A stretch of DNA of 53,265 bases, taken from Spirochaetes bacterium RBG_13_51_14. Its GTDB lineage: Bacteria > Spirochaetota > UBA4802 > UBA5550. The notes beneath the pieces are model-generated. The model was not told the DNA's origin, searched no databases, and saw only the letters and a program-made list of their open reading frames with translations. Position numbers and translations under genes: made by a program. The stretch lies in NCBI GenBank assembly GCA_001829455.1, contig MIBH01000023.1:92584-145848 (forward strand). The letters are read 5' to 3'. Positions 1 through 53,265 of the stretch are shown here, piece by piece. Every line of letters begins with the position of its first letter. The first letter of the stretch is position 1.

Positions 1-160
1 TCTGGTAACTCTTGTGCACCACCTTGACCTGCATGTCCACCGTCTCATCGAACGTGGTGTACTTTATTTCCTTCATGACGGCGACGGCTTCGTCAATATT
101 GTACAGCTTGTTCCGGTCAATCCTGGCGCGCGCTACAGCTATCTTCTTACCTTTATGCAT
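1..160 (-). CDS. rplA: 50S ribosomal protein L1, N-terminal part (runs off the window)
   Basis: Reverse complement reads MHKGKKIAVARARIDRNKLYNIDEAVAVMKEIKYTTFDETVDMQVKVV, L1-like, directly downstream of rplK. Confidence 0.82.
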   Translation of the reverse strand, partial: MHKGKKIAVARARIDRNKLYNIDEAVAVMKEIKYTTFDETVDMQVKVVHKSYQ

Positions 161-196
161 GTCCCCAATACCTCGAATCCATTTCTACGGCAGCAG

Positions 197-634
197 TTAC
201 TGCTCCTCGACATCGACTCCCATTGATCTGGCCGTTCCCGCAATGATTTTAACCGCGGCGTCCAGGTCATTGGCGTTTATATCGGGCGTTTTAATTGAAG
301 CGATCTCTTCCAGCTGGGACCGGGTAATGGCGCCGACCTTCTGTTTGTTCGGCTCGGGCGAACCCTTTTCAATCTTCAGCGCTTTTTTGATCAGTACCGA
401 CGCCGGCGGCGTTTTGATGATAAACGTATAGGAACGGTCATTGTATACCGTGATAACAACCGGAAGAATGGTTCCCATCTGGTCTTTCGTCTTCTCGTTG
501 AAGGATTTACAGAAATCCATAATATTCAGTCCGTGCTGGCCCAGCGCTGGGCCGACGGGAGGAGCGGGATTCGCCTGCCCGCCCGGGATCTGAAGTTTTA
601 TCCCAGTCACTACTGTTTTAATTTTCTTAGCCAT
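197..634 (-). CDS. rplK: 50S ribosomal protein L11
   Basis: [46 protein letters not shown] is a canonical L11 sequence. Confidence 0.98.
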
Positions 635-678
635 AGTATTCCTCTATTCAGAGTGCATCCCAAAATCCACATCCGCCA

Positions 679-1221
679 TTATATTTTGCCAACCTGCAAA
701 AAGTCAAGCTCCACAGGCGTACCGCGGCCGAAAATCTCCACTTTCACCCGGAGCCTGCCCTTTTCAGGATTTACCTCTTCCACAACGCCGCTGAAGTTGT
801 TAAAGGGTCCGTCTATGACTTTCACGTGTTCGCCCACGGAAAAATCCACGACGGTCGATATCTTTTCTTTGGTTTTCTGTTCGCCCATTTGATCAAAAAG
901 CGAGTTTACCTCCTCGCGGGAAAGCGGTTTCGGTTTATTCGACCCGTAAGCACCGACAAAATTGGTGACGCCCGAGACGCCCTTCACCAGACCCCACGTT
1001 TCGTCGTCGAATTCCATTTCCACGAGAACATAGCCGGGAAAAAATTTTTTTGACCTGATTCTCTTTTTCCCGTCCTTAACCTCGGGTACTTCCACGGTGG
1101 GTATCTTTACCTGGAATATCTTTCCCTGTAACAGTCGCTTTTCGACTTCCTTTTCCAGAGCGAGCTTCACCTTGTTCTCGTGCCCCGAATATGTATGAAC
1201 GACATACCACTCTTTTGTCAT
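679..1221 (-). CDS. nusG: transcription termination/antitermination protein NusG
   Basis: KEWYVVHTYSGHENKV... PGYVLVEM ... VGEHVKVIDGPFNNFSGVVEEVNPEKGRLRVKVEIFGRGTPVELDF: NGN plus KOW domains; gene order. Confidence 0.98.
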   Translation of the reverse strand: MTKEWYVVHTYSGHENKVKLALEKEVEKRLLQGKIFQVKIPTVEVPEVKDGKKRIRSKKFFPGYVLVEMEFDDETWGLVKGVSGVTNFVGAYGSNKPKPLSREEVNSLFDQMGEQKTKEKISTVVDFSVGEHVKVIDGPFNNFSGVVEEVNPEKGRLRVKVEIFGRGTPVELDFLQVGKI

Positions 1222-1224
1222 ATT

Positions 1225-1428
1225 CTACTTCATAACCAAATTGATCACATACATTAGGCCAGAATCAACCATCCACAAAAAGAGCGAAACAATCAGAACC
1301 GTCACCACGACAACGATTGTATAACTCGTCACCTCATCTCTCGTGGGCCAGGTGACCTTCTTCAGCTCATCTTTCGATTCGCGTATATACGTAATACTCT
1401 TACGGACTGTCTCAAGAATTGAATTCAC
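1225..1428 (-). CDS. secE: preprotein translocase subunit SecE
   Basis: 67 aa, ESKDELKKVTWPTRDEV motif plus one TM; upstream of nusG. Confidence 0.95.
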   Translation of the reverse strand: MNSILETVRKSITYIRESKDELKKVTWPTRDEVTSYTIVVVVTVLIVSLFLWMVDSGLMYVINLVMK

Positions 1429-1435
1429 GTCGGTC

Positions 1436-1588
1436 CTATGCCTTGGTTTCCTTATGGGCCGTATGTTTATTGCAGAATTTACAGTATTTCTTTACTTCCA
1501 GCTTGCCGGTCTGGTTCTTTTTGTTCTTGGTGACTGAATAATTCCGCCGCTTGCATTCCTGGCATGCTAACAGGATTATTTCGCGCAT
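1436..1588 (-). CDS. rpmG: 50S ribosomal protein L33
   Basis: Manual translation: [50 protein letters not shown] (50 aa); absent from the ORF track because it is short. Confidence 0.95.
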
Positions 1589-1719
1589 ATGTTGTTCCTC
1601 TGCTTATGACAAATTGATACAAAGAAAAATGCAGTTACCCTGCAGTCAACCAATTAATATAATTGGAAATCCCTCTTGCGGATATGGAACTGTGAGCTCA
1701 TGTATTAATACACGTTATG

Positions 1720-1792
1720 AGCCCACGACCAGAATTGAACTGGTGACCTTTTGCTTACCATGCAAATGCTCTACCGACTGAGCTACGTGGGC
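1720..1792 (-). tRNA. tRNA-Thr (anticodon GGT)
   Basis: Cloverleaf GCCCACG TAGCTCAGTCGGTAGAGC ATTTGCATGGTAAGCAAAAGG ... CCAGTTCAATTCTGG CGTGGGC; loop ATGGTAA. Confidence 0.95.
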
Positions 1793-2010
1793 AGAGGTAG
1801 GTGGAAATCATAGAAACCACCCCTTTTTTGTCAATAAAATTTTGTTATTTTATCTGCTCTACGCTTTTTGGAAATATAGTGCTTATTACTGGCCCTGAAG
1901 CACCTGCCGATTGAGCCACATCTGTCGCCGCATTAGAAGGTCTATCAAATGAAAATTTCTTTATAGTGAGTCCCAAAAGTATGCATATACAAGTTATCAA
2001 ATTAAACTAT

Positions 2011-2140
2011 TAGACTTGTTGCAAAACTCAATAATCAATGATTTTTAGGGGGCTTCCTCATAAGTCAGTTCGGATACAACATCCCCCTCCCTCGATGGGA
2101 GGGGATGGGGGAGGGATAACTGAATTTCGCAAAAAGTCTA
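2011..2140. repeat. MITE-like element copy A (imperfect TIRs TAGACTTGTTGCAAAA / TAGACTTTTTGCGAAA, GC-rich internal hairpin)
   Basis: 14/16 terminal inverted repeat match; internal CCCCCTCCC TCGAT GGGAGGGGATGGGGGAGGG; related to copy B at 32890-32989. Confidence 0.6.
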
Positions 2141-2150
2141 TTCATTTAAA

Positions 2151-3035
2151 CTATTCATTTTTATTAATTAAATATGACGGTATATCTTCAGAGGATAGAG
2201 TGTCTTTCAGCCTGTTTGCTTCCATTTTAGAATCCAGCCCTTCAATTCTAACCTTGAACATATCATTATCATGTATAATGACGACCGAATTGTTCGTCAA
2301 CTGCTCGATTTTCATTTTTAAATTTTCAGCGTTTCTCTTGGAATAGAAAGCCCCTGTCTGTATGGCAAAGGATCCCTTTCCAGCTGAAGATTCGCCGCTC
2401 CCGTCATCTGACACTGCTTCCAGGCCGCTTTCGCTTTCGTTCTCCCCCTCATATTGATCCAGACCGGCCCCCCTCTTGAGGATCTTGACCCCGACCTGAA
2501 TTTGACCGTCTTTCAGCATGCCAAGCCTCTTGGCAGCGCTGTATGAGAGATCGATTACTCTGTTTCCGCGATAGGGACCGCGGTCATTGATTCGCACGGT
2601 TACGGTTTTACCGTTGTCGAAGTTTTTCACGCTAATGACCGTGCCAAAGGGAAGGGTTTTATGGGCGGCGGTGAGTTTGTTCATGTCAAACCGCTCTCCG
2701 GATGCCGTTTTTTTCCCATGGAACTCCCGTCCGTACCATGACGCCATACCGGTCTGATAATATTTTTCCTTTTTGTATGATGAATTCCTGTCGGCCCCAT
2801 CCGCATCTTCGTTATCAACGTTCGCCTTTTTATCCGAAGATGGTGAGTCCTGTTCACCGTCGTCAAAATTGTAATTTTCTTCCTCGTAATCGGTATCTTC
2901 TCCCCGATCGATCGTCGTGGCGTTCGGGTGATCCTGTTTCCTGATAACCGTATTATCCGGTGTACAGCTAACGATAAATAATAGTACCAGCAGACCCGTT
3001 ATGACAACCGGCCAGCCCGGGAATATTGATCTCAT
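2151..3035 (-). CDS. rlpA: RlpA-like septal ring lipoprotein (double-psi beta-barrel) with C-terminal SPOR domain
   Basis: Lipobox-like LLFIVSC; GMASWYGREFHGKKTASGERFDMNKLTAAHKTLPFGT...VRINDRGPY...RVIDLSYSAAKRLGM; SPOR-like C-terminus. Confidence 0.9.
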   Translation of the reverse strand: MRSIFPGWPVVITGLLVLLFIVSCTPDNTVIRKQDHPNATTIDRGEDTDYEEENYNFDDGEQDSPSSDKKANVDNEDADGADRNSSYKKEKYYQTGMASWYGREFHGKKTASGERFDMNKLTAAHKTLPFGTVISVKNFDNGKTVTVRINDRGPYRGNRVIDLSYSAAKRLGMLKDGQIQVGVKILKRGAGLDQYEGENESESGLEAVSDDGSGESSAGKGSFAIQTGAFYSKRNAENLKMKIEQLTNNSVVIIHDNDMFKVRIEGLDSKMEANRLKDTLSSEDIPSYLINKNE

Positions 3036-3294
3036 ATATGCACCTCCAACCTGCAGCTCTCGATAGGTTTCTCTCTTAAATATCGGACATAATTCACAAT
3101 GACTTTATAACAAAAAAATCAAACAAGCGTCCGCGAACGACGCTTCCGCGAACACATCTTCATGGAGCGGGGAATTTTCCTGATGCGACATAAAACATTC
3201 TTGACCATTTTTAAATAATTTCGTTATTAGTGGTTGGCGACAGCGCAGACAGCTCCGTGGGCATGTGCCGGGGCGCCATCAGAAAGGAAATTGC

Positions 3295-4329
3295 GTGAGA
3301 ATCGTATCGAACAGACCAACCATTACACGAAAGGAGCTTGAAGCGGTTCTCGACTGCCTCATCAAGGACGAACTGGTGGCCGGTGAATCGGTGAAGAACT
3401 TTGAGGTCAGCATCGCGAAGATGATAGGGTTTAAATACGCCCTGGCGACCAATTCACTCACCTCCGCCTACCATCTGGCGTTTAAGGCGCTTGAAATAGG
3501 AGAAGCGGACGAGGTCATCATACCGTCGTTTTTCCCGCAAGCGCCCCTGAGCGCGCTGTCAATGGCCGGTGGGACGGCGGTCCTGGTGGACAATGAAAAA
3601 GACTCCCTTTTCCCGTCAACGGCGGAAATCATTGCGAACATATCGGAAAAAACCAGGGCCATCGTAACCGGGCATCTCTTCGGCTTCCATTTCCCGTTTC
3701 AGGGCCTGGAGGAAACCCCCGTCCCGGTTATCGAGGACATATCGCATTCAATCGGCACTGAAATCGACGATGTCCCGACAGGAAGGAACGGCGCAATCTC
3801 TGTGGCGTCCTTTGACCCTGCGGGAATAATGACGACCGGCAATGGCGGCATGGTGCTGACCAATAACTCGAAATATTACTCTATAATGAAGGATTTCCGC
3901 GGCAACGCAGAACACCATCTCCATTTCGATTACTCCATGCCCGACTTCCAGGCTGCCATGGGCATTTCTCAGCTGGCCAAGTTGCCTGATCTGCTGTCCA
4001 GGAGAAGGGAAATCGCAAAAATCTACCACGAATCTCTGAGGATTACCTCCCACAAAACACCGTATCACTATAACGACCGGTTCGCATATCAGTCATTCCC
4101 CGTCCTTTTTACCGTATCCAACGAAAAAATCGACACCTACTGGAGGAAAAGCAGGATAGCGGTGGGACGCTCGATCGGATACCCTCTTCATCACCTCATG
4201 GGACGGAACGGCGCCGACTACCCTAACTGCGAACGTTATTCCAAAAAGCTGTTTTCCGTCCCCCTGTATCCGACGCTCAGCAGAAAGGATGTCGAAAAAA
4301 TTTCAAAGTACCTTGCGAACTTCATTTGA
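3295..4329 (+). CDS. DegT/DnrJ/EryC1/StrS aminotransferase-fold protein, catalytic Lys apparently lost
   Basis: Family landmarks YALATNSLTSAYHLAFKAL, VIPSFF, VIEDISHSIG, SFDPAGIMTTGNGGMVLTN; probable GTG start after AAAGGA. Confidence 0.85.
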   Translation: MRIVSNRPTITRKELEAVLDCLIKDELVAGESVKNFEVSIAKMIGFKYALATNSLTSAYHLAFKALEIGEADEVIIPSFFPQAPLSALSMAGGTAVLVDNEKDSLFPSTAEIIANISEKTRAIVTGHLFGFHFPFQGLEETPVPVIEDISHSIGTEIDDVPTGRNGAISVASFDPAGIMTTGNGGMVLTNNSKYYSIMKDFRGNAEHHLHFDYSMPDFQAAMGISQLAKLPDLLSRRREIAKIYHESLRITSHKTPYHYNDRFAYQSFPVLFTVSNEKIDTYWRKSRIAVGRSIGYPLHHLMGRNGADYPNCERYSKKLFSVPLYPTLSRKDVEKISKYLANFI

Positions 4330-4560
4330 GCCGGGTGATTGCTCGATATTCGTTAAAAAATTCTGAAAAAAATTATAAAAAATATTGACGAGTTTCTGTT
4401 TTTATGTCTTATATGTCTTTAATAAAAAAAGAGAAAGATTTCGAATTGACGAAGTCGTATTTAATTAATTTGAAATTTTCTCAATTTTTTATTGATTTTT
4501 TTAGGGCATTATACTAATGATGCACAAAATTATAAAATACAAACAGAAGGAGTACATAGT

Positions 4561-4710
4561 ATGAAAAGAATTCTTACTTTGATTTTCATCTCACTATTTG
4601 CTTTCGCTTTCAGCGCAACCTTTTTTGCATGCAAAAAAGACAAACCCGCTGACGAGCCTGCGGTAGAAGAAAAAGCTGAAGAAGCTGCACCCGCTGAAGA
4701 GAAAAAGTAA
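4561..4710 (+). CDS. 49-aa predicted lipoprotein with Glu/Lys/Ala-rich tail
   Basis: MKRILTLIFISLFAFAFSATFFACKKDKPADEPAVEEKAEEAAPAEEKK; internal Met of ORF 4492-4710 preceded by AGAAGGAG; strong terminator downstream. Confidence 0.65.
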   Translation: MKRILTLIFISLFAFAFSATFFACKKDKPADEPAVEEKAEEAAPAEEKK

Positions 4711-4748
4711 ATAAGCCAAATAATTAATCAAAGAAATTAATTCAATTT

Positions 4749-4781
4749 GAAAAAGGATGCTGTTGAGCGTCCTTTTTTTTT
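4749..4781 (+). terminator. Rho-independent terminator
   Basis: AAAAAGGATGC-TGTTGA-GCGTCCTTTTTTTTT. Confidence 0.85.
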
Positions 4782-4802
4782 ATCCACGCGGCGGTATGCG
4801 AC

Positions 4803-5162
4803 TCAGGCCCGGGATGCCAGTATTTCGCGGACCTTGCCCTTAATTTCATCGAGACTGGATGACTTCGTCACGTAGGCGTCCGCGGTCCAGGTCATGAAGT
4901 TGCTCTTATAATTTGAATAGGCGGTATAGATGATGATGGGGATTTTTTTATCCCGGGACAAAATTTTTCCCAGCGCTTCGATCCCATCCATTTCGGGCAT
5001 GCGGATATCCATTATGACCAGATCGTATTTGTTGTTCTTCACCATATCCACGGCCTCTTTCCCGTTGGCGGCCTGGTCGACCTCATAGCCCTCATCCTCG
5101 AATTCCATCGCGTAGAGCTCGCGCTGGTGCTTCTCATCCTCGACAATCAATAATCGTGTCAT
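4803..5162 (-). CDS. single-domain response regulator (REC)
   Basis: RLLIVEDEKHQRELY ... YDLVIMDIRMPEMDGIEAL ... YVTKSSSL. Confidence 0.92.
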   Translation of the reverse strand: MTRLLIVEDEKHQRELYAMEFEDEGYEVDQAANGKEAVDMVKNNKYDLVIMDIRMPEMDGIEALGKILSRDKKIPIIIYTAYSNYKSNFMTWTADAYVTKSSSLDEIKGKVREILASRA

Positions 5163-5280
5163 ACCGTCCTCCTGAAAAGTTAATCGTTATATCAATAATG
5201 TAAAATAATCGGACAATTTTTTCAATCAATTAATTCATCCGCAGCCGGCCCTTTTATCCATATACCGGAGCGCATCTCCC

Positions 5281-7335
5281 CTATCCCGGTATCGGCAAGC
5301 GGATGACAAATTCAGCTCCTCCTTCCTCGCGGTTCGACGCGCGAATCGTGCCGTCGTGATCCTTTATGATTTTTTTCACGATGGCGAGGCCCAGCCCCAC
5401 CCCCGTGACCTTTTTCGAGTAAAAGGGCTCGAAAACGACGTTGGGATCCTCCTCGTCAATCCCCGACCCGGTATCGGTGATGACGATATCGATGATATCG
5501 CCGTCGCTCTCGGTCCTGATGCCGACGGCGCCGCCCGCGGGCGTGGCGTCGATGGAATTCTGAAGCAGGTTCAGCATGACCTGCTTCAACTGGTTAAAAT
5601 CGGATTTGACGAGCGGGATATCGGCGCCCAGGCGTAGGTTAATTTCAAGCTTCTTCTCCTGGAAGAGGTTCTTCAGCAGCGATACCGTATCGGAAATGAT
5701 GTCATTGATATTATTGAATTCCTTGATGAACTTCGCCGGCCGAGAAAAATCCATGACATTCGACAGGGTCTTTTCCAGCCGTTCGGACTCCTTGAGGATA
5801 ATTTCGGCCGAGGCGTCGATTCGTTTGCTGATTTTCGATTTTTCCTTAGGAAGCTGTATGATCCGCCGCGCGTATCCGCCCATGGTCACCAGGGGATTCC
5901 GGATCTCGTGCGCCATGTGCGCGGCGATGCGTCCCACCGCGGCAAGTTTTTCCGACTCGACAATGGCCTCCTGCCGCTCGGAGAGCTTCTGCATCTCGCT
6001 CCGAACGGTATCCAGGCTCCGGTAACTCTCTATGGACATGGCCGCCTGGGACGCGAAGATGGAAAGGAGCTCGCTGCTCTCCTTGACAATCGGAGCGTTG
6101 TTGAACTTGTTATCCGCCACGATGATCCCGATGGCCTTGTTCACCACCACCAGGGGGGTGATAATGAATTCCTTGACATCCATCAGTTCCCGTATCTCGG
6201 GGCCGACCCGCGCATCGTTCCAGGCGTCGCCCACATGGATACTTTCCCTGTTGGTCAGGGACTGGATAAAAATATTGCCCGCTTTGAGCGGGAAGCTCGA
6301 CGAGAGCACCCGATTCAGAAGATTTACTCCGGCCTTCATCTCAGCCGATTTGATCTCGTTGAACGTCCCCTCCGAGGAGGATGACGCGGCGGTCCATATC
6401 TCGATAGCCTCCTCGAATGAATCCGGTCCCACGGCCATCTTGCCGATGAGCGAGCCTTCAACCACGAGGAACAGCATGGCGCGGTTAAATCCGAGCCCGG
6501 TGCCCGAGGTAACGCCGGTAAGTATCGTGAAGAGGACCCGATCGATTTCATCGTTCTTCTGTATGGACTCGGATATCTGGCTCATCAGTGAAATCTGGTA
6601 GTCGCTCCGGAGTTTTTTGGTCACGTCGTCGATGATGATGATGATCTGGTTGGCGTCTTTCACCACAATGTTCGATATCTTGATATCCGCAATAATGGAC
6701 ACCTTGTTCAGCGTCAGGAGGTGGGTCTTCTCCAGCACCGCGGTCAGACCGGTTTCACGAACCTGGGCTATGCCCCCCTTGAGCCGGGCATTGACGAAAT
6801 AAAATATCTCCTCGATTTTCTTGTTGTATATTTCATCCCGCGGATACTGGAACTTCTTGTAAAAACCCTCGTTGGCAAAGAGAACCCTGTCGTCGTCCCC
6901 CAGTACGATAAAGTACGAGCTGATGGAAAAAATAATGCTGTTGTACAGTTCGATGAAATTGTCGATCTCCTTCTTCTGCGCTGAAACAATGCTGTCCATG
7001 TGTTTCCCCGCAATCATCAGCTCTTTCAAAATCTCGTCGAGGTCATTGTCGACCTTTTTCACCTTGTATGTCTGGGAAAATTTTCCCTTCTTGAACTCGG
7101 CAACGACTTCCTTGATGGTTTTGATGCGGCGGCGGTAAAAAAACAGGCTGCTCAGAAAAAAAAGCAAGGCGCGCGCAATGATAAGCAGAAAAATCACGCC
7201 GATAAGAATATACACAATCCTGTTGTGAATAATATGATATTGGGAATACAGATAGAACAATATGACGGCCACGGCCGTGTCCGAGACGAGAAGGAAAAGA
7301 AATTCGATAATTGTTTTTATCATAATGCCCTTCAC
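5281..7335 (-). CDS. membrane sensor histidine kinase (TMs, PAS, GAF, HisKA, HATPase_c)
   Basis: H-box HMAHEIRNPLVTMGGYARRI; LLQNSIDATPAGG; DTGSGIDEEDPNVVFEPFYSKKVTGVGLGLAI. Confidence 0.93.
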   Translation of the reverse strand: MKGIMIKTIIEFLFLLVSDTAVAVILFYLYSQYHIIHNRIVYILIGVIFLLIIARALLFFLSSLFFYRRRIKTIKEVVAEFKKGKFSQTYKVKKVDNDLDEILKELMIAGKHMDSIVSAQKKEIDNFIELYNSIIFSISSYFIVLGDDDRVLFANEGFYKKFQYPRDEIYNKKIEEIFYFVNARLKGGIAQVRETGLTAVLEKTHLLTLNKVSIIADIKISNIVVKDANQIIIIIDDVTKKLRSDYQISLMSQISESIQKNDEIDRVLFTILTGVTSGTGLGFNRAMLFLVVEGSLIGKMAVGPDSFEEAIEIWTAASSSSEGTFNEIKSAEMKAGVNLLNRVLSSSFPLKAGNIFIQSLTNRESIHVGDAWNDARVGPEIRELMDVKEFIITPLVVVNKAIGIIVADNKFNNAPIVKESSELLSIFASQAAMSIESYRSLDTVRSEMQKLSERQEAIVESEKLAAVGRIAAHMAHEIRNPLVTMGGYARRIIQLPKEKSKISKRIDASAEIILKESERLEKTLSNVMDFSRPAKFIKEFNNINDIISDTVSLLKNLFQEKKLEINLRLGADIPLVKSDFNQLKQVMLNLLQNSIDATPAGGAVGIRTESDGDIIDIVITDTGSGIDEEDPNVVFEPFYSKKVTGVGLGLAIVKKIIKDHDGTIRASNREEGGAEFVIRLPIPG

Positions 7336-7415
7336 GGCGATGCATCAGTAAATAATATTTGCTAAATTTCCGCCCCTATTTCAATCTGTTTTTCGGGATT
7401 AAACAAAAAAAACGC

Positions 7416-8012
7416 ATGAAACTGGTCATCGCAACCCACAACATCGGCAAGATCCGTGAAATACGAAATAAATTCGCCGACATCCCCGGACTCGAACTGG
7501 TCCCCCTGTCTGATTTCCCGGATGCACCGGAAGTCATTGAAAATGGAAAGACCTTCAAGGAAAATGCGCACCGAAAGGCGCGGGAAGCAGCGCGGTTCAC
7601 CGGACTCCCGGCCATGGCGGACGATTCGGGTCTGGTGGTCGATGCGCTCGGCGGCCGGCCCGGTGTACGCTCGGCCCGGTATGGGCAGTTGTCCGCAGCA
7701 GACGCCGACCGGAACCGTATGATCCTTGATGAGCTGCGGGACGTGCCGGCTGACAGGCGAACCACCCGCTTCGTGTGCGTCATATCTATCCAGTTCCCCG
7801 ACGGCGGGGGCTATTTTGCGGAAGGAGCCTGCGAGGGTATTATCGCAGAATCAATGAGGGGTTCCCACGGTTTCGGATACGACCCCATATTCTACCTGCC
7901 TGATGTAAAAAAAACAATGGCGGAATTGACCATGGAAGAAAAGAACCGGATCAGCCATCGGGCAAAAGCCCTCGACGCGATGAGAAAAATACTGATAAAA
8001 CTGGGGAACTAG
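7416..8012 (+). CDS. rdgB: RdgB/HAM1 family non-canonical purine NTP pyrophosphatase
   Basis: MKLVIATHNIGKIREIRNKF ... FKENAHRKAREAARFTGLPAMADDSGLVVDALGGRPGVRSARY ... SHGFGYDPIF. Confidence 0.96.
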   Translation: MKLVIATHNIGKIREIRNKFADIPGLELVPLSDFPDAPEVIENGKTFKENAHRKAREAARFTGLPAMADDSGLVVDALGGRPGVRSARYGQLSAADADRNRMILDELRDVPADRRTTRFVCVISIQFPDGGGYFAEGACEGIIAESMRGSHGFGYDPIFYLPDVKKTMAELTMEEKNRISHRAKALDAMRKILIKLGN

Positions 8013-8015
8013 AAA

Positions 8016-8035
8016 GCGCGGTCACGTGACCGCGC
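8016..8035. repeat. 20-nt perfect palindrome GCGCGGTCACGTGACCGCGC
   Basis: Read directly; begins 3 nt after the rdgB stop; resembles hairpin at 44197-44224. Confidence 0.7.
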
Positions 8036-8058
8036 CTGCATAAATATCGGCATGACCT

Positions 8059-8697
8059 ATGACCATGACAAAAAGCCTATCCGACAAAATCATGACTGCC
8101 CTCCGGAGGCATTACGCCGATGTAAAACCGAATCTTCGATACGGCAGCCGGTACCAGCTTGCCGTTGCCGTCGTGCTTTCGGCACAGACCACCGACCGCC
8201 AGGTCAACGCCGTAACCGGCGATCTTTTCAGGGACTATCCCGATTTCCAAAGTCTGGCGCGGGCCCGCGCCGCCGACGTTCGAAAGATCATTCGGAGCAC
8301 CGGATTTTACCGGAACAAATCGAAAAACATCATTGGGCTCTCGAAGGCGGTCATGGAACGGCATGGCGGCAGGCTCCCCGGCTCGAGGGAGGAACTGATG
8401 CTGCTGCCCGGCATCGGGAGAAAATCGGCAAACGTCATCCTGTCCATGGGATTCGGAATCCCGGCCCTCGCCGTGGACACGCACATCATTCGGATCGCCA
8501 ACCGCCTCGCGTACGCCGATTCGCGGGACCCCCTCGTCGTGGAGCGGGCGCTCACCGCGTTCATCCCGGAGCGGCACTGGACAGCAATCCACCTTATCCT
8601 GATCCGGCACGGCAGAACCCTCTGCACCGCCCGCAAGCCGCTCTGCGGCCGGTGCCCGATTAATGCGTACTGCGTGAGCGCTGGTAAAATTCGTTGA
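8059..8697 (+). CDS. nth: endonuclease III
   Basis: HhH LPGIGRKSANVIL, AVDTHIIRIANRL, Fe-S motif CTARKPLCGRCPINAYC (C-X6-C-X2-C-X5-C). Confidence 0.96.
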   Translation: MTMTKSLSDKIMTALRRHYADVKPNLRYGSRYQLAVAVVLSAQTTDRQVNAVTGDLFRDYPDFQSLARARAADVRKIIRSTGFYRNKSKNIIGLSKAVMERHGGRLPGSREELMLLPGIGRKSANVILSMGFGIPALAVDTHIIRIANRLAYADSRDPLVVERALTAFIPERHWTAIHLILIRHGRTLCTARKPLCGRCPINAYCVSAGKIR

Positions 8698-10012
8698 ACT
8701 TCACAATGACCTGCGGGCTGTTGATGGGAAGATCGAGGTCTTTCGCCGGCTCAATGCCGCATATCTTGGTGAGTGACGTGTATGCCTCCTGCGCGAGCAC
8801 GGGATCGATATCGGTCACCAGCGTGAGAAGGAATGGTATCGCTGAAATGCACTTTGACTCAGCGGTAACCCGGATGATCCATATTTTAAAAAACTGGTTC
8901 CCCGATGCAAACCGCTCAGTCATGTCGCCGATGTTCTCCTCGCAGTACTGTGAGGTGTACCGCGTGTAGAATACGGAATTAAGAAGAGTTTCGCCGGACT
9001 CAATCGACTGCCGTTCAGCGTACGATATGATTTGCTGATACGACACAGTGATATTCAGGTTCTGGATATAGAACGCGATGATGTTGGCGACTTCCATTGA
9101 GCCGGACAGAATCAGGTTTTCCCATTCCGTCGGTGTGATCGTCAGGTGTCGGTGATACTCCCGTGAATAATAAATAAGGTCATAGAGCAGATAGGGATCA
9201 GATGTTTCAGTAACGATGGACTTGAAATCATTCAGGGGAAATGAATATCCCAGCCGCATGAGTATCTGTCCGGAGCGGGCCTGTGGAAACGAGGCGAAGG
9301 GTTTGAACTTGTATATCGTGACCAGGCTTCCCACAAAGGATGAATAAATGAATATGCCGATGAGGACGCCGAAGCCAATCGATTTCAATATTTTCTTTTT
9401 GTCGAAAACGAACCGGTCAGCCATGAATTCATAAATCAGAAGTATCAGGGCAAGTGTGATCTGGAAAAATTTTAACCCCGACATCGTGGCTCCGCTGGGG
9501 GAAAATAAAAACACGAGCTGATATATCAGAAAGTAGAGGGCTGCGCCGGCGACGAACAGGAGTAAGGTTATTTTCGGTCTCCGGTTGAATTTCAGTATGA
9601 TGAGCAGGATGAGGGAATAAAAAACCGTATTGGAAAACCTGCCGTCCAGAAGCTCCAGGATCGGGTTCCAGGGCCAGTGCTCCTTGTCCACAAAATTGAT
9701 CAGCGTGTAAATAACCGTGTTGGAATAGATGATCACAAAGGGAACGATCCGCGTTTTAATGAACAGGATCAAAACGCCGAACCGCCGGTAACCGCTCCGG
9801 TATTCATCTTTCAGCGGGTGTATCTCGAGCAGGGAGAAATTATATATAAGATAAAATGAAAATACATACAGGTACACGTTTACAATAATGGGAATGACAT
9901 CCCACTTGAAATTGAGGTTAGAAATGACATTGATGATAAACAAAATTATCAGGATATAAACAAAGGTTGTGATCTTCTTGAACTGATCTGTTACAATGGA
10001 TGTGACGGCCAT
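8660..10012 (-). CDS. polytopic membrane protein of unknown function
   Basis: 450-aa ORF with many hydrophobic segments; 3' end overlaps nth convergently by 38 bp. Confidence 0.75.
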   Translation of the reverse strand: MAVTSIVTDQFKKITTFVYILIILFIINVISNLNFKWDVIPIIVNVYLYVFSFYLIYNFSLLEIHPLKDEYRSGYRRFGVLILFIKTRIVPFVIIYSNTVIYTLINFVDKEHWPWNPILELLDGRFSNTVFYSLILLIILKFNRRPKITLLLFVAGAALYFLIYQLVFLFSPSGATMSGLKFFQITLALILLIYEFMADRFVFDKKKILKSIGFGVLIGIFIYSSFVGSLVTIYKFKPFASFPQARSGQILMRLGYSFPLNDFKSIVTETSDPYLLYDLIYYSREYHRHLTITPTEWENLILSGSMEVANIIAFYIQNLNITVSYQQIISYAERQSIESGETLLNSVFYTRYTSQYCEENIGDMTERFASGNQFFKIWIIRVTAESKCISAIPFLLTLVTDIDPVLAQEAYTSLTKICGIEPAKDLDLPINSPQVIVKFNEFYQRSRSTH

Positions 10013-10027
10013 TGATTTGTACCGGAA

Positions 10028-10858
10028 TTACCTATTCATCACCGCTACCCGGGGCAGGCCCGAATAGTCATTTAATACAGAAACGGAATATCCCTTCCCT
10101 TTTCCAGCTTTTTTTATAAAATCCATCATGTCATCCCCAATCTCCATGATAAGCACGCCGTCGTCCGTCAGATGGCCACCAGACCCGGCGATAACACGTT
10201 CAATGGTTTCCCTCCCCTTTCTTCCGGAAAAGAGGGCGACTTCCGGCTCAAAGGATAAATCTTTCTGTAGCCATAGGGCGCACTTTTTATCCACATACGG
10301 CGGATTAACCGCGATGACTTGGAACCGCATGCCCGAAAGCGGCTTGAACAGGTCGCCCCGGTGAAACCTGATCCTGTTCCTCCCCAGGATGCGCGCGGCG
10401 TTTTTTCGCGCGGTCGCGAGCGCTTCGGATGATATGTCGGTCGCGTGCACCTCAAGGTCGCTGCGCGAATGCTTGACCGATATCGCGATGGCGCCTGAAC
10501 CGGTGCCGATATCGACGACCGGAGCGTTCTGCCGCGCGTGGTAGACCGTCAGGTCCACGAGGAGCTCCGTCTCCGGACGGGGTATGAGCACATGACGGTT
10601 CACGATAAAATCGAGGGAATAGAATTCCTTCCTGCCCAGGATGTAGGCGATTGGTTCGAACTGCACCCGCCGCCGTATCAGCCGGTTGATCCGACGGAGT
10701 TCATCTGCGGTGAGTTCACGGTCATCGACGGCGTGAAGACGGAAGCGCTCGGTATCCAGAGCATGGGAAATCAGCAGTTCCGCGTCCATGACGGGACTCG
10801 GTATGCTGCCCTCCCTGAGCTGCGCACCGACAGTTCGAATAATCTGGGAAATGCGCAC
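10028..10858 (-). CDS. prmC: peptide chain release factor N5-glutamine methyltransferase
   Basis: YILGRKEFYSLDFIVNRHVLIPRPETELLVD, VDIGTGSGAIAI, VNPPYV. Confidence 0.96.
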   Translation of the reverse strand: MRISQIIRTVGAQLREGSIPSPVMDAELLISHALDTERFRLHAVDDRELTADELRRINRLIRRRVQFEPIAYILGRKEFYSLDFIVNRHVLIPRPETELLVDLTVYHARQNAPVVDIGTGSGAIAISVKHSRSDLEVHATDISSEALATARKNAARILGRNRIRFHRGDLFKPLSGMRFQVIAVNPPYVDKKCALWLQKDLSFEPEVALFSGRKGRETIERVIAGSGGHLTDDGVLIMEIGDDMMDFIKKAGKGKGYSVSVLNDYSGLPRVAVMNR

Positions 10859-10873
10859 GGATCTGCCTCGCCG

Positions 10874-11944
10874 CTACATGGTGATTTTTTTCAGCACTTC
10901 TTTAATTTCATGCTTTTTAAGGGGTTCGACAACCGCGTCCAGATATCCCTCCATGATCTTATCCAGCGAATACAGGGTAAGCCCGATCCGGTGGTCCGTG
11001 ACCCGCGACTGAGGGAAATTATAGGTGCGGATGCGTTCGCTCCGGTCTCCGGATCCGACCTGGGACTTCCGCAGGGCGGCCTCGCGCTCCATACGCTCCC
11101 GGTTGGCCTTCTCCAGCAGCCGGGCGCGCAGAACCCGGAGCGCTTTTGCCTTGTTCTTATGCTGCGACTTCTCGTCCTGGCAGGTTACCACCATCCCCGT
11201 GGGGATGTGAGTGATGCGCACCGCGGAATCGGTCGTGTTCACGGACTGGCCGCCGTGTCCGGAGGACCGGTACACGTCAATCCGCAAATCATCCGGATTG
11301 ATGTCGACCTCGTCGTCTTCCGCTTCGGGAAGAACCGCCACGGTCACCGCGGAGGTATGTATCCTGCCGCCGGCCTCCGTAGCAGGAACCCGCTGGACCC
11401 GATGGCCGCCGGACTCAAACTTCAGGCGGTCATAGGCCTCGGGGCTTCTGATGGAAAAGATGATCTCCTTGTATCCGCCGATCCCGGTTGCGCTCACGCT
11501 CAGGTATTCGATTTTCCATCCCTTCATGTCGGCGTAACGGCCATACATCCGGAACAGGTCCGCCGCAAACAGGGCAGCCTCCTCGCCGCCGGTTCCCGCC
11601 CTGATCTCCATGATAACGTCCTTGCCGGAATTGGGATCTTTCGGAAGGAGCATAATCAGAAGCCTGTTCTCATGATCTTCGATCTTTCTCTCGAGCTCGG
11701 TGATCTCGTTCACAAGAAGCTCCTTCATTTCCGGATCCCTCTCATCGCCCACCAGGGTCTTCGCATCCTCAAGCTCACGCTTGAATTTTTTATATTCCTC
11801 AAAAGTGCTTACAATCGGCGCGAGCCCTGACCGCTCGCGGGTAAGGGTCTTGAAGCGGTTCTGGTCCGCGATGACGTCAGGCTTGCTCATCTCAAGCTCG
11901 AGATCCCGGAATCGTTCAGCTATTTTATTCAGTTTCTCAATCAT
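10874..11944 (-). CDS. prfA: peptide chain release factor 1
   Basis: [74 protein letters not shown]; start taken at MIEKL because upstream ORF codons run into the tRNA. Confidence 0.97.
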
Positions 11945-11993
11945 TGGCTTCTCGCGAAAAAAACATCGGCTGCTACCGCTTGTATTGATGCTG

Positions 11994-12067
11994 CGCTCCC
12001 GGGAGGACTCGAACCTCCGGCACATGGTTTAGGAAACCACCGCTCTATCCTCCTGAGCTACGGGAGC
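11994..12067 (-). tRNA. tRNA-Arg (anticodon CCT)
   Basis: GCTCCCG TAGCTCAGGAGGATAGAGC GGTGGTTTCCTAAACCATG ... GGAGGTTCGAGTCCTCC CGGGAGCG; loop TTCCTAA. Confidence 0.94.
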
Positions 12068-12131
12068 ATTGTTCATTAACTACCTGGGCATAGCTTTTCT
12101 TTGGTATGGCCGTGTCACTGTGTTGCGGGTG

Positions 12132-12776
12132 CTACTGAAACATATTCTTGCGTCTCGAAGCGACAAGCCGCTGGAATTCCCTGATCTTCTTGACCGCGAT
12201 CCTATCGCCGAACAATTCAATCTTGTCAGTGCGGCTTAAATGTGTCAATTCTTTTTGCGCATCATCCTCGGTCAAACCGGCCCACCGTGACACGTCCTTC
12301 GCGGTCACGTTGAGGCTGATCTCGCTCTGCAGATCGAGGTGCGGGTCCTGCTCTGCCAGCATGACCAGCACGTCCATGACCTTGAGCTGGGGCTCTTCCA
12401 GGAGAAGTATCATGAGCCTGCGCTTGGCGTCGTAGATCCGCTTCGAGAATATCACCAGAAGCTTGTACGCGAGCTGCGGGTTGCCGGCCATGAGGGTATC
12501 GAAATTGTCCCGGTGAAGCTTGAGAAGCTTCACATGGTCAAGAGCGATCGCCGTCGCCGACCGGGGCTGTTCCTCCAGGATGGCCATTTCGCCGAAAACA
12601 TCGCCCTCGGTCAGCACGTCGAGGTTCTTCTCCCGGTTCTGTATGAGTTTGACGATCCTGACTTTACCCGATTGTATGAAATAAAACTCGTTGCCGGGCT
12701 CCCATTCGCAGAAAATGATTTCGTTTGGGGCGTACTCGACGCCGAATTTCTCAAAAAATTTTTCATCCAAATCCAT
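12132..12776 (-). CDS. Crp/Fnr-type cyclic-nucleotide-binding-domain protein
   Basis: PNEIIFCEWEPGNEFYFIQSGKVRIVK ... LTEGDVFGEMAILEEQPRSATAIA; C-terminal HTH-like region NVTAKDVSRWAGLTEDDAQKEL. Confidence 0.87.
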   Translation of the reverse strand: MDLDEKFFEKFGVEYAPNEIIFCEWEPGNEFYFIQSGKVRIVKLIQNREKNLDVLTEGDVFGEMAILEEQPRSATAIALDHVKLLKLHRDNFDTLMAGNPQLAYKLLVIFSKRIYDAKRRLMILLLEEPQLKVMDVLVMLAEQDPHLDLQSEISLNVTAKDVSRWAGLTEDDAQKELTHLSRTDKIELFGDRIAVKKIREFQRLVASRRKNMFQ

Positions 12777-12782
12777 CGCACA

Positions 12783-13994
12783 CTACCTGCCCTGCAGTTG
12801 TTTGATCTTATTCAGCGCTTCACTGTTCAATTTGTCCTTCGGCGACATGTTGAGAACTTTGTTGTAATAGGATATCGCTTTGTCCTTCTGGTTCACCGAC
12901 TCGAAGATTGTGCCGATGTGGAAAATGGCGCTCTTCACATAGGGCGAATTAGAAAAATTCCGCAAAACCCGTGACAGTATCTCCAGGGCATCCTTGTGCC
13001 GCCCCAGTTCAATGAGGCACCGGCCGGCATCAAAGTGGGCCTTCTCGAACAGCTTCCTTTCATCCGGGCTGGTCCTCCGGTCCAATGAAATGATTTTCTG
13101 ATACAATTTCAACGCTGTGGTGTAATTTCTTTTTGAGAAGGATGCGTCCGCCGCGTCATTCAATTCACGGGGAGAGCCGTCGTCCATTGTCCCGGTATGT
13201 GAAAAGTCATCAGGGCCGGTCGAGCCGGTGTCAGAAAGAAAATCGTCCATCTCGTTTTCAAGGGACGTGCTGGCCGTAGCCGGAGCCTCTCTTTCCTCAG
13301 GCGAGACGTCGAAATCAATCATATCGGCCGGACCGCTTGATTCGTTCGGTGACTGGTCGTCTCCGCCGCCCGATGGCCGGGCCGGCGATGCTCCGGGGCC
13401 CGCGTCGTGAGCGCCGAGATCAGCCGGCGCCGGTTCCCCGGCGTCGATCCCGCGAATCCGCTTCATGGCCAGAGCGGCGTGTTCGCCGTCGGGATAGTAT
13501 TCCATGTAGCGCTTGTACGCATACTGCGCGTGCTTCAGGATCCCGGCCTTGTAATAGTACTCGCCGATTTTAAAGAGCTCCGCGTCAGGATTCACGATTT
13601 CGCCCTCGCCCAGCACCGATCGCTCCATCTTGACGATCCGCCGCAGCTGGTTGCTGAATACGCGCAGCATTTTTCGCACGACATTGGCGTTTTTCAGCAC
13701 CAGCCGTTCAAAATCAGCCGGGGTCAGCACCAACACCATAGTGTTCCCCATAGTCTGCGCCGTTTCCTCGCGCGGGTACTTGCCGAGCGCCGATTTGACG
13801 CCGAAGAATTCCCCCTGACGGACCTCCTCCTTCACCTCTTCGCCGGTGTCCAGCTTGAGCGACGTGAGTACGACCTTCCCGGACTTCAGTATGTATATAT
13901 ACTCGCTCTTGTCGTTTTCAAAATATATGATCGACCCTGCCTTGTACGTCCTGGTTATGATTCCCGATGGCCCCCCAGCGCCGTTCGACATCAT
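12783..13994 (-). CDS. cyclic-nucleotide-binding domain plus TPR protein
   Basis: AGSIIYFENDKSEYIYILKSGKVVL ... REETAQTMGNTMVLVL, low-complexity linker, then TPRs FSKRNYTTALKLYQKII... and C-terminal DKAISYYNKVLNMSP. Confidence 0.82.
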   Translation of the reverse strand: MMSNGAGGPSGIITRTYKAGSIIYFENDKSEYIYILKSGKVVLTSLKLDTGEEVKEEVRQGEFFGVKSALGKYPREETAQTMGNTMVLVLTPADFERLVLKNANVVRKMLRVFSNQLRRIVKMERSVLGEGEIVNPDAELFKIGEYYYKAGILKHAQYAYKRYMEYYPDGEHAALAMKRIRGIDAGEPAPADLGAHDAGPGASPARPSGGGDDQSPNESSGPADMIDFDVSPEEREAPATASTSLENEMDDFLSDTGSTGPDDFSHTGTMDDGSPRELNDAADASFSKRNYTTALKLYQKIISLDRRTSPDERKLFEKAHFDAGRCLIELGRHKDALEILSRVLRNFSNSPYVKSAIFHIGTIFESVNQKDKAISYYNKVLNMSPKDKLNSEALNKIKQLQGR

Positions 13995-14008
13995 GCGACC
14001 CCCGTGTC

Positions 14009-15244
14009 CTATATGTCAAATTCTATCGGAAGGAAGGGGAATTCCTTTTTGAATCCCACCGCCCTGCTTATTCTCCTCAGCAGCCCGACGGGGTCGCCGA
14101 TGATTATTTTGTCAGCCCCGTCCATTACGATACGCTGGTACTCCACGTCCAATTCATCAAAGACATTCGCGTAATTTGAATCACCGTAGACGGGCCTGCC
14201 GTCAATGACCACCAGCATGACGTCCCGCAGATGCGCGTGCACTATCGAGCCGGCAGGCGACCTTCCCCGGTCCCGGAACACGCACAGATCGGCGACAGCT
14301 CCCTCTTCAATCCGGCCCATATTCTTCTGCCTGAAGGCCTTCGCCGGGTTGACGGTGACCATTTTCAGGATCGCTTCATCGTACAACCGCTCGCCGTAAA
14401 TCCTTTCATAAATCATCTGGTCGAACTTCATTTCGTACAACAAATTTTCACCGCCCGTCATGGGAGAATCCGTACCGATGCAGAGGTTGATTCCTTTATC
14501 GATAAATTTTTTAACGTCCATCGTCTGATTGTACATCGACATATTGGAATCGCCGCACCATACACAGGAAGCGCCGCGCTGTTTCACGAGGTTGAGGTCT
14601 TCGTCTGAAAAGGCAATGCAGTGGACGAAGACCGAATGATCCCCCAGCCCTCCGAGCTGGTTGATGACCGCAATATCCTGCTTTGTTTCATCGTCGAAAC
14701 CCTCAGCGATGTGCGTCACGAAGGGAATGTCCTCCCTGACGGCCTTCCGGTACTCTTCGGTAATGCCGTCGCCCCAGGCCAGAGCGAATGAAGCCACCGA
14801 ATGCGCCAGCGCGTACTTTTTCACCGCCTTGGTGGGCAGGATGTCGTAAAACGGATCACCGACAAAATGAGGGATGTGATCGGATACCAGCGTCACGCCG
14901 GATATGAGGTTGCGGTACGCGCCGAGGAGGTAGAGGTCCCGGTTCTCAATCCGCTGCCGCTCCTCATACACGGGCGAACTCTTCAGGTCGTTATCCCAGG
15001 GTAGCCAGTTGATATAGGGGCCGTTTGCCACCTTCGGGTAATAGGTCCCCAGAAGATGATCGTGCGCGTTGATGAGACCGGGTACGACGACCCCCTTCTT
15101 CGCATCTATGGTTATCGGGCCGTTGTCACCGGCGGAGGAAATTTTACTGATCTTGCCATTGCCGATAACAATAGATCCATTTTTGATAGATTTATCGGGG
15201 GTCAGGATTGTTCCGCCAGAAATCGACCACTTATTCATTAACAA
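14009..15244 (-). CDS. amidohydrolase family protein (ATZ/TRZ-like)
   Basis: GLINAHDHLLGTYYP, FVTHIAEGFD, VFVHCIAFSD, CIGTDSPMTGG, NPAKAFRQKNMGRIEEGAVADLCVF. Confidence 0.88.
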   Translation of the reverse strand: MLMNKWSISGGTILTPDKSIKNGSIVIGNGKISKISSAGDNGPITIDAKKGVVVPGLINAHDHLLGTYYPKVANGPYINWLPWDNDLKSSPVYEERQRIENRDLYLLGAYRNLISGVTLVSDHIPHFVGDPFYDILPTKAVKKYALAHSVASFALAWGDGITEEYRKAVREDIPFVTHIAEGFDDETKQDIAVINQLGGLGDHSVFVHCIAFSDEDLNLVKQRGASCVWCGDSNMSMYNQTMDVKKFIDKGINLCIGTDSPMTGGENLLYEMKFDQMIYERIYGERLYDEAILKMVTVNPAKAFRQKNMGRIEEGAVADLCVFRDRGRSPAGSIVHAHLRDVMLVVIDGRPVYGDSNYANVFDELDVEYQRIVMDGADKIIIGDPVGLLRRISRAVGFKKEFPFLPIEFDI

Positions 15245-15518
15245 GACCTTTTATTCTATAATGTTGCGGTTACTATAATTTCGACGTCAGAATATAAAAT
15301 AATTAGCCTTTGATGATATTTTATTCCCTTCCGCTCAATGCTTCCGCAAAAAGCGGGATACGTCTCGCTCGCATATATTCATTTGCCGGAAACGAATCAA
15401 ATATTAAAATAGTACCATAAATACGTAGCGTCAAGTAAAATACCTATCCCGATATTTTTATTGACAACGCTCCGCGGCCCTTGGAACAATACGGCATATC
15501 TAATAATGTACGGCTCCC

Positions 15519-15707
15519 ATGCAGATAAAACTCTATCATATCGACACACTGGAATACTCGGGTTCAATTATTGTTAACAATCAGGAATGGAAATACGAGG
15601 GCGTTACTGACGAACACATGATTTCCGTCACCCGGGGGATGCCGCTGAAGGCGCTTCTGGCATGCCTCGCATCATTCGAACTGGTCTATGACCTTCTTGA
15701 TGAATGA
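15519..15707 (+). CDS. small hypothetical protein (62 aa)
   Basis: ORF in an otherwise open intergenic region; no recognised domain. Confidence 0.4.
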   Translation: MQIKLYHIDTLEYSGSIIVNNQEWKYEGVTDEHMISVTRGMPLKALLACLASFELVYDLLDE

Positions 15708-15805
15708 AACGACAGCGCGGCTGATGAATCGGCAGGTATGCAATCGTAAAAACCCGTCCTTCGAGCAGCCGGGCGGATCCAAAAAATGACCGTTACGAAA
15801 ACACG

Positions 15806-16645
15806 CTATCTGAGGAATTTCAGCGCATCTCCGGCTGTTCTCTCAGGAATCTCTTCCATTGGTATATGACCGGCATCATCATAAGTAATAAAGCTGGCGG
15901 ATGAAAGATCTTTCTTCCAGAGTTCAACGTGCGCGTAGGGTATCCATTCGTCTTTTTTCCCCCACATGATCAGGGTGGGAACCTTGATATTGGGAATGTC
16001 TCTGGAAAGACCAGCAGACTTAGTCTGCTCTCTCATCCCGATGAATATATCGACCCAGGCGTTCCTGTTCCCTTCCCGCATGGCGAAATCGAAATATCGC
16101 TTTTGAATTTTCGAGCTCACTTTTGACTTGTCGCCGAAGACCTGTTTCACCGCATTATAGATCATGGACCGCGGCATCATACTCCGCGCCAGGGGACGCA
16201 TGCCCGGACTGCTGGCGAAATCAAGAAGCCACGGCAATTTCTGATTATAGCCCACCGAATCGATCAAGATAAGCTTTTTGACTTTCCGGGGATATTTAAG
16301 CGCGTAGTTCCAGGCGACGTACCCGCCCAAAGAATTTCCGGCGAGATAAAACCCATTCACGCCCACCCTGTTCGCGAATGCATCCAGCAACTCAACGCCG
16401 CCGTCGCAGGTATCGAGGGAGGAGCACACTCCATGAAGCAGAACCAGCACCGGGCCCCGTCCCTCGTCGCGATATCGGATTCTCATCCCTTCATAGGTAA
16501 GATATTTATCCTCGCTTGATCCATACCGCTTTTCCAGCTGGTCCAATGGTATGGTAATGGCGCCCATAGAAGTACAACCGCCGGTTACCAATACGCTGAG
16601 AAAAAAAACAGGAATCGCGAAAAACAACCAGTCATTATTAATCAT
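15806..16645 (-). CDS. alpha/beta hydrolase
   Basis: VLVLLHGVCSS, YLAGNSLGGYVAWNYA, DAGHIPMEE; N-terminal signal/lipobox VTGGC. Confidence 0.88.
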   Translation of the reverse strand: MINNDWLFFAIPVFFLSVLVTGGCTSMGAITIPLDQLEKRYGSSEDKYLTYEGMRIRYRDEGRGPVLVLLHGVCSSLDTCDGGVELLDAFANRVGVNGFYLAGNSLGGYVAWNYALKYPRKVKKLILIDSVGYNQKLPWLLDFASSPGMRPLARSMMPRSMIYNAVKQVFGDKSKVSSKIQKRYFDFAMREGNRNAWVDIFIGMREQTKSAGLSRDIPNIKVPTLIMWGKKDEWIPYAHVELWKKDLSSASFITYDDAGHIPMEEIPERTAGDALKFLR

Positions 16646-16949
16646 ATTATGTTCTTCCTCATTATGATGAGTGTGTCAAGGTCATATCACGCATAACTCA
16701 TTCCAGACCGCCATGTACCCGGGTCCGTGAGCAACGGCGTCAGCTCGCAATACGGAAATACCGCTCACGTTGACACGGAGGATTGCACCGTCAATGCCTG
16801 ATGATAAAAACATATTATCCAGAAGGCTATTCGTCTCGCCAGAAATTGATATTTCAGAATCTGTCTTTGCGCAGCGGCTGGAAAAAGCGAGGAACACGGA
16901 TGACAATAACGGATTAATCCGAAACTGGCCCCGTTATAAATGAGGCGAA

Positions 16950-18692
16950 TTATTCAACGATTGCTTTTTTACTCATTTTCCGATATTTCTCCGGGGTCGT
17001 TCCCATGAATTTCGGGAAAATTCGGTTGAAAGTCCTCAGGCTTTCGAACCCGACAGAAAATGCTATATTGATAATGGTGTCATCGGTTTCAGTTAACTTT
17101 TTCGCGGCGTCCCTGACGCGGAGTTCATAGATATAATCGCCCAGCTTTTGACTGGTATAGCTTTTGAACAGCTTCCCGAGGTTATCCGGATGCACGTCAA
17201 TGGATGCGGCCAGTCCCTCCCGCGATAAGTCGGATGTGTAATTTTGCTCTATATACTGTTTTACTTTTATTATCTTTTCCTCTGTTTTCGTGGTTATGGT
17301 AACCGACGGGCTCTTTTTATGAGATTGCGATTCCTTCAGCTGGTCGTTCAGAAGCGCGTTTTCGATAACGAAGTTTTCCAGACTGGTATTCAGATCCTCT
17401 ATCTCGTCCGTCATGCCGATGAACCTTGATACCAGGACCAGAGAAGTGCCGATAAAGAGCATCGCAGCACCGTATGGGAACAGCATGTATTTAAAAAGAA
17501 ATCCCCACTGAACGTCGATGGCCAGGAATTTAACTAAATACACGAAACCGTCATGTATCGCGGTAATGACCACAGTGACGCCAAAGAAAGCGAACAGCTT
17601 TGCATAAGGCCTCTTTTTATAAAGAGCGGAAAAATTACAGGACAAATTATACACGCCGATACCGGTTGTCACTAGGATCAATAAAACACCGTGCACCCTC
17701 AGCCATGTAATATTGGTAAACACCAACGCCATAAAAACGACAGCGGCGAGGTAAAGCCAGAGCGCTTGCTCAATTAGCGTTCTTCTTAAGTCGTATATTC
17801 GGTGAAGAAATATCGGATGCATCACGTTCAACCCGGCCCACCCTATCCCCAGGATCTTGAACCGGTTCAGGTTGTTGCCGTAAATGTTCCAGTAGTTGCA
17901 CAGCTCCAGGATGATGACGAGACCGAACGCGAGCTGAAGGCAGTAGAAGAGGTATTCCGGCGACGACCGGCGTCTGATAAAAAAGAAGAAAAATATGATG
18001 AAAAGGGGCATGCCGGCCGCGATGATGATGTAGTTGACCATTATGAGCAGAAAATTATCGAACGTCCTGCTGTCCTGCCAGTCCTTTATGTCAGTGAGCG
18101 CGAGAGTGCCCAGCACTTCGCAGAACAGGTAGTACCATATCCGTACGGCGATGACGTTCTTCCCGCCGGGCCGTACCAGCGACGCCGGAACCTCGTAATA
18201 CCGGGGATGATTCCACATGGAGAACTCATGCGGGGGAAACGAGCCCGTGCCGCCGATTTTCACGCCGTTGAAATACGTCTCATCGGCGTTGCCGATCCTG
18301 CCCAGGATCAGGCCGATGTCCTGCTTCGGGATGACACGGTCAAGGTAAATCGTCCTCCTGATCCAGAGGATTCCCGTGATGCTTCCGGCTTTATTCTCGG
18401 CGTACCGCATCATGCTGGACGGCAGCCGGACCGTGTCCCACGATGAGTCATCATAGTCCGCCCCGGCGTAGCGTTCGTCATCGCTGACCTGTATTTTCCA
18501 GGGGCCGGCAAGAGAGGTGCGATTACCCTCAGAGGTAGCTGCATCATGCGCGCATACGCCTACGAACAGCATCATGCCCAATGTCATCAATATTACCACC
18601 AGCGCCATGCTGTATTTGAATACAGTCTGCCTGTTTAATGAATTAATTAACACTCTTATGTAACCCGAAATCTCCGAGATCTGGAAACTCAT
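16950..18692 (-). CDS. 7TM membrane sensor (7TMR-DISM-like) fused to AraC-type DNA-binding domain
   Basis: Galactose-binding-like N-terminus, about 7 hydrophobic helices, C-terminal IKVKQYIEQNYTSDLSREGLAASIDVHPDNLGKLFKSYTSQKLGDYIYELRVRDAAKKL...GFESLRTFNRIFPKFMGTTPEKYRK. Confidence 0.88.
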   Translation of the reverse strand: MSFQISEISGYIRVLINSLNRQTVFKYSMALVVILMTLGMMLFVGVCAHDAATSEGNRTSLAGPWKIQVSDDERYAGADYDDSSWDTVRLPSSMMRYAENKAGSITGILWIRRTIYLDRVIPKQDIGLILGRIGNADETYFNGVKIGGTGSFPPHEFSMWNHPRYYEVPASLVRPGGKNVIAVRIWYYLFCEVLGTLALTDIKDWQDSRTFDNFLLIMVNYIIIAAGMPLFIIFFFFFIRRRSSPEYLFYCLQLAFGLVIILELCNYWNIYGNNLNRFKILGIGWAGLNVMHPIFLHRIYDLRRTLIEQALWLYLAAVVFMALVFTNITWLRVHGVLLILVTTGIGVYNLSCNFSALYKKRPYAKLFAFFGVTVVITAIHDGFVYLVKFLAIDVQWGFLFKYMLFPYGAAMLFIGTSLVLVSRFIGMTDEIEDLNTSLENFVIENALLNDQLKESQSHKKSPSVTITTKTEEKIIKVKQYIEQNYTSDLSREGLAASIDVHPDNLGKLFKSYTSQKLGDYIYELRVRDAAKKLTETDDTIINIAFSVGFESLRTFNRIFPKFMGTTPEKYRKMSKKAIVE

Positions 18693-18796
18693 GCGATATT
18701 ATTTATTTAGATGTGGCTTTTCCATATAATTATCGATCATGTTTGATGCCGGGAGGCGAAAAAAATCATTATTTTGATAGAATACTGGTCTGGCTC

Positions 18797-18900
18797 CAGG
18801 ATTTGCTCTGACACCTGGATTTTGCTCTGACCCCGGGATGTAAATATAGGCGACATTGTTAAACTTCACCTTAATCTAATAAAATTACTCTGACCCCAAT
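18797..18900. repeat. cluster of degenerate [GA]CTCTGAC[AC]CC units
   Basis: GCTCTGACACC, GCTCTGACCCC, ACTCTGACCCC; same motif recurs at 29636-29670. Confidence 0.55.
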
Positions 18901-18989
18901 ATTTTATCCAACTCCATTGTCATAAGATATGTGTTTAAATAATTATATACAAATAAATATCTATGTCTATTACACTCCGTTAATACCTC

Positions 18990-19020
18990 AAAAAAAATCC
19001 CGCACGTGTGGATTTTTTTT
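18990..19020. terminator. bidirectional terminator-like hairpin
   Basis: AAAAAAATCC-CGCACGTGT-GGATTTTTTTT. Confidence 0.55.
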
Positions 19021-19234
19021 ATTGACGATTGAGTAGAAAAATAATACATTAAATCTGGTTTTATTTTATAATTTTATATTTCTATTTCTACTCTTTGAAT
19101 ACATAGCGTTGGCTCGCGGATTTGTGCAATAATCAGGCGAATCAGCTTCCGGCATGCAAGGTAACGCGTTCGCAATATTCGGAAATATTTAATTCCTTCA
19201 TGAAAAGCTGATTCTATGCAAGGGGGTCTCGCAT

Positions 19235-21802
19235 ATGATTAACAAATCCTGGCCGATAATTGTATTCGTCGTTTTCAACCTCATCGTGAGCTGCAGGGAC
19301 GGACTGGAGTCGAATTCTGCTACCCCGGCGTCGCTCCTTAAAGTCAACACCACACCGCCGGCTCCTGACACAACCCCTCCAACGGTCGTTTCCTGGTCAC
19401 CCACGGGCGGAGGAGTATCGCTCACGCCCACCATCAGGGTCCGCTTCAGCGAGCCAATGGATCCATTGACTATCGATTCCTCTACTTTCTTACTAACAGA
19501 TGAATTATCTATGCCGATTACTGGTACGATCAGTTATATTTCTATAACCAGGACCGCGCAATTCGTGCCGGATTCTCAGCTGTCGTATTATAGCGATTAT
19601 ACCGCACAGGTGACCATGGGCGTCACCGACGTTGCCGGAAACACTCTGGATCAAAATTATACATGGACGTTCACCACCGTGGCTCAGGGTACTGTAGGAG
19701 CGCCATCTTTCTCACCGACACCCCCCTATACTGAAGTAGGCGCTCTGGATGTGACTCTGGACGGCGATACGGGGTCGACCATTATCTATACGATAGGTAC
19801 GATCGTTACACCACCCCCGGACCCCGATCCTCTAACTCCTATCGGCACAACCTGCCCGCCGGGAACCATCATTACCCTTACCTCAAACACGACCATCAAG
19901 GCTCTGGCCTTCAGAGACGGGTGGGTAAACTCGGCAATCATGACCGGCGTGTATACCCTGAAGGCGCCCCAGCCAACCATAAGCCCGACTACATCTGTTA
20001 CCTATGCTCCTGGATTGACCGTCACGATCGATGACCCCGGATACTCCATACGGTACAGGATTAATGGCGGCACGGAGATTGATACATCACCTCCTGCTTC
20101 ATTCATCATCAATACAAGCTCATCGATCACGGCATATGCATATATCCCAGGTATGGATGACTCCGATATCACGACCGCAACATATGCCATCGACGGAACC
20201 GGGCCGATAGTAGTCCTCCCGACAACGCCGGCTGATGATGCCTATTCCGTGAACACGGGGTCACCAATCGTAATAACCTTCAACGAGGAGATTGATTCAG
20301 GTACGGTTTACGTCAATACGGCAAATAACTCATGCAGCGTCGGAACCATACAGGTATCATGGGACAACTTCAACAACAATACCTGCGCAAAATTCAACAA
20401 CGGCGTTTCCCCAGACGTAACAAAGACCATCTTTACCATAAATCCTTCCTCAGGCGAACTTGATTTCGGCACGTTCTATAAAATAAAGGTAACCACCGGC
20501 GTGAAAGACGCATACGGCAACAGCATGGCGACAGAATACGCAATGACCAATGGATTTCTGACCGATACCATGGGCGTCCCTGACGCATCGTTCGACAGCG
20601 ACGGCGTTGCGACAACAGCCCTCCTGGGCACCGATTACGGCAGGGCCATAACGGTTCAACCCAACAACAGGATAGTCGTTGCCGGCGAAACAGGTACCTA
20701 TTACGGACTGGTGCGATATCTTCCTGATGGCTCCCTCGACACAGGTGAATTTCAAAGTCCGAACGGCATATTCACCGACGATTTTGGGGGAACAAGTATA
20801 TGCACATCCGTCGGCATCCTGCCCGCCAATGGCACAATCGTTGTTGCAGGCCACTGGTATAACGGGACAGACTTCAACTTTGGATTGGCTGGATACAAGA
20901 TGATCGATGGATATCTTGACTCGATGTTGAATAAAAAATCCTATGATCTAAGATTAACCGGCAATGACGATCAGGCCTACGCGCTTGCCGTCGATGCTAT
21001 GGAAAGATTTGTGGTTGTCGGATCATCGAGCAATGGCTCCAACGACGAATTTGCCGTCACCCGTTTCATGCCGGATGGAACCTTTGATGGAAGCTTCAAC
21101 GGCGGAAAAATCTTTGAACAGTTTGCTCCAGCCGTAAATAATGTGGCTCATGCGGTTGCGATAGATCCCGGTGTTAATCCTTCAGACCCGATGGATGACA
21201 GAATTATAACTGCAGGCTGGTTCGGCTTCCTTGCAAATCAAAACAGGTTTGCGATTGCCTGTTATGATAATAACGGCAATCTTGATACATCATTCAACGG
21301 AACCGGCAAAAGATCAGAAAACTTCGGCTTTGGCGGCAACGACGAAGCATATGCCGTGGCGGTACAGAGCGACCACAAGATTATTGTCGCAGGCAACACA
21401 GAAACCGCCCCGCTGTCAAGCATCTATGACTTCGCCCTGGTGAGGTATAACACAGATGGATCCATTGATACATCATTCAACGGAGGAAAAGTCACGCTCG
21501 ATATCGGCGGCTACGACCGATTGACCGCCATCGCAATTCAGCGGGACGGCAAAATTGTGGTTGCCGGTTATACCGACACCGGAACGAATCCCAATAACAT
21601 AGTGCTTGTCCGGTTGAACTCAGACGGAACACTTGACTCCAGCTTCGGCCCGCCTACTTTCACCGGCATAATCATCACCGATCTCACGGCCCAACCCGAT
21701 ATTGGCACTGCCATGGTGCTGCAGCCCAACGGAAGGATCGTGATCGCCGGCGCCACCAATAACGGCGGAGACTGGGACTATCTTGTAATGAGGTATAAAT
21801 AA
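19235..21802 (+). CDS. secreted/lipoprotein with SbsA-type Ig-like domains, chitobiase/HEX C-terminal-like domains and delta-60 repeats
   Basis: LIVSC lipobox; DTTPPTVVSWSPTGGGVSLTPTIRVRFSEPMDP; repeated RIVVAGxT...VRYxxDGSLDTSFNG units. Confidence 0.85.
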   Translation: MINKSWPIIVFVVFNLIVSCRDGLESNSATPASLLKVNTTPPAPDTTPPTVVSWSPTGGGVSLTPTIRVRFSEPMDPLTIDSSTFLLTDELSMPITGTISYISITRTAQFVPDSQLSYYSDYTAQVTMGVTDVAGNTLDQNYTWTFTTVAQGTVGAPSFSPTPPYTEVGALDVTLDGDTGSTIIYTIGTIVTPPPDPDPLTPIGTTCPPGTIITLTSNTTIKALAFRDGWVNSAIMTGVYTLKAPQPTISPTTSVTYAPGLTVTIDDPGYSIRYRINGGTEIDTSPPASFIINTSSSITAYAYIPGMDDSDITTATYAIDGTGPIVVLPTTPADDAYSVNTGSPIVITFNEEIDSGTVYVNTANNSCSVGTIQVSWDNFNNNTCAKFNNGVSPDVTKTIFTINPSSGELDFGTFYKIKVTTGVKDAYGNSMATEYAMTNGFLTDTMGVPDASFDSDGVATTALLGTDYGRAITVQPNNRIVVAGETGTYYGLVRYLPDGSLDTGEFQSPNGIFTDDFGGTSICTSVGILPANGTIVVAGHWYNGTDFNFGLAGYKMIDGYLDSMLNKKSYDLRLTGNDDQAYALAVDAMERFVVVGSSSNGSNDEFAVTRFMPDGTFDGSFNGGKIFEQFAPAVNNVAHAVAIDPGVNPSDPMDDRIITAGWFGFLANQNRFAIACYDNNGNLDTSFNGTGKRSENFGFGGNDEAYAVAVQSDHKIIVAGNTETAPLSSIYDFALVRYNTDGSIDTSFNGGKVTLDIGGYDRLTAIAIQRDGKIVVAGYTDTGTNPNNIVLVRLNSDGTLDSSFGPPTFTGIIITDLTAQPDIGTAMVLQPNGRIVIAGATNNGGDWDYLVMRYK

Positions 21803-22038
21803 TAGATCAACATCAATAACTATTGCATAAAAGCCAAAGCCTCTCATACATACATGTTAATGCCACCGCTGCCGGGCAAACCCCAAGACCCCCACCCGGT
21901 AGCGACGGCACTATTTTTTTCTGCGTGCACTCTGATCAATATCAGACAGTTCTCTATCAAACAATCCGCCTCACCCCCCTGTCTTTTTGATTGACACAAT
22001 AGCGACGATGTAATATACTCCGTGCAAAGGAGAACGAC

Positions 22039-22542
22039 ATGGACCTCTCGAAACTCGAACGGCTCAACATCGTCCTCGTGTGCGGTCTGTACGGCTCGGG
22101 CAAGAACGAATTCGCGGCCAAGTATTTCCTGGACAAAGACCGGAGCCGCGTCAGCCGCTCCGACATCAGGAAGGCTATGTACGAGATGATCCATTTCGGC
22201 GACCGGTGGGAGGCCAACCGTTTCACCGAGGAGAATGACGCCCTGGTCAAGCACATCGAGCGGAAGGTCGTGGAACACTTCCTTCAGCTCAAAAAAAACA
22301 TCCTGATCATCAACACCTTCGCAACGAAGAAGTCCCGCAAGAGCATCGTGGATATCGCGCGGCAGTTGAAAAGGACCATCGGCGCGATATATCTGCAGAG
22401 GCCGCTGGAGCAGTGCCTGGAGCGCAACAAGCAGAGCGCCGTGGTTGTGCCCCCGGAGGTGATATACAGCCTCTCCCACAGGATCGAGCTCCCGGAGAAA
22501 AGCGAGGGCTTTGACGAGGTGATGATCCTCGCCTATAAATAG
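22039..22542 (+). CDS. P-loop kinase-like protein (AAA_33/polynucleotide-kinase-like), atypical Walker A
   Basis: VLVCGLYGSGKNEFAAKYF ... RSDIRKAMYEMIHF ... PLEQCLERNKQ. Confidence 0.7.
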   Translation: MDLSKLERLNIVLVCGLYGSGKNEFAAKYFLDKDRSRVSRSDIRKAMYEMIHFGDRWEANRFTEENDALVKHIERKVVEHFLQLKKNILIINTFATKKSRKSIVDIARQLKRTIGAIYLQRPLEQCLERNKQSAVVVPPEVIYSLSHRIELPEKSEGFDEVMILAYK

Positions 22543-22567
22543 CCATCCGCAAGGTCAGGAACCGGGA

Positions 22568-23467
22568 TTATATAACCAGACCCCTCCCCTTTCTCCGTAT
22601 CAGGCCTTCTTTGATTAGTTCTTCGATTATCGGATACAGCTCATCGGCAGGTACGCCGGCGCGCAGCGCGAGCCGCCTCAGGGTGACCCCGGGGCCGGCC
22701 AGGACGGTCCGTAGTACGAGCCCCCTAAGCTGGCGCCGCGACCCCTCGAAGGGCGCCTGCTTCTGATGGTGGGCGCTCTTCCTCGACGGGTTGGGATGCC
22801 GCTTCTTGAGCATGGCGCCGTAGTCCATGAGCGCCGAGTACCAGAGACGGGGCTCCTCGCCGTCGAGCGACGCCTCGACCAGGGGGAGGATATCCCTGTC
22901 GCTGACTTTTTTCCGGTCAGGGAAGAAGAAATGAATGAACACGGATCGGATATTCGTCTCGATGAACGCCACCGGCCTGTTGAAGGCGAAGGCGCAGATG
23001 GAGGCGGCCGTCGCACTGCCGATGCCGGGGAGAAGAGCGAGCTCCTCCGGCGTGTCCGGTATGCTGCCGCCGTGCTCTGACACCACGCGTTTCGTCAGCT
23101 CGTGCAGATAGCGGGCGCGGCGGTTGTATCCCATGCCCTGCCACACCCCGAGCACCCGGTAGAGTGGGGCCTCGGCCAGGGCCTCCACCGTTGGAAAGGC
23201 GCTCACAAACTCCGGATATTTTTGCGCAACGCGGCCCGTCTGCGTCTGCTGGAGCATTACCTCGGAAACCAGGATATGGTAGGGGTCGGCAGTGCGTCGC
23301 CAGGGAAAATCGCGTTTGAATTCGCGGTAATGGCCGTATATTATGGAACGGAATCTTCTCACGGCAGCGGTACCGGTCCGGTTCCGTTTCCCGGCAACGT
23401 AGCGGCCGCGGAAATCGCGGACGACCGCGTCGTCGCGGTCGGTTCCGGAGTCGCGGGACTGCTTCAC
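22568..23467 (-). CDS. MutY-like HhH-GPD adenine glycosylase homologue lacking the Fe-S cluster, winged-helix-like C-terminus
   Basis: EVMLQQTQTGRVAQKYPEF, WQGMGYNRRARYLHE, LPGIGSATAASICAFAF, FIETNIRSVF; no C-X6-C-X2-C-X5-C motif. Confidence 0.85.
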   Translation of the reverse strand: MKQSRDSGTDRDDAVVRDFRGRYVAGKRNRTGTAAVRRFRSIIYGHYREFKRDFPWRRTADPYHILVSEVMLQQTQTGRVAQKYPEFVSAFPTVEALAEAPLYRVLGVWQGMGYNRRARYLHELTKRVVSEHGGSIPDTPEELALLPGIGSATAASICAFAFNRPVAFIETNIRSVFIHFFFPDRKKVSDRDILPLVEASLDGEEPRLWYSALMDYGAMLKKRHPNPSRKSAHHQKQAPFEGSRRQLRGLVLRTVLAGPGVTLRRLALRAGVPADELYPIIEELIKEGLIRRKGRGLVI

Positions 23468-24459
23468 AGCCGGACCCCGGCCCGTATCAGCGCCGACCTG
23501 GAAAAGAGCGTAAAGGTGCTCTCAATGTCGCGCTTGCCGGTGATCACATCGTGGATCATGTCCACGGCGCGCTCCACGATAAGGTCGGCGTATGCCCTGC
23601 CCAGTACCTTCGAGCTCTTCCGGGGGAACCCCGCATGAACCGGCACGGGCCCGTCCGGCAGCACGAACATGTTTATCATTTCTCCCATGAAGTAATAAAA
23701 GAGCCGCGTCTTTTCAGGGTCTTTTCGATAGGAGGGGAATACCAGCACCAGCCGCGCCAGCTGGTTAAAGAAAGAACGGACGGCCCGGTTTACCAGCCGG
23801 TTTGACGTTCCAAAGGTATTATCGGGCAATTTGCCATAGTCCTTTTTTATAAGCTCGGGCATAAACAGCAGGCCCAGGGACGTCTCCAGGGCGCCGGCGT
23901 GGACATCGGAGGGAAGGAGCGTGTCTATAATTTCAGGCGCGACGATGCCGCGCAGCCGCTCCTTGAGATCCTCGGTGATATCCCCCAGCATGACGTACAG
24001 GATGACGTCGCCGGTGGGCGTGAACATCTGCACGTCACGGTGCCTTCTCATCACCGCACGGCAGGCCAGTTCGAGAGCTGCGTCATGGCGCGGCCCGCCA
24101 TGCGCGCTCAGGAGCGCGATATGCCTGAATCCGTGCCGCGCCAGGGAACAGCCGTAATCGGTCATGAGTCCCTTCAGAATCCTCGGGCGGATTTCAATCG
24201 ACCCGGGCAGGGGGAGCGTATCGGAACCGACGGGGAGCGTCGGGGAGATAACCGCGTCCCAGCCGGGAAGCCTCGTGCGGATCGATTTGGCTGCCCGTTT
24301 GAGCAGGGACTCCACGGTGAAATAATCGGTCTTGAGGGGCATATGGGTTCCATGGACCTCCACCGGGCTCACGCCCTGAAGGATGAGGGTGCGGTCGCGG
24401 TCCAGGGCGTTAAACTCGGGATAGGTCATATCGGACATGTTGTATATGTTTCCTGCCAT
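23464..24459 (-). CDS. creatininase family protein
   Basis: GVSPVEVHGTHMPLKTDYFTVESLL, LSAHGGPRHDAALELA; overlaps the MutY-like start by 4 nt. Confidence 0.8.
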   Translation of the reverse strand: MAGNIYNMSDMTYPEFNALDRDRTLILQGVSPVEVHGTHMPLKTDYFTVESLLKRAAKSIRTRLPGWDAVISPTLPVGSDTLPLPGSIEIRPRILKGLMTDYGCSLARHGFRHIALLSAHGGPRHDAALELACRAVMRRHRDVQMFTPTGDVILYVMLGDITEDLKERLRGIVAPEIIDTLLPSDVHAGALETSLGLLFMPELIKKDYGKLPDNTFGTSNRLVNRAVRSFFNQLARLVLVFPSYRKDPEKTRLFYYFMGEMINMFVLPDGPVPVHAGFPRKSSKVLGRAYADLIVERAVDMIHDVITGKRDIESTFTLFSRSALIRAGVRL

Positions 24460-24548
24460 TGATATGTCTCCTATTAATATTTATGGCCTCGCTGTACTTT
24501 GTCCCGTATTTTTCATATCGAGAGCAGATTGAAGCCGAATCGGGCATA

Positions 24549-24628
24549 CCGATAGACAGTTATCGGTCGTTCTATAACCCCCGAACAAACTGACAGGCTG
24601 AAATCAAATAATTACCGATAACTATCGG
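24549..24628. promoter_or_regulatory. paired CCGATA palindromes upstream of the creatininase gene (putative operators)
   Basis: CCGATA-GACAG-TTATCGG at 24549-24566 and CCGATAACTATCGG at 24615-24628; AGTTATCGGT/ACCGATAACT also pair over long range. Confidence 0.45.
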
Positions 24629-24734
24629 AAAAACGGCTTTTTGCCAATCCCCGGCGCTGGAATGACTCTTCCTTGCCGCGCCATGCCTATTGTCCGCGCA
24701 TTATTCCATGGGTAATAAAAAAAACCACTATTTT

Positions 24735-25181
24735 TTAGATAAACAGCCTGATTATCCATGCCACGAAATAGGCGCCGGCAATGAGCAGCGCCGGCATTGA
24801 AGCGAAGAACAGGGCCACTTCAATCGGATGAATTACCGACTTATGCAGCACTTTTTTTCCAAAAAAATTGTAATGGTAGTTTTCCGGCATCTGCGCCCGG
24901 CAGTACACTCTCACGAAGATCATTATCTGGAGCGCGAGCATGATCGCCATGACCGCCCCGGATATGAACCAGACGAGCAATGAGACTCTTATTTTCTGTA
25001 ATTGCTCCGGACTGCGGATTGCGATTATAATAATGATGGCTGCGGTGAAGATATTGATAACCGCGGTATTGATAAATCTCCGCAGATTTGTTTCGTCACG
25101 CGCACTGACATATTTTATGAGATAGTATAAATGAAAGAAAATCGAGATTGATAGGACTGATAAGAGGCCGATAAGCATCAA
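24735..25181 (-). CDS. membrane protein of unknown function
   Basis: 148 aa with four hydrophobic segments. Confidence 0.6.
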   Translation of the reverse strand: MMLIGLLSVLSISIFFHLYYLIKYVSARDETNLRRFINTAVINIFTAAIIIIIAIRSPEQLQKIRVSLLVWFISGAVMAIMLALQIMIFVRVYCRAQMPENYHYNFFGKKVLHKSVIHPIEVALFFASMPALLIAGAYFVAWIIRLFI

Positions 25182-25198
25182 CGAGCTTCCCCATTATC

Positions 25199-26140
25199 TC
25201 ATTGTATCCCACTGAAAAATTCCCAGATTTCGTCGCAGGCGTTGATGTCGCGCGAGGTATGCCCGATGATGCCCGTGAACAGGTAGCGCACTCCTCCCGG
25301 CCAGGTGTGACCGCCGTTCTCGACCCGGTACAGGACCACCCGGGTACCGGCGCCGCACGGCCCGTATGAAAGCCTGCGCACCCTGGTCCGGTCGCGCGGG
25401 TCGCGATCCGGCAGATCCTGTGTCTCCGGACCGCCCTGACATCTGTTGAAACGGACCCAGAAGCGCACCGTATCGTCAGTGGAGAGTATGCTCCCCCTGC
25501 CCGCGCCCATGAGCGTAACTTCGCCGCCGTTATAGTGAACAATTGGGTCGGTCGTGCCATTAATAATCAGTACGTTCATCGGCCGTGACGGCGCGCAGTT
25601 TTTCTCCTGATCCACCGGGTGCGTGGCGGTGACCGCGGCGATGCCTCGTATTTTACCCGAGAGCTCGCACGCCAGCCGAAATGACATAAATCCTCCGTTG
25701 GAGATCCCGGTGACAAATACCCTGCCTTTATCAATGGGATATTCCGCTGCAAGACGGTCGATAAGGCCGGAAATAAACCCGACGTCATCGATCTTTTTCT
25801 CATGGGCATAGGAACTCGTATCGTTCCGGAAATCATTCCAGCTACGCTTCAGGCCCTCGGGATAGGCAACATAAAACCCGGCGATATCCGCCAACTCATT
25901 GAACCTGTTCTTCGTCAGGCCCGCCATTCCGCGGGGAGTTCCGCCGCCGCCGTGGAGGACAATAAGAAGCGGACAGGGGCACGAGGCGGTTTGGAGGGGG
26001 ATATGGAGCAGACTGTGCCGTGACCTGCCGCCCTGATCGACGGTGATTTTCCGCGTCCCGCCCGTTCGCTGTTTGGTTCCTGCCGTGAGGCACCAGAGGA
26101 ACGGCAGGAGAACCAACGGTATGATCAGAATTTTTTTCAT
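25199..26140 (-). CDS. secreted polyhydroxybutyrate-depolymerase/CE1-like esterase
   Basis: LLIVLHGGGGTPRGM, YPIDKGRVFVTGISNGGFMSFRLACEL, GGHTWPGG. Confidence 0.85.
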   Translation of the reverse strand: MKKILIIPLVLLPFLWCLTAGTKQRTGGTRKITVDQGGRSRHSLLHIPLQTASCPCPLLIVLHGGGGTPRGMAGLTKNRFNELADIAGFYVAYPEGLKRSWNDFRNDTSSYAHEKKIDDVGFISGLIDRLAAEYPIDKGRVFVTGISNGGFMSFRLACELSGKIRGIAAVTATHPVDQEKNCAPSRPMNVLIINGTTDPIVHYNGGEVTLMGAGRGSILSTDDTVRFWVRFNRCQGGPETQDLPDRDPRDRTRVRRLSYGPCGAGTRVVLYRVENGGHTWPGGVRYLFTGIIGHTSRDINACDEIWEFFSGIQ

Positions 26141-26146
26141 TACGGG

Positions 26147-26761
26147 TCAACCTACGTCTATGCACCGCTTTCCGGTCTTCTTCTCAATGAGGCCCAAAAG
26201 CTGCTGGAACCAGATCGGCGGTTTGAACCAGATACCCAGGAATCGATGGCTTATGAACTCCAGAATAAGGCCGTCGTCTCGCTCAGTGTCCATGTAGGCG
26301 AAGTCGATGCTCAGCGGCCCCATGCCGAGCTTGCCGCGCACGTACACGGGGTATCCCGCGTTAACGAGCTTATTCGCCCACGCGTCCACGTCCTTCACGA
26401 GGAAGCCCAGGTGCTGGATCAACGGCCTGCCGCGCTGGTCCAGGCTTCGCCGGTAGAAGTCGGTGCCCTCCCCCGGCTCAAGGAGCTCAATTTCGATGCC
26501 CCGGTGATATCCGAATCCGAGCCTGCTCCTCATATGCCCGTCAACGCCCCGTTCGCTCCAGCGTTCCGCCGAACCGCCCAGGAGCAAAAAGGGCTTCATT
26601 CCCTTCCGCTCAAGCTTTTCCGCGGCCGTCTCCACATTGTCCACCACAACACCGAGCTGGTAGACCGGCGCATCAATGCCGAGCTTTTTCCGCAATTTCA
26701 GGGCGAGCCCCTGGACCCGTGAATCAAAATCATTATCTGACAGTATTTCAGCAAGCAGCAT
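26147..26761 (-). CDS. VOC/glyoxalase-fold protein
   Basis: YQLGVVVDNVETAAEKLERKGMKPFLL ... LIQHLGFLVKDVDAWANKLVNAGYPVYVRG. Confidence 0.7.
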   Translation of the reverse strand: MLLAEILSDNDFDSRVQGLALKLRKKLGIDAPVYQLGVVVDNVETAAEKLERKGMKPFLLLGGSAERWSERGVDGHMRSRLGFGYHRGIEIELLEPGEGTDFYRRSLDQRGRPLIQHLGFLVKDVDAWANKLVNAGYPVYVRGKLGMGPLSIDFAYMDTERDDGLILEFISHRFLGIWFKPPIWFQQLLGLIEKKTGKRCIDVG

Positions 26762-26877
26762 AACTCGCCTCTCGGCACAGTAATGTTTAAGATCGATAAA
26801 ACGCGAAATCCTCAGCCTGATCTTTGTTCAGGTGCGCATTGTCGCTATAGTATGGGGAATGATACGTCCCGTCAAAT

Positions 26878-26911
26878 AAAAAAGGTCCGCGGCTTGAGCC
26901 ACGGGCCTTTC
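26878..26911 (-). terminator. Rho-independent terminator of dnaK
   Basis: Minus strand AAAGGCCCGTGGC-TCAA-GCCGCGGACCTTTTTT just after the dnaK stop. Confidence 0.85.
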
Positions 26912-26921
26912 ACCATATATG

Positions 26922-28877
26922 TCAACCGGCTTTCCGCTCGTCATCCACAACCTCATATTCCGCGTCGTATACCGTATCTCCGGAACCTTTTCCCGGTGCG
27001 GATGAAGATCGGTTGTCCTGCCAGGCTTCTGCGCTGCCGGTCCACGCTTCCGGTTTACCGGCATTCTGATGTTCTGCGGCGCCCTGGTTGAGCCTGCTGC
27101 CGAACTCGCTTGCCGCCTGCTCCAACCTGGATCGTGCCGACTGTATCACGCTGACATCTCTTCCTTCCATGGCCTGCTTCAACTGCGCGATCTCGGACTC
27201 CATCCTGCTTCTCTCATCAGGAGAAACTGTATCGGCATGCTCCTTCATGAGCTTCTCGAGGGAGTAAATGACCGAGTCCGCCTCGTTACGCGCCTCGATG
27301 AGCTCGCGTTCCTTCCGGTCTTCCTCCGAGTGGCTTTCGGCGTCCCGTACCATCTGCGAGATCTCCTGCTCGCTCAGTCCGCTGGAAGATTCTATTCGTA
27401 TTTTCTGCTCCGTACCGGTACCCAGATCCTTGGCCGACACATGCACGATGCCGTTGGCGTCGATGTCGAACGCAACCTCCACCTTGGGAATGCCGCGCGG
27501 CGCCGGCGCAATTCCCATGAGCTCAAACCTGCCCAGGGTCCGATTATGCGTGGCCAGCTCCCGCTCTCCCTGCAGCACATGCACGGACACCGCGGGTTGG
27601 TTATCCTCGGCCGTAGTGAAGATCTGGCTCTTCCGCGTCGGTATGGTGGTATTCCGCTCGATAAGCCGTGTCATCACGCCGCCAAGGGTCTCGATGCCCA
27701 GCGACAGCGGCGTGACGTCAAGCAGGAGCACATCGCGGACATCGCCCGCCAGGACCCCGCCCTGAATGGCGGCACCGACCGCAACAACCTCGTCCGGATT
27801 AACGCTCCGGTTCGGCTCCCGCCCAAAAATCTTCTTCACCAGTTCCTGAACCGCCGGAATGCGCGTTGAGCCGCCTACCAGGATGACTTCATCGACATCC
27901 CCAGCGGTAAGACCCGCGTCCTCAAGCGCCTGCACGCAGGGGCCCTTGGTCGACTCGATCAGATCTTCGATGAGCTGATCAAGTTTCGCCCGGGTCAAGG
28001 TGACGAGCAGGTGTCTCGGCCCGTTCTGGTCAGCGGTCAGAAACGGAGCATTCACTTCGGTCTGCGACTTGCTCGACAGTTCGATCTTCGCCTTTTCAGC
28101 CGCCTCTTTGAGCCGCTGGAGCGCCATCTTGTCATGAGAGACATCGATGCCGGTCTGATTCTTGAACTCCTGTATCAGCCACTGTATGACCCTCGCATCG
28201 AAGTCATCACCCCCCAGGTGCGTATTCCCGTTGGTTGACTTCACCTCAAACACGCCATCGCCCAGCTCAAGTATCGATATATCGAACGTACCGCCGCCCA
28301 AATCGTACACGGCCACCTTTTCGTTCTTTTTACCCTTCTTGTCCAGGCCGTACGCCAGCGCCGCGGCAGTGGGTTCGTTGATGATGCGCTCAACTTCGAG
28401 ACCGGCAATGCGGCCTGCATCCTTGGTTGCCTGCCGCTGCTGATCGTTAAAATAGGCGGGCACGGTAATGACAGCCCGGGTCACCTTCTCTCCAAGGTAA
28501 TCCTCCGCGGTCTGCTTCATCTTCTGAAGTATCCGGGCTGATATCTCCTGGGGCGTAAATTCCCCGGAAGCGACACGCACCGTGACGCCGTTCCCGTTGT
28601 CGATCACCTGGTAGGGAACAATCTTGATTTCATCTTTCACTTCATGGAACCGCCTTCCCATGAACCGCTTTATGGAGCGGATGGTATTGGCCGGGTTGGT
28701 TATGATCTGGTTCTTGGCCACCTGTCCCACGAGCCGCTCGCCCTTATCGGTAAAGGCGACAATCGAGGGCGTCGTTCGCTGTCCTTCTGAATTCTGTATG
28801 ACCACCGGATCTCCCCCGGACATGACGGCCACGCAGGAGTTGGTTGTTCCCAAATCTATTCCTATAATTTTGCTCAT
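26922..28877 (-). CDS. dnaK: molecular chaperone DnaK
   Basis: [22 protein letters not shown]..., full-length canonical Hsp70. Confidence 0.98.
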
Positions 28878-28910
28878 AATTTTCCTCCTTAATTCTGCTT
28901 AGTGAAAGAG

Positions 28911-28948
28911 AAGGCCCGGCTTGTAACTCAAACTCGCACCGGGCCTCT
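28911..28948 (-). terminator. GC-rich hairpin between hsp20 and dnaK (terminator/processing-like)
   Basis: AAGGCCCGG...CCGGGCCT inverted repeat; weak T-tract. Confidence 0.5.
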
Positions 28949-29017
28949 TCCTAATGCTTTTTATCCCGTGTATATACTTTAATGTTTCCATCGCTTGAAG
29001 CGGTGGGTGCACACCTT

Positions 29018-29452
29018 TTAGTTAACGGTGATATCAATCTTCCTTGGTTTGGCTGATTCCGCTTTGGGGAGTTCAATCTCCAACACACCGTTTTTATAGT
29101 TTGCTTTAACCTCATCAGCTTTGATGCTGTCCGGCAGTGCGATAGTACGGCTGAAGGAACCAAATCTGCGCTCGCAGTAATAGTATTCCTCGTTGTTATC
29201 GCCTTCAGTTTTTTCTTCTCTTTTCTCTCCCGCTATAGTAAGCAAGTTTTCTTTTAGAAATACAGTAAGGTCTTTATCATTCAGACCCGGAATTTCAGCC
29301 TTCACATAAACAGCTTTATCATCTTCATGTACGTCAACTCTCGGATTTAGTTCATCGCCAAAAACGTCAACCGGCATCATCCTGAAAAAATCATCAAAAA
29401 CTCTGGTGAAAGTTAAATCACCATTATTTAATTTAGTTAAACCCCATTTCAT
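29018..29452 (-). CDS. Hsp20/alpha-crystallin small heat shock protein
   Basis: PRVDVHEDDKAVYVKAEIPGLNDKDLTVFLKENLLTIAGEKREE...FGSFSRTIALPDSIKADEVKANYKNGVLEIELPK; start at MKWGL after AGGAGG. Confidence 0.93.
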   Translation of the reverse strand: MKWGLTKLNNGDLTFTRVFDDFFRMMPVDVFGDELNPRVDVHEDDKAVYVKAEIPGLNDKDLTVFLKENLLTIAGEKREEKTEGDNNEEYYYCERRFGSFSRTIALPDSIKADEVKANYKNGVLEIELPKAESAKPRKIDITVN

Positions 29453-29474
29453 AATAAACCTCCTAAACATCTTG

Positions 29475-29501
29475 TTAGCACTCATATTTAATGAGTGCTA
29501 A
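29475..29501. promoter_or_regulatory. CIRCE element (HrcA operator)
   Basis: Exact TTAGCACTC-N9-GAGTGCTAA. Confidence 0.97.
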
Positions 29502-29515
29502 CAATTTCTATAATA

Positions 29516-29544
29516 AATATACAAAGATTGTGGGCAATCGTCAA
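29516..29544 (-). promoter_or_regulatory. sigma70-type promoter of hsp20
   Basis: TTGACG - 17 nt - TATATT on the minus strand, followed by CIRCE. Confidence 0.8.
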
Positions 29545-29635
29545 GGGTAGATAAAAAAAATTATTTTTTATACCCTGGTATTGCTGATTCTCTATGCATC
29601 TTGCGGGTTATTTTATAAAACGATAAGGAATGTTT

Positions 29636-29675
29636 TACTCTGACCCCTTTTATGCATTACTCTGACACCCCCGCT
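29636..29675. repeat. two ACTCTGAC[CA]CC units
   Basis: ACTCTGACCCC and ACTCTGACACC; same family as 18797-18900. Confidence 0.55.
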
Positions 29676-29754
29676 TGCAGCGGTTTGTGATGTCTCATTA
29701 TGGCCGCTCCCCAACGGATATGAATAAATTCACCTTCACCTTGTCAACACCGTA

Positions 29755-30035
29755 CACCACGTGGTGAACGGATCATCGAAAAACGGGTTACGCGGCAGTT
29801 TCACCGTTTACTCGGTACTAATGTATACCACGCGATGCTTATTAATTTCGAAGATTTTCCGGAAGGTGTCCTGCACCTTTACCGCGTCGGACACCTTATC
29901 TCCCCTCAGGGGGGATTCACCCGACGCACCAAAGAGAGTGCCGCCACCGCCCGAGCAGAACAACAATGATAACACAATAACGACTGATACCGTTGGAACA
30001 GCCAAAGCTAATGATAATAGCTTTTTCCCCTTCAT
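29755..30035 (-). pseudogene. HtrA/DegP-like serine protease, 5' fragment with in-frame stop
   Basis: MKGKKLLSLALAVPTVSVVIVLSLLFCSGGGG...VQDTFRKIFEINKHRVVYISTE-[TAA]-TVKLPRNPFFDDPFTT, then homology ends. Confidence 0.75.
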
Positions 30036-30412
30036 TCAGGACCTCCACTGTAATCAATTATAAATTCACACACTACTCCCCGTAATGGACTAATGCGACA
30101 GGTAGGCATGTTTTATCGCCCGCTATACTGTTTTTTGGTTATTATACCGATTAAAAAGTTACATAAACCCGGATGATAGAAATATCGAGAAGCCTCATGC
30201 GCTGTTCATGGCGTCTCACCACCGCAGTTATCGGAGGCGGGACAATAAGATAGAATTTTCAAACCAGCCTAATAATTTCTTGCAATTTCTATATGTTAGC
30301 CGGTAGAGTACATTCAAATGGTGAAGGATTACCGCCGAAGACAGCAGTCAATTATGCGGAGTGTTAATAGAATAATCCAATCATTAATATCCGCATACAA
30401 CAGGGGACGCCC

Positions 30413-31048
30413 ATGATCGGACGACAATCGGACTACAATATCAGTATCGGATTTTCGACAACACGGCTCTTCATATCTCGGATCATTCGTTGGGCGACCC
30501 GATCGTCTTGCAGCCACGCGTTTATCGCCTTTGATGATGCGGCCCTGAAGATGCGGATGGTGATGCAGGCCGAAGCGTGGGGATATGAGCTTCGTCCCTG
30601 GAAGCGTTGGATACGACACAACACCCTGGTGGCTGAATTCCGTCCCGTTGGTCCCCGACTCGACGAGGCGCTGCGCGAAACCGCCACGCGTCTCGGCACG
30701 AAGTTCGATTACTGGAGCGCCTTCATCATCGGCATTAAAAGCCTATTCCAATCCTGGTCAAGGAACCGTTACTCGCTCAATCTCAACCAGAGTCCCTGGA
30801 AGCTCACCTGCTCCGAGGCGGTCGTGAGATTTTTAATGCACGGCGGCTATACTGCCGTAAAAAGACTCGACCCTGAGACCACCAGCCCGGGATCGCTCCT
30901 GCGCGCGGTGCTGGCGAGCAAGAAGGAGTTTGAAGCGCTCTTCCTCAAGCTGACATACCTCCGGTTCGACCGGTCTCTCACGATAGAGCCGAAGATATAT
31001 AAAAAATCAGTGTTTTTATTCAATAAAAAGCGCGACTCGCTGAGATAA
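30413..31048 (+). CDS. hypothetical protein, possibly permuted NlpC/P60 (YiiX-like) fold
   Basis: SHAFIAF (His) early and KLTCSEAVVRFL (Cys) late, permuted papain-like arrangement. Confidence 0.6.
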   Translation: MIGRQSDYNISIGFSTTRLFISRIIRWATRSSCSHAFIAFDDAALKMRMVMQAEAWGYELRPWKRWIRHNTLVAEFRPVGPRLDEALRETATRLGTKFDYWSAFIIGIKSLFQSWSRNRYSLNLNQSPWKLTCSEAVVRFLMHGGYTAVKRLDPETTSPGSLLRAVLASKKEFEALFLKLTYLRFDRSLTIEPKIYKKSVFLFNKKRDSLR

Positions 31049-31273
31049 CCCTTCTCATCATCTGTTCTTACATCTCACCGCCGGATCCGGTCCTATTCGC
31101 TTTCCGGAATTCCTTATAACTCCAGCTCGATTGACGCCGATCCACACCAGCCGGCTTTTCGCAATTTATAAAAACACCGCATACTGAAAAACGTATTTGA
31201 GTTGATAAAAAACGAAAGATGAGTTAGATATGGATACGATGAAAAATACAGGATGTATCTCGGGGGCTGTTTC

Positions 31274-31597
31274 ATGAGCGCGGTAGACTACATGAAGGTC
31301 ATAAAGGTGCTGTCAAAAACACTGAAGATGGAAAAGTACGATGTTCATTTCCCCGAAGAGTCAACCAATAAACTTATTGTCACCATGACCGGCGAAGAAA
31401 AGGAACAGAAAACATTTAAATTAACCGTCCAGGGTCATGCAATCGAGCTTGCTTTCAATAAGCACTATTTTTCCGACAGAGATTTTAACCGGTGGTGCGC
31501 ATCCTTCGAATATGAACTTGAGCAGGCTTTTGTAAAGAATATCAACGTTCATGTCAATATCGATGTCTTGAATTATACTGTAAAGATTATGTTTTGA
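31274..31597 (+). CDS. hypothetical protein (107 aa)
   Basis: ORF start MSAVDYMKV..., directly upstream of the sixA-like gene. Confidence 0.6.
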   Translation: MSAVDYMKVIKVLSKTLKMEKYDVHFPEESTNKLIVTMTGEEKEQKTFKLTVQGHAIELAFNKHYFSDRDFNRWCASFEYELEQAFVKNINVHVNIDVLNYTVKIMF

Positions 31598-31641
31598 CAG
31601 TACTCATGAGAATGTCATCCCGCATCATGAAGGAGTCACCC

Positions 31642-32103
31642 ATGTCATTATATCTTGTCCAGCACGGTAAATCCCATTCAAAAGAAGCCGATCCCGAGCG
31701 CGGGCTTACCGATGAAGGCCGGGCCGAAGTGGAGCGTATCGCTTCAGTGGCCAATGACTACCGGGTTATGGTGAGCATCATTTTTCACAGCGGAAAGAAA
31801 CGCGCCCTGCAGACGGCTCGCATTTTCGCGGAAAAGCTCGGTCCCGGCATCAGCGTTGAGGAGCATCCTGGCACGGATCCCAATGACGATGTTGTTCATT
31901 TTGCCGAGCGTCTCGACGCGACCGGAAACCGGATGTATGTGGGACATCTCCCGTTCATGGAGAAACTTGTTTCCCATTTAATAACCGGCTCTGTTGAAAA
32001 ACCGGTGTTTAAATTCCAGAACGGCGGCATTGTATGCCTGGATATATATCCCGGCACAGTCCGCTGGGTGATAAAATGGGCGCTGATGCCGCATATTAAT
32101 TAG
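31642..32103 (+). CDS. sixA: SixA-like phosphohistidine phosphatase
   Basis: MSLYLVQHGKSHSKEADPERGLTDEGRAEVERIA ... IIFHSGKKRALQTARIFAEKL ... MYVGHLPFMEKLVSHL. Confidence 0.9.
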   Translation: MSLYLVQHGKSHSKEADPERGLTDEGRAEVERIASVANDYRVMVSIIFHSGKKRALQTARIFAEKLGPGISVEEHPGTDPNDDVVHFAERLDATGNRMYVGHLPFMEKLVSHLITGSVEKPVFKFQNGGIVCLDIYPGTVRWVIKWALMPHIN

Positions 32104-32160
32104 CGGCTTGCTGAAAAACAGCAAACCGCCAAACGATACGTGGAAGTATCGCGGTTTTTC
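32101..32160. repeat. dispersed hairpin repeat copy 1
   Basis: TAGCGGCTTGCTGAAAAACAGCAAACCGCCAAACGATACGTGGAAGTATCGCGGTTTTTC; near-identical copy at 39395-39452. Confidence 0.75.
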
Positions 32161-32323
32161 AGTTAACTGTTAGAAGAAGATCCCGCGCAGGATCGATGCA
32201 TTGCACAGTCTGCAATAAGGAATCGGAAAGGCACCGGGATCTCACCGGCATGGAAGACCAGAAATTCATGGGGTCATACATGCCGCAGGTGCTCTCGCGC
32301 TAGCCGTACCAACCGCGATCAGA

Positions 32324-32827
32324 TTACCATTCTTCTACCTTTTTCTGCTCCTTTTCAGCCGCCCCGCTTGATACGTAATCCCGCAGGTCCTCCATGTTTT
32401 TTTCAAGCTGTTTCCTTATCTTGTTTATTTCAAATTTGAACTCGGCCCGGCTGGCCGTGAGCTGCCGCTCATCATAATACACGACAAAATTATCAAATGT
32501 GACACGGTAGCGGTTATCCTTAATCTCGATCGTGATGGTGTAGCTGAATTCCCGGTCCACCAAGAAGTCGAAATACTCGGAATATTTCCCGACACCCTTT
32601 CCGATGATTTTTCCCTTCTCCTTGTCCTTCACGACGATGGCGTCATTGACCGTAACGAATTTCTTCGCGCACCAATCCAGCGTCCTGTCGAATATCTCGT
32701 CTTTCGAGAGCTTGACGCTGAATACCTGCCTGATCATGCGCTCCTGGTCCTGCACCTTGACCAGCCTTCCGCATCCGTAAAGAGCTATCACGCCGATACA
32801 AATCAGATGAATATATTTCATAATCAA
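32324..32827 (-). CDS. predicted lipoprotein of unknown function
   Basis: MIMKYIHLICIGVIALYGCGRL lipobox; 167 aa. Confidence 0.7.
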   Translation of the reverse strand: MIMKYIHLICIGVIALYGCGRLVKVQDQERMIRQVFSVKLSKDEIFDRTLDWCAKKFVTVNDAIVVKDKEKGKIIGKGVGKYSEYFDFLVDREFSYTITIEIKDNRYRVTFDNFVVYYDERQLTASRAEFKFEINKIRKQLEKNMEDLRDYVSSGAAEKEQKKVEEW

Positions 32828-32889
32828 TCCGCCTTTTTAAATGGGGTTGTCTGTATTTACAATAGGCATTGATAAAATCAAGAAATAAA

Positions 32890-32989
32890 TAGACATGTTG
32901 CTACCCTAAAATAATAATTAAATCTTGCCCCCGCCGCCTGCGGCGGCGGGGGCAAGTATAAATTTTTATTTCAATATGCAACAAGTCTA
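32890..32989. repeat. MITE-like element copy B (TIRs TAGACATGTTGC/TAGACTTGTTGC, perfect 15-bp GC hairpin)
   Basis: CTTGCCCCCGCCGCC-TGC-GGCGGCGGGGGCAAG inside 11/12 matching TIRs. Confidence 0.65.
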
Positions 32990-33102
32990 ATAAAATGCTT
33001 CCGGAATGATGATGCATCATCATATATTAAATTATCAGTTGACGTTTTGTTATATTTGCCGTATCAATTATACTATCCAAGCAGATTTACCGGAGAAGCG
33101 AA

Positions 33103-36100
33103 TTGTTATTCATCAGCGGTTATGACACTATTGCCGAGACACACCGGGGCACGAGGCATATTACTTACACCGGCGTTCAATCCACCACCGGTCGGCAGGT
33201 CATCATCAAATACTTCCCTTTCGATAAACTGACATCGTCCCACATCGTCCAGCTCACCTACGAATACGAACAAGCGAAGCATATCGACTCCAACAATGTT
33301 GCGCGGGTCTATATATTCGAAAAGATCCGCGACCAGAACTGGAACGGGCTCATGTTCTTCATCGAAAACCCGACCGGCATCACCCTCCGGGAGTATTCGC
33401 TCCAGAAAAAGATACAGCCGCGGGAATTTCTCGATATCGCCATACAGATTGCCCGGGGCCTGAAAGAAATCCACCAGAATGAAATCATCCACTCCGATAT
33501 AAACCCCGGGTCAATAATCGTGAATCCTGAAACGCGGAATGTTAAAATACGGGATTTCGGATTCAACTCCATCACGGCCTATAAAACCGAAGATATCTAC
33601 AATCCCGAAGTCATTGTGAACAACCTTCCCTACATATCACCGGAACAAACCGGCCGAATCAACAGGAGCATCGATTACCGCTCGGACTTCTATTCCCTCG
33701 GCATCACGCTGTATGAACTCCTGACCGGGGAGCCGCCCTTCCCTTCTTCGGATCCGTTGGAAATCATCCACTCCCACATGGCGCGGCTGCCCCAGCCGCC
33801 AACAGCGGTCAAGGAGGACATCCCGCAGATGATCTCAACCATCATCATGAAAATGATGGCCAAGAATCCGGAAAACAGATACCAGAGCGCCCACGGTATA
33901 ATTTCCGATCTCGAAGAGTGCATGCGTCAGTTGAAAGCCACAGGCAGGATCGAGCTCTTCACGCCTGGTAAAAGCGATATTCAAGATAAGTTCATCATCC
34001 CTCAAAAGCTCTACGGCCGAACTCGTGAAATCGACGCGCTGATCTCCCTTTTCGACCAGACCCGCCAGGGCCCCATCCGGGTCTTGTTGGTGTCCGGTTA
34101 TGCGGGAATAGGAAAAACCACCCTGATCCACGAACTGTACAAGCCGGTAACGCGGCACAAGGGGTATTTCGTATCGGGTAAATTCAACAGCCTTGACAGC
34201 TATATTCCCTACAGTGCGATCATGCAGGCATTCCAGGCGCTCATCAAACAGATACTTTCCGAAAACGGGGAACGCGTGAAGGCCTGGAAACAGGGTCTCA
34301 TGAGCGCGGTCGGCCCTAACGGGAGAATAATTACCGATATACTGCCGGAGACGGAGTCGCTCATTGGGAGCCAACCCGAAATCCCTGAAACCGGTCCGGA
34401 AGAATCGCAGAACCGGTTTCGACTGGTGCTAAAGAATTTCATAAAACTATTCGCCGCTGAGGAACATCCGCTGGTGATGGTGCTCGAAGATCTCCAGTGG
34501 GCCGATTCGGCAAGCCTCGCTCTGCTCAAAACCATGGTAGCCGATCCTGACCTTTCCCACATTCTTTTCATCGGGTCATACCGCAGCGATGCAATCACTG
34601 ATCCCCACCCCCTGACCGCCTGGCTCGCGGACATCCGGGAGCAGAACACCGAGTTGCACGACCTTCAGCTTGGGCCGCTCACGCCGTCCGCCGTGAATGA
34701 ATTGATCGCCGACACCCTGAAAAGCGATACCGGGGCCTGCCGGGAGCTGGCCGAACTCATTTACCATAAAACCGGCGGAAACCCCTTCTTTCTCCGGCAG
34801 TTCCTCAAGCGACTGCATGATGATGGCATTCTGATTTACTCATCCGTTGCCGGCTGGCACTGGGACATGAACCGGATACAGAGGATGCGGGCTACGGAAA
34901 ATGTCATCGTGCTGATGAGCGAGCGAATCAGCCGGATGCGCGAAGAATCACGCGAAATTCTGACAATCATCTCCATCTTGGGCGCTCGCGTAACTCCTGA
35001 AATCCTGTCAGAAATTTGCGGCAGATCGCTCGAGGAAATAATCATCAGTCTGAACGATGCGGTCCAGAATGAGCTCATCATTACGACGCCGTTCGGATAC
35101 GCATTATCACATGACCGAATCCATGAATCAATCATCTCAATAACATCCGTGGATGACTTGAAGAAACTTCACTACCGGATCGGGAACACCCTCATGAAAC
35201 ATGCGTCACTCGAGGATCTGCCGGAAAAAGTATTCTCCATTATCGATCATTTCAACCAATGCCTGGATCTCATTTCAGACCCGGATGAAAAATGGGCAAT
35301 CGTGCAAATAAACATCCTGGCGGCCATTAAAGCGAAATCGTCCACTGCTTACCTCTCTGCGGTAAAATACTTTGACCATGCCATCAGCCTTCTTCCGGAC
35401 GACGTGTGGGAGGAGAATTACCCGATGGCATTCTCGATTTTCATGGAAAAGGCCGAGTGCCATTATCTTGCCGGAACAATGACGAACGATACAACCCCCC
35501 TCTATGTTTTGTTGAAACGTGCGCGTACTGTCATTGACCGGGCGAAGATATACAGCCTCCTTATCGTATTGTACAGCCACCAGAACAGGGTCGATGAAGC
35601 GATAGAGCTTGGTCTTAAAGCCATGGGAATTTTTAAACTGAAGCTCCCGAAGTCCCCGAGCGTGGCGTACATGGCAAAGGAGCTTTATTGCACCAGGATC
35701 GCGTTGAGAAAGAAGACCACCGACTATCTTTATAACTTGCCCCTTCTGGAAGACCGTGCCATTCTTCAGATGATGGACATCATGATGAAGATCACGGTCC
35801 CGGCGTATTATTCAAATAAAGAGTCAGATTTACGACTGATCATTCTACTGGCCCTAAAAATCATCAACATGACCCTGAAACACGGGAATTCGAGGTACGC
35901 CCCCTACGCGTACGCCGTCTACGGCGCAGTGGTGGGCACGCGTCTTCAGGAATACACGGACGCGTATGAATTTGGACGGCTGGGACTGGCTCTCAATGAT
36001 AAGTTCCATGATAGCGAATTTAAAGCCAGGCTCCATCACATCTTCGGAGCTTTGATTGCCTGCTGGAAGAGGCCCTATCATGAATATATCGAACACTTCG

Positions 36101-39036
36101 CGACCGCGCTCCGTGCGGGCATGGCTTCCGGAGACTTTCTTTTCACCAGCTATGCTATAACAAACATCTTGAGCCATTCCATCAGGAAAGGGAGGGATAT
36201 CAGTTCATTGATTTTGATCTACGAGACGCATCTTAACTTCATCAATCTGTCACGGTTTACCGTGGCCCAGGACGTTTTCAACATATTTTATTCAATGATC
36301 CAGAGGCTGAAGGGACTCGCTCAGGACGATCCGGGAAGCGATATCGACGAACACGATGCCTCGCCTATGATACAACGCATCCGGAAAAACAGGTACGTTC
36401 TGTGCCTTTTGCAATTGACCCGAATAATGTCCGCATACATTTTCGGAGATTATGAAAAGGCCTTGCAGATGGCATCACGCATCCATCATGAGGCCGACAA
36501 TTTTCTGAACGCTTCGATACATATATCCGAATACTATCTGTATTTTTCACTTTCAATCGCGGGGTCCTATCACCGGTTAACGCCGGGAGACCGAAAGCGG
36601 TACCTCCCGGTGTTAAAGAACAGCGTGCGGAGGTTCAAGACCTGGTCGGATCATTGCCCGGAAAATTTCATTCATCTCTACCACTTGCTGCAGGCCGAGC
36701 TTCTCCGAGTCACCGGGAACGGCCTCTCCGCCCTGCGGTCCTACGGTCAGGCGATACATTTCGCCCGGAAAAACGGCTATATCAACCACGAGGCCATGAT
36801 TTTCGAGCGGGCGGCCGATTTCCATATCCAACTCGGAAATGAAACTTCCGCCATGGCGCACATCAGGCAGGCGCATACCTGCTACCGTGAATGGGGGGCC
36901 GACGCAAAGGTGCGGGACATAGAGAATAAATTCGCCCCGTATCTCAATGTGACGGCAATGACAGAAGCGACCGCGGCGACGCGGCACCTGAACTATACGA
37001 GCATCGTGAACTCCCTGCAGGCCATATCGAGTGAAATCATCACCGAGGATCTGCTTAAAAAGCTCATGAAGATAGCGCTCGAGAACGCGGGAGGAGACCG
37101 GGGGTTCTTCATCACCATGGAAAATAATTCTGCGGCTATCGTTGCTGAAACGACCCTGATCGACGAGGTGAAAACCACCGTCAGAACAACCCCGCTGAGC
37201 GAAAAAAAAGACCTGCTCGTTCCCGTCATTAACTATGTGATCCACTCAAAGAAATGCCTGGTCATCAACGATGCCCGCAGGGAGGATAGCCTCCCGCTCG
37301 GACAGTACCCGCCGGAAAACCGTCCGCTTTCCGTTCTGTGTCTGCCGGTGGTACGTCACTCCGCGCTCACCGGAATCCTCTACCTGGAAAACAGGTTTGT
37401 CGCCGGTGCTTTCACCATAGACCATATTGAGATCCTCGAGCTACTGGCATCACAGGCGGCGATTTCTCTGGAAATTGCCCAGCTCTACGATAAACTTACC
37501 CAGGAAATCACCCAGCACTGGAGAGCCGAAGCGGCCCTGCGGGAAAGCGAGGATCGCTACCGGCTCGTGGTGGAATCAATGAACGAGGGGATCTGCGTGC
37601 TCGATGACAAGGGACTCATTCAGTTCGTGAATAACCGGTTCTGCGAGATGATCGGATACGAACGGGATGAAGTCATCGGACGCAACCTGGAGCATTTCCT
37701 CAACGAGACGAACATCATGATTCTCAAGCAGCAGCTTATGCGCCGGCGGCGGGGGGAACATGAGCCGTACGAGATCGAGATCATGAAAAGGGACGGCGGC
37801 ACGATAGCCACCATTGTTTCACCCCGGCCGATATACGACCATGACGGCAATTTCTCCGGAAGCTTCGGGCTGTTCACCGACATAACCGAAAAAAAGAGAA
37901 TGGAAGAAGATCTTCAGAAGGCCTCGAAAATTGAATCCCTGGGTGTGTTTGCCGGCGGTATCGCACACGACTTTAACAACCTGCTCACCGCCATCATAGG
38001 CAACATATCCCTGGCGCGGCTGAGCATCCCGCTGGACGACGACACTTCCGACATACTTCATGAAGCGGAAGCCGCGTCGCTCAGGGCCAAGGACCTGACA
38101 CACCAGCTCCTCACCTTTTCACGGGGAGGCGCGCCGATCAAGAAGACCACATCGATAAAGCACCTGCTCCGTCAGACTATCGACTTCGCGCTGAGCGGAT
38201 CGAACATCGTGTGTATCTACACCATTCAGAACGATCTCCAGAATGCCGAAATCGACGAAGGCCAGATCACCCAGGTTATTCACAACCTTATCATTAATGC
38301 CATGCAGGCGATGAAAGAAGGCGGCGTCATCGAGGTGAAAGCCGTGAACGAAGTGGTTGATGAACACTCCCGGCTTCCGCTCAAACAGGGACATTATATA
38401 CGGATAGAGTTTTCCGATCACGGCATCGGCATTCCCCCGGAAAATCAGAGGTACATCTTTGACCCCTATTTCACCACCAAAGAAAACGGCAGCGGTCTCG
38501 GACTTACGGTTTCATATTCCATCATCAAGCGTCATGAAGGACACATTTCCTTCGAATCCGAACCGGGCCGCGGAACGACCTTTATCATATATCTTCCATC
38601 ATCGAAAGATCAGGTTCGTGTGGAGGAAACCGAGGAACAAAAAAGCCTGCTCGCCTCGGGCAGGGTCCTCATCATGGATGATGATGAGGTGGTGCTCCGG
38701 GTCGCGGGCAATATGCTTTCACACCTGGGGATGACTGCTGATTTCGCAACCCACGGCGAGGAGGCCATCGAATTGTACCGAAAATCGATACAAGCCGGAC
38801 GTCCATACGATATCATTATCATGGATCTGACGGTACCGGGTAAAATGGGCGGTAAAGAGACCATCGCCAAGCTCAAGGAGATCAACCCGGCGGTAAAAGC
38901 CATCGTATCCAGCGGCTATTCAAACGACCCGGTCATGGCGAATTATTCCAGTTATGGATTTATCGACGTGGTCGCAAAGCCGTACCGGGTTGAAGACCTC
39001 AAGGCAGTCATTAACAGGGTTTTATATTCCTTTTAG
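33103..39036 (+). CDS. 1977-aa hybrid: Ser/Thr kinase-like, AAA ATPase, helical/TPR-like, GAF, PAS, histidine kinase, receiver
   Basis: IIHSDINPGSIIVNPETRNVKIRDFGF; VSGYAGIGKTTLIHELY; GAF; EDRYRLVVESMNEGICVLDD PAS; GGIAHDFNNLLTAIIGNISLARL; GSGLGLTVSYSI; RVLIMDDDEVVLR...IIIMDLTVPG; TTG start. Confidence 0.93.
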   Translation: MLFISGYDTIAETHRGTRHITYTGVQSTTGRQVIIKYFPFDKLTSSHIVQLTYEYEQAKHIDSNNVARVYIFEKIRDQNWNGLMFFIENPTGITLREYSLQKKIQPREFLDIAIQIARGLKEIHQNEIIHSDINPGSIIVNPETRNVKIRDFGFNSITAYKTEDIYNPEVIVNNLPYISPEQTGRINRSIDYRSDFYSLGITLYELLTGEPPFPSSDPLEIIHSHMARLPQPPTAVKEDIPQMISTIIMKMMAKNPENRYQSAHGIISDLEECMRQLKATGRIELFTPGKSDIQDKFIIPQKLYGRTREIDALISLFDQTRQGPIRVLLVSGYAGIGKTTLIHELYKPVTRHKGYFVSGKFNSLDSYIPYSAIMQAFQALIKQILSENGERVKAWKQGLMSAVGPNGRIITDILPETESLIGSQPEIPETGPEESQNRFRLVLKNFIKLFAAEEHPLVMVLEDLQWADSASLALLKTMVADPDLSHILFIGSYRSDAITDPHPLTAWLADIREQNTELHDLQLGPLTPSAVNELIADTLKSDTGACRELAELIYHKTGGNPFFLRQFLKRLHDDGILIYSSVAGWHWDMNRIQRMRATENVIVLMSERISRMREESREILTIISILGARVTPEILSEICGRSLEEIIISLNDAVQNELIITTPFGYALSHDRIHESIISITSVDDLKKLHYRIGNTLMKHASLEDLPEKVFSIIDHFNQCLDLISDPDEKWAIVQINILAAIKAKSSTAYLSAVKYFDHAISLLPDDVWEENYPMAFSIFMEKAECHYLAGTMTNDTTPLYVLLKRARTVIDRAKIYSLLIVLYSHQNRVDEAIELGLKAMGIFKLKLPKSPSVAYMAKELYCTRIALRKKTTDYLYNLPLLEDRAILQMMDIMMKITVPAYYSNKESDLRLIILLALKIINMTLKHGNSRYAPYAYAVYGAVVGTRLQEYTDAYEFGRLGLALNDKFHDSEFKARLHHIFGALIACWKRPYHEYIEHFATALRAGMASGDFLFTSYAITNILSHSIRKGRDISSLILIYETHLNFINLSRFTVAQDVFNIFYSMIQRLKGLAQDDPGSDIDEHDASPMIQRIRKNRYVLCLLQLTRIMSAYIFGDYEKALQMASRIHHEADNFLNASIHISEYYLYFSLSIAGSYHRLTPGDRKRYLPVLKNSVRRFKTWSDHCPENFIHLYHLLQAELLRVTGNGLSALRSYGQAIHFARKNGYINHEAMIFERAADFHIQLGNETSAMAHIRQAHTCYREWGADAKVRDIENKFAPYLNVTAMTEATAATRHLNYTSIVNSLQAISSEIITEDLLKKLMKIALENAGGDRGFFITMENNSAAIVAETTLIDEVKTTVRTTPLSEKKDLLVPVINYVIHSKKCLVINDARREDSLPLGQYPPENRPLSVLCLPVVRHSALTGILYLENRFVAGAFTIDHIEILELLASQAAISLEIAQLYDKLTQEITQHWRAEAALRESEDRYRLVVESMNEGICVLDDKGLIQFVNNRFCEMIGYERDEVIGRNLEHFLNETNIMILKQQLMRRRRGEHEPYEIEIMKRDGGTIATIVSPRPIYDHDGNFSGSFGLFTDITEKKRMEEDLQKASKIESLGVFAGGIAHDFNNLLTAIIGNISLARLSIPLDDDTSDILHEAEAASLRAKDLTHQLLTFSRGGAPIKKTTSIKHLLRQTIDFALSGSNIVCIYTIQNDLQNAEIDEGQITQVIHNLIINAMQAMKEGGVIEVKAVNEVVDEHSRLPLKQGHYIRIEFSDHGIGIPPENQRYIFDPYFTTKENGSGLGLTVSYSIIKRHEGHISFESEPGRGTTFIIYLPSSKDQVRVEETEEQKSLLASGRVLIMDDDEVVLRVAGNMLSHLGMTADFATHGEEAIELYRKSIQAGRPYDIIIMDLTVPGKMGGKETIAKLKEINPAVKAIVSSGYSNDPVMANYSSYGFIDVVAKPYRVEDLKAVINRVLYSF

Positions 39037-39079
39037 AGGCAGTCTTTACATCAGGGTGCCGGGGTCCGTGGCTGAAACA

Positions 39080-39292
39080 TCAAAAATTATTTAACAGTGA
39101 TTTCAGGTTGGCGGCAGAAATGTGTTCTTTTTTAGGAACCGTCACCTCAAGCGGACACATGACAACAATCGGCTGGCCCTTTTTGTTTTGCGTAACAACC
39201 TGATAATCAAAACCGCCGCTGTATACGCACAGAATATCATCGAGTTGTGATTTATAATGATATTCGCACTTTTTGCAATCTTCCAGTTTCAT
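39080..39292 (-). CDS. small Cys-containing hypothetical protein (70 aa)
   Basis: MKLEDCKKCEYHYKSQLDDILCVYSGG...VVMCPLEV; possible metal site. Confidence 0.6.
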   Translation of the reverse strand: MKLEDCKKCEYHYKSQLDDILCVYSGGFDYQVVTQNKKGQPIVVMCPLEVTVPKKEHISAANLKSLLNNF

Positions 39293-39394
39293 TCATCATC
39301 CTCCGGACAAAAGCTAAAGGGGCCGGGCGCGCGTGATACTTATGAGACATAATACAATAAAATAGCGAATATACAATTCTTTTTCAACTTTTTT

Positions 39395-39452
39395 TAGCGG
39401 TTTGCTGAAAACAGCAAACCGCTAAACGATACATGGAAATATCGTCGTTTTT
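39395..39452. repeat. dispersed hairpin repeat copy 2
   Basis: TAGCGGTTTGCTGAAAACAGCAAACCGCTAAACGATACATGGAAATATCGTCGTTTTTT. Confidence 0.75.
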
Positions 39453-39959
39453 TAAGGCAAAATACCTCGAAAAACATAAGATTTTAGGGTAAACATCTGA
39501 ATTATTTTCTCCCTTCCCCTGATGGAAGGGGTGGGGATAGGGTGATTCCAGCAGTATTTTTGAAATATTTGAAATGGGCCATGTATGGCGCGGTGCAGAA
39601 ATAAGACAGGACATCATGAAAAGCGTCTGCGACCTGAATATAATTCACGTCCGACATCATTTTAATTTACATCCGCGACGGGATTGGGCTACCACGCTAT
39701 CCGACTGGCAATTTCATCCATCGGCGGTAATTGACGGGCGACTATAAGAATAGCGCTCCTCGTTTATGTTAAGATTCCATCAAGCGTGCTCATGTACGGG
39801 AAAGGAATAAATGCCTTTTTATAGAGGTAGCTTCGGCTTTTTGGCTTTGCGCTTCCCACTCATCGCTTAAAAAAAGTATGGACAAACAGCGCCGTGGCGG
39901 CTTATACGAATAATTGAAATGTATTTGCTCGACAGAAATTTTCTTGTGGATTCCATATC

Positions 39960-41654
39960 ATGCCAACCGGGCTGATCAGAGCATCGAAAAAAAAGCTCAC
40001 GCTTATACTCGCACTGCTTGCGTGCACCTTCTGGATCCAGGGATATGCCGGGAGCGAACGCGTATGGAGACCCCAAGACGTCGAGATGTTGCGAAAGCTC
40101 GTCCATGCGAAAAATTCCGGTGAGCTGAAGAAGCTGTCCGACTCGAACAGCGGCATCATAACAGAAGAATGGCTTTTCGAAGCAGGAAATCACGCCTCCT
40201 CGCTGGAAAGCAACTACACCGACGACGCCGGCCTCCGCATAACCGTGGTCCTGGAAGAAATCGCCCGCCGGAGCGGTCTTTACGGAAATGCCGCCGCCGC
40301 GCTCTACGCACGGGGAGATATCCTGCTTGATTATAAGTACCGATACCGCGATGCCGAACGGTCGTATGCCCGTGCCCTGGCGCTTTTTAAAAAAGAAGAC
40401 CGCATCCTCTGGCAGGCGCGCTGTATCAACCGGCTTGGCGATATCTTCTTACGAAGGCTTGACTATAAGGGCGCCGGCGAAAAATTTCGGAATGCTCTTC
40501 TTCTCTTCCACAAGGCGGGTTCGATCTTCGGCGAGGTCAACTGCGAAAAGCGATTCGGGGACATTTCTCTCGCCCTGGCAGACTACGACAAAGCCGAGAG
40601 ACAGTACCGACAGGCGCTTCCCCTGTATAAAAAACTCGGGTCATTGCTGGGCGAGGCCAACTGTGTCAAGCGGATCGGGGACATCGCGTTTTTTACCGAT
40701 AAAACCAGCGTGGCCCGAGAGCGCTACGAGCGGGCATTATCGCTCTATTCAAAGGCCGGCTCGATACTCGGCCAAGCGAACTGCCTGAAAATGCTGGGCG
40801 ATATCGCCTTCGCCGAAAAGAAATTCCGGGACATGGAAAAAGAGCTCAATGAAGCCCTCACCCTGTATCGAAAAATAAAATCATCGCAGGGAGAGGCCTC
40901 CTGTCTGATGCGTCTGGGCGACCTGATGCGCGCGAAGTCCGATCTGCCGCAGGCTGAGAATCTTTACCGCCGCGCCCTGGATTGTTACAGCATGGACGGC
41001 ACGTTCCCTGAAAAGGCGGAATGCATCAGGCGTCTCGCCGAACTGGCATACGCAAAGCAAAACCGGCGGGAAGGCGACCGCCTCGGCGAGCAGGCGCTCC
41101 GGTCGCTGGACGAATCGGCCATCGGCAGAAAAGCCGCGGAGGCGTTGTATGGCCTGGCAGGAATCGCCTATGACAGCAGGAGCTATGGCAACGCGGAAAA
41201 GCTCTTCAGGGAGGCGGGATACCGGTACCGTGAGGCGAACTCTGACATCGGGCTGGCGAACTGCCTCTACCGGATCGGCGAGATTCACTTTTATAGAAAG
41301 AACTTCACGGCATCACGCAGCTTCGTTGAAAAAGCACGTGCTCTGTACCGGCGGGAGGGGTCCGCTCTGGGGAAAGCGAACTGTCTGCATCTGGAGGCAG
41401 ATATTCTTCTCCGTACGGCTTTATATAAGGCGGCCCGCAAGCTCTATGAACAGGCACGGGGTCTCTATAGCCGGGCCGGTTCAATCCTGGGCGAGGCCAA
41501 CTGCGTCTTCGGCCTCGGGGATGCCGCCTTCTTTGTGAAACACTACCGGACGGCGCGGGAATTATATCTGAATGCAAAACCGCTGTACACACGCGCCGGG
41601 TCCAGGCTGGGGGAGAAAAACTGCGATAAACGCCTGCAGGAGCTGGGTCCGTGA
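39960..41654 (+). CDS. exported TPR protein with 11 consecutive 40-aa repeats
   Basis: Signal peptide then AERQYRQALPLYKKLGSLLGEANCVKRIGDIAFFTDKTSV-type units in perfect 40-aa register. Confidence 0.88.
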   Translation: MPTGLIRASKKKLTLILALLACTFWIQGYAGSERVWRPQDVEMLRKLVHAKNSGELKKLSDSNSGIITEEWLFEAGNHASSLESNYTDDAGLRITVVLEEIARRSGLYGNAAAALYARGDILLDYKYRYRDAERSYARALALFKKEDRILWQARCINRLGDIFLRRLDYKGAGEKFRNALLLFHKAGSIFGEVNCEKRFGDISLALADYDKAERQYRQALPLYKKLGSLLGEANCVKRIGDIAFFTDKTSVARERYERALSLYSKAGSILGQANCLKMLGDIAFAEKKFRDMEKELNEALTLYRKIKSSQGEASCLMRLGDLMRAKSDLPQAENLYRRALDCYSMDGTFPEKAECIRRLAELAYAKQNRREGDRLGEQALRSLDESAIGRKAAEALYGLAGIAYDSRSYGNAEKLFREAGYRYREANSDIGLANCLYRIGEIHFYRKNFTASRSFVEKARALYRREGSALGKANCLHLEADILLRTALYKAARKLYEQARGLYSRAGSILGEANCVFGLGDAAFFVKHYRTARELYLNAKPLYTRAGSRLGEKNCDKRLQELGP

Positions 41655-41685
41655 CGACCAACGCGCATCTCCCCCTTGTATCCTA

Positions 41686-42003
41686 TCATCTCACCTCAGG
41701 TACGTCAACCCGCGGCTTATCCGGAAAGCCTTTCGGCTTTCTGTCCGTGCCGCCAATGGACACGGACGCGTCATTCCTCGCCTCAGAGGCTCCCTTTTTT
41801 AATGAACCGGCCCTATCAACACTCCGTTTCATCGCGGTTGATTCCTTTTTGTGATCGGTTTCACTTATCCGGACTCCCTTTTCGCCGCCGGACTCAAGGC
41901 CCGAATCGCCCGATGAACACCGCACAACGCCATGAAGGCGATTATCGTTTTTTTCAGCACACGGAACGGAGAACAGGCATACCGTAATCAACGGAACCAA
42001 CAT
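41686..42003 (-). CDS. possible small exported protein downstream of tolC
   Basis: MLVPLITVCLFSVPCAEKNDNRL..., internal start of ORF 41686-42231. Confidence 0.35.
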   Translation of the reverse strand: MLVPLITVCLFSVPCAEKNDNRLHGVVRCSSGDSGLESGGEKGVRISETDHKKESTAMKRSVDRAGSLKKGASEARNDASVSIGGTDRKPKGFPDKPRVDVPEVR

Positions 42004-42082
42004 TTTTTTCAAGCCAGCCGATTGAATGGCCCGGTGGGATGTATCGTGTCGATTATCCTCATTCGAAATCAAAGGTGTATCC

Positions 42083-43723
42083 TTATTTCTGAACATCTTT
42101 GGGTATATACTTATCCACGTCGATATTGTATTTCTCGAACAGGATGTTCCGCGCCACGTCAAACTGCAGAAGGGCGATATTATATCCCACCAGGGCCTGA
42201 AGCTCCCTTTCGCGGCTCTCGACAATCGCATCGAGCCCGTTTTTTACAACGGCCGAGTTCAGGCGTCCGAGGCCCAGATCCCTCAGCATGCCCCGGTAAA
42301 ACAGCTCGGACTGCTTTCGCGCCTCCATCGCCTTCTGGTAGATCCGGAAGCTTGTCTCGATGTTGTCAGTCGCGTTCATTATATCATCCTTTACGGTCCG
42401 CTTGTATTTCTCCAGCTGGATCTCGGCCTGCCTCACCTTGAAACGCGCGTTCCGTTCCTGCGTGTAAATGTCCTTGTCCCCGATCGGGTATGACAGTTTG
42501 AGTTTGCCTTCCATCCCCGGGAACAAGAAACTGCCTATCTGACCATAGGCGCTGGTTATTCTACCATGCTCGGAATTCAACGCCGCATTGAACTCTGCGG
42601 TCAGGGACGGCAGGGACCCGTTCCGGGCGACCTTGATCATCATATTCGCGGTCTCCAGATTCAGCACGGCATTCCGGTAATCGGCGCGCTTCTGGTAGGC
42701 GGTCTTCAGCGCCTCCTCGACATTGACGGCCGGATATTTATTTGAAAAAACAGCGGTCCCTGTCACGTCCATATTTTCGTCAACATTGATGGTGGTGAGG
42801 AAGCTCCGGAGAGCTTCCCGGTATTTCTGGCGGGTCATGGTCATGTTCGCCTCTGCACCGGCGAGCATCGCATTGTACATCCTCATGGTGTAGTCATCAG
42901 CAAGGCCGTACGCCGCGTTCCGGGCGGTGATGTCCCGGACCTTTTTCGTCTCCTTTACCTGGAGATCAGCGTTCTCCAGCGACACCTTCGTGATCACCGT
43001 ATTCCAGTACTCGCCGATGACCTGGACTATTACCAAGGAAAGCTGGAATATGATCGCCTCCTTTTTCATTTTTGAGGCATTTTTCAGGATCTCTTCGGTT
43101 TCCCGGTCGCTGAATCCGAACGCGTTCCTGAGAAGCTCCTGCTGAACTGATATAAACACGCTCGGCTTATGGGCCCTCGCCGGTCCAGTCATACTTGAGA
43201 AAAGACTCTGATCACGCTTGATCCTATCATACTCGTGATTCAGGCCGGCAACAACGGTTGTTCCCGATGAAAAACTTTTGTACAGTGACGCCCCGCCCTT
43301 AAAGGATGACTGGTTTTCGCCGGTAAAGCTCCTGCCACCCGGAGTAAATGAAACATAGGATCCTCCTCCCTCGGCGGAGAGCATCGGGGCGAATTTTTTC
43401 AAAAACTGGTTGTACTGCGTGTCCACCATGGCAACGTCATAGCTCACCGACATCATGTCGAAATTCTGCTTTACAGCCCATTCCATTGCCTGGCCGAGGG
43501 TTATCTTCAGCCTGCCCAGTACCAGGGCAGGCTCGTCCGCGAGCTCAATGTTGATCCGCTTCGTCTCCCTGCTCGACCATGCGTTCGCGTCGGTATTTGT
43601 ATTGGCCGCCATGCCGGTATCCGCAGCGGTATTTTCCCCCTCCTTCATAATCTGCGCACCGGCGGCAGAGGCCAGACTCAATACCGCACAAATTAAAATA
43701 GCATGTTTCATGGTGTTTTTCAT
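42083..43723 (-). CDS. TolC-like outer membrane efflux protein
   Basis: Signal peptide; LGQAMEWAVKQNFD; paired coiled-coil OEP repeats (LQVKETKKVRDITARNAAYGLADDYTMRMYNAMLAGAEANM; ARFKVRQAEIQLEKYKRTV). Confidence 0.87.
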   Translation of the reverse strand: MKNTMKHAILICAVLSLASAAGAQIMKEGENTAADTGMAANTNTDANAWSSRETKRINIELADEPALVLGRLKITLGQAMEWAVKQNFDMMSVSYDVAMVDTQYNQFLKKFAPMLSAEGGGSYVSFTPGGRSFTGENQSSFKGGASLYKSFSSGTTVVAGLNHEYDRIKRDQSLFSSMTGPARAHKPSVFISVQQELLRNAFGFSDRETEEILKNASKMKKEAIIFQLSLVIVQVIGEYWNTVITKVSLENADLQVKETKKVRDITARNAAYGLADDYTMRMYNAMLAGAEANMTMTRQKYREALRSFLTTINVDENMDVTGTAVFSNKYPAVNVEEALKTAYQKRADYRNAVLNLETANMMIKVARNGSLPSLTAEFNAALNSEHGRITSAYGQIGSFLFPGMEGKLKLSYPIGDKDIYTQERNARFKVRQAEIQLEKYKRTVKDDIMNATDNIETSFRIYQKAMEARKQSELFYRGMLRDLGLGRLNSAVVKNGLDAIVESRERELQALVGYNIALLQFDVARNILFEKYNIDVDKYIPKDVQK

Positions 43724-43896
43724 CTCATTCTCCTGTAGCGAGTGGTCGCATCAGTGATGTAAAATGGTATCGACTTTCAACTCCCTCCCTAACAACGCTG
43801 GATAATATCTTTTGCCGGGGCATGCTGTATTCCATTATGAGGGCATCAATGGAGCGTTTCCCCTCGGCTGATCCTTTTTGTCTTTTTGTTTCAACA

Positions 43897-43959
43897 TTAA
43901 CCTTATGTTTAAAAAATTTAACCGTATGGTTTAATTGGTAAAAAAACGTATGTTGTCAA
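43897..43959 (-). promoter_or_regulatory. putative tolC promoter with tandem TTAACC(T/G)TATG(G)TTTAA operators
   Basis: TTGACA (43954-43959, minus strand) with near-palindromes at 43918-43934 and 43897-43912 just downstream. Confidence 0.5.
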
Positions 43960-44196
43960 GAAATTAATTCACGCTCAATTGAAGCGACTCATACTTAAAA
44001 TGGGGAATCGGCGATACCGCGGCCCGGGACGAGATCACCGTGATAAGAGAAGTGCTCCTGGTTAGGTCCCGGCAAGCGGTGGCTCGAAACAGCCGAGCTG
44101 AATAGCCATTGGCCGGTTGAGGCGTGCGCCTCCCGGTACCTCCTCGAGTTATGACGCGAATGATATGCAATTAATGAAAAAATTGAAATGATATCG

Positions 44197-44224
44197 GAAG
44201 GCGGGGTTGCGCAACCGCGCCTTC
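44197..44224 (-). terminator. hairpin GAAGGCGGGGTTGCGCAACCGCGCCTTC downstream of the disulfide oxidoreductase gene
   Basis: 28-nt imperfect palindrome 10 nt after the stop codon. Confidence 0.55.
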
Positions 44225-44234
44225 TCGTGCATGA

Positions 44235-44876
44235 CTACATCTTCTCGATAACATCCAAAAGCTTCTCGATAGGCTGAACCCCCACCATGCTGTGGCTCTC
44301 ATTGATGATGATCCGGGGAACGCCGCTCACCTGGTGTTTCTGCACCAGGTGCGGAAACAGCCCGGCATCAATCATATCGGCTTTGATCCTCTTATTTTCC
44401 ATAGCGAGGCGGTGCGCGGTGCTCACGGCACCGGGGCAATAGGGGCAGGTAAGAGTGACAAAGACCTGGATATGCACGTCTTTGTCTACGGCCGTGATCC
44501 GGGATGCGATGTCATCCTTGAGCGGCTCCCGGAGTCCCGATGCCTCCATGAGGCTCCCAAGAAATGAATTGATCTCATATCCGCCGGGAAGTCCGTAAAA
44601 CGTGACGCCCAGGTGATTATTATCCTTGTCATTAATGACGATTGCCGGAATCTTGTCGACCCCGTACCTGTCGGCCGCGTCCTTATCCTTCTGAAAATCG
44701 TATATCGCCAGCTTGATCTTTTCAGACAGCGAAGCGATCTCCTCGACAAAGGACCGCGTATCGCCGCAGGCAAAACATTCGAATTCCTGCGTAAAAAAGG
44801 CGAGGCTCACGTCATCCTTCATGGCAGTGAGGATATCCTTGATCTGCTTTTTTACCTTTTCATCAAACAGAGCCAT
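44235..44876 (-). CDS. protein disulfide oxidoreductase (tandem thioredoxin/glutaredoxin folds)
   Basis: ECFACGD and TCPYCPG redox motifs; VPRIIINESHSMVG. Confidence 0.88.
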   Translation of the reverse strand: MALFDEKVKKQIKDILTAMKDDVSLAFFTQEFECFACGDTRSFVEEIASLSEKIKLAIYDFQKDKDAADRYGVDKIPAIVINDKDNNHLGVTFYGLPGGYEINSFLGSLMEASGLREPLKDDIASRITAVDKDVHIQVFVTLTCPYCPGAVSTAHRLAMENKRIKADMIDAGLFPHLVQKHQVSGVPRIIINESHSMVGVQPIEKLLDVIEKM

Positions 44877-44986
44877 TAGGTATCCTCCTTATTTCGAGGT
44901 GGATCTCAGCATATCCACTGGTTCAACCGATCATCACACGACATGACCATTATTGCGTGCAACAACCCCTGGATTCCCGGGATCAT

Positions 44987-45964
44987 TCACCTGTTCAATA
45001 CATAATTACACGCCGTCAGCGCGGCCTTGGCGCCCTCGCCGCCCGCCACGATGATCTGCTTGAAGGGAACATCGGTGACGTCGCCGGCCGCGAAGATACC
45101 CGGCACGCTCGTGCGGCAGGAACAGTCCACCATGATCTCGCCCGCCTGATTGAGCTGCAGCAGCCCTTTCACGATGCCGCTGTTGGGAATCAGCCCGATC
45201 TCAACGAAAATGCCCTGGGCGGCGATCTGATCCACTACGCCCGTTTTACGGTTCTTTACCGAGACCGATTCCACGCTGTCCCGCCCGTCAATGCTCGTTA
45301 CTTCGGACTCATATATTACCCGCACGTTTTTAAAAGCGCTGAGTTTATCGATAAGTATTGTATCGCCGGTGAGCTTCTCGAGGAACTGCACCATGGTCAC
45401 CCCTTCTGCAACTCGCGCAAGGTCAATAGCGGCCTCGACTCCCGAGTTGCCGCCCCCCACCACGACAACGTTTTTCCCGGAGAAGAAGGGAGCGTCGCAG
45501 GTCGAGCAATAGGCGACGCCGCGCCCCCTGAACTCCTCCTCGCCGGGAACGCCCAGCTTCCGCCACGATTTGCCGGTGGCGATGATGAGCGCCTTCGCCG
45601 AAAATACCCTGCCGTCCTCGAAATGCACCTTCTTGATGTCGCCGGCATCTATGGACTGCACGGCGGTCCCCTCGTCATAATCGATGCCGAACTGGAAGAC
45701 CTGCTCCTTGAACTTCTGCACCAGTTCCACGCCGTTGATGTACCGATATCCCATGTAATTTTCCACGCCCGCCGTCAGGGCCACCTGCCCGCCGATCTCC
45801 TTCACGATGAGGCCCGTGGACACGCCCTTGCGTATGCAGTACACCGCGGCGGTGAGTCCGGCGGGACCGCCGCCGAGTATCATCACATCATAGGTCTTGT
45901 CAGAAACGAGAGGATTAAAATTGAGCTCGGAATCGAACATACCGGCGCTGAGATTGAAGTCCAT
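44987..45964 (-). CDS. thioredoxin reductase-like flavoprotein
   Basis: VMILGGGPAGLTAAVY, YCSTCDAPFFSGKNVVVVGGGNSGVEAA, GIFAAGDVTDVPFKQIIVAGGEGAKAAL. Confidence 0.92.
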   Translation of the reverse strand: MDFNLSAGMFDSELNFNPLVSDKTYDVMILGGGPAGLTAAVYCIRKGVSTGLIVKEIGGQVALTAGVENYMGYRYINGVELVQKFKEQVFQFGIDYDEGTAVQSIDAGDIKKVHFEDGRVFSAKALIIATGKSWRKLGVPGEEEFRGRGVAYCSTCDAPFFSGKNVVVVGGGNSGVEAAIDLARVAEGVTMVQFLEKLTGDTILIDKLSAFKNVRVIYESEVTSIDGRDSVESVSVKNRKTGVVDQIAAQGIFVEIGLIPNSGIVKGLLQLNQAGEIMVDCSCRTSVPGIFAAGDVTDVPFKQIIVAGGEGAKAALTACNYVLNR

Positions 45965-46026
45965 ATCTGGGTCCCTTTTGCTGTATTGGATAATATATTA
46001 AAATTTTTTATCTTTTGTCAACACTT

Positions 46027-47094
46027 TCACGATACCGTCAACAGCTCGTAATCCGGATTGCCAAAACCGATCTCCCGCGCATAGTCAATCTGGAAGCGGT
46101 ATGGTATGTCGTAGGCCAGCTGGGACAATTTTTTCCCGGCCCGATTCTCAACCAGATCAAGAGAGGCCGCGTCCGCCGCCACCGGGTCGGCGGATATCAC
46201 AACGCCGATATCGGGCACGATGGGGTCGAAGGATGTCATGCAGTCGCAGTCCTTTGACATCCGTATCAGAAAATTGAAACATATCAACTTATCCTTCTTC
46301 CCCCGCGCTACGCCCCAGGCGTGCTCCGTCACTTTCTTCTGCAGCTGCTCGTATGTGGCGCCCCAGTTATAGGCCACGGCGTCGAATTGGCATACCGCAA
46401 GGCACTGGCCGCACCCGATGCAGACGGCGCTGTCGATGACGGCGCTTTCTTCACCCATGGTGATGGCCGATTCCGGGCACCACTGGACGCACAGGCCGCA
46501 GCGGGTGCATGCCTTGACTTTGATCTTCGGCTTGGCCGTGGAATGCTGGTTCATCTTTCCTTTTCTGCTTGAGCAGCCCATGCCCATGTTCTTCAGGGCG
46601 CATCCGAATCCGGCGGCCAGGTGTCCGGTGAAATGGGACACCATGATCAGGGCGCCGGCCTTGACGATAATAGATGCCAGCTTCACCGACTGGTAAATCT
46701 TCCCCGGCAGTGCAACTTCCACCTCTTCGTCACCGTAGAGCCCGTCTGCCATGATGATCGGCATGCCGGTGTTCTCGCGTCCGTATCCCTGCGCGTGAGC
46801 GTGGTTCAGGTGCGATACCGCATCCGCCCGGTTCCCCTTGTACAGAGTCTGGGTCTCGGTAAGAAAGGGGCTGCCCTTCTTTCCACGGACGAGCTCTCCC
46901 AGCATTTTCAGGTAGGAGGGCTGAATGTGGCCGGTCTTGCCCCCCTCGCCGAAGTGTGTCTTGATCGCCACCATATCCCTCTCGGCAATGAAGTCGAGCA
47001 GGCGATGCGATTCGATAACGTGTCTGAGCCGCGCGCATGCCGACGCATCGTCAACCGGCGTTGTTACCGGGATAAAATAGACCTTCTGTTTCAT
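46027..47094 (-). CDS. DUF362 domain / Fe-S center protein with 2x[4Fe-4S] ferredoxin motifs
   Basis: VAIKTHFGEGGKTGHIQPSYLKML; CTRCGLCVQWCP; CIGCGQCLAVCQ. Confidence 0.9.
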   Translation of the reverse strand: MKQKVYFIPVTTPVDDASACARLRHVIESHRLLDFIAERDMVAIKTHFGEGGKTGHIQPSYLKMLGELVRGKKGSPFLTETQTLYKGNRADAVSHLNHAHAQGYGRENTGMPIIMADGLYGDEEVEVALPGKIYQSVKLASIIVKAGALIMVSHFTGHLAAGFGCALKNMGMGCSSRKGKMNQHSTAKPKIKVKACTRCGLCVQWCPESAITMGEESAVIDSAVCIGCGQCLAVCQFDAVAYNWGATYEQLQKKVTEHAWGVARGKKDKLICFNFLIRMSKDCDCMTSFDPIVPDIGVVISADPVAADAASLDLVENRAGKKLSQLAYDIPYRFQIDYAREIGFGNPDYELLTVS

Positions 47095-47852
47095 GGCCGT
47101 GCTCCTTCGATCGATTTATTCATGATGTTAAGGTTCTCTATAATCATGCTGCGCACCATCCCCACGGTTTCCTCAATCGAAAGATTCTCAAAAACCCGAT
47201 GCGGTATTTCATCGAAGACCTTTACGAGAATATTCTGGACGCCGTGAAAATTGATGCTGTACTTCGGCAGCGCCTTATGTGTTCCGGTGATGACGATCGG
47301 AAGGATGGGGATCTTTTTTTTCTTCGCGATCTGAAAGGCTCCCGGCTTGAAGTCCTTCACGGTGCCGTCTGGCGAACGGGTCCCCTCCGGGAAGAAGAAC
47401 ACTGAGCTCCCCTCGTCGATCCGCTCCTCGCAGTCCTTCATCATCCGCTCGATGCTCTCCCTGTCCCCGCGCTTGAGCCTGATGTACCGGTTGAGCGTCA
47501 TGTTCCAGCCGATAAGGGGCACCTTGAATATCTCGACTTTCGAAACCCACTTGAAATGAAAGAAGAGCCGGAACGCAACCAGGATATCCAGCTGCGACTG
47601 GTGGTTCGAGACCACCATGTAGGTGGCGTTTTTCCGGATTTTACCGCGCCCCTCGACCCGTATCCGCCAGGGCGGCATGATCCATGTGTAAAGTGAGGCC
47701 CAGAAGCAAGTGAAAAGGTGGAGAAGACGGAGCCTTTTGTCAAACGGATAGGTGACGAGCCGCACCAGGACCGCGACGAGATAGAATACGATAGATGTTA
47801 TTCCCACGAAAGTGAAAAAGCCATAGGCAATAATACGATTAAACATAGACAC
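47091..47852 (-). CDS. plsC: 1-acyl-sn-glycerol-3-phosphate acyltransferase
   Basis: VVSNHQSQLDILVAF (HX4D), FFPEGTRSPDGTVKDFKPGAFQIA. Confidence 0.93.
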   Translation of the reverse strand: MSMFNRIIAYGFFTFVGITSIVFYLVAVLVRLVTYPFDKRLRLLHLFTCFWASLYTWIMPPWRIRVEGRGKIRKNATYMVVSNHQSQLDILVAFRLFFHFKWVSKVEIFKVPLIGWNMTLNRYIRLKRGDRESIERMMKDCEERIDEGSSVFFFPEGTRSPDGTVKDFKPGAFQIAKKKKIPILPIVITGTHKALPKYSINFHGVQNILVKVFDEIPHRVFENLSIEETVGMVRSMIIENLNIMNKSIEGARP

Positions 47853-48154
47853 TCTACTCCCTGAAATTTAAAAATCTTATCACCCTGCAATCAGCGTTTC
47901 CCTGTATGCCGGGAGGGCGGAAACTCCAATTATTTCTCTGATATTCTTCAATCGTAATATGAGTTTTTGTCAATGGAATTTTAGCGTATGAAATATAATA
48001 TTATCCTTGATTAATAACTTGATGGACAAATACCCTGTCTGTGTTCCGGCGAGATATTGTATTCTTAAATTAATCGTTTTTCTTTATATCTTTTTGTAAA
48101 ATCCCTCATCTGTATTCATATTAATTACAGATATCTGCATGTTAATTCATTCAC

Positions 48155-48168
48155 TTGACTTAGGTCAA
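48155..48168. promoter_or_regulatory. Crp/Fnr superfamily (DNR/NnrR-type) site upstream of norZ
   Basis: TTGAC-TTAG-GTCAA; TACCAT -10-like hexamer at 48191-48196 would place it near -41.5. Confidence 0.75.
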
Positions 48169-48257
48169 TGCGCTCATCCGCATAGTGTGATACCATATCT
48201 TACCGTACGGGATGTTTTCTTGATTTTCATGATATTCAAACAGTTAAGGAGGCACTG

Positions 48258-50519
48258 ATGAAGGGTTTAAAAATTGGGGCGATACTGAGTTTCGTCATAT
48301 CAATTTCAGTATTGCTGGCAGGGGGTTACTTCTCTCTTGATAAAGTTCCGCCGATTCCTGACTATGTCAAGGACGGAGATACGGTATTTCTCGATGGAGC
48401 AACAATCAAGAGGGGGCAGGATGTTTATCAAAAGTACGGGCTGATGGATCACGGCAGCGTGTGGGGGCACGGAACCCTGCGTGGGCCCGATTTTTCAGCT
48501 ACCACGCTCAACCTCATCGGCCGGTATATGCGCGATTTCTATGCGCGGGAAAAAAATGCCGAATACAGATCACTGAGTCAGGACGAGCGGAGCACGATCG
48601 ACGCGCGGGTTATACGGGAGGTGAAGAAAAATACGTACGATGCGAACGCCAAAACGCTCGTGCTCAACCCGGCGCAGGAATACGCCTTCCGGGAGGTGAT
48701 CGGATACTGGGTCACGGTATTCAAGGCAGGGGACAAGTACAGCGGATTCTTGCCCGAAACGATCAAGGACGAGAACGAGCGCAGGGACATCGGTGGTTTC
48801 TTTTTCTGGACCGCGTGGGCCGCTTCCACGCTCAGACCGGGGTCGAACAGCACCTATACCAACAACTGGCCCCATGACGCCAGCGTGGGCAACGTGCTCC
48901 CCGACAGCGCGTTTCTCTGGTCGATATTCTCCATTCTCGCCATCTTTCTCGTGCTGGGTATCATCATCTACGTGATTCACCGGTTCCAATTCTTTTACGG
49001 CGAGGCCAAGGGCGTGCAGGTGGGGGAGAAGCTGATGAACCTGCCGCTGACCGGCAGCCAGGTCAAGGCGGCCAAGTTCTTTCTCGTCGTCATACTGCTG
49101 TTTATACTGCAGCTCATGATGGGCGGCCTGCTCGCCCACTACACCGTGCATCCGGGCACGTTTTACCTCGCTATCGTGGGCAAGCTGGTGCCGTACAGCT
49201 GGGCCAAGACCTGGCACCTGCAGCTCGCCATCTTCTGGATAGCCACCTCCTGGGTGGGTACCGCCATTTATCTCGCGCCCGTCATCGGCGGCAAAGAGCC
49301 CAAGGGACAGGGATTCCTGGTAAATCTCCTGTTCGTGGCCGTGCTCCTGGTGGCCGTTGGCAGCCTCACCGGCGAAGTCCTGGGCATCAAGGACAAGCTG
49401 GGAGAAGGCTGGTTCTGGTTCGGCCACCAGGGCTGGGAATACCTCGAGCTGGGAAGGCTCTGGCAGATTCTCCTCTTTGTCGGCCTCATCGCCTGGCTGG
49501 TGATCGTATACCGGGCCCTGAAGAACCGGCTCTACGGACCCGGCAAGGACGACAGCGGCCTAGTGCTCTTTTACACGCTGAGCGCCATTCTCGTAGTCGC
49601 CTTTTTTGGATTCGGCCTCTTTTATGGAAGGGGGACGCACCTGACCATAGCTGATTACTGGCGGTGGTTCGTGGTGCATATATGGGTCGAGGGCATTTTC
49701 GAGTTCTTCGGAGTGGCCATCATATCCCTGTTCCTGGTGACGCTGGGACTCGCGGACAAAAAGTCGGCGATGCGGGTTGCCTACCTGACCGCGATCCTGG
49801 TGTTCGCCAGCGGAATCATCGGCACCGCGCATCACTACTTCTGGTACGGCGGCCCCACCTACTGGATCGCTCTCGGAAGCGTGTTCTCGTCCCTCGAGCC
49901 GATACCCCTCATCACCCTGGTCGTCAGGGCATGGATGGAATACAAGGGAATCCGCGACGCGGGGAAGGAGTTCCCCTACCGGTGGCCGCTCTTTTTCCTG
50001 GTCGCGTCAAGCTTCTGGAATTTCCTCGGCGCCGGCGTGTTCGGTTTTATGATAAACCTGCCGGCGTTCAACTACTACGAGCATGCCACGTACCTGACCT
50101 CGAACCACGGGCACACCGCTCTCTTCGGCGTGTACGGCATGCTTTCCATATCGCTGCTCCTGTTCACCTGGCGGTCCCTGGTAAAAAGCGAATTCTGGAA
50201 CGAGAGGATACTGAAGCTCTCCTTCTGGGGGCTTAATGTCGGGCTCTTTCTCATGTTCTCGACAATGCTCCTGCCGGTGGGCATAGCGCAGGTCATGGCA
50301 GGATACGAGCACGGGTTCTGGTACACCCGCAGCGCTGAATTTTACAACTCGCCGCTGATCAAGATTCTGGGGCAGTGGCGGATCGTGCCGGACACCATTA
50401 TCATCGTCTTCGGCGCCATTCCGCTCCTCTATTTTCTCGTGACGACCTATTTCAGGCTCAAGCCGGGCAGCATAAAGGGGGGCCAGAAGATATACCAGGA
50501 CAACGAGCGCATCATGTAA
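48258..50519 (+). CDS. norZ: quinol-dependent nitric oxide reductase (qNOR)
   Basis: NorC-like N-terminus (IKRGQDVYQKYGLMDHGSVWGHG), TWHLQLAIFWIATSWVGTAIYLAP, VEGIFEFFGV, GTAHHYFWYGGPTYWIALGSVFSSLEPIPL, NHGHTALFGVYGM. Confidence 0.95.
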   Translation: MKGLKIGAILSFVISISVLLAGGYFSLDKVPPIPDYVKDGDTVFLDGATIKRGQDVYQKYGLMDHGSVWGHGTLRGPDFSATTLNLIGRYMRDFYAREKNAEYRSLSQDERSTIDARVIREVKKNTYDANAKTLVLNPAQEYAFREVIGYWVTVFKAGDKYSGFLPETIKDENERRDIGGFFFWTAWAASTLRPGSNSTYTNNWPHDASVGNVLPDSAFLWSIFSILAIFLVLGIIIYVIHRFQFFYGEAKGVQVGEKLMNLPLTGSQVKAAKFFLVVILLFILQLMMGGLLAHYTVHPGTFYLAIVGKLVPYSWAKTWHLQLAIFWIATSWVGTAIYLAPVIGGKEPKGQGFLVNLLFVAVLLVAVGSLTGEVLGIKDKLGEGWFWFGHQGWEYLELGRLWQILLFVGLIAWLVIVYRALKNRLYGPGKDDSGLVLFYTLSAILVVAFFGFGLFYGRGTHLTIADYWRWFVVHIWVEGIFEFFGVAIISLFLVTLGLADKKSAMRVAYLTAILVFASGIIGTAHHYFWYGGPTYWIALGSVFSSLEPIPLITLVVRAWMEYKGIRDAGKEFPYRWPLFFLVASSFWNFLGAGVFGFMINLPAFNYYEHATYLTSNHGHTALFGVYGMLSISLLLFTWRSLVKSEFWNERILKLSFWGLNVGLFLMFSTMLLPVGIAQVMAGYEHGFWYTRSAEFYNSPLIKILGQWRIVPDTIIIVFGAIPLLYFLVTTYFRLKPGSIKGGQKIYQDNERIM

Positions 50520-51202
50520 TGCTCGGCGGATCGGCAATCAAGGCGCGGGTATCGATGATGAGCGGTCGTGATTCGAGAATAGTGATCGAGCGGTGCAGAG
50601 GCGGAAAAGCATGTCCGAGCGTTGCAGCATCAGGCACCAGGCTTATCCGCGATCTGACAGCCTTGTCCGAACGACTGGCCGGATACAGCGGAATTTCCGG
50701 TGAGGAGGAGCGGGTACCTCACCGGAAATTCACCTTATCATTATCGCTTTGCCCTAACGGATGCTCGCAGCCTCAGATAGCCGACATCGGTATCATCAGC
50801 GCCGTGGTCGTGCGCGCGGATCCCGATGCCTGCACCGGCTGCGGCGCCTGCATCACCGCGTGCCGGGAGCGCGCAATATCGCTGGATGAGCGTTTCCTAC
50901 CGGTCATCGACGGCCGCTGCCTGCAGTGCGGCGACTGTCTGCGCGCGTGCCCCTCAAACGCCCTACTCCCCGGCTCTACCGGATTCAGGATATTGCTGGG
51001 GGGGAAGCTCGGCCGTCACCCGCAGCTGGGAAAGGAGCTGCCGGGTTTATTTTCCGAAGAGGATGTTGTTGAAATTGTCTCCCGCGGCTATTCATTATTC
51101 TCCGAATATCAGCGCTGGATCCGTCTTGGCGACGTCATCAATAGGCAAGGGCTTGCATGGCTCCCAGAACGATTTCTTATCGATAAAGGACGGCAAACAT
51201 GA
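50519..51202 (+). CDS. half-size siroheme-motif protein (CX5C...CX3C) fused to 2x[4Fe-4S] ferredoxin
   Basis: RCRGGKACP and LCPNGCSQPQIADIGI, then CTGCGACITAC and CLQCGDCLRAC; start overlaps norZ stop (TAATG). Confidence 0.85.
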   Translation: MLGGSAIKARVSMMSGRDSRIVIERCRGGKACPSVAASGTRLIRDLTALSERLAGYSGISGEEERVPHRKFTLSLSLCPNGCSQPQIADIGIISAVVVRADPDACTGCGACITACRERAISLDERFLPVIDGRCLQCGDCLRACPSNALLPGSTGFRILLGGKLGRHPQLGKELPGLFSEEDVVEIVSRGYSLFSEYQRWIRLGDVINRQGLAWLPERFLIDKGRQT

Positions 51203-52497
51203 GGATAGTCATATCGGCGCTTTCGTTCCTGCTCCTGGCCGCTCACTTTTTACGAGCCGGAGAAACGGGACTGCTTCTTCTGAGCCTGAGCTCCCCGCTG
51301 CTCCTGGCCGTAAGGAGAAAATGGGCCGTGAACGGGGCGCTCGCGCTGCTCGCGTACGCGACAGTGGTATGGATTGAGGCCGGCATAACCGTCGCGCGCT
51401 CCCGGATCGATAGCAATCTGCCATGGACGCGCCCGGCGATAATACTGGCGGCTGTTGCCGCAGGCACCCTGGTATCGGCGCTGGCCCTTATTCCTCTGAA
51501 AAAAACTGACCGTTACACGGCCGTTATTCAGCAGGAATGGCCATCAACCGCGGCATTTTTTCTGACTGCGGCGATTGTATCAACAGCGCGAATCAAGGCA
51601 CCGGTTCCGGTGTTGCTGTTCGACCGGCTTATTCCCGGTTCCGGGTGGGTTGAAATACTGCTCCTGTCATCCTATGCGGCATGGCTCACGGAAATCATGA
51701 TACGCGCGCGCACAACGGCGCTCATCCGGGCCAGGATCTGGGCCGCCTTCTCGCTGGTTTTTTTCATACAGCTTCTGCTGGGCCTTGCCGGCGCCGGAAT
51801 CTTTTTTATGACCGGAAAACTCCACCTACCCGTGCCGGCCCTTATCATCGCCGGGCCCCTGTACCGCGGCGGCGGATTCTTCATGCCGATCCTGTTCGTA
51901 TCAGCGCTGCTGCTGATAGGTCCCGCCTGGTGCAGCTATCTCTGTTATTTCGGCGCATGGGACAACAGCGCATGCAGAGTAAAAAACGCGCCGGACAGGC
52001 CGGAACCCTGGATGAAACGCTCCCGGATCGCGATACTTGTATTTATAACAATCACCGCGATCGCGATGCGGCACTATAATGTTCCGCCCCCGGCTGCCGC
52101 GGTTTCGGTCGCCGCTTTCGGTTTAATCGGCGTCGGCGTTATGATCATGATATCACGAAAACGCGGGATCATGGCGCATTGCACGGCGTGGTGTCCCGCG
52201 GGGCTGGCGGCAGATATTCTTGGTAAAATATCACCCTTCCGCATAACCATCAGCGACGCGTGCACGGAGTGCGGCGCGTGCCGCAGCGCATGCCGATACG
52301 GAGCGCTTGAGCCGGGGGACATACGAAAAAAACGCCCCGGCCTCACCTGCTCGCTCTGCGGCGACTGCCTTCCCTCTTGCGGCAAACGAGCAATCACTTA
52401 CCGCTTTCTCGCGCTGGATCCGGAGACCGCGCGCGCCTTTTTTATCTCAATAGTCATATCCCTGCACGCCGCCTTTCTGGGCATAGCGCGTATGTGA
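51199..52497 (+). CDS. membrane-bound polyferredoxin (NapH/NosR/CcoG-like)
   Basis: Many TM segments; GPAWCSYLCYFGAW, HCTAWCPAGL, CTECGACRSAC, CSLCGDCLPSC; ATGA overlap with upstream gene. Confidence 0.87.
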   Translation: MRIVISALSFLLLAAHFLRAGETGLLLLSLSSPLLLAVRRKWAVNGALALLAYATVVWIEAGITVARSRIDSNLPWTRPAIILAAVAAGTLVSALALIPLKKTDRYTAVIQQEWPSTAAFFLTAAIVSTARIKAPVPVLLFDRLIPGSGWVEILLLSSYAAWLTEIMIRARTTALIRARIWAAFSLVFFIQLLLGLAGAGIFFMTGKLHLPVPALIIAGPLYRGGGFFMPILFVSALLLIGPAWCSYLCYFGAWDNSACRVKNAPDRPEPWMKRSRIAILVFITITAIAMRHYNVPPPAAAVSVAAFGLIGVGVMIMISRKRGIMAHCTAWCPAGLAADILGKISPFRITISDACTECGACRSACRYGALEPGDIRKKRPGLTCSLCGDCLPSCGKRAITYRFLALDPETARAFFISIVISLHAAFLGIARM

Positions 52498-52545
52498 CAT
52501 ACGATCAGGGAAGTACCACCCAAGCAATCCAGCTGCTCAAATCCG

Positions 52546-53265
52546 TTAATCCCCGCTCAGCCCTTTCAAGGAGAGCCTGATGAGTGCCGGTATGGTCGAC
52601 AGCGCCGGGATGAGCGCACCGTACACAAGCACGGCCCGGAACGTTTCTTCTGACATCGAAACGGATACCATGACGCCGGTCAGGTGAAAGTATTCGCCGG
52701 CCCAGCCGGCAACATGGCGAAGAAGCGTCACTCCTCCCCACGCGCCGATACAGCCAAGGAGCGCGTACTTGGCGAGGATCGAAGCCGTCAGAAAGATTTT
52801 TGACGCACCGATCACGCGCATGGTGCGATAGTATTCTACTCGGTTCATCGTTGCTATCATCGTGGCGAATGAAACGGCAATGACGGCGATGGTCACAATG
52901 ATCGTCTGCAGGGATCTGATGATGATGCGAATAATATTCTTGAGCCTCATGATCTGCTGCGATACTCCCTTTTCAGCCTCGGCGACCAGGCCCATGTCCC
53001 TGATCTTTGGGGAAACGCGGAGCAGTGATGCATGGTCTTTCACCTTAACGTACGCGTACTGGTACTCGTTCCGGTACGATTCGATGAATTTTCTATTGTA
53101 GCCGGTCACCAGGTTCAGCGGGAGTATCAGGGCGAATGTGTCAACCTGGTCGGTGAATCCCGCAACGACGGCGTCCGATTCCACGAATCCGGGAAGGGCC
53201 CTGAGGCTCGATTTGCCCAGGAGGAGCCGGAAGCCGAAACCAACGGCCCCTCGCTCCGAGATGCG
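52546..53265 (-). CDS. ABC transporter permease, FtsX/MacB-like C-terminal part (runs off the window)
   Basis: Open frame to window edge (RISERGAVGFGFRLLLGKSSLRALPGFVESDAVVAGF...); SFATMIATMNRVEYYRTMRVIGASKIF FtsX signature. Confidence 0.8.
   Translation of the reverse strand, partial: RISERGAVGFGFRLLLGKSSLRALPGFVESDAVVAGFTDQVDTFALILPLNLVTGYNRKFIESYRNEYQYAYVKVKDHASLLRVSPKIRDMGLVAEAEKGVSQQIMRLKNIIRIIIRSLQTIIVTIAVIAVSFATMIATMNRVEYYRTMRVIGASKIFLTASILAKYALLGCIGAWGGVTLLRHVAGWAGEYFHLTGVMVSVSMSEETFRAVLVYGALIPALSTIPALIRLSLKGLSGD

Follow-up and report, generated by a model that had tools for sequence, protein, structure and literature searches.

Gene organization of the locus

The analyzed window is a 53,265-nucleotide stretch of the Spirochaetes bacterium RBG_13_51_14 genome (contig MIBH01000023.1), which between positions 48,155 and 52,497 contains a candidate promoter followed by three overlapping genes, namely norZ, gene 2 ('sirFd') and gene 3 ('polyFd'), with the following features:

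48155..48168, + strand: TTGACTTAGGTCAA palindrome, candidate CRP/FNR-type (HcpR/DNR-like) operator, fitting the published HcpR-type box consensus wyTTGACnnnnGTCAArw (PMC1274295)
48191..48196, + strand: TACCAT, putative -10 element at a class II activator distance of 29 nt from the centre of the box (spacing comparison)
48246..48252, + strand: AAGGAGG, norZ ribosome-binding site (Shine-Dalgarno; sequence)
48258..50519, + strand: norZ, quinol-dependent NO reductase, 753 aa (PF00115, 1e-61; PF22085, 2e-52)
50519..51202, + strand: gene 2, 227 aa, NIR_SIR domain with an inserted 2[4Fe-4S] ferredoxin (PF01077, 1e-14; fold match to Fsr 7npa; alignments)
50594..50614, + strand: gene 2 CX5C (C26, C32), first half of the sulfite-reductase-type cluster motif (invariant in alignment)
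50750..50764, + strand: gene 2 CX3C (C78, C82) (alignment with Fsr; PMC10229431)
50831..50950, + strand: gene 2 two-cluster ferredoxin insert, eight Cys (profile match and alignment)
51199..52497, + strand: gene 3, 432 aa, membrane polyferredoxin of NapH/NosR-like architecture (profile searches, alignment)
51931..51945, + strand: gene 3 first membrane-border CX3C (C245, C249; invariant in alignment)
52180..52194, + strand: gene 3 second membrane-border CX3C (C328, C332; invariant in alignment)
52261..52380, + strand: gene 3 ferredoxin domain, eight Cys, predicted to be cytoplasmic and followed by a C-terminal transmembrane helix (profile and alignment)

Judged by its sequence, NorZ is a quinol NO reductase of the standard type: it is full-length, with fused cytochrome-c-like and COX1-type catalytic domains in which the catalytic His/Glu segments are present, and its residues 7-741 match the Geobacillus-type qNOR structure 3ayf (E=1e-204). 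The gene overlaps reported in the initial annotation were found as described, i.e., the norZ TAA shares bases with the gene 2 ATG (TAATG, 50517-50521), while genes 2 and 3 share four nucleotides (ATGA), gene 2 ending at 51202 and gene 3 beginning at 51199. The region 48155-52497 is probably transcribed as a single operon belonging to an NO-stress regulon.

Gene 2 was previously assigned both halves of a siroheme-[4Fe-4S] motif and two ferredoxin motifs, and these are indeed present, with CRGGKAC at residues 26-32, CPNGC at residues 78-82, and two CX2CX2CX3C motifs at residues 105-115 and 134-144. An alignment of eight homologues shows all 12 cysteines, corresponding to three [4Fe-4S] clusters, to be invariant, the G002 copy having CX4C rather than CX5C spacing in its first motif. 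C82 is aligned with Fsr C472, the cysteine bridging to siroheme (PMC10229431). At the level of sequence comparison, the PF01077 match together with the 12 invariant cysteines confirms that the similarity to NIR_SIR goes beyond chance, and the product would be expected to hold all three clusters. Its closest solved relatives, by alignment and structure match, are Fsr 7np8/7npa, and its AF2 model is moderate (pLDDT 62).

The description of gene 3 as a polyferredoxin with two further Cys motifs and two 4Fe-4S motifs (residues 355-365 and 384-394) is likewise borne out, all 12 motif cysteines being invariant in an alignment of seven sequences. The NapH/MauN family (NCBIfam TIGR02163) scored 36.5 bits against a cut-off of 213, covering the ferredoxin part only, and the membrane part matched no named family above cut-off. 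The gene 3 structure model is of low confidence (pLDDT 57).

Regulatory box and genomic distribution of the gene 2/3 pair

Among the regulatory features of the locus, the TTGACTTAGGTCAA palindrome is the most informative. In the genome under study (G000), TTGAYNTANRTCAA occurs at only three sites genome-wide; three congeners possess 3, 3 and 2 box sites, compared to 0, 0 and 2 for a reversed-pattern control. The box-to--10 spacing is 28-29 nt in five of five promoters, with a summed score that was reached by none of 200,000 shuffles; these are the promoters of norZ in G000 and G001, of gene 2 in G002 and G013, and of hcp in G019. Boxes in G000 lie upstream of norZ, of hemC/hemB and of the C17 locus, ~1.9 kb from a flavodiiron gene, and a box also precedes a CRP/FNR regulator and a DUF438-hemerythrin-PAS gene. 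A candidate regulator with an ExxSR recognition helix (G000:C11) adjoins an HcpR-type box.

Similar boxes are found in other genomes. In the sister species they precede norZ and an NO-type cluster (G001) and the standalone gene 2 (G002, whose genome is without norZ); among the further genomes compared, G013 has one upstream of gene 2 (one mismatch) and G019 one upstream of hcp, while no box was found upstream of the gene 2/3 pair in G011 and G032.

Recurrence of the triad was supported in part: the pair with its four-nucleotide overlap is present in five genomes (G000, G011, G013, G019 and G032), in four of them near NO genes, while the contiguous norZ-gene 2-gene 3 arrangement was seen only in G000. 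In G032, G013 and G019, norZ is located ~2.3-4.2 kb from the pair, with flavodiiron, hemerythrin and cupin genes also nearby in G013 and G019. Furthermore, in G258 hcp and a CRP/FNR regulator lie next to a gene 3 homologue. The pair genes and norZ co-occur only modestly (5/8 versus 9/41, p=0.03), and their physical linkage carries more weight. Neither gene 2 nor gene 3 strictly requires the other, since G002 has gene 2 only and G008, which is without norZ, gene 3 only. In a sample from another phylum around a Desulfosporosinus-type genome, a search run with no positive control returned gene 3 homologues in 0 of 399 at E<=1e-25.

Predicted cofactor content and role of genes 2 and 3

The earlier statement that gene 2 is too short for a full sulfite or nitrite reductase is correct, though, judging by domain content, it understates the case: the known half-size siroheme proteins consist of PF03460 plus PF01077, whereas gene 2 has PF01077 alone. 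PF03460 (NIR_SIR_ferr), which provides N-terminal cradle residues, gave no match in gene 2 at E<=1, and this siroheme-cradle domain is missing from six of six NO-linked gene 2 copies, whose ORFs are too small for one. An overlooked N-terminal extension was rejected, as the frame opens at most 48 codons upstream, within norZ; the standalone or head copies of G002, G011 and G032 leave no room for one either.

The substrate-binding Arg/Lys set was referenced to Fsr R355, R423, K460 and K462, with at least three of the four expected in a siroheme enzyme; gene 2 retains one (K70). The first position falls in the domain that gene 2 lacks. The second Arg is replaced in all six NO-linked proteins (I/I/F/C/C/C), the third residue is kept as K or R in two of the six, and the fourth Lys reads T/R/R/S/I/S (K in none, R in two), while the second Arg and fourth Lys are retained by every full-size relative aligned. 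Siroheme availability is no discriminator, because a SirC-like siroheme synthase is encoded in nine of ten genomes and PF03460 proteins in all genomes checked.

Gene 2 is most likely a siroheme-less ferredoxin rather than a second nitrogen-oxide reductase, because it is without NIR_SIR_ferr and the substrate Arg/Lys, yet has 12 invariant cysteines. The loss of siroheme- and substrate-binding residues is visible in the sequence, and the product itself would presumably be free of siroheme, although it could bind one if another protein supplied the cradle. The initial annotation had also considered a siroheme enzyme, and a small one reducing NO, nitrite or hydroxylamine with electrons from gene 3 would agree with the complete CX5C/CX3C motif, the sulfite-reductase C-terminal fold, the siroheme synthesis genes in most of these genomes and the Dsr-type half proteins known to carry siroheme (PMC3448663). 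This is nevertheless improbable, and is ruled out as the main reading by the domain and residue comparison, the cradle being absent and the substrate residues mostly lost throughout the NO-linked copies (PMC10229431, PMC3448663).

The initial annotation further proposed that genes 2 and 3 feed NorZ with electrons from ferredoxin or quinol along a dedicated path, which would suit the overlapping genes in one string and the linkage of norZ to the pair in four genomes. This proposal did not hold up and is the least probable of those considered here: G001 has norZ, 81% identical and behind the same promoter, without the pair; gene 2 stands alone in norZ-free G002 and gene 3 in G008; most of the norZ relatives examined lack the pair; and NorZ fits an ordinary qNOR end to end. 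As far as the sequences indicate, the pair belongs to the NO regulon, yet is not NorZ's obligatory donor, because the HcpR-type box is shared across norZ, standalone gene 2 and hcp. A third possibility is that genes 2 and 3 provide reductant for repairing or rebuilding iron-sulfur or iron centres that NO has damaged, without serving an NO reductase. The retention of gene 2 or gene 3 without norZ (G002, G008) is in line with this, as are the hemerythrin-type and DUF438-hemerythrin-PAS proteins among the regulon neighbours, which belong to a superfamily that includes RIC repair proteins (PMC9268430). It is unlikely, however, given that no repair gene is consistently adjacent and that the invariant three-cluster set suggests electron transfer over scaffolding.

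The preferred reading, to which we assign a probability of roughly 0.55, is that of an NO-induced operon in which NorZ is accompanied by a gene 2/3 membrane-to-cytosol electron module for cytosolic NO detoxification or repair. A CRP/FNR activator of the HcpR/DNR kind (candidate G000:C11) would bind TTGACTTAGGTCAA at about -41.5 and turn on norZ and genes 2 and 3, and NorZ would convert NO to N2O in the membrane with quinol. Gene 2 would descend from a ferredoxin-type (Dsr-LP/AsrC-like) sulfite reductase, of which it represents the half with the clusters; with its siroheme cradle and substrate residues lost, it would act as a soluble electron carrier with three [4Fe-4S] clusters. Its membrane partner would be the NapH/NosR-like gene 3 with its cytoplasmic two-cluster domain, which would move electrons between gene 2 and the quinone pool on behalf of NO-defence proteins in the cytosol. 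A flavodiiron gene is present in G000, and the flavodiiron NO reductase at G000:C17 may be the likeliest recipient; alternatively, the electrons may go into the reductive repair of iron-sulfur or iron sites that NO has damaged. Hcp was rejected as recipient, TIGR01703 being unmatched in G000 and G002. Gene arrangement, promoter architecture, the conserved pair and residue loss are read from the sequence, onto which a probable electron direction and recipient are projected.

More tentatively, and with rather low likelihood, the pair may constitute an undescribed NO-defence redox complex, in which the sulfite-reductase-type [4Fe-4S] cluster, freed of siroheme and with its formerly bridging Cys, would have become NO-reactive or electron-delivering and would connect NO reduction in the cytosol with the quinone pool without involving NorZ. 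No description of the gene 2/3 pair, nor of a siroheme-less sulfite-reductase-like protein with norZ, was found in the literature. If the preferred reading is true, anaerobes gain an accessory electron-transfer module in their NO-stress toolkit, and a sulfite-reductase half has been re-used as a ferredoxin once siroheme was lost. The pair represents a testable candidate for supplying cytosolic NO reductases in anaerobes with electrons from the quinone pool, and in metagenomes gene 2-type proteins should not be annotated as nitrite or sulfite reductases.

Relationship to known systems

Gene 2 resembles Dsr-LP group III, AsrC and the Fsr C-terminal domain in the order CX5C, CX3C and two-cluster ferredoxin insert. 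These are siroheme proteins in which three or more of the four substrate Arg/Lys are retained (PMC3448663), whereas gene 2 is without PF03460 and this residue set. Like alSiR, the low-molecular-weight sulfite reductase of D. vulgaris, and the DEACI_1836 type, gene 2 consists of one half-size polypeptide in which the sulfite-reductase-type cluster motif occurs once; DEACI_1836 combines PF03460 and PF01077 (PMC10949509) and alSiR is group-I-like and has no inserted ferredoxin (PMC3448663), while gene 2 has PF01077 only, plus two extra clusters. Two 204-aa proteins from Desulfosporosinus-type MAGs (L009 and L010) also possess PF01077 and a ferredoxin without PF03460, and the tree places them together with the NO-linked proteins (90/90). 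They differ from gene 2 in that their first motif is CX3C, the fourth Lys is kept and an operon resembling molybdopterin oxidoreductase lies beside them; the L009/L010 genome yielded no gene 3 homologue.

Gene 3 shares with NapH, NosR and polyferredoxins its transmembrane helices, two CX3C motifs and a C-terminal two-cluster domain, and compared to NapH it has additional N-terminal helices and a C-terminal anchor. Finally, the hcp-frdX HcpR regulons of Geobacter and Desulfuromonas combine a TTGACnnnnGTCAA box, an NO-defence enzyme and a ferredoxin-like partner (PMC1274295). The present locus is alike in arrangement, with norZ in the place of the NO enzyme and a sulfite-reductase-derived ferredoxin plus a membrane polyferredoxin in that of the partner.

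Gene layout and recurrence among relatives

The positions and overlaps that the initial annotation assigned to norZ, gene 2 and gene 3 were all borne out by a check of the sequence.

33103-39036 (+), 1977-aa open frame, unrelated to the norZ-gene 2-gene 3 finding
46027-47094 (-), 355-aa protein with two ferredoxin motifs, divergent from the norZ operon
48258-50519, norZ
50519-51202, gene 2 (227 aa)
51199-52497, gene 3 (432 aa)

The norZ product carries Pfam COX1 and NorB cytochrome-c-like domains and matches the qNOR structure 3ayf over its full length (E=1e-204), which makes NorZ a quinol NO reductase of the ordinary kind. In gene 3, transmembrane helices are predicted and a pair of CX3C motifs borders the membrane; the C-terminal end holds a two-cluster domain and, after it, an anchor helix. 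The NapH model scores only 36 bits against gene 3 (cut-off 213).

A search of 99 relatives returned short-type gene 2 homologues in five further genomes. Genes 2 and 3 are paired with the identical 4-nt overlap in G011, G013, G019 and G032, the pair being clustered with norZ, cupin, flavodiiron protein and hemerythrin in G019 and G013, while norZ lies ~4 kb upstream of it in G032. Within the genus the syntenic locus is variable, with norZ-gene 2-gene 3 in the host genome (G000), norZ alone (81% identical) in congener G001, and gene 2 alone in congener G002, in whose genome no norZ was found. The 355-aa protein also adjoins the locus in G001 (76% identical) and G002 (80%), and is a useful synteny anchor. 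In G008 gene 3 follows a cupin gene, with no norZ; in the more distant G258, of the same phylum, a gene 3 homologue precedes two genes, one for a CRP-family regulator and one for a hybrid cluster protein. Wide searches were of genome samples: among 395 genomes of the phylum, gene 2 exceeds 250 bits in only six, the next-best matches, in larger proteins, reach at most 137 bits, and gene 3 is present in eight.

Other norZ genes of the order (loci L117, L119 and L120) are clustered with hemerythrins, and genes 2 and 3 are absent from these three loci; L117 has a cupin resembling that of G008, L117 and L120 an NDH-2-like flavoprotein (by eye), and L119 a flavodiiron gene.

A putative operator and its promoters

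The first base of TTGACTTAGGTCAA is at 48155, where the initial annotation had begun the region. For Geobacter and Desulfuromonas, Rodionov and colleagues (PMC1274295) gave the HcpR box as wyTTGACnnnnGTCAArw; their DNR box is TTGATnnnnATCAA. The host genome holds three TTGAYNTANRTCAA sites: before norZ, between hemC and hemB (L207:2613; G000:C54:118612), and at C17:33846, which adjoins a short ORF that by eye resembles hemerythrin but has no Pfam match, and lies ~1.9 kb from a flavodiiron gene. The hemC/hemB box suggests that heme synthesis belongs to the NO regulon. In the host, a related box separates a CRP/FNR regulator gene from a DUF438-hemerythrin-PAS gene, and others lie upstream of norZ (G001), gene 2 (G002, and G013 with one mismatch) and hcp (G019); none was seen before the pair in G011 and G032.

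At five promoters (norZ twice, gene 2 twice, hcp) the distance from the box centre to the first base of a -10-like hexamer is 28-29 nt, the spacing of class II FNR promoters. The summed promoter score was reached by 0 of 200,000 shuffles; the five were picked after the fact, and the offset nonetheless forms one clear peak. At the level of sequence, an NO-type promoter and a conserved gene 2/3 pair are shown.

In G032 (L084), a perfect 19-bp palindrome, TACTTAGGATTCCTAAGTA, lies ~130-60 bases upstream of 8793, upstream of genes 2 and 3, and overlaps a -10-like element, which suggests a different regulator for the pair there. The congener G001 has a distinct, 370-aa NapH-like polyferredoxin within an NO-type cluster (L200:2199-4995). 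That cluster opens with a box and a short hemerythrin-like ORF; a small protein and the polyferredoxin come next, and last a CRP/FNR regulator that has a box of its own, TTGACGCGCGTCAA.

A possible electron path

Gene 2 would encode a cytosolic electron carrier partnered in the membrane by the gene 3 product, whose ferredoxin domain is probably cytoplasmic on a positive-inside reading of the predicted topology. The two do not appear to require NorZ as a client, as each part also exists in its absence. A search for Hcp in the host assembly (84 contigs, 90% completeness) found none; the best candidate for recipient there, a guess, is therefore a flavodiiron protein. The main alternative to such a path is that genes 2 and 3 serve the repair of NO-damaged centres.

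Gene 2 and its siroheme-binding relatives

Gene 2 matches PF01077 (NIR_SIR, 1e-14), with two ferredoxin motifs inserted, and has no PF03460 (NIR_SIR_ferr) match at E<=1. Its predicted structure, of moderate confidence and, like that of gene 3, built from a shallow alignment, has Fsr as best fold match (Foldseek E=2e-11). Fsr holds its siroheme chiefly through basic residues of one protomer, the [4Fe-4S] cluster coming from the partner; R355, R423, K460 and K462 are the substrate residues and C472 bridges to the siroheme (PMC10229431). In alignment, C468/C472 correspond to C78/C82 of gene 2, K460 to K70 and K462 to T72, and the stretch with R355 and R388, N-terminal to the first cluster cysteine, is absent. 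Across six NO-linked short proteins, the residue five ahead of the first Cys, which corresponds to R423, is I, I, F, C, C, C, and the one at K462 is T, R, R, S, I, S; all full-size relatives aligned have Arg and Lys, respectively. A tree separates short from full-size proteins (90/90), with several long branches. Judged from sequence, gene 2 has lost the siroheme/substrate site and kept a three-cluster potential.

A 204-aa NIR_SIR-ferredoxin, siroheme-less in appearance, adjoins a molybdopterin oxidoreductase-like operon in Desulfosporosinus-type MAGs (L009:7986-8600 and L010:7986-8600); the short architecture is not confined to NO loci.

Membership of the Dsr-LPs requires the coupled siroheme site together with three or more of those four basic residues (PMC3448663). 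On that definition gene 2 is not a Dsr-LP, though it retains 12/12 cluster cysteines.
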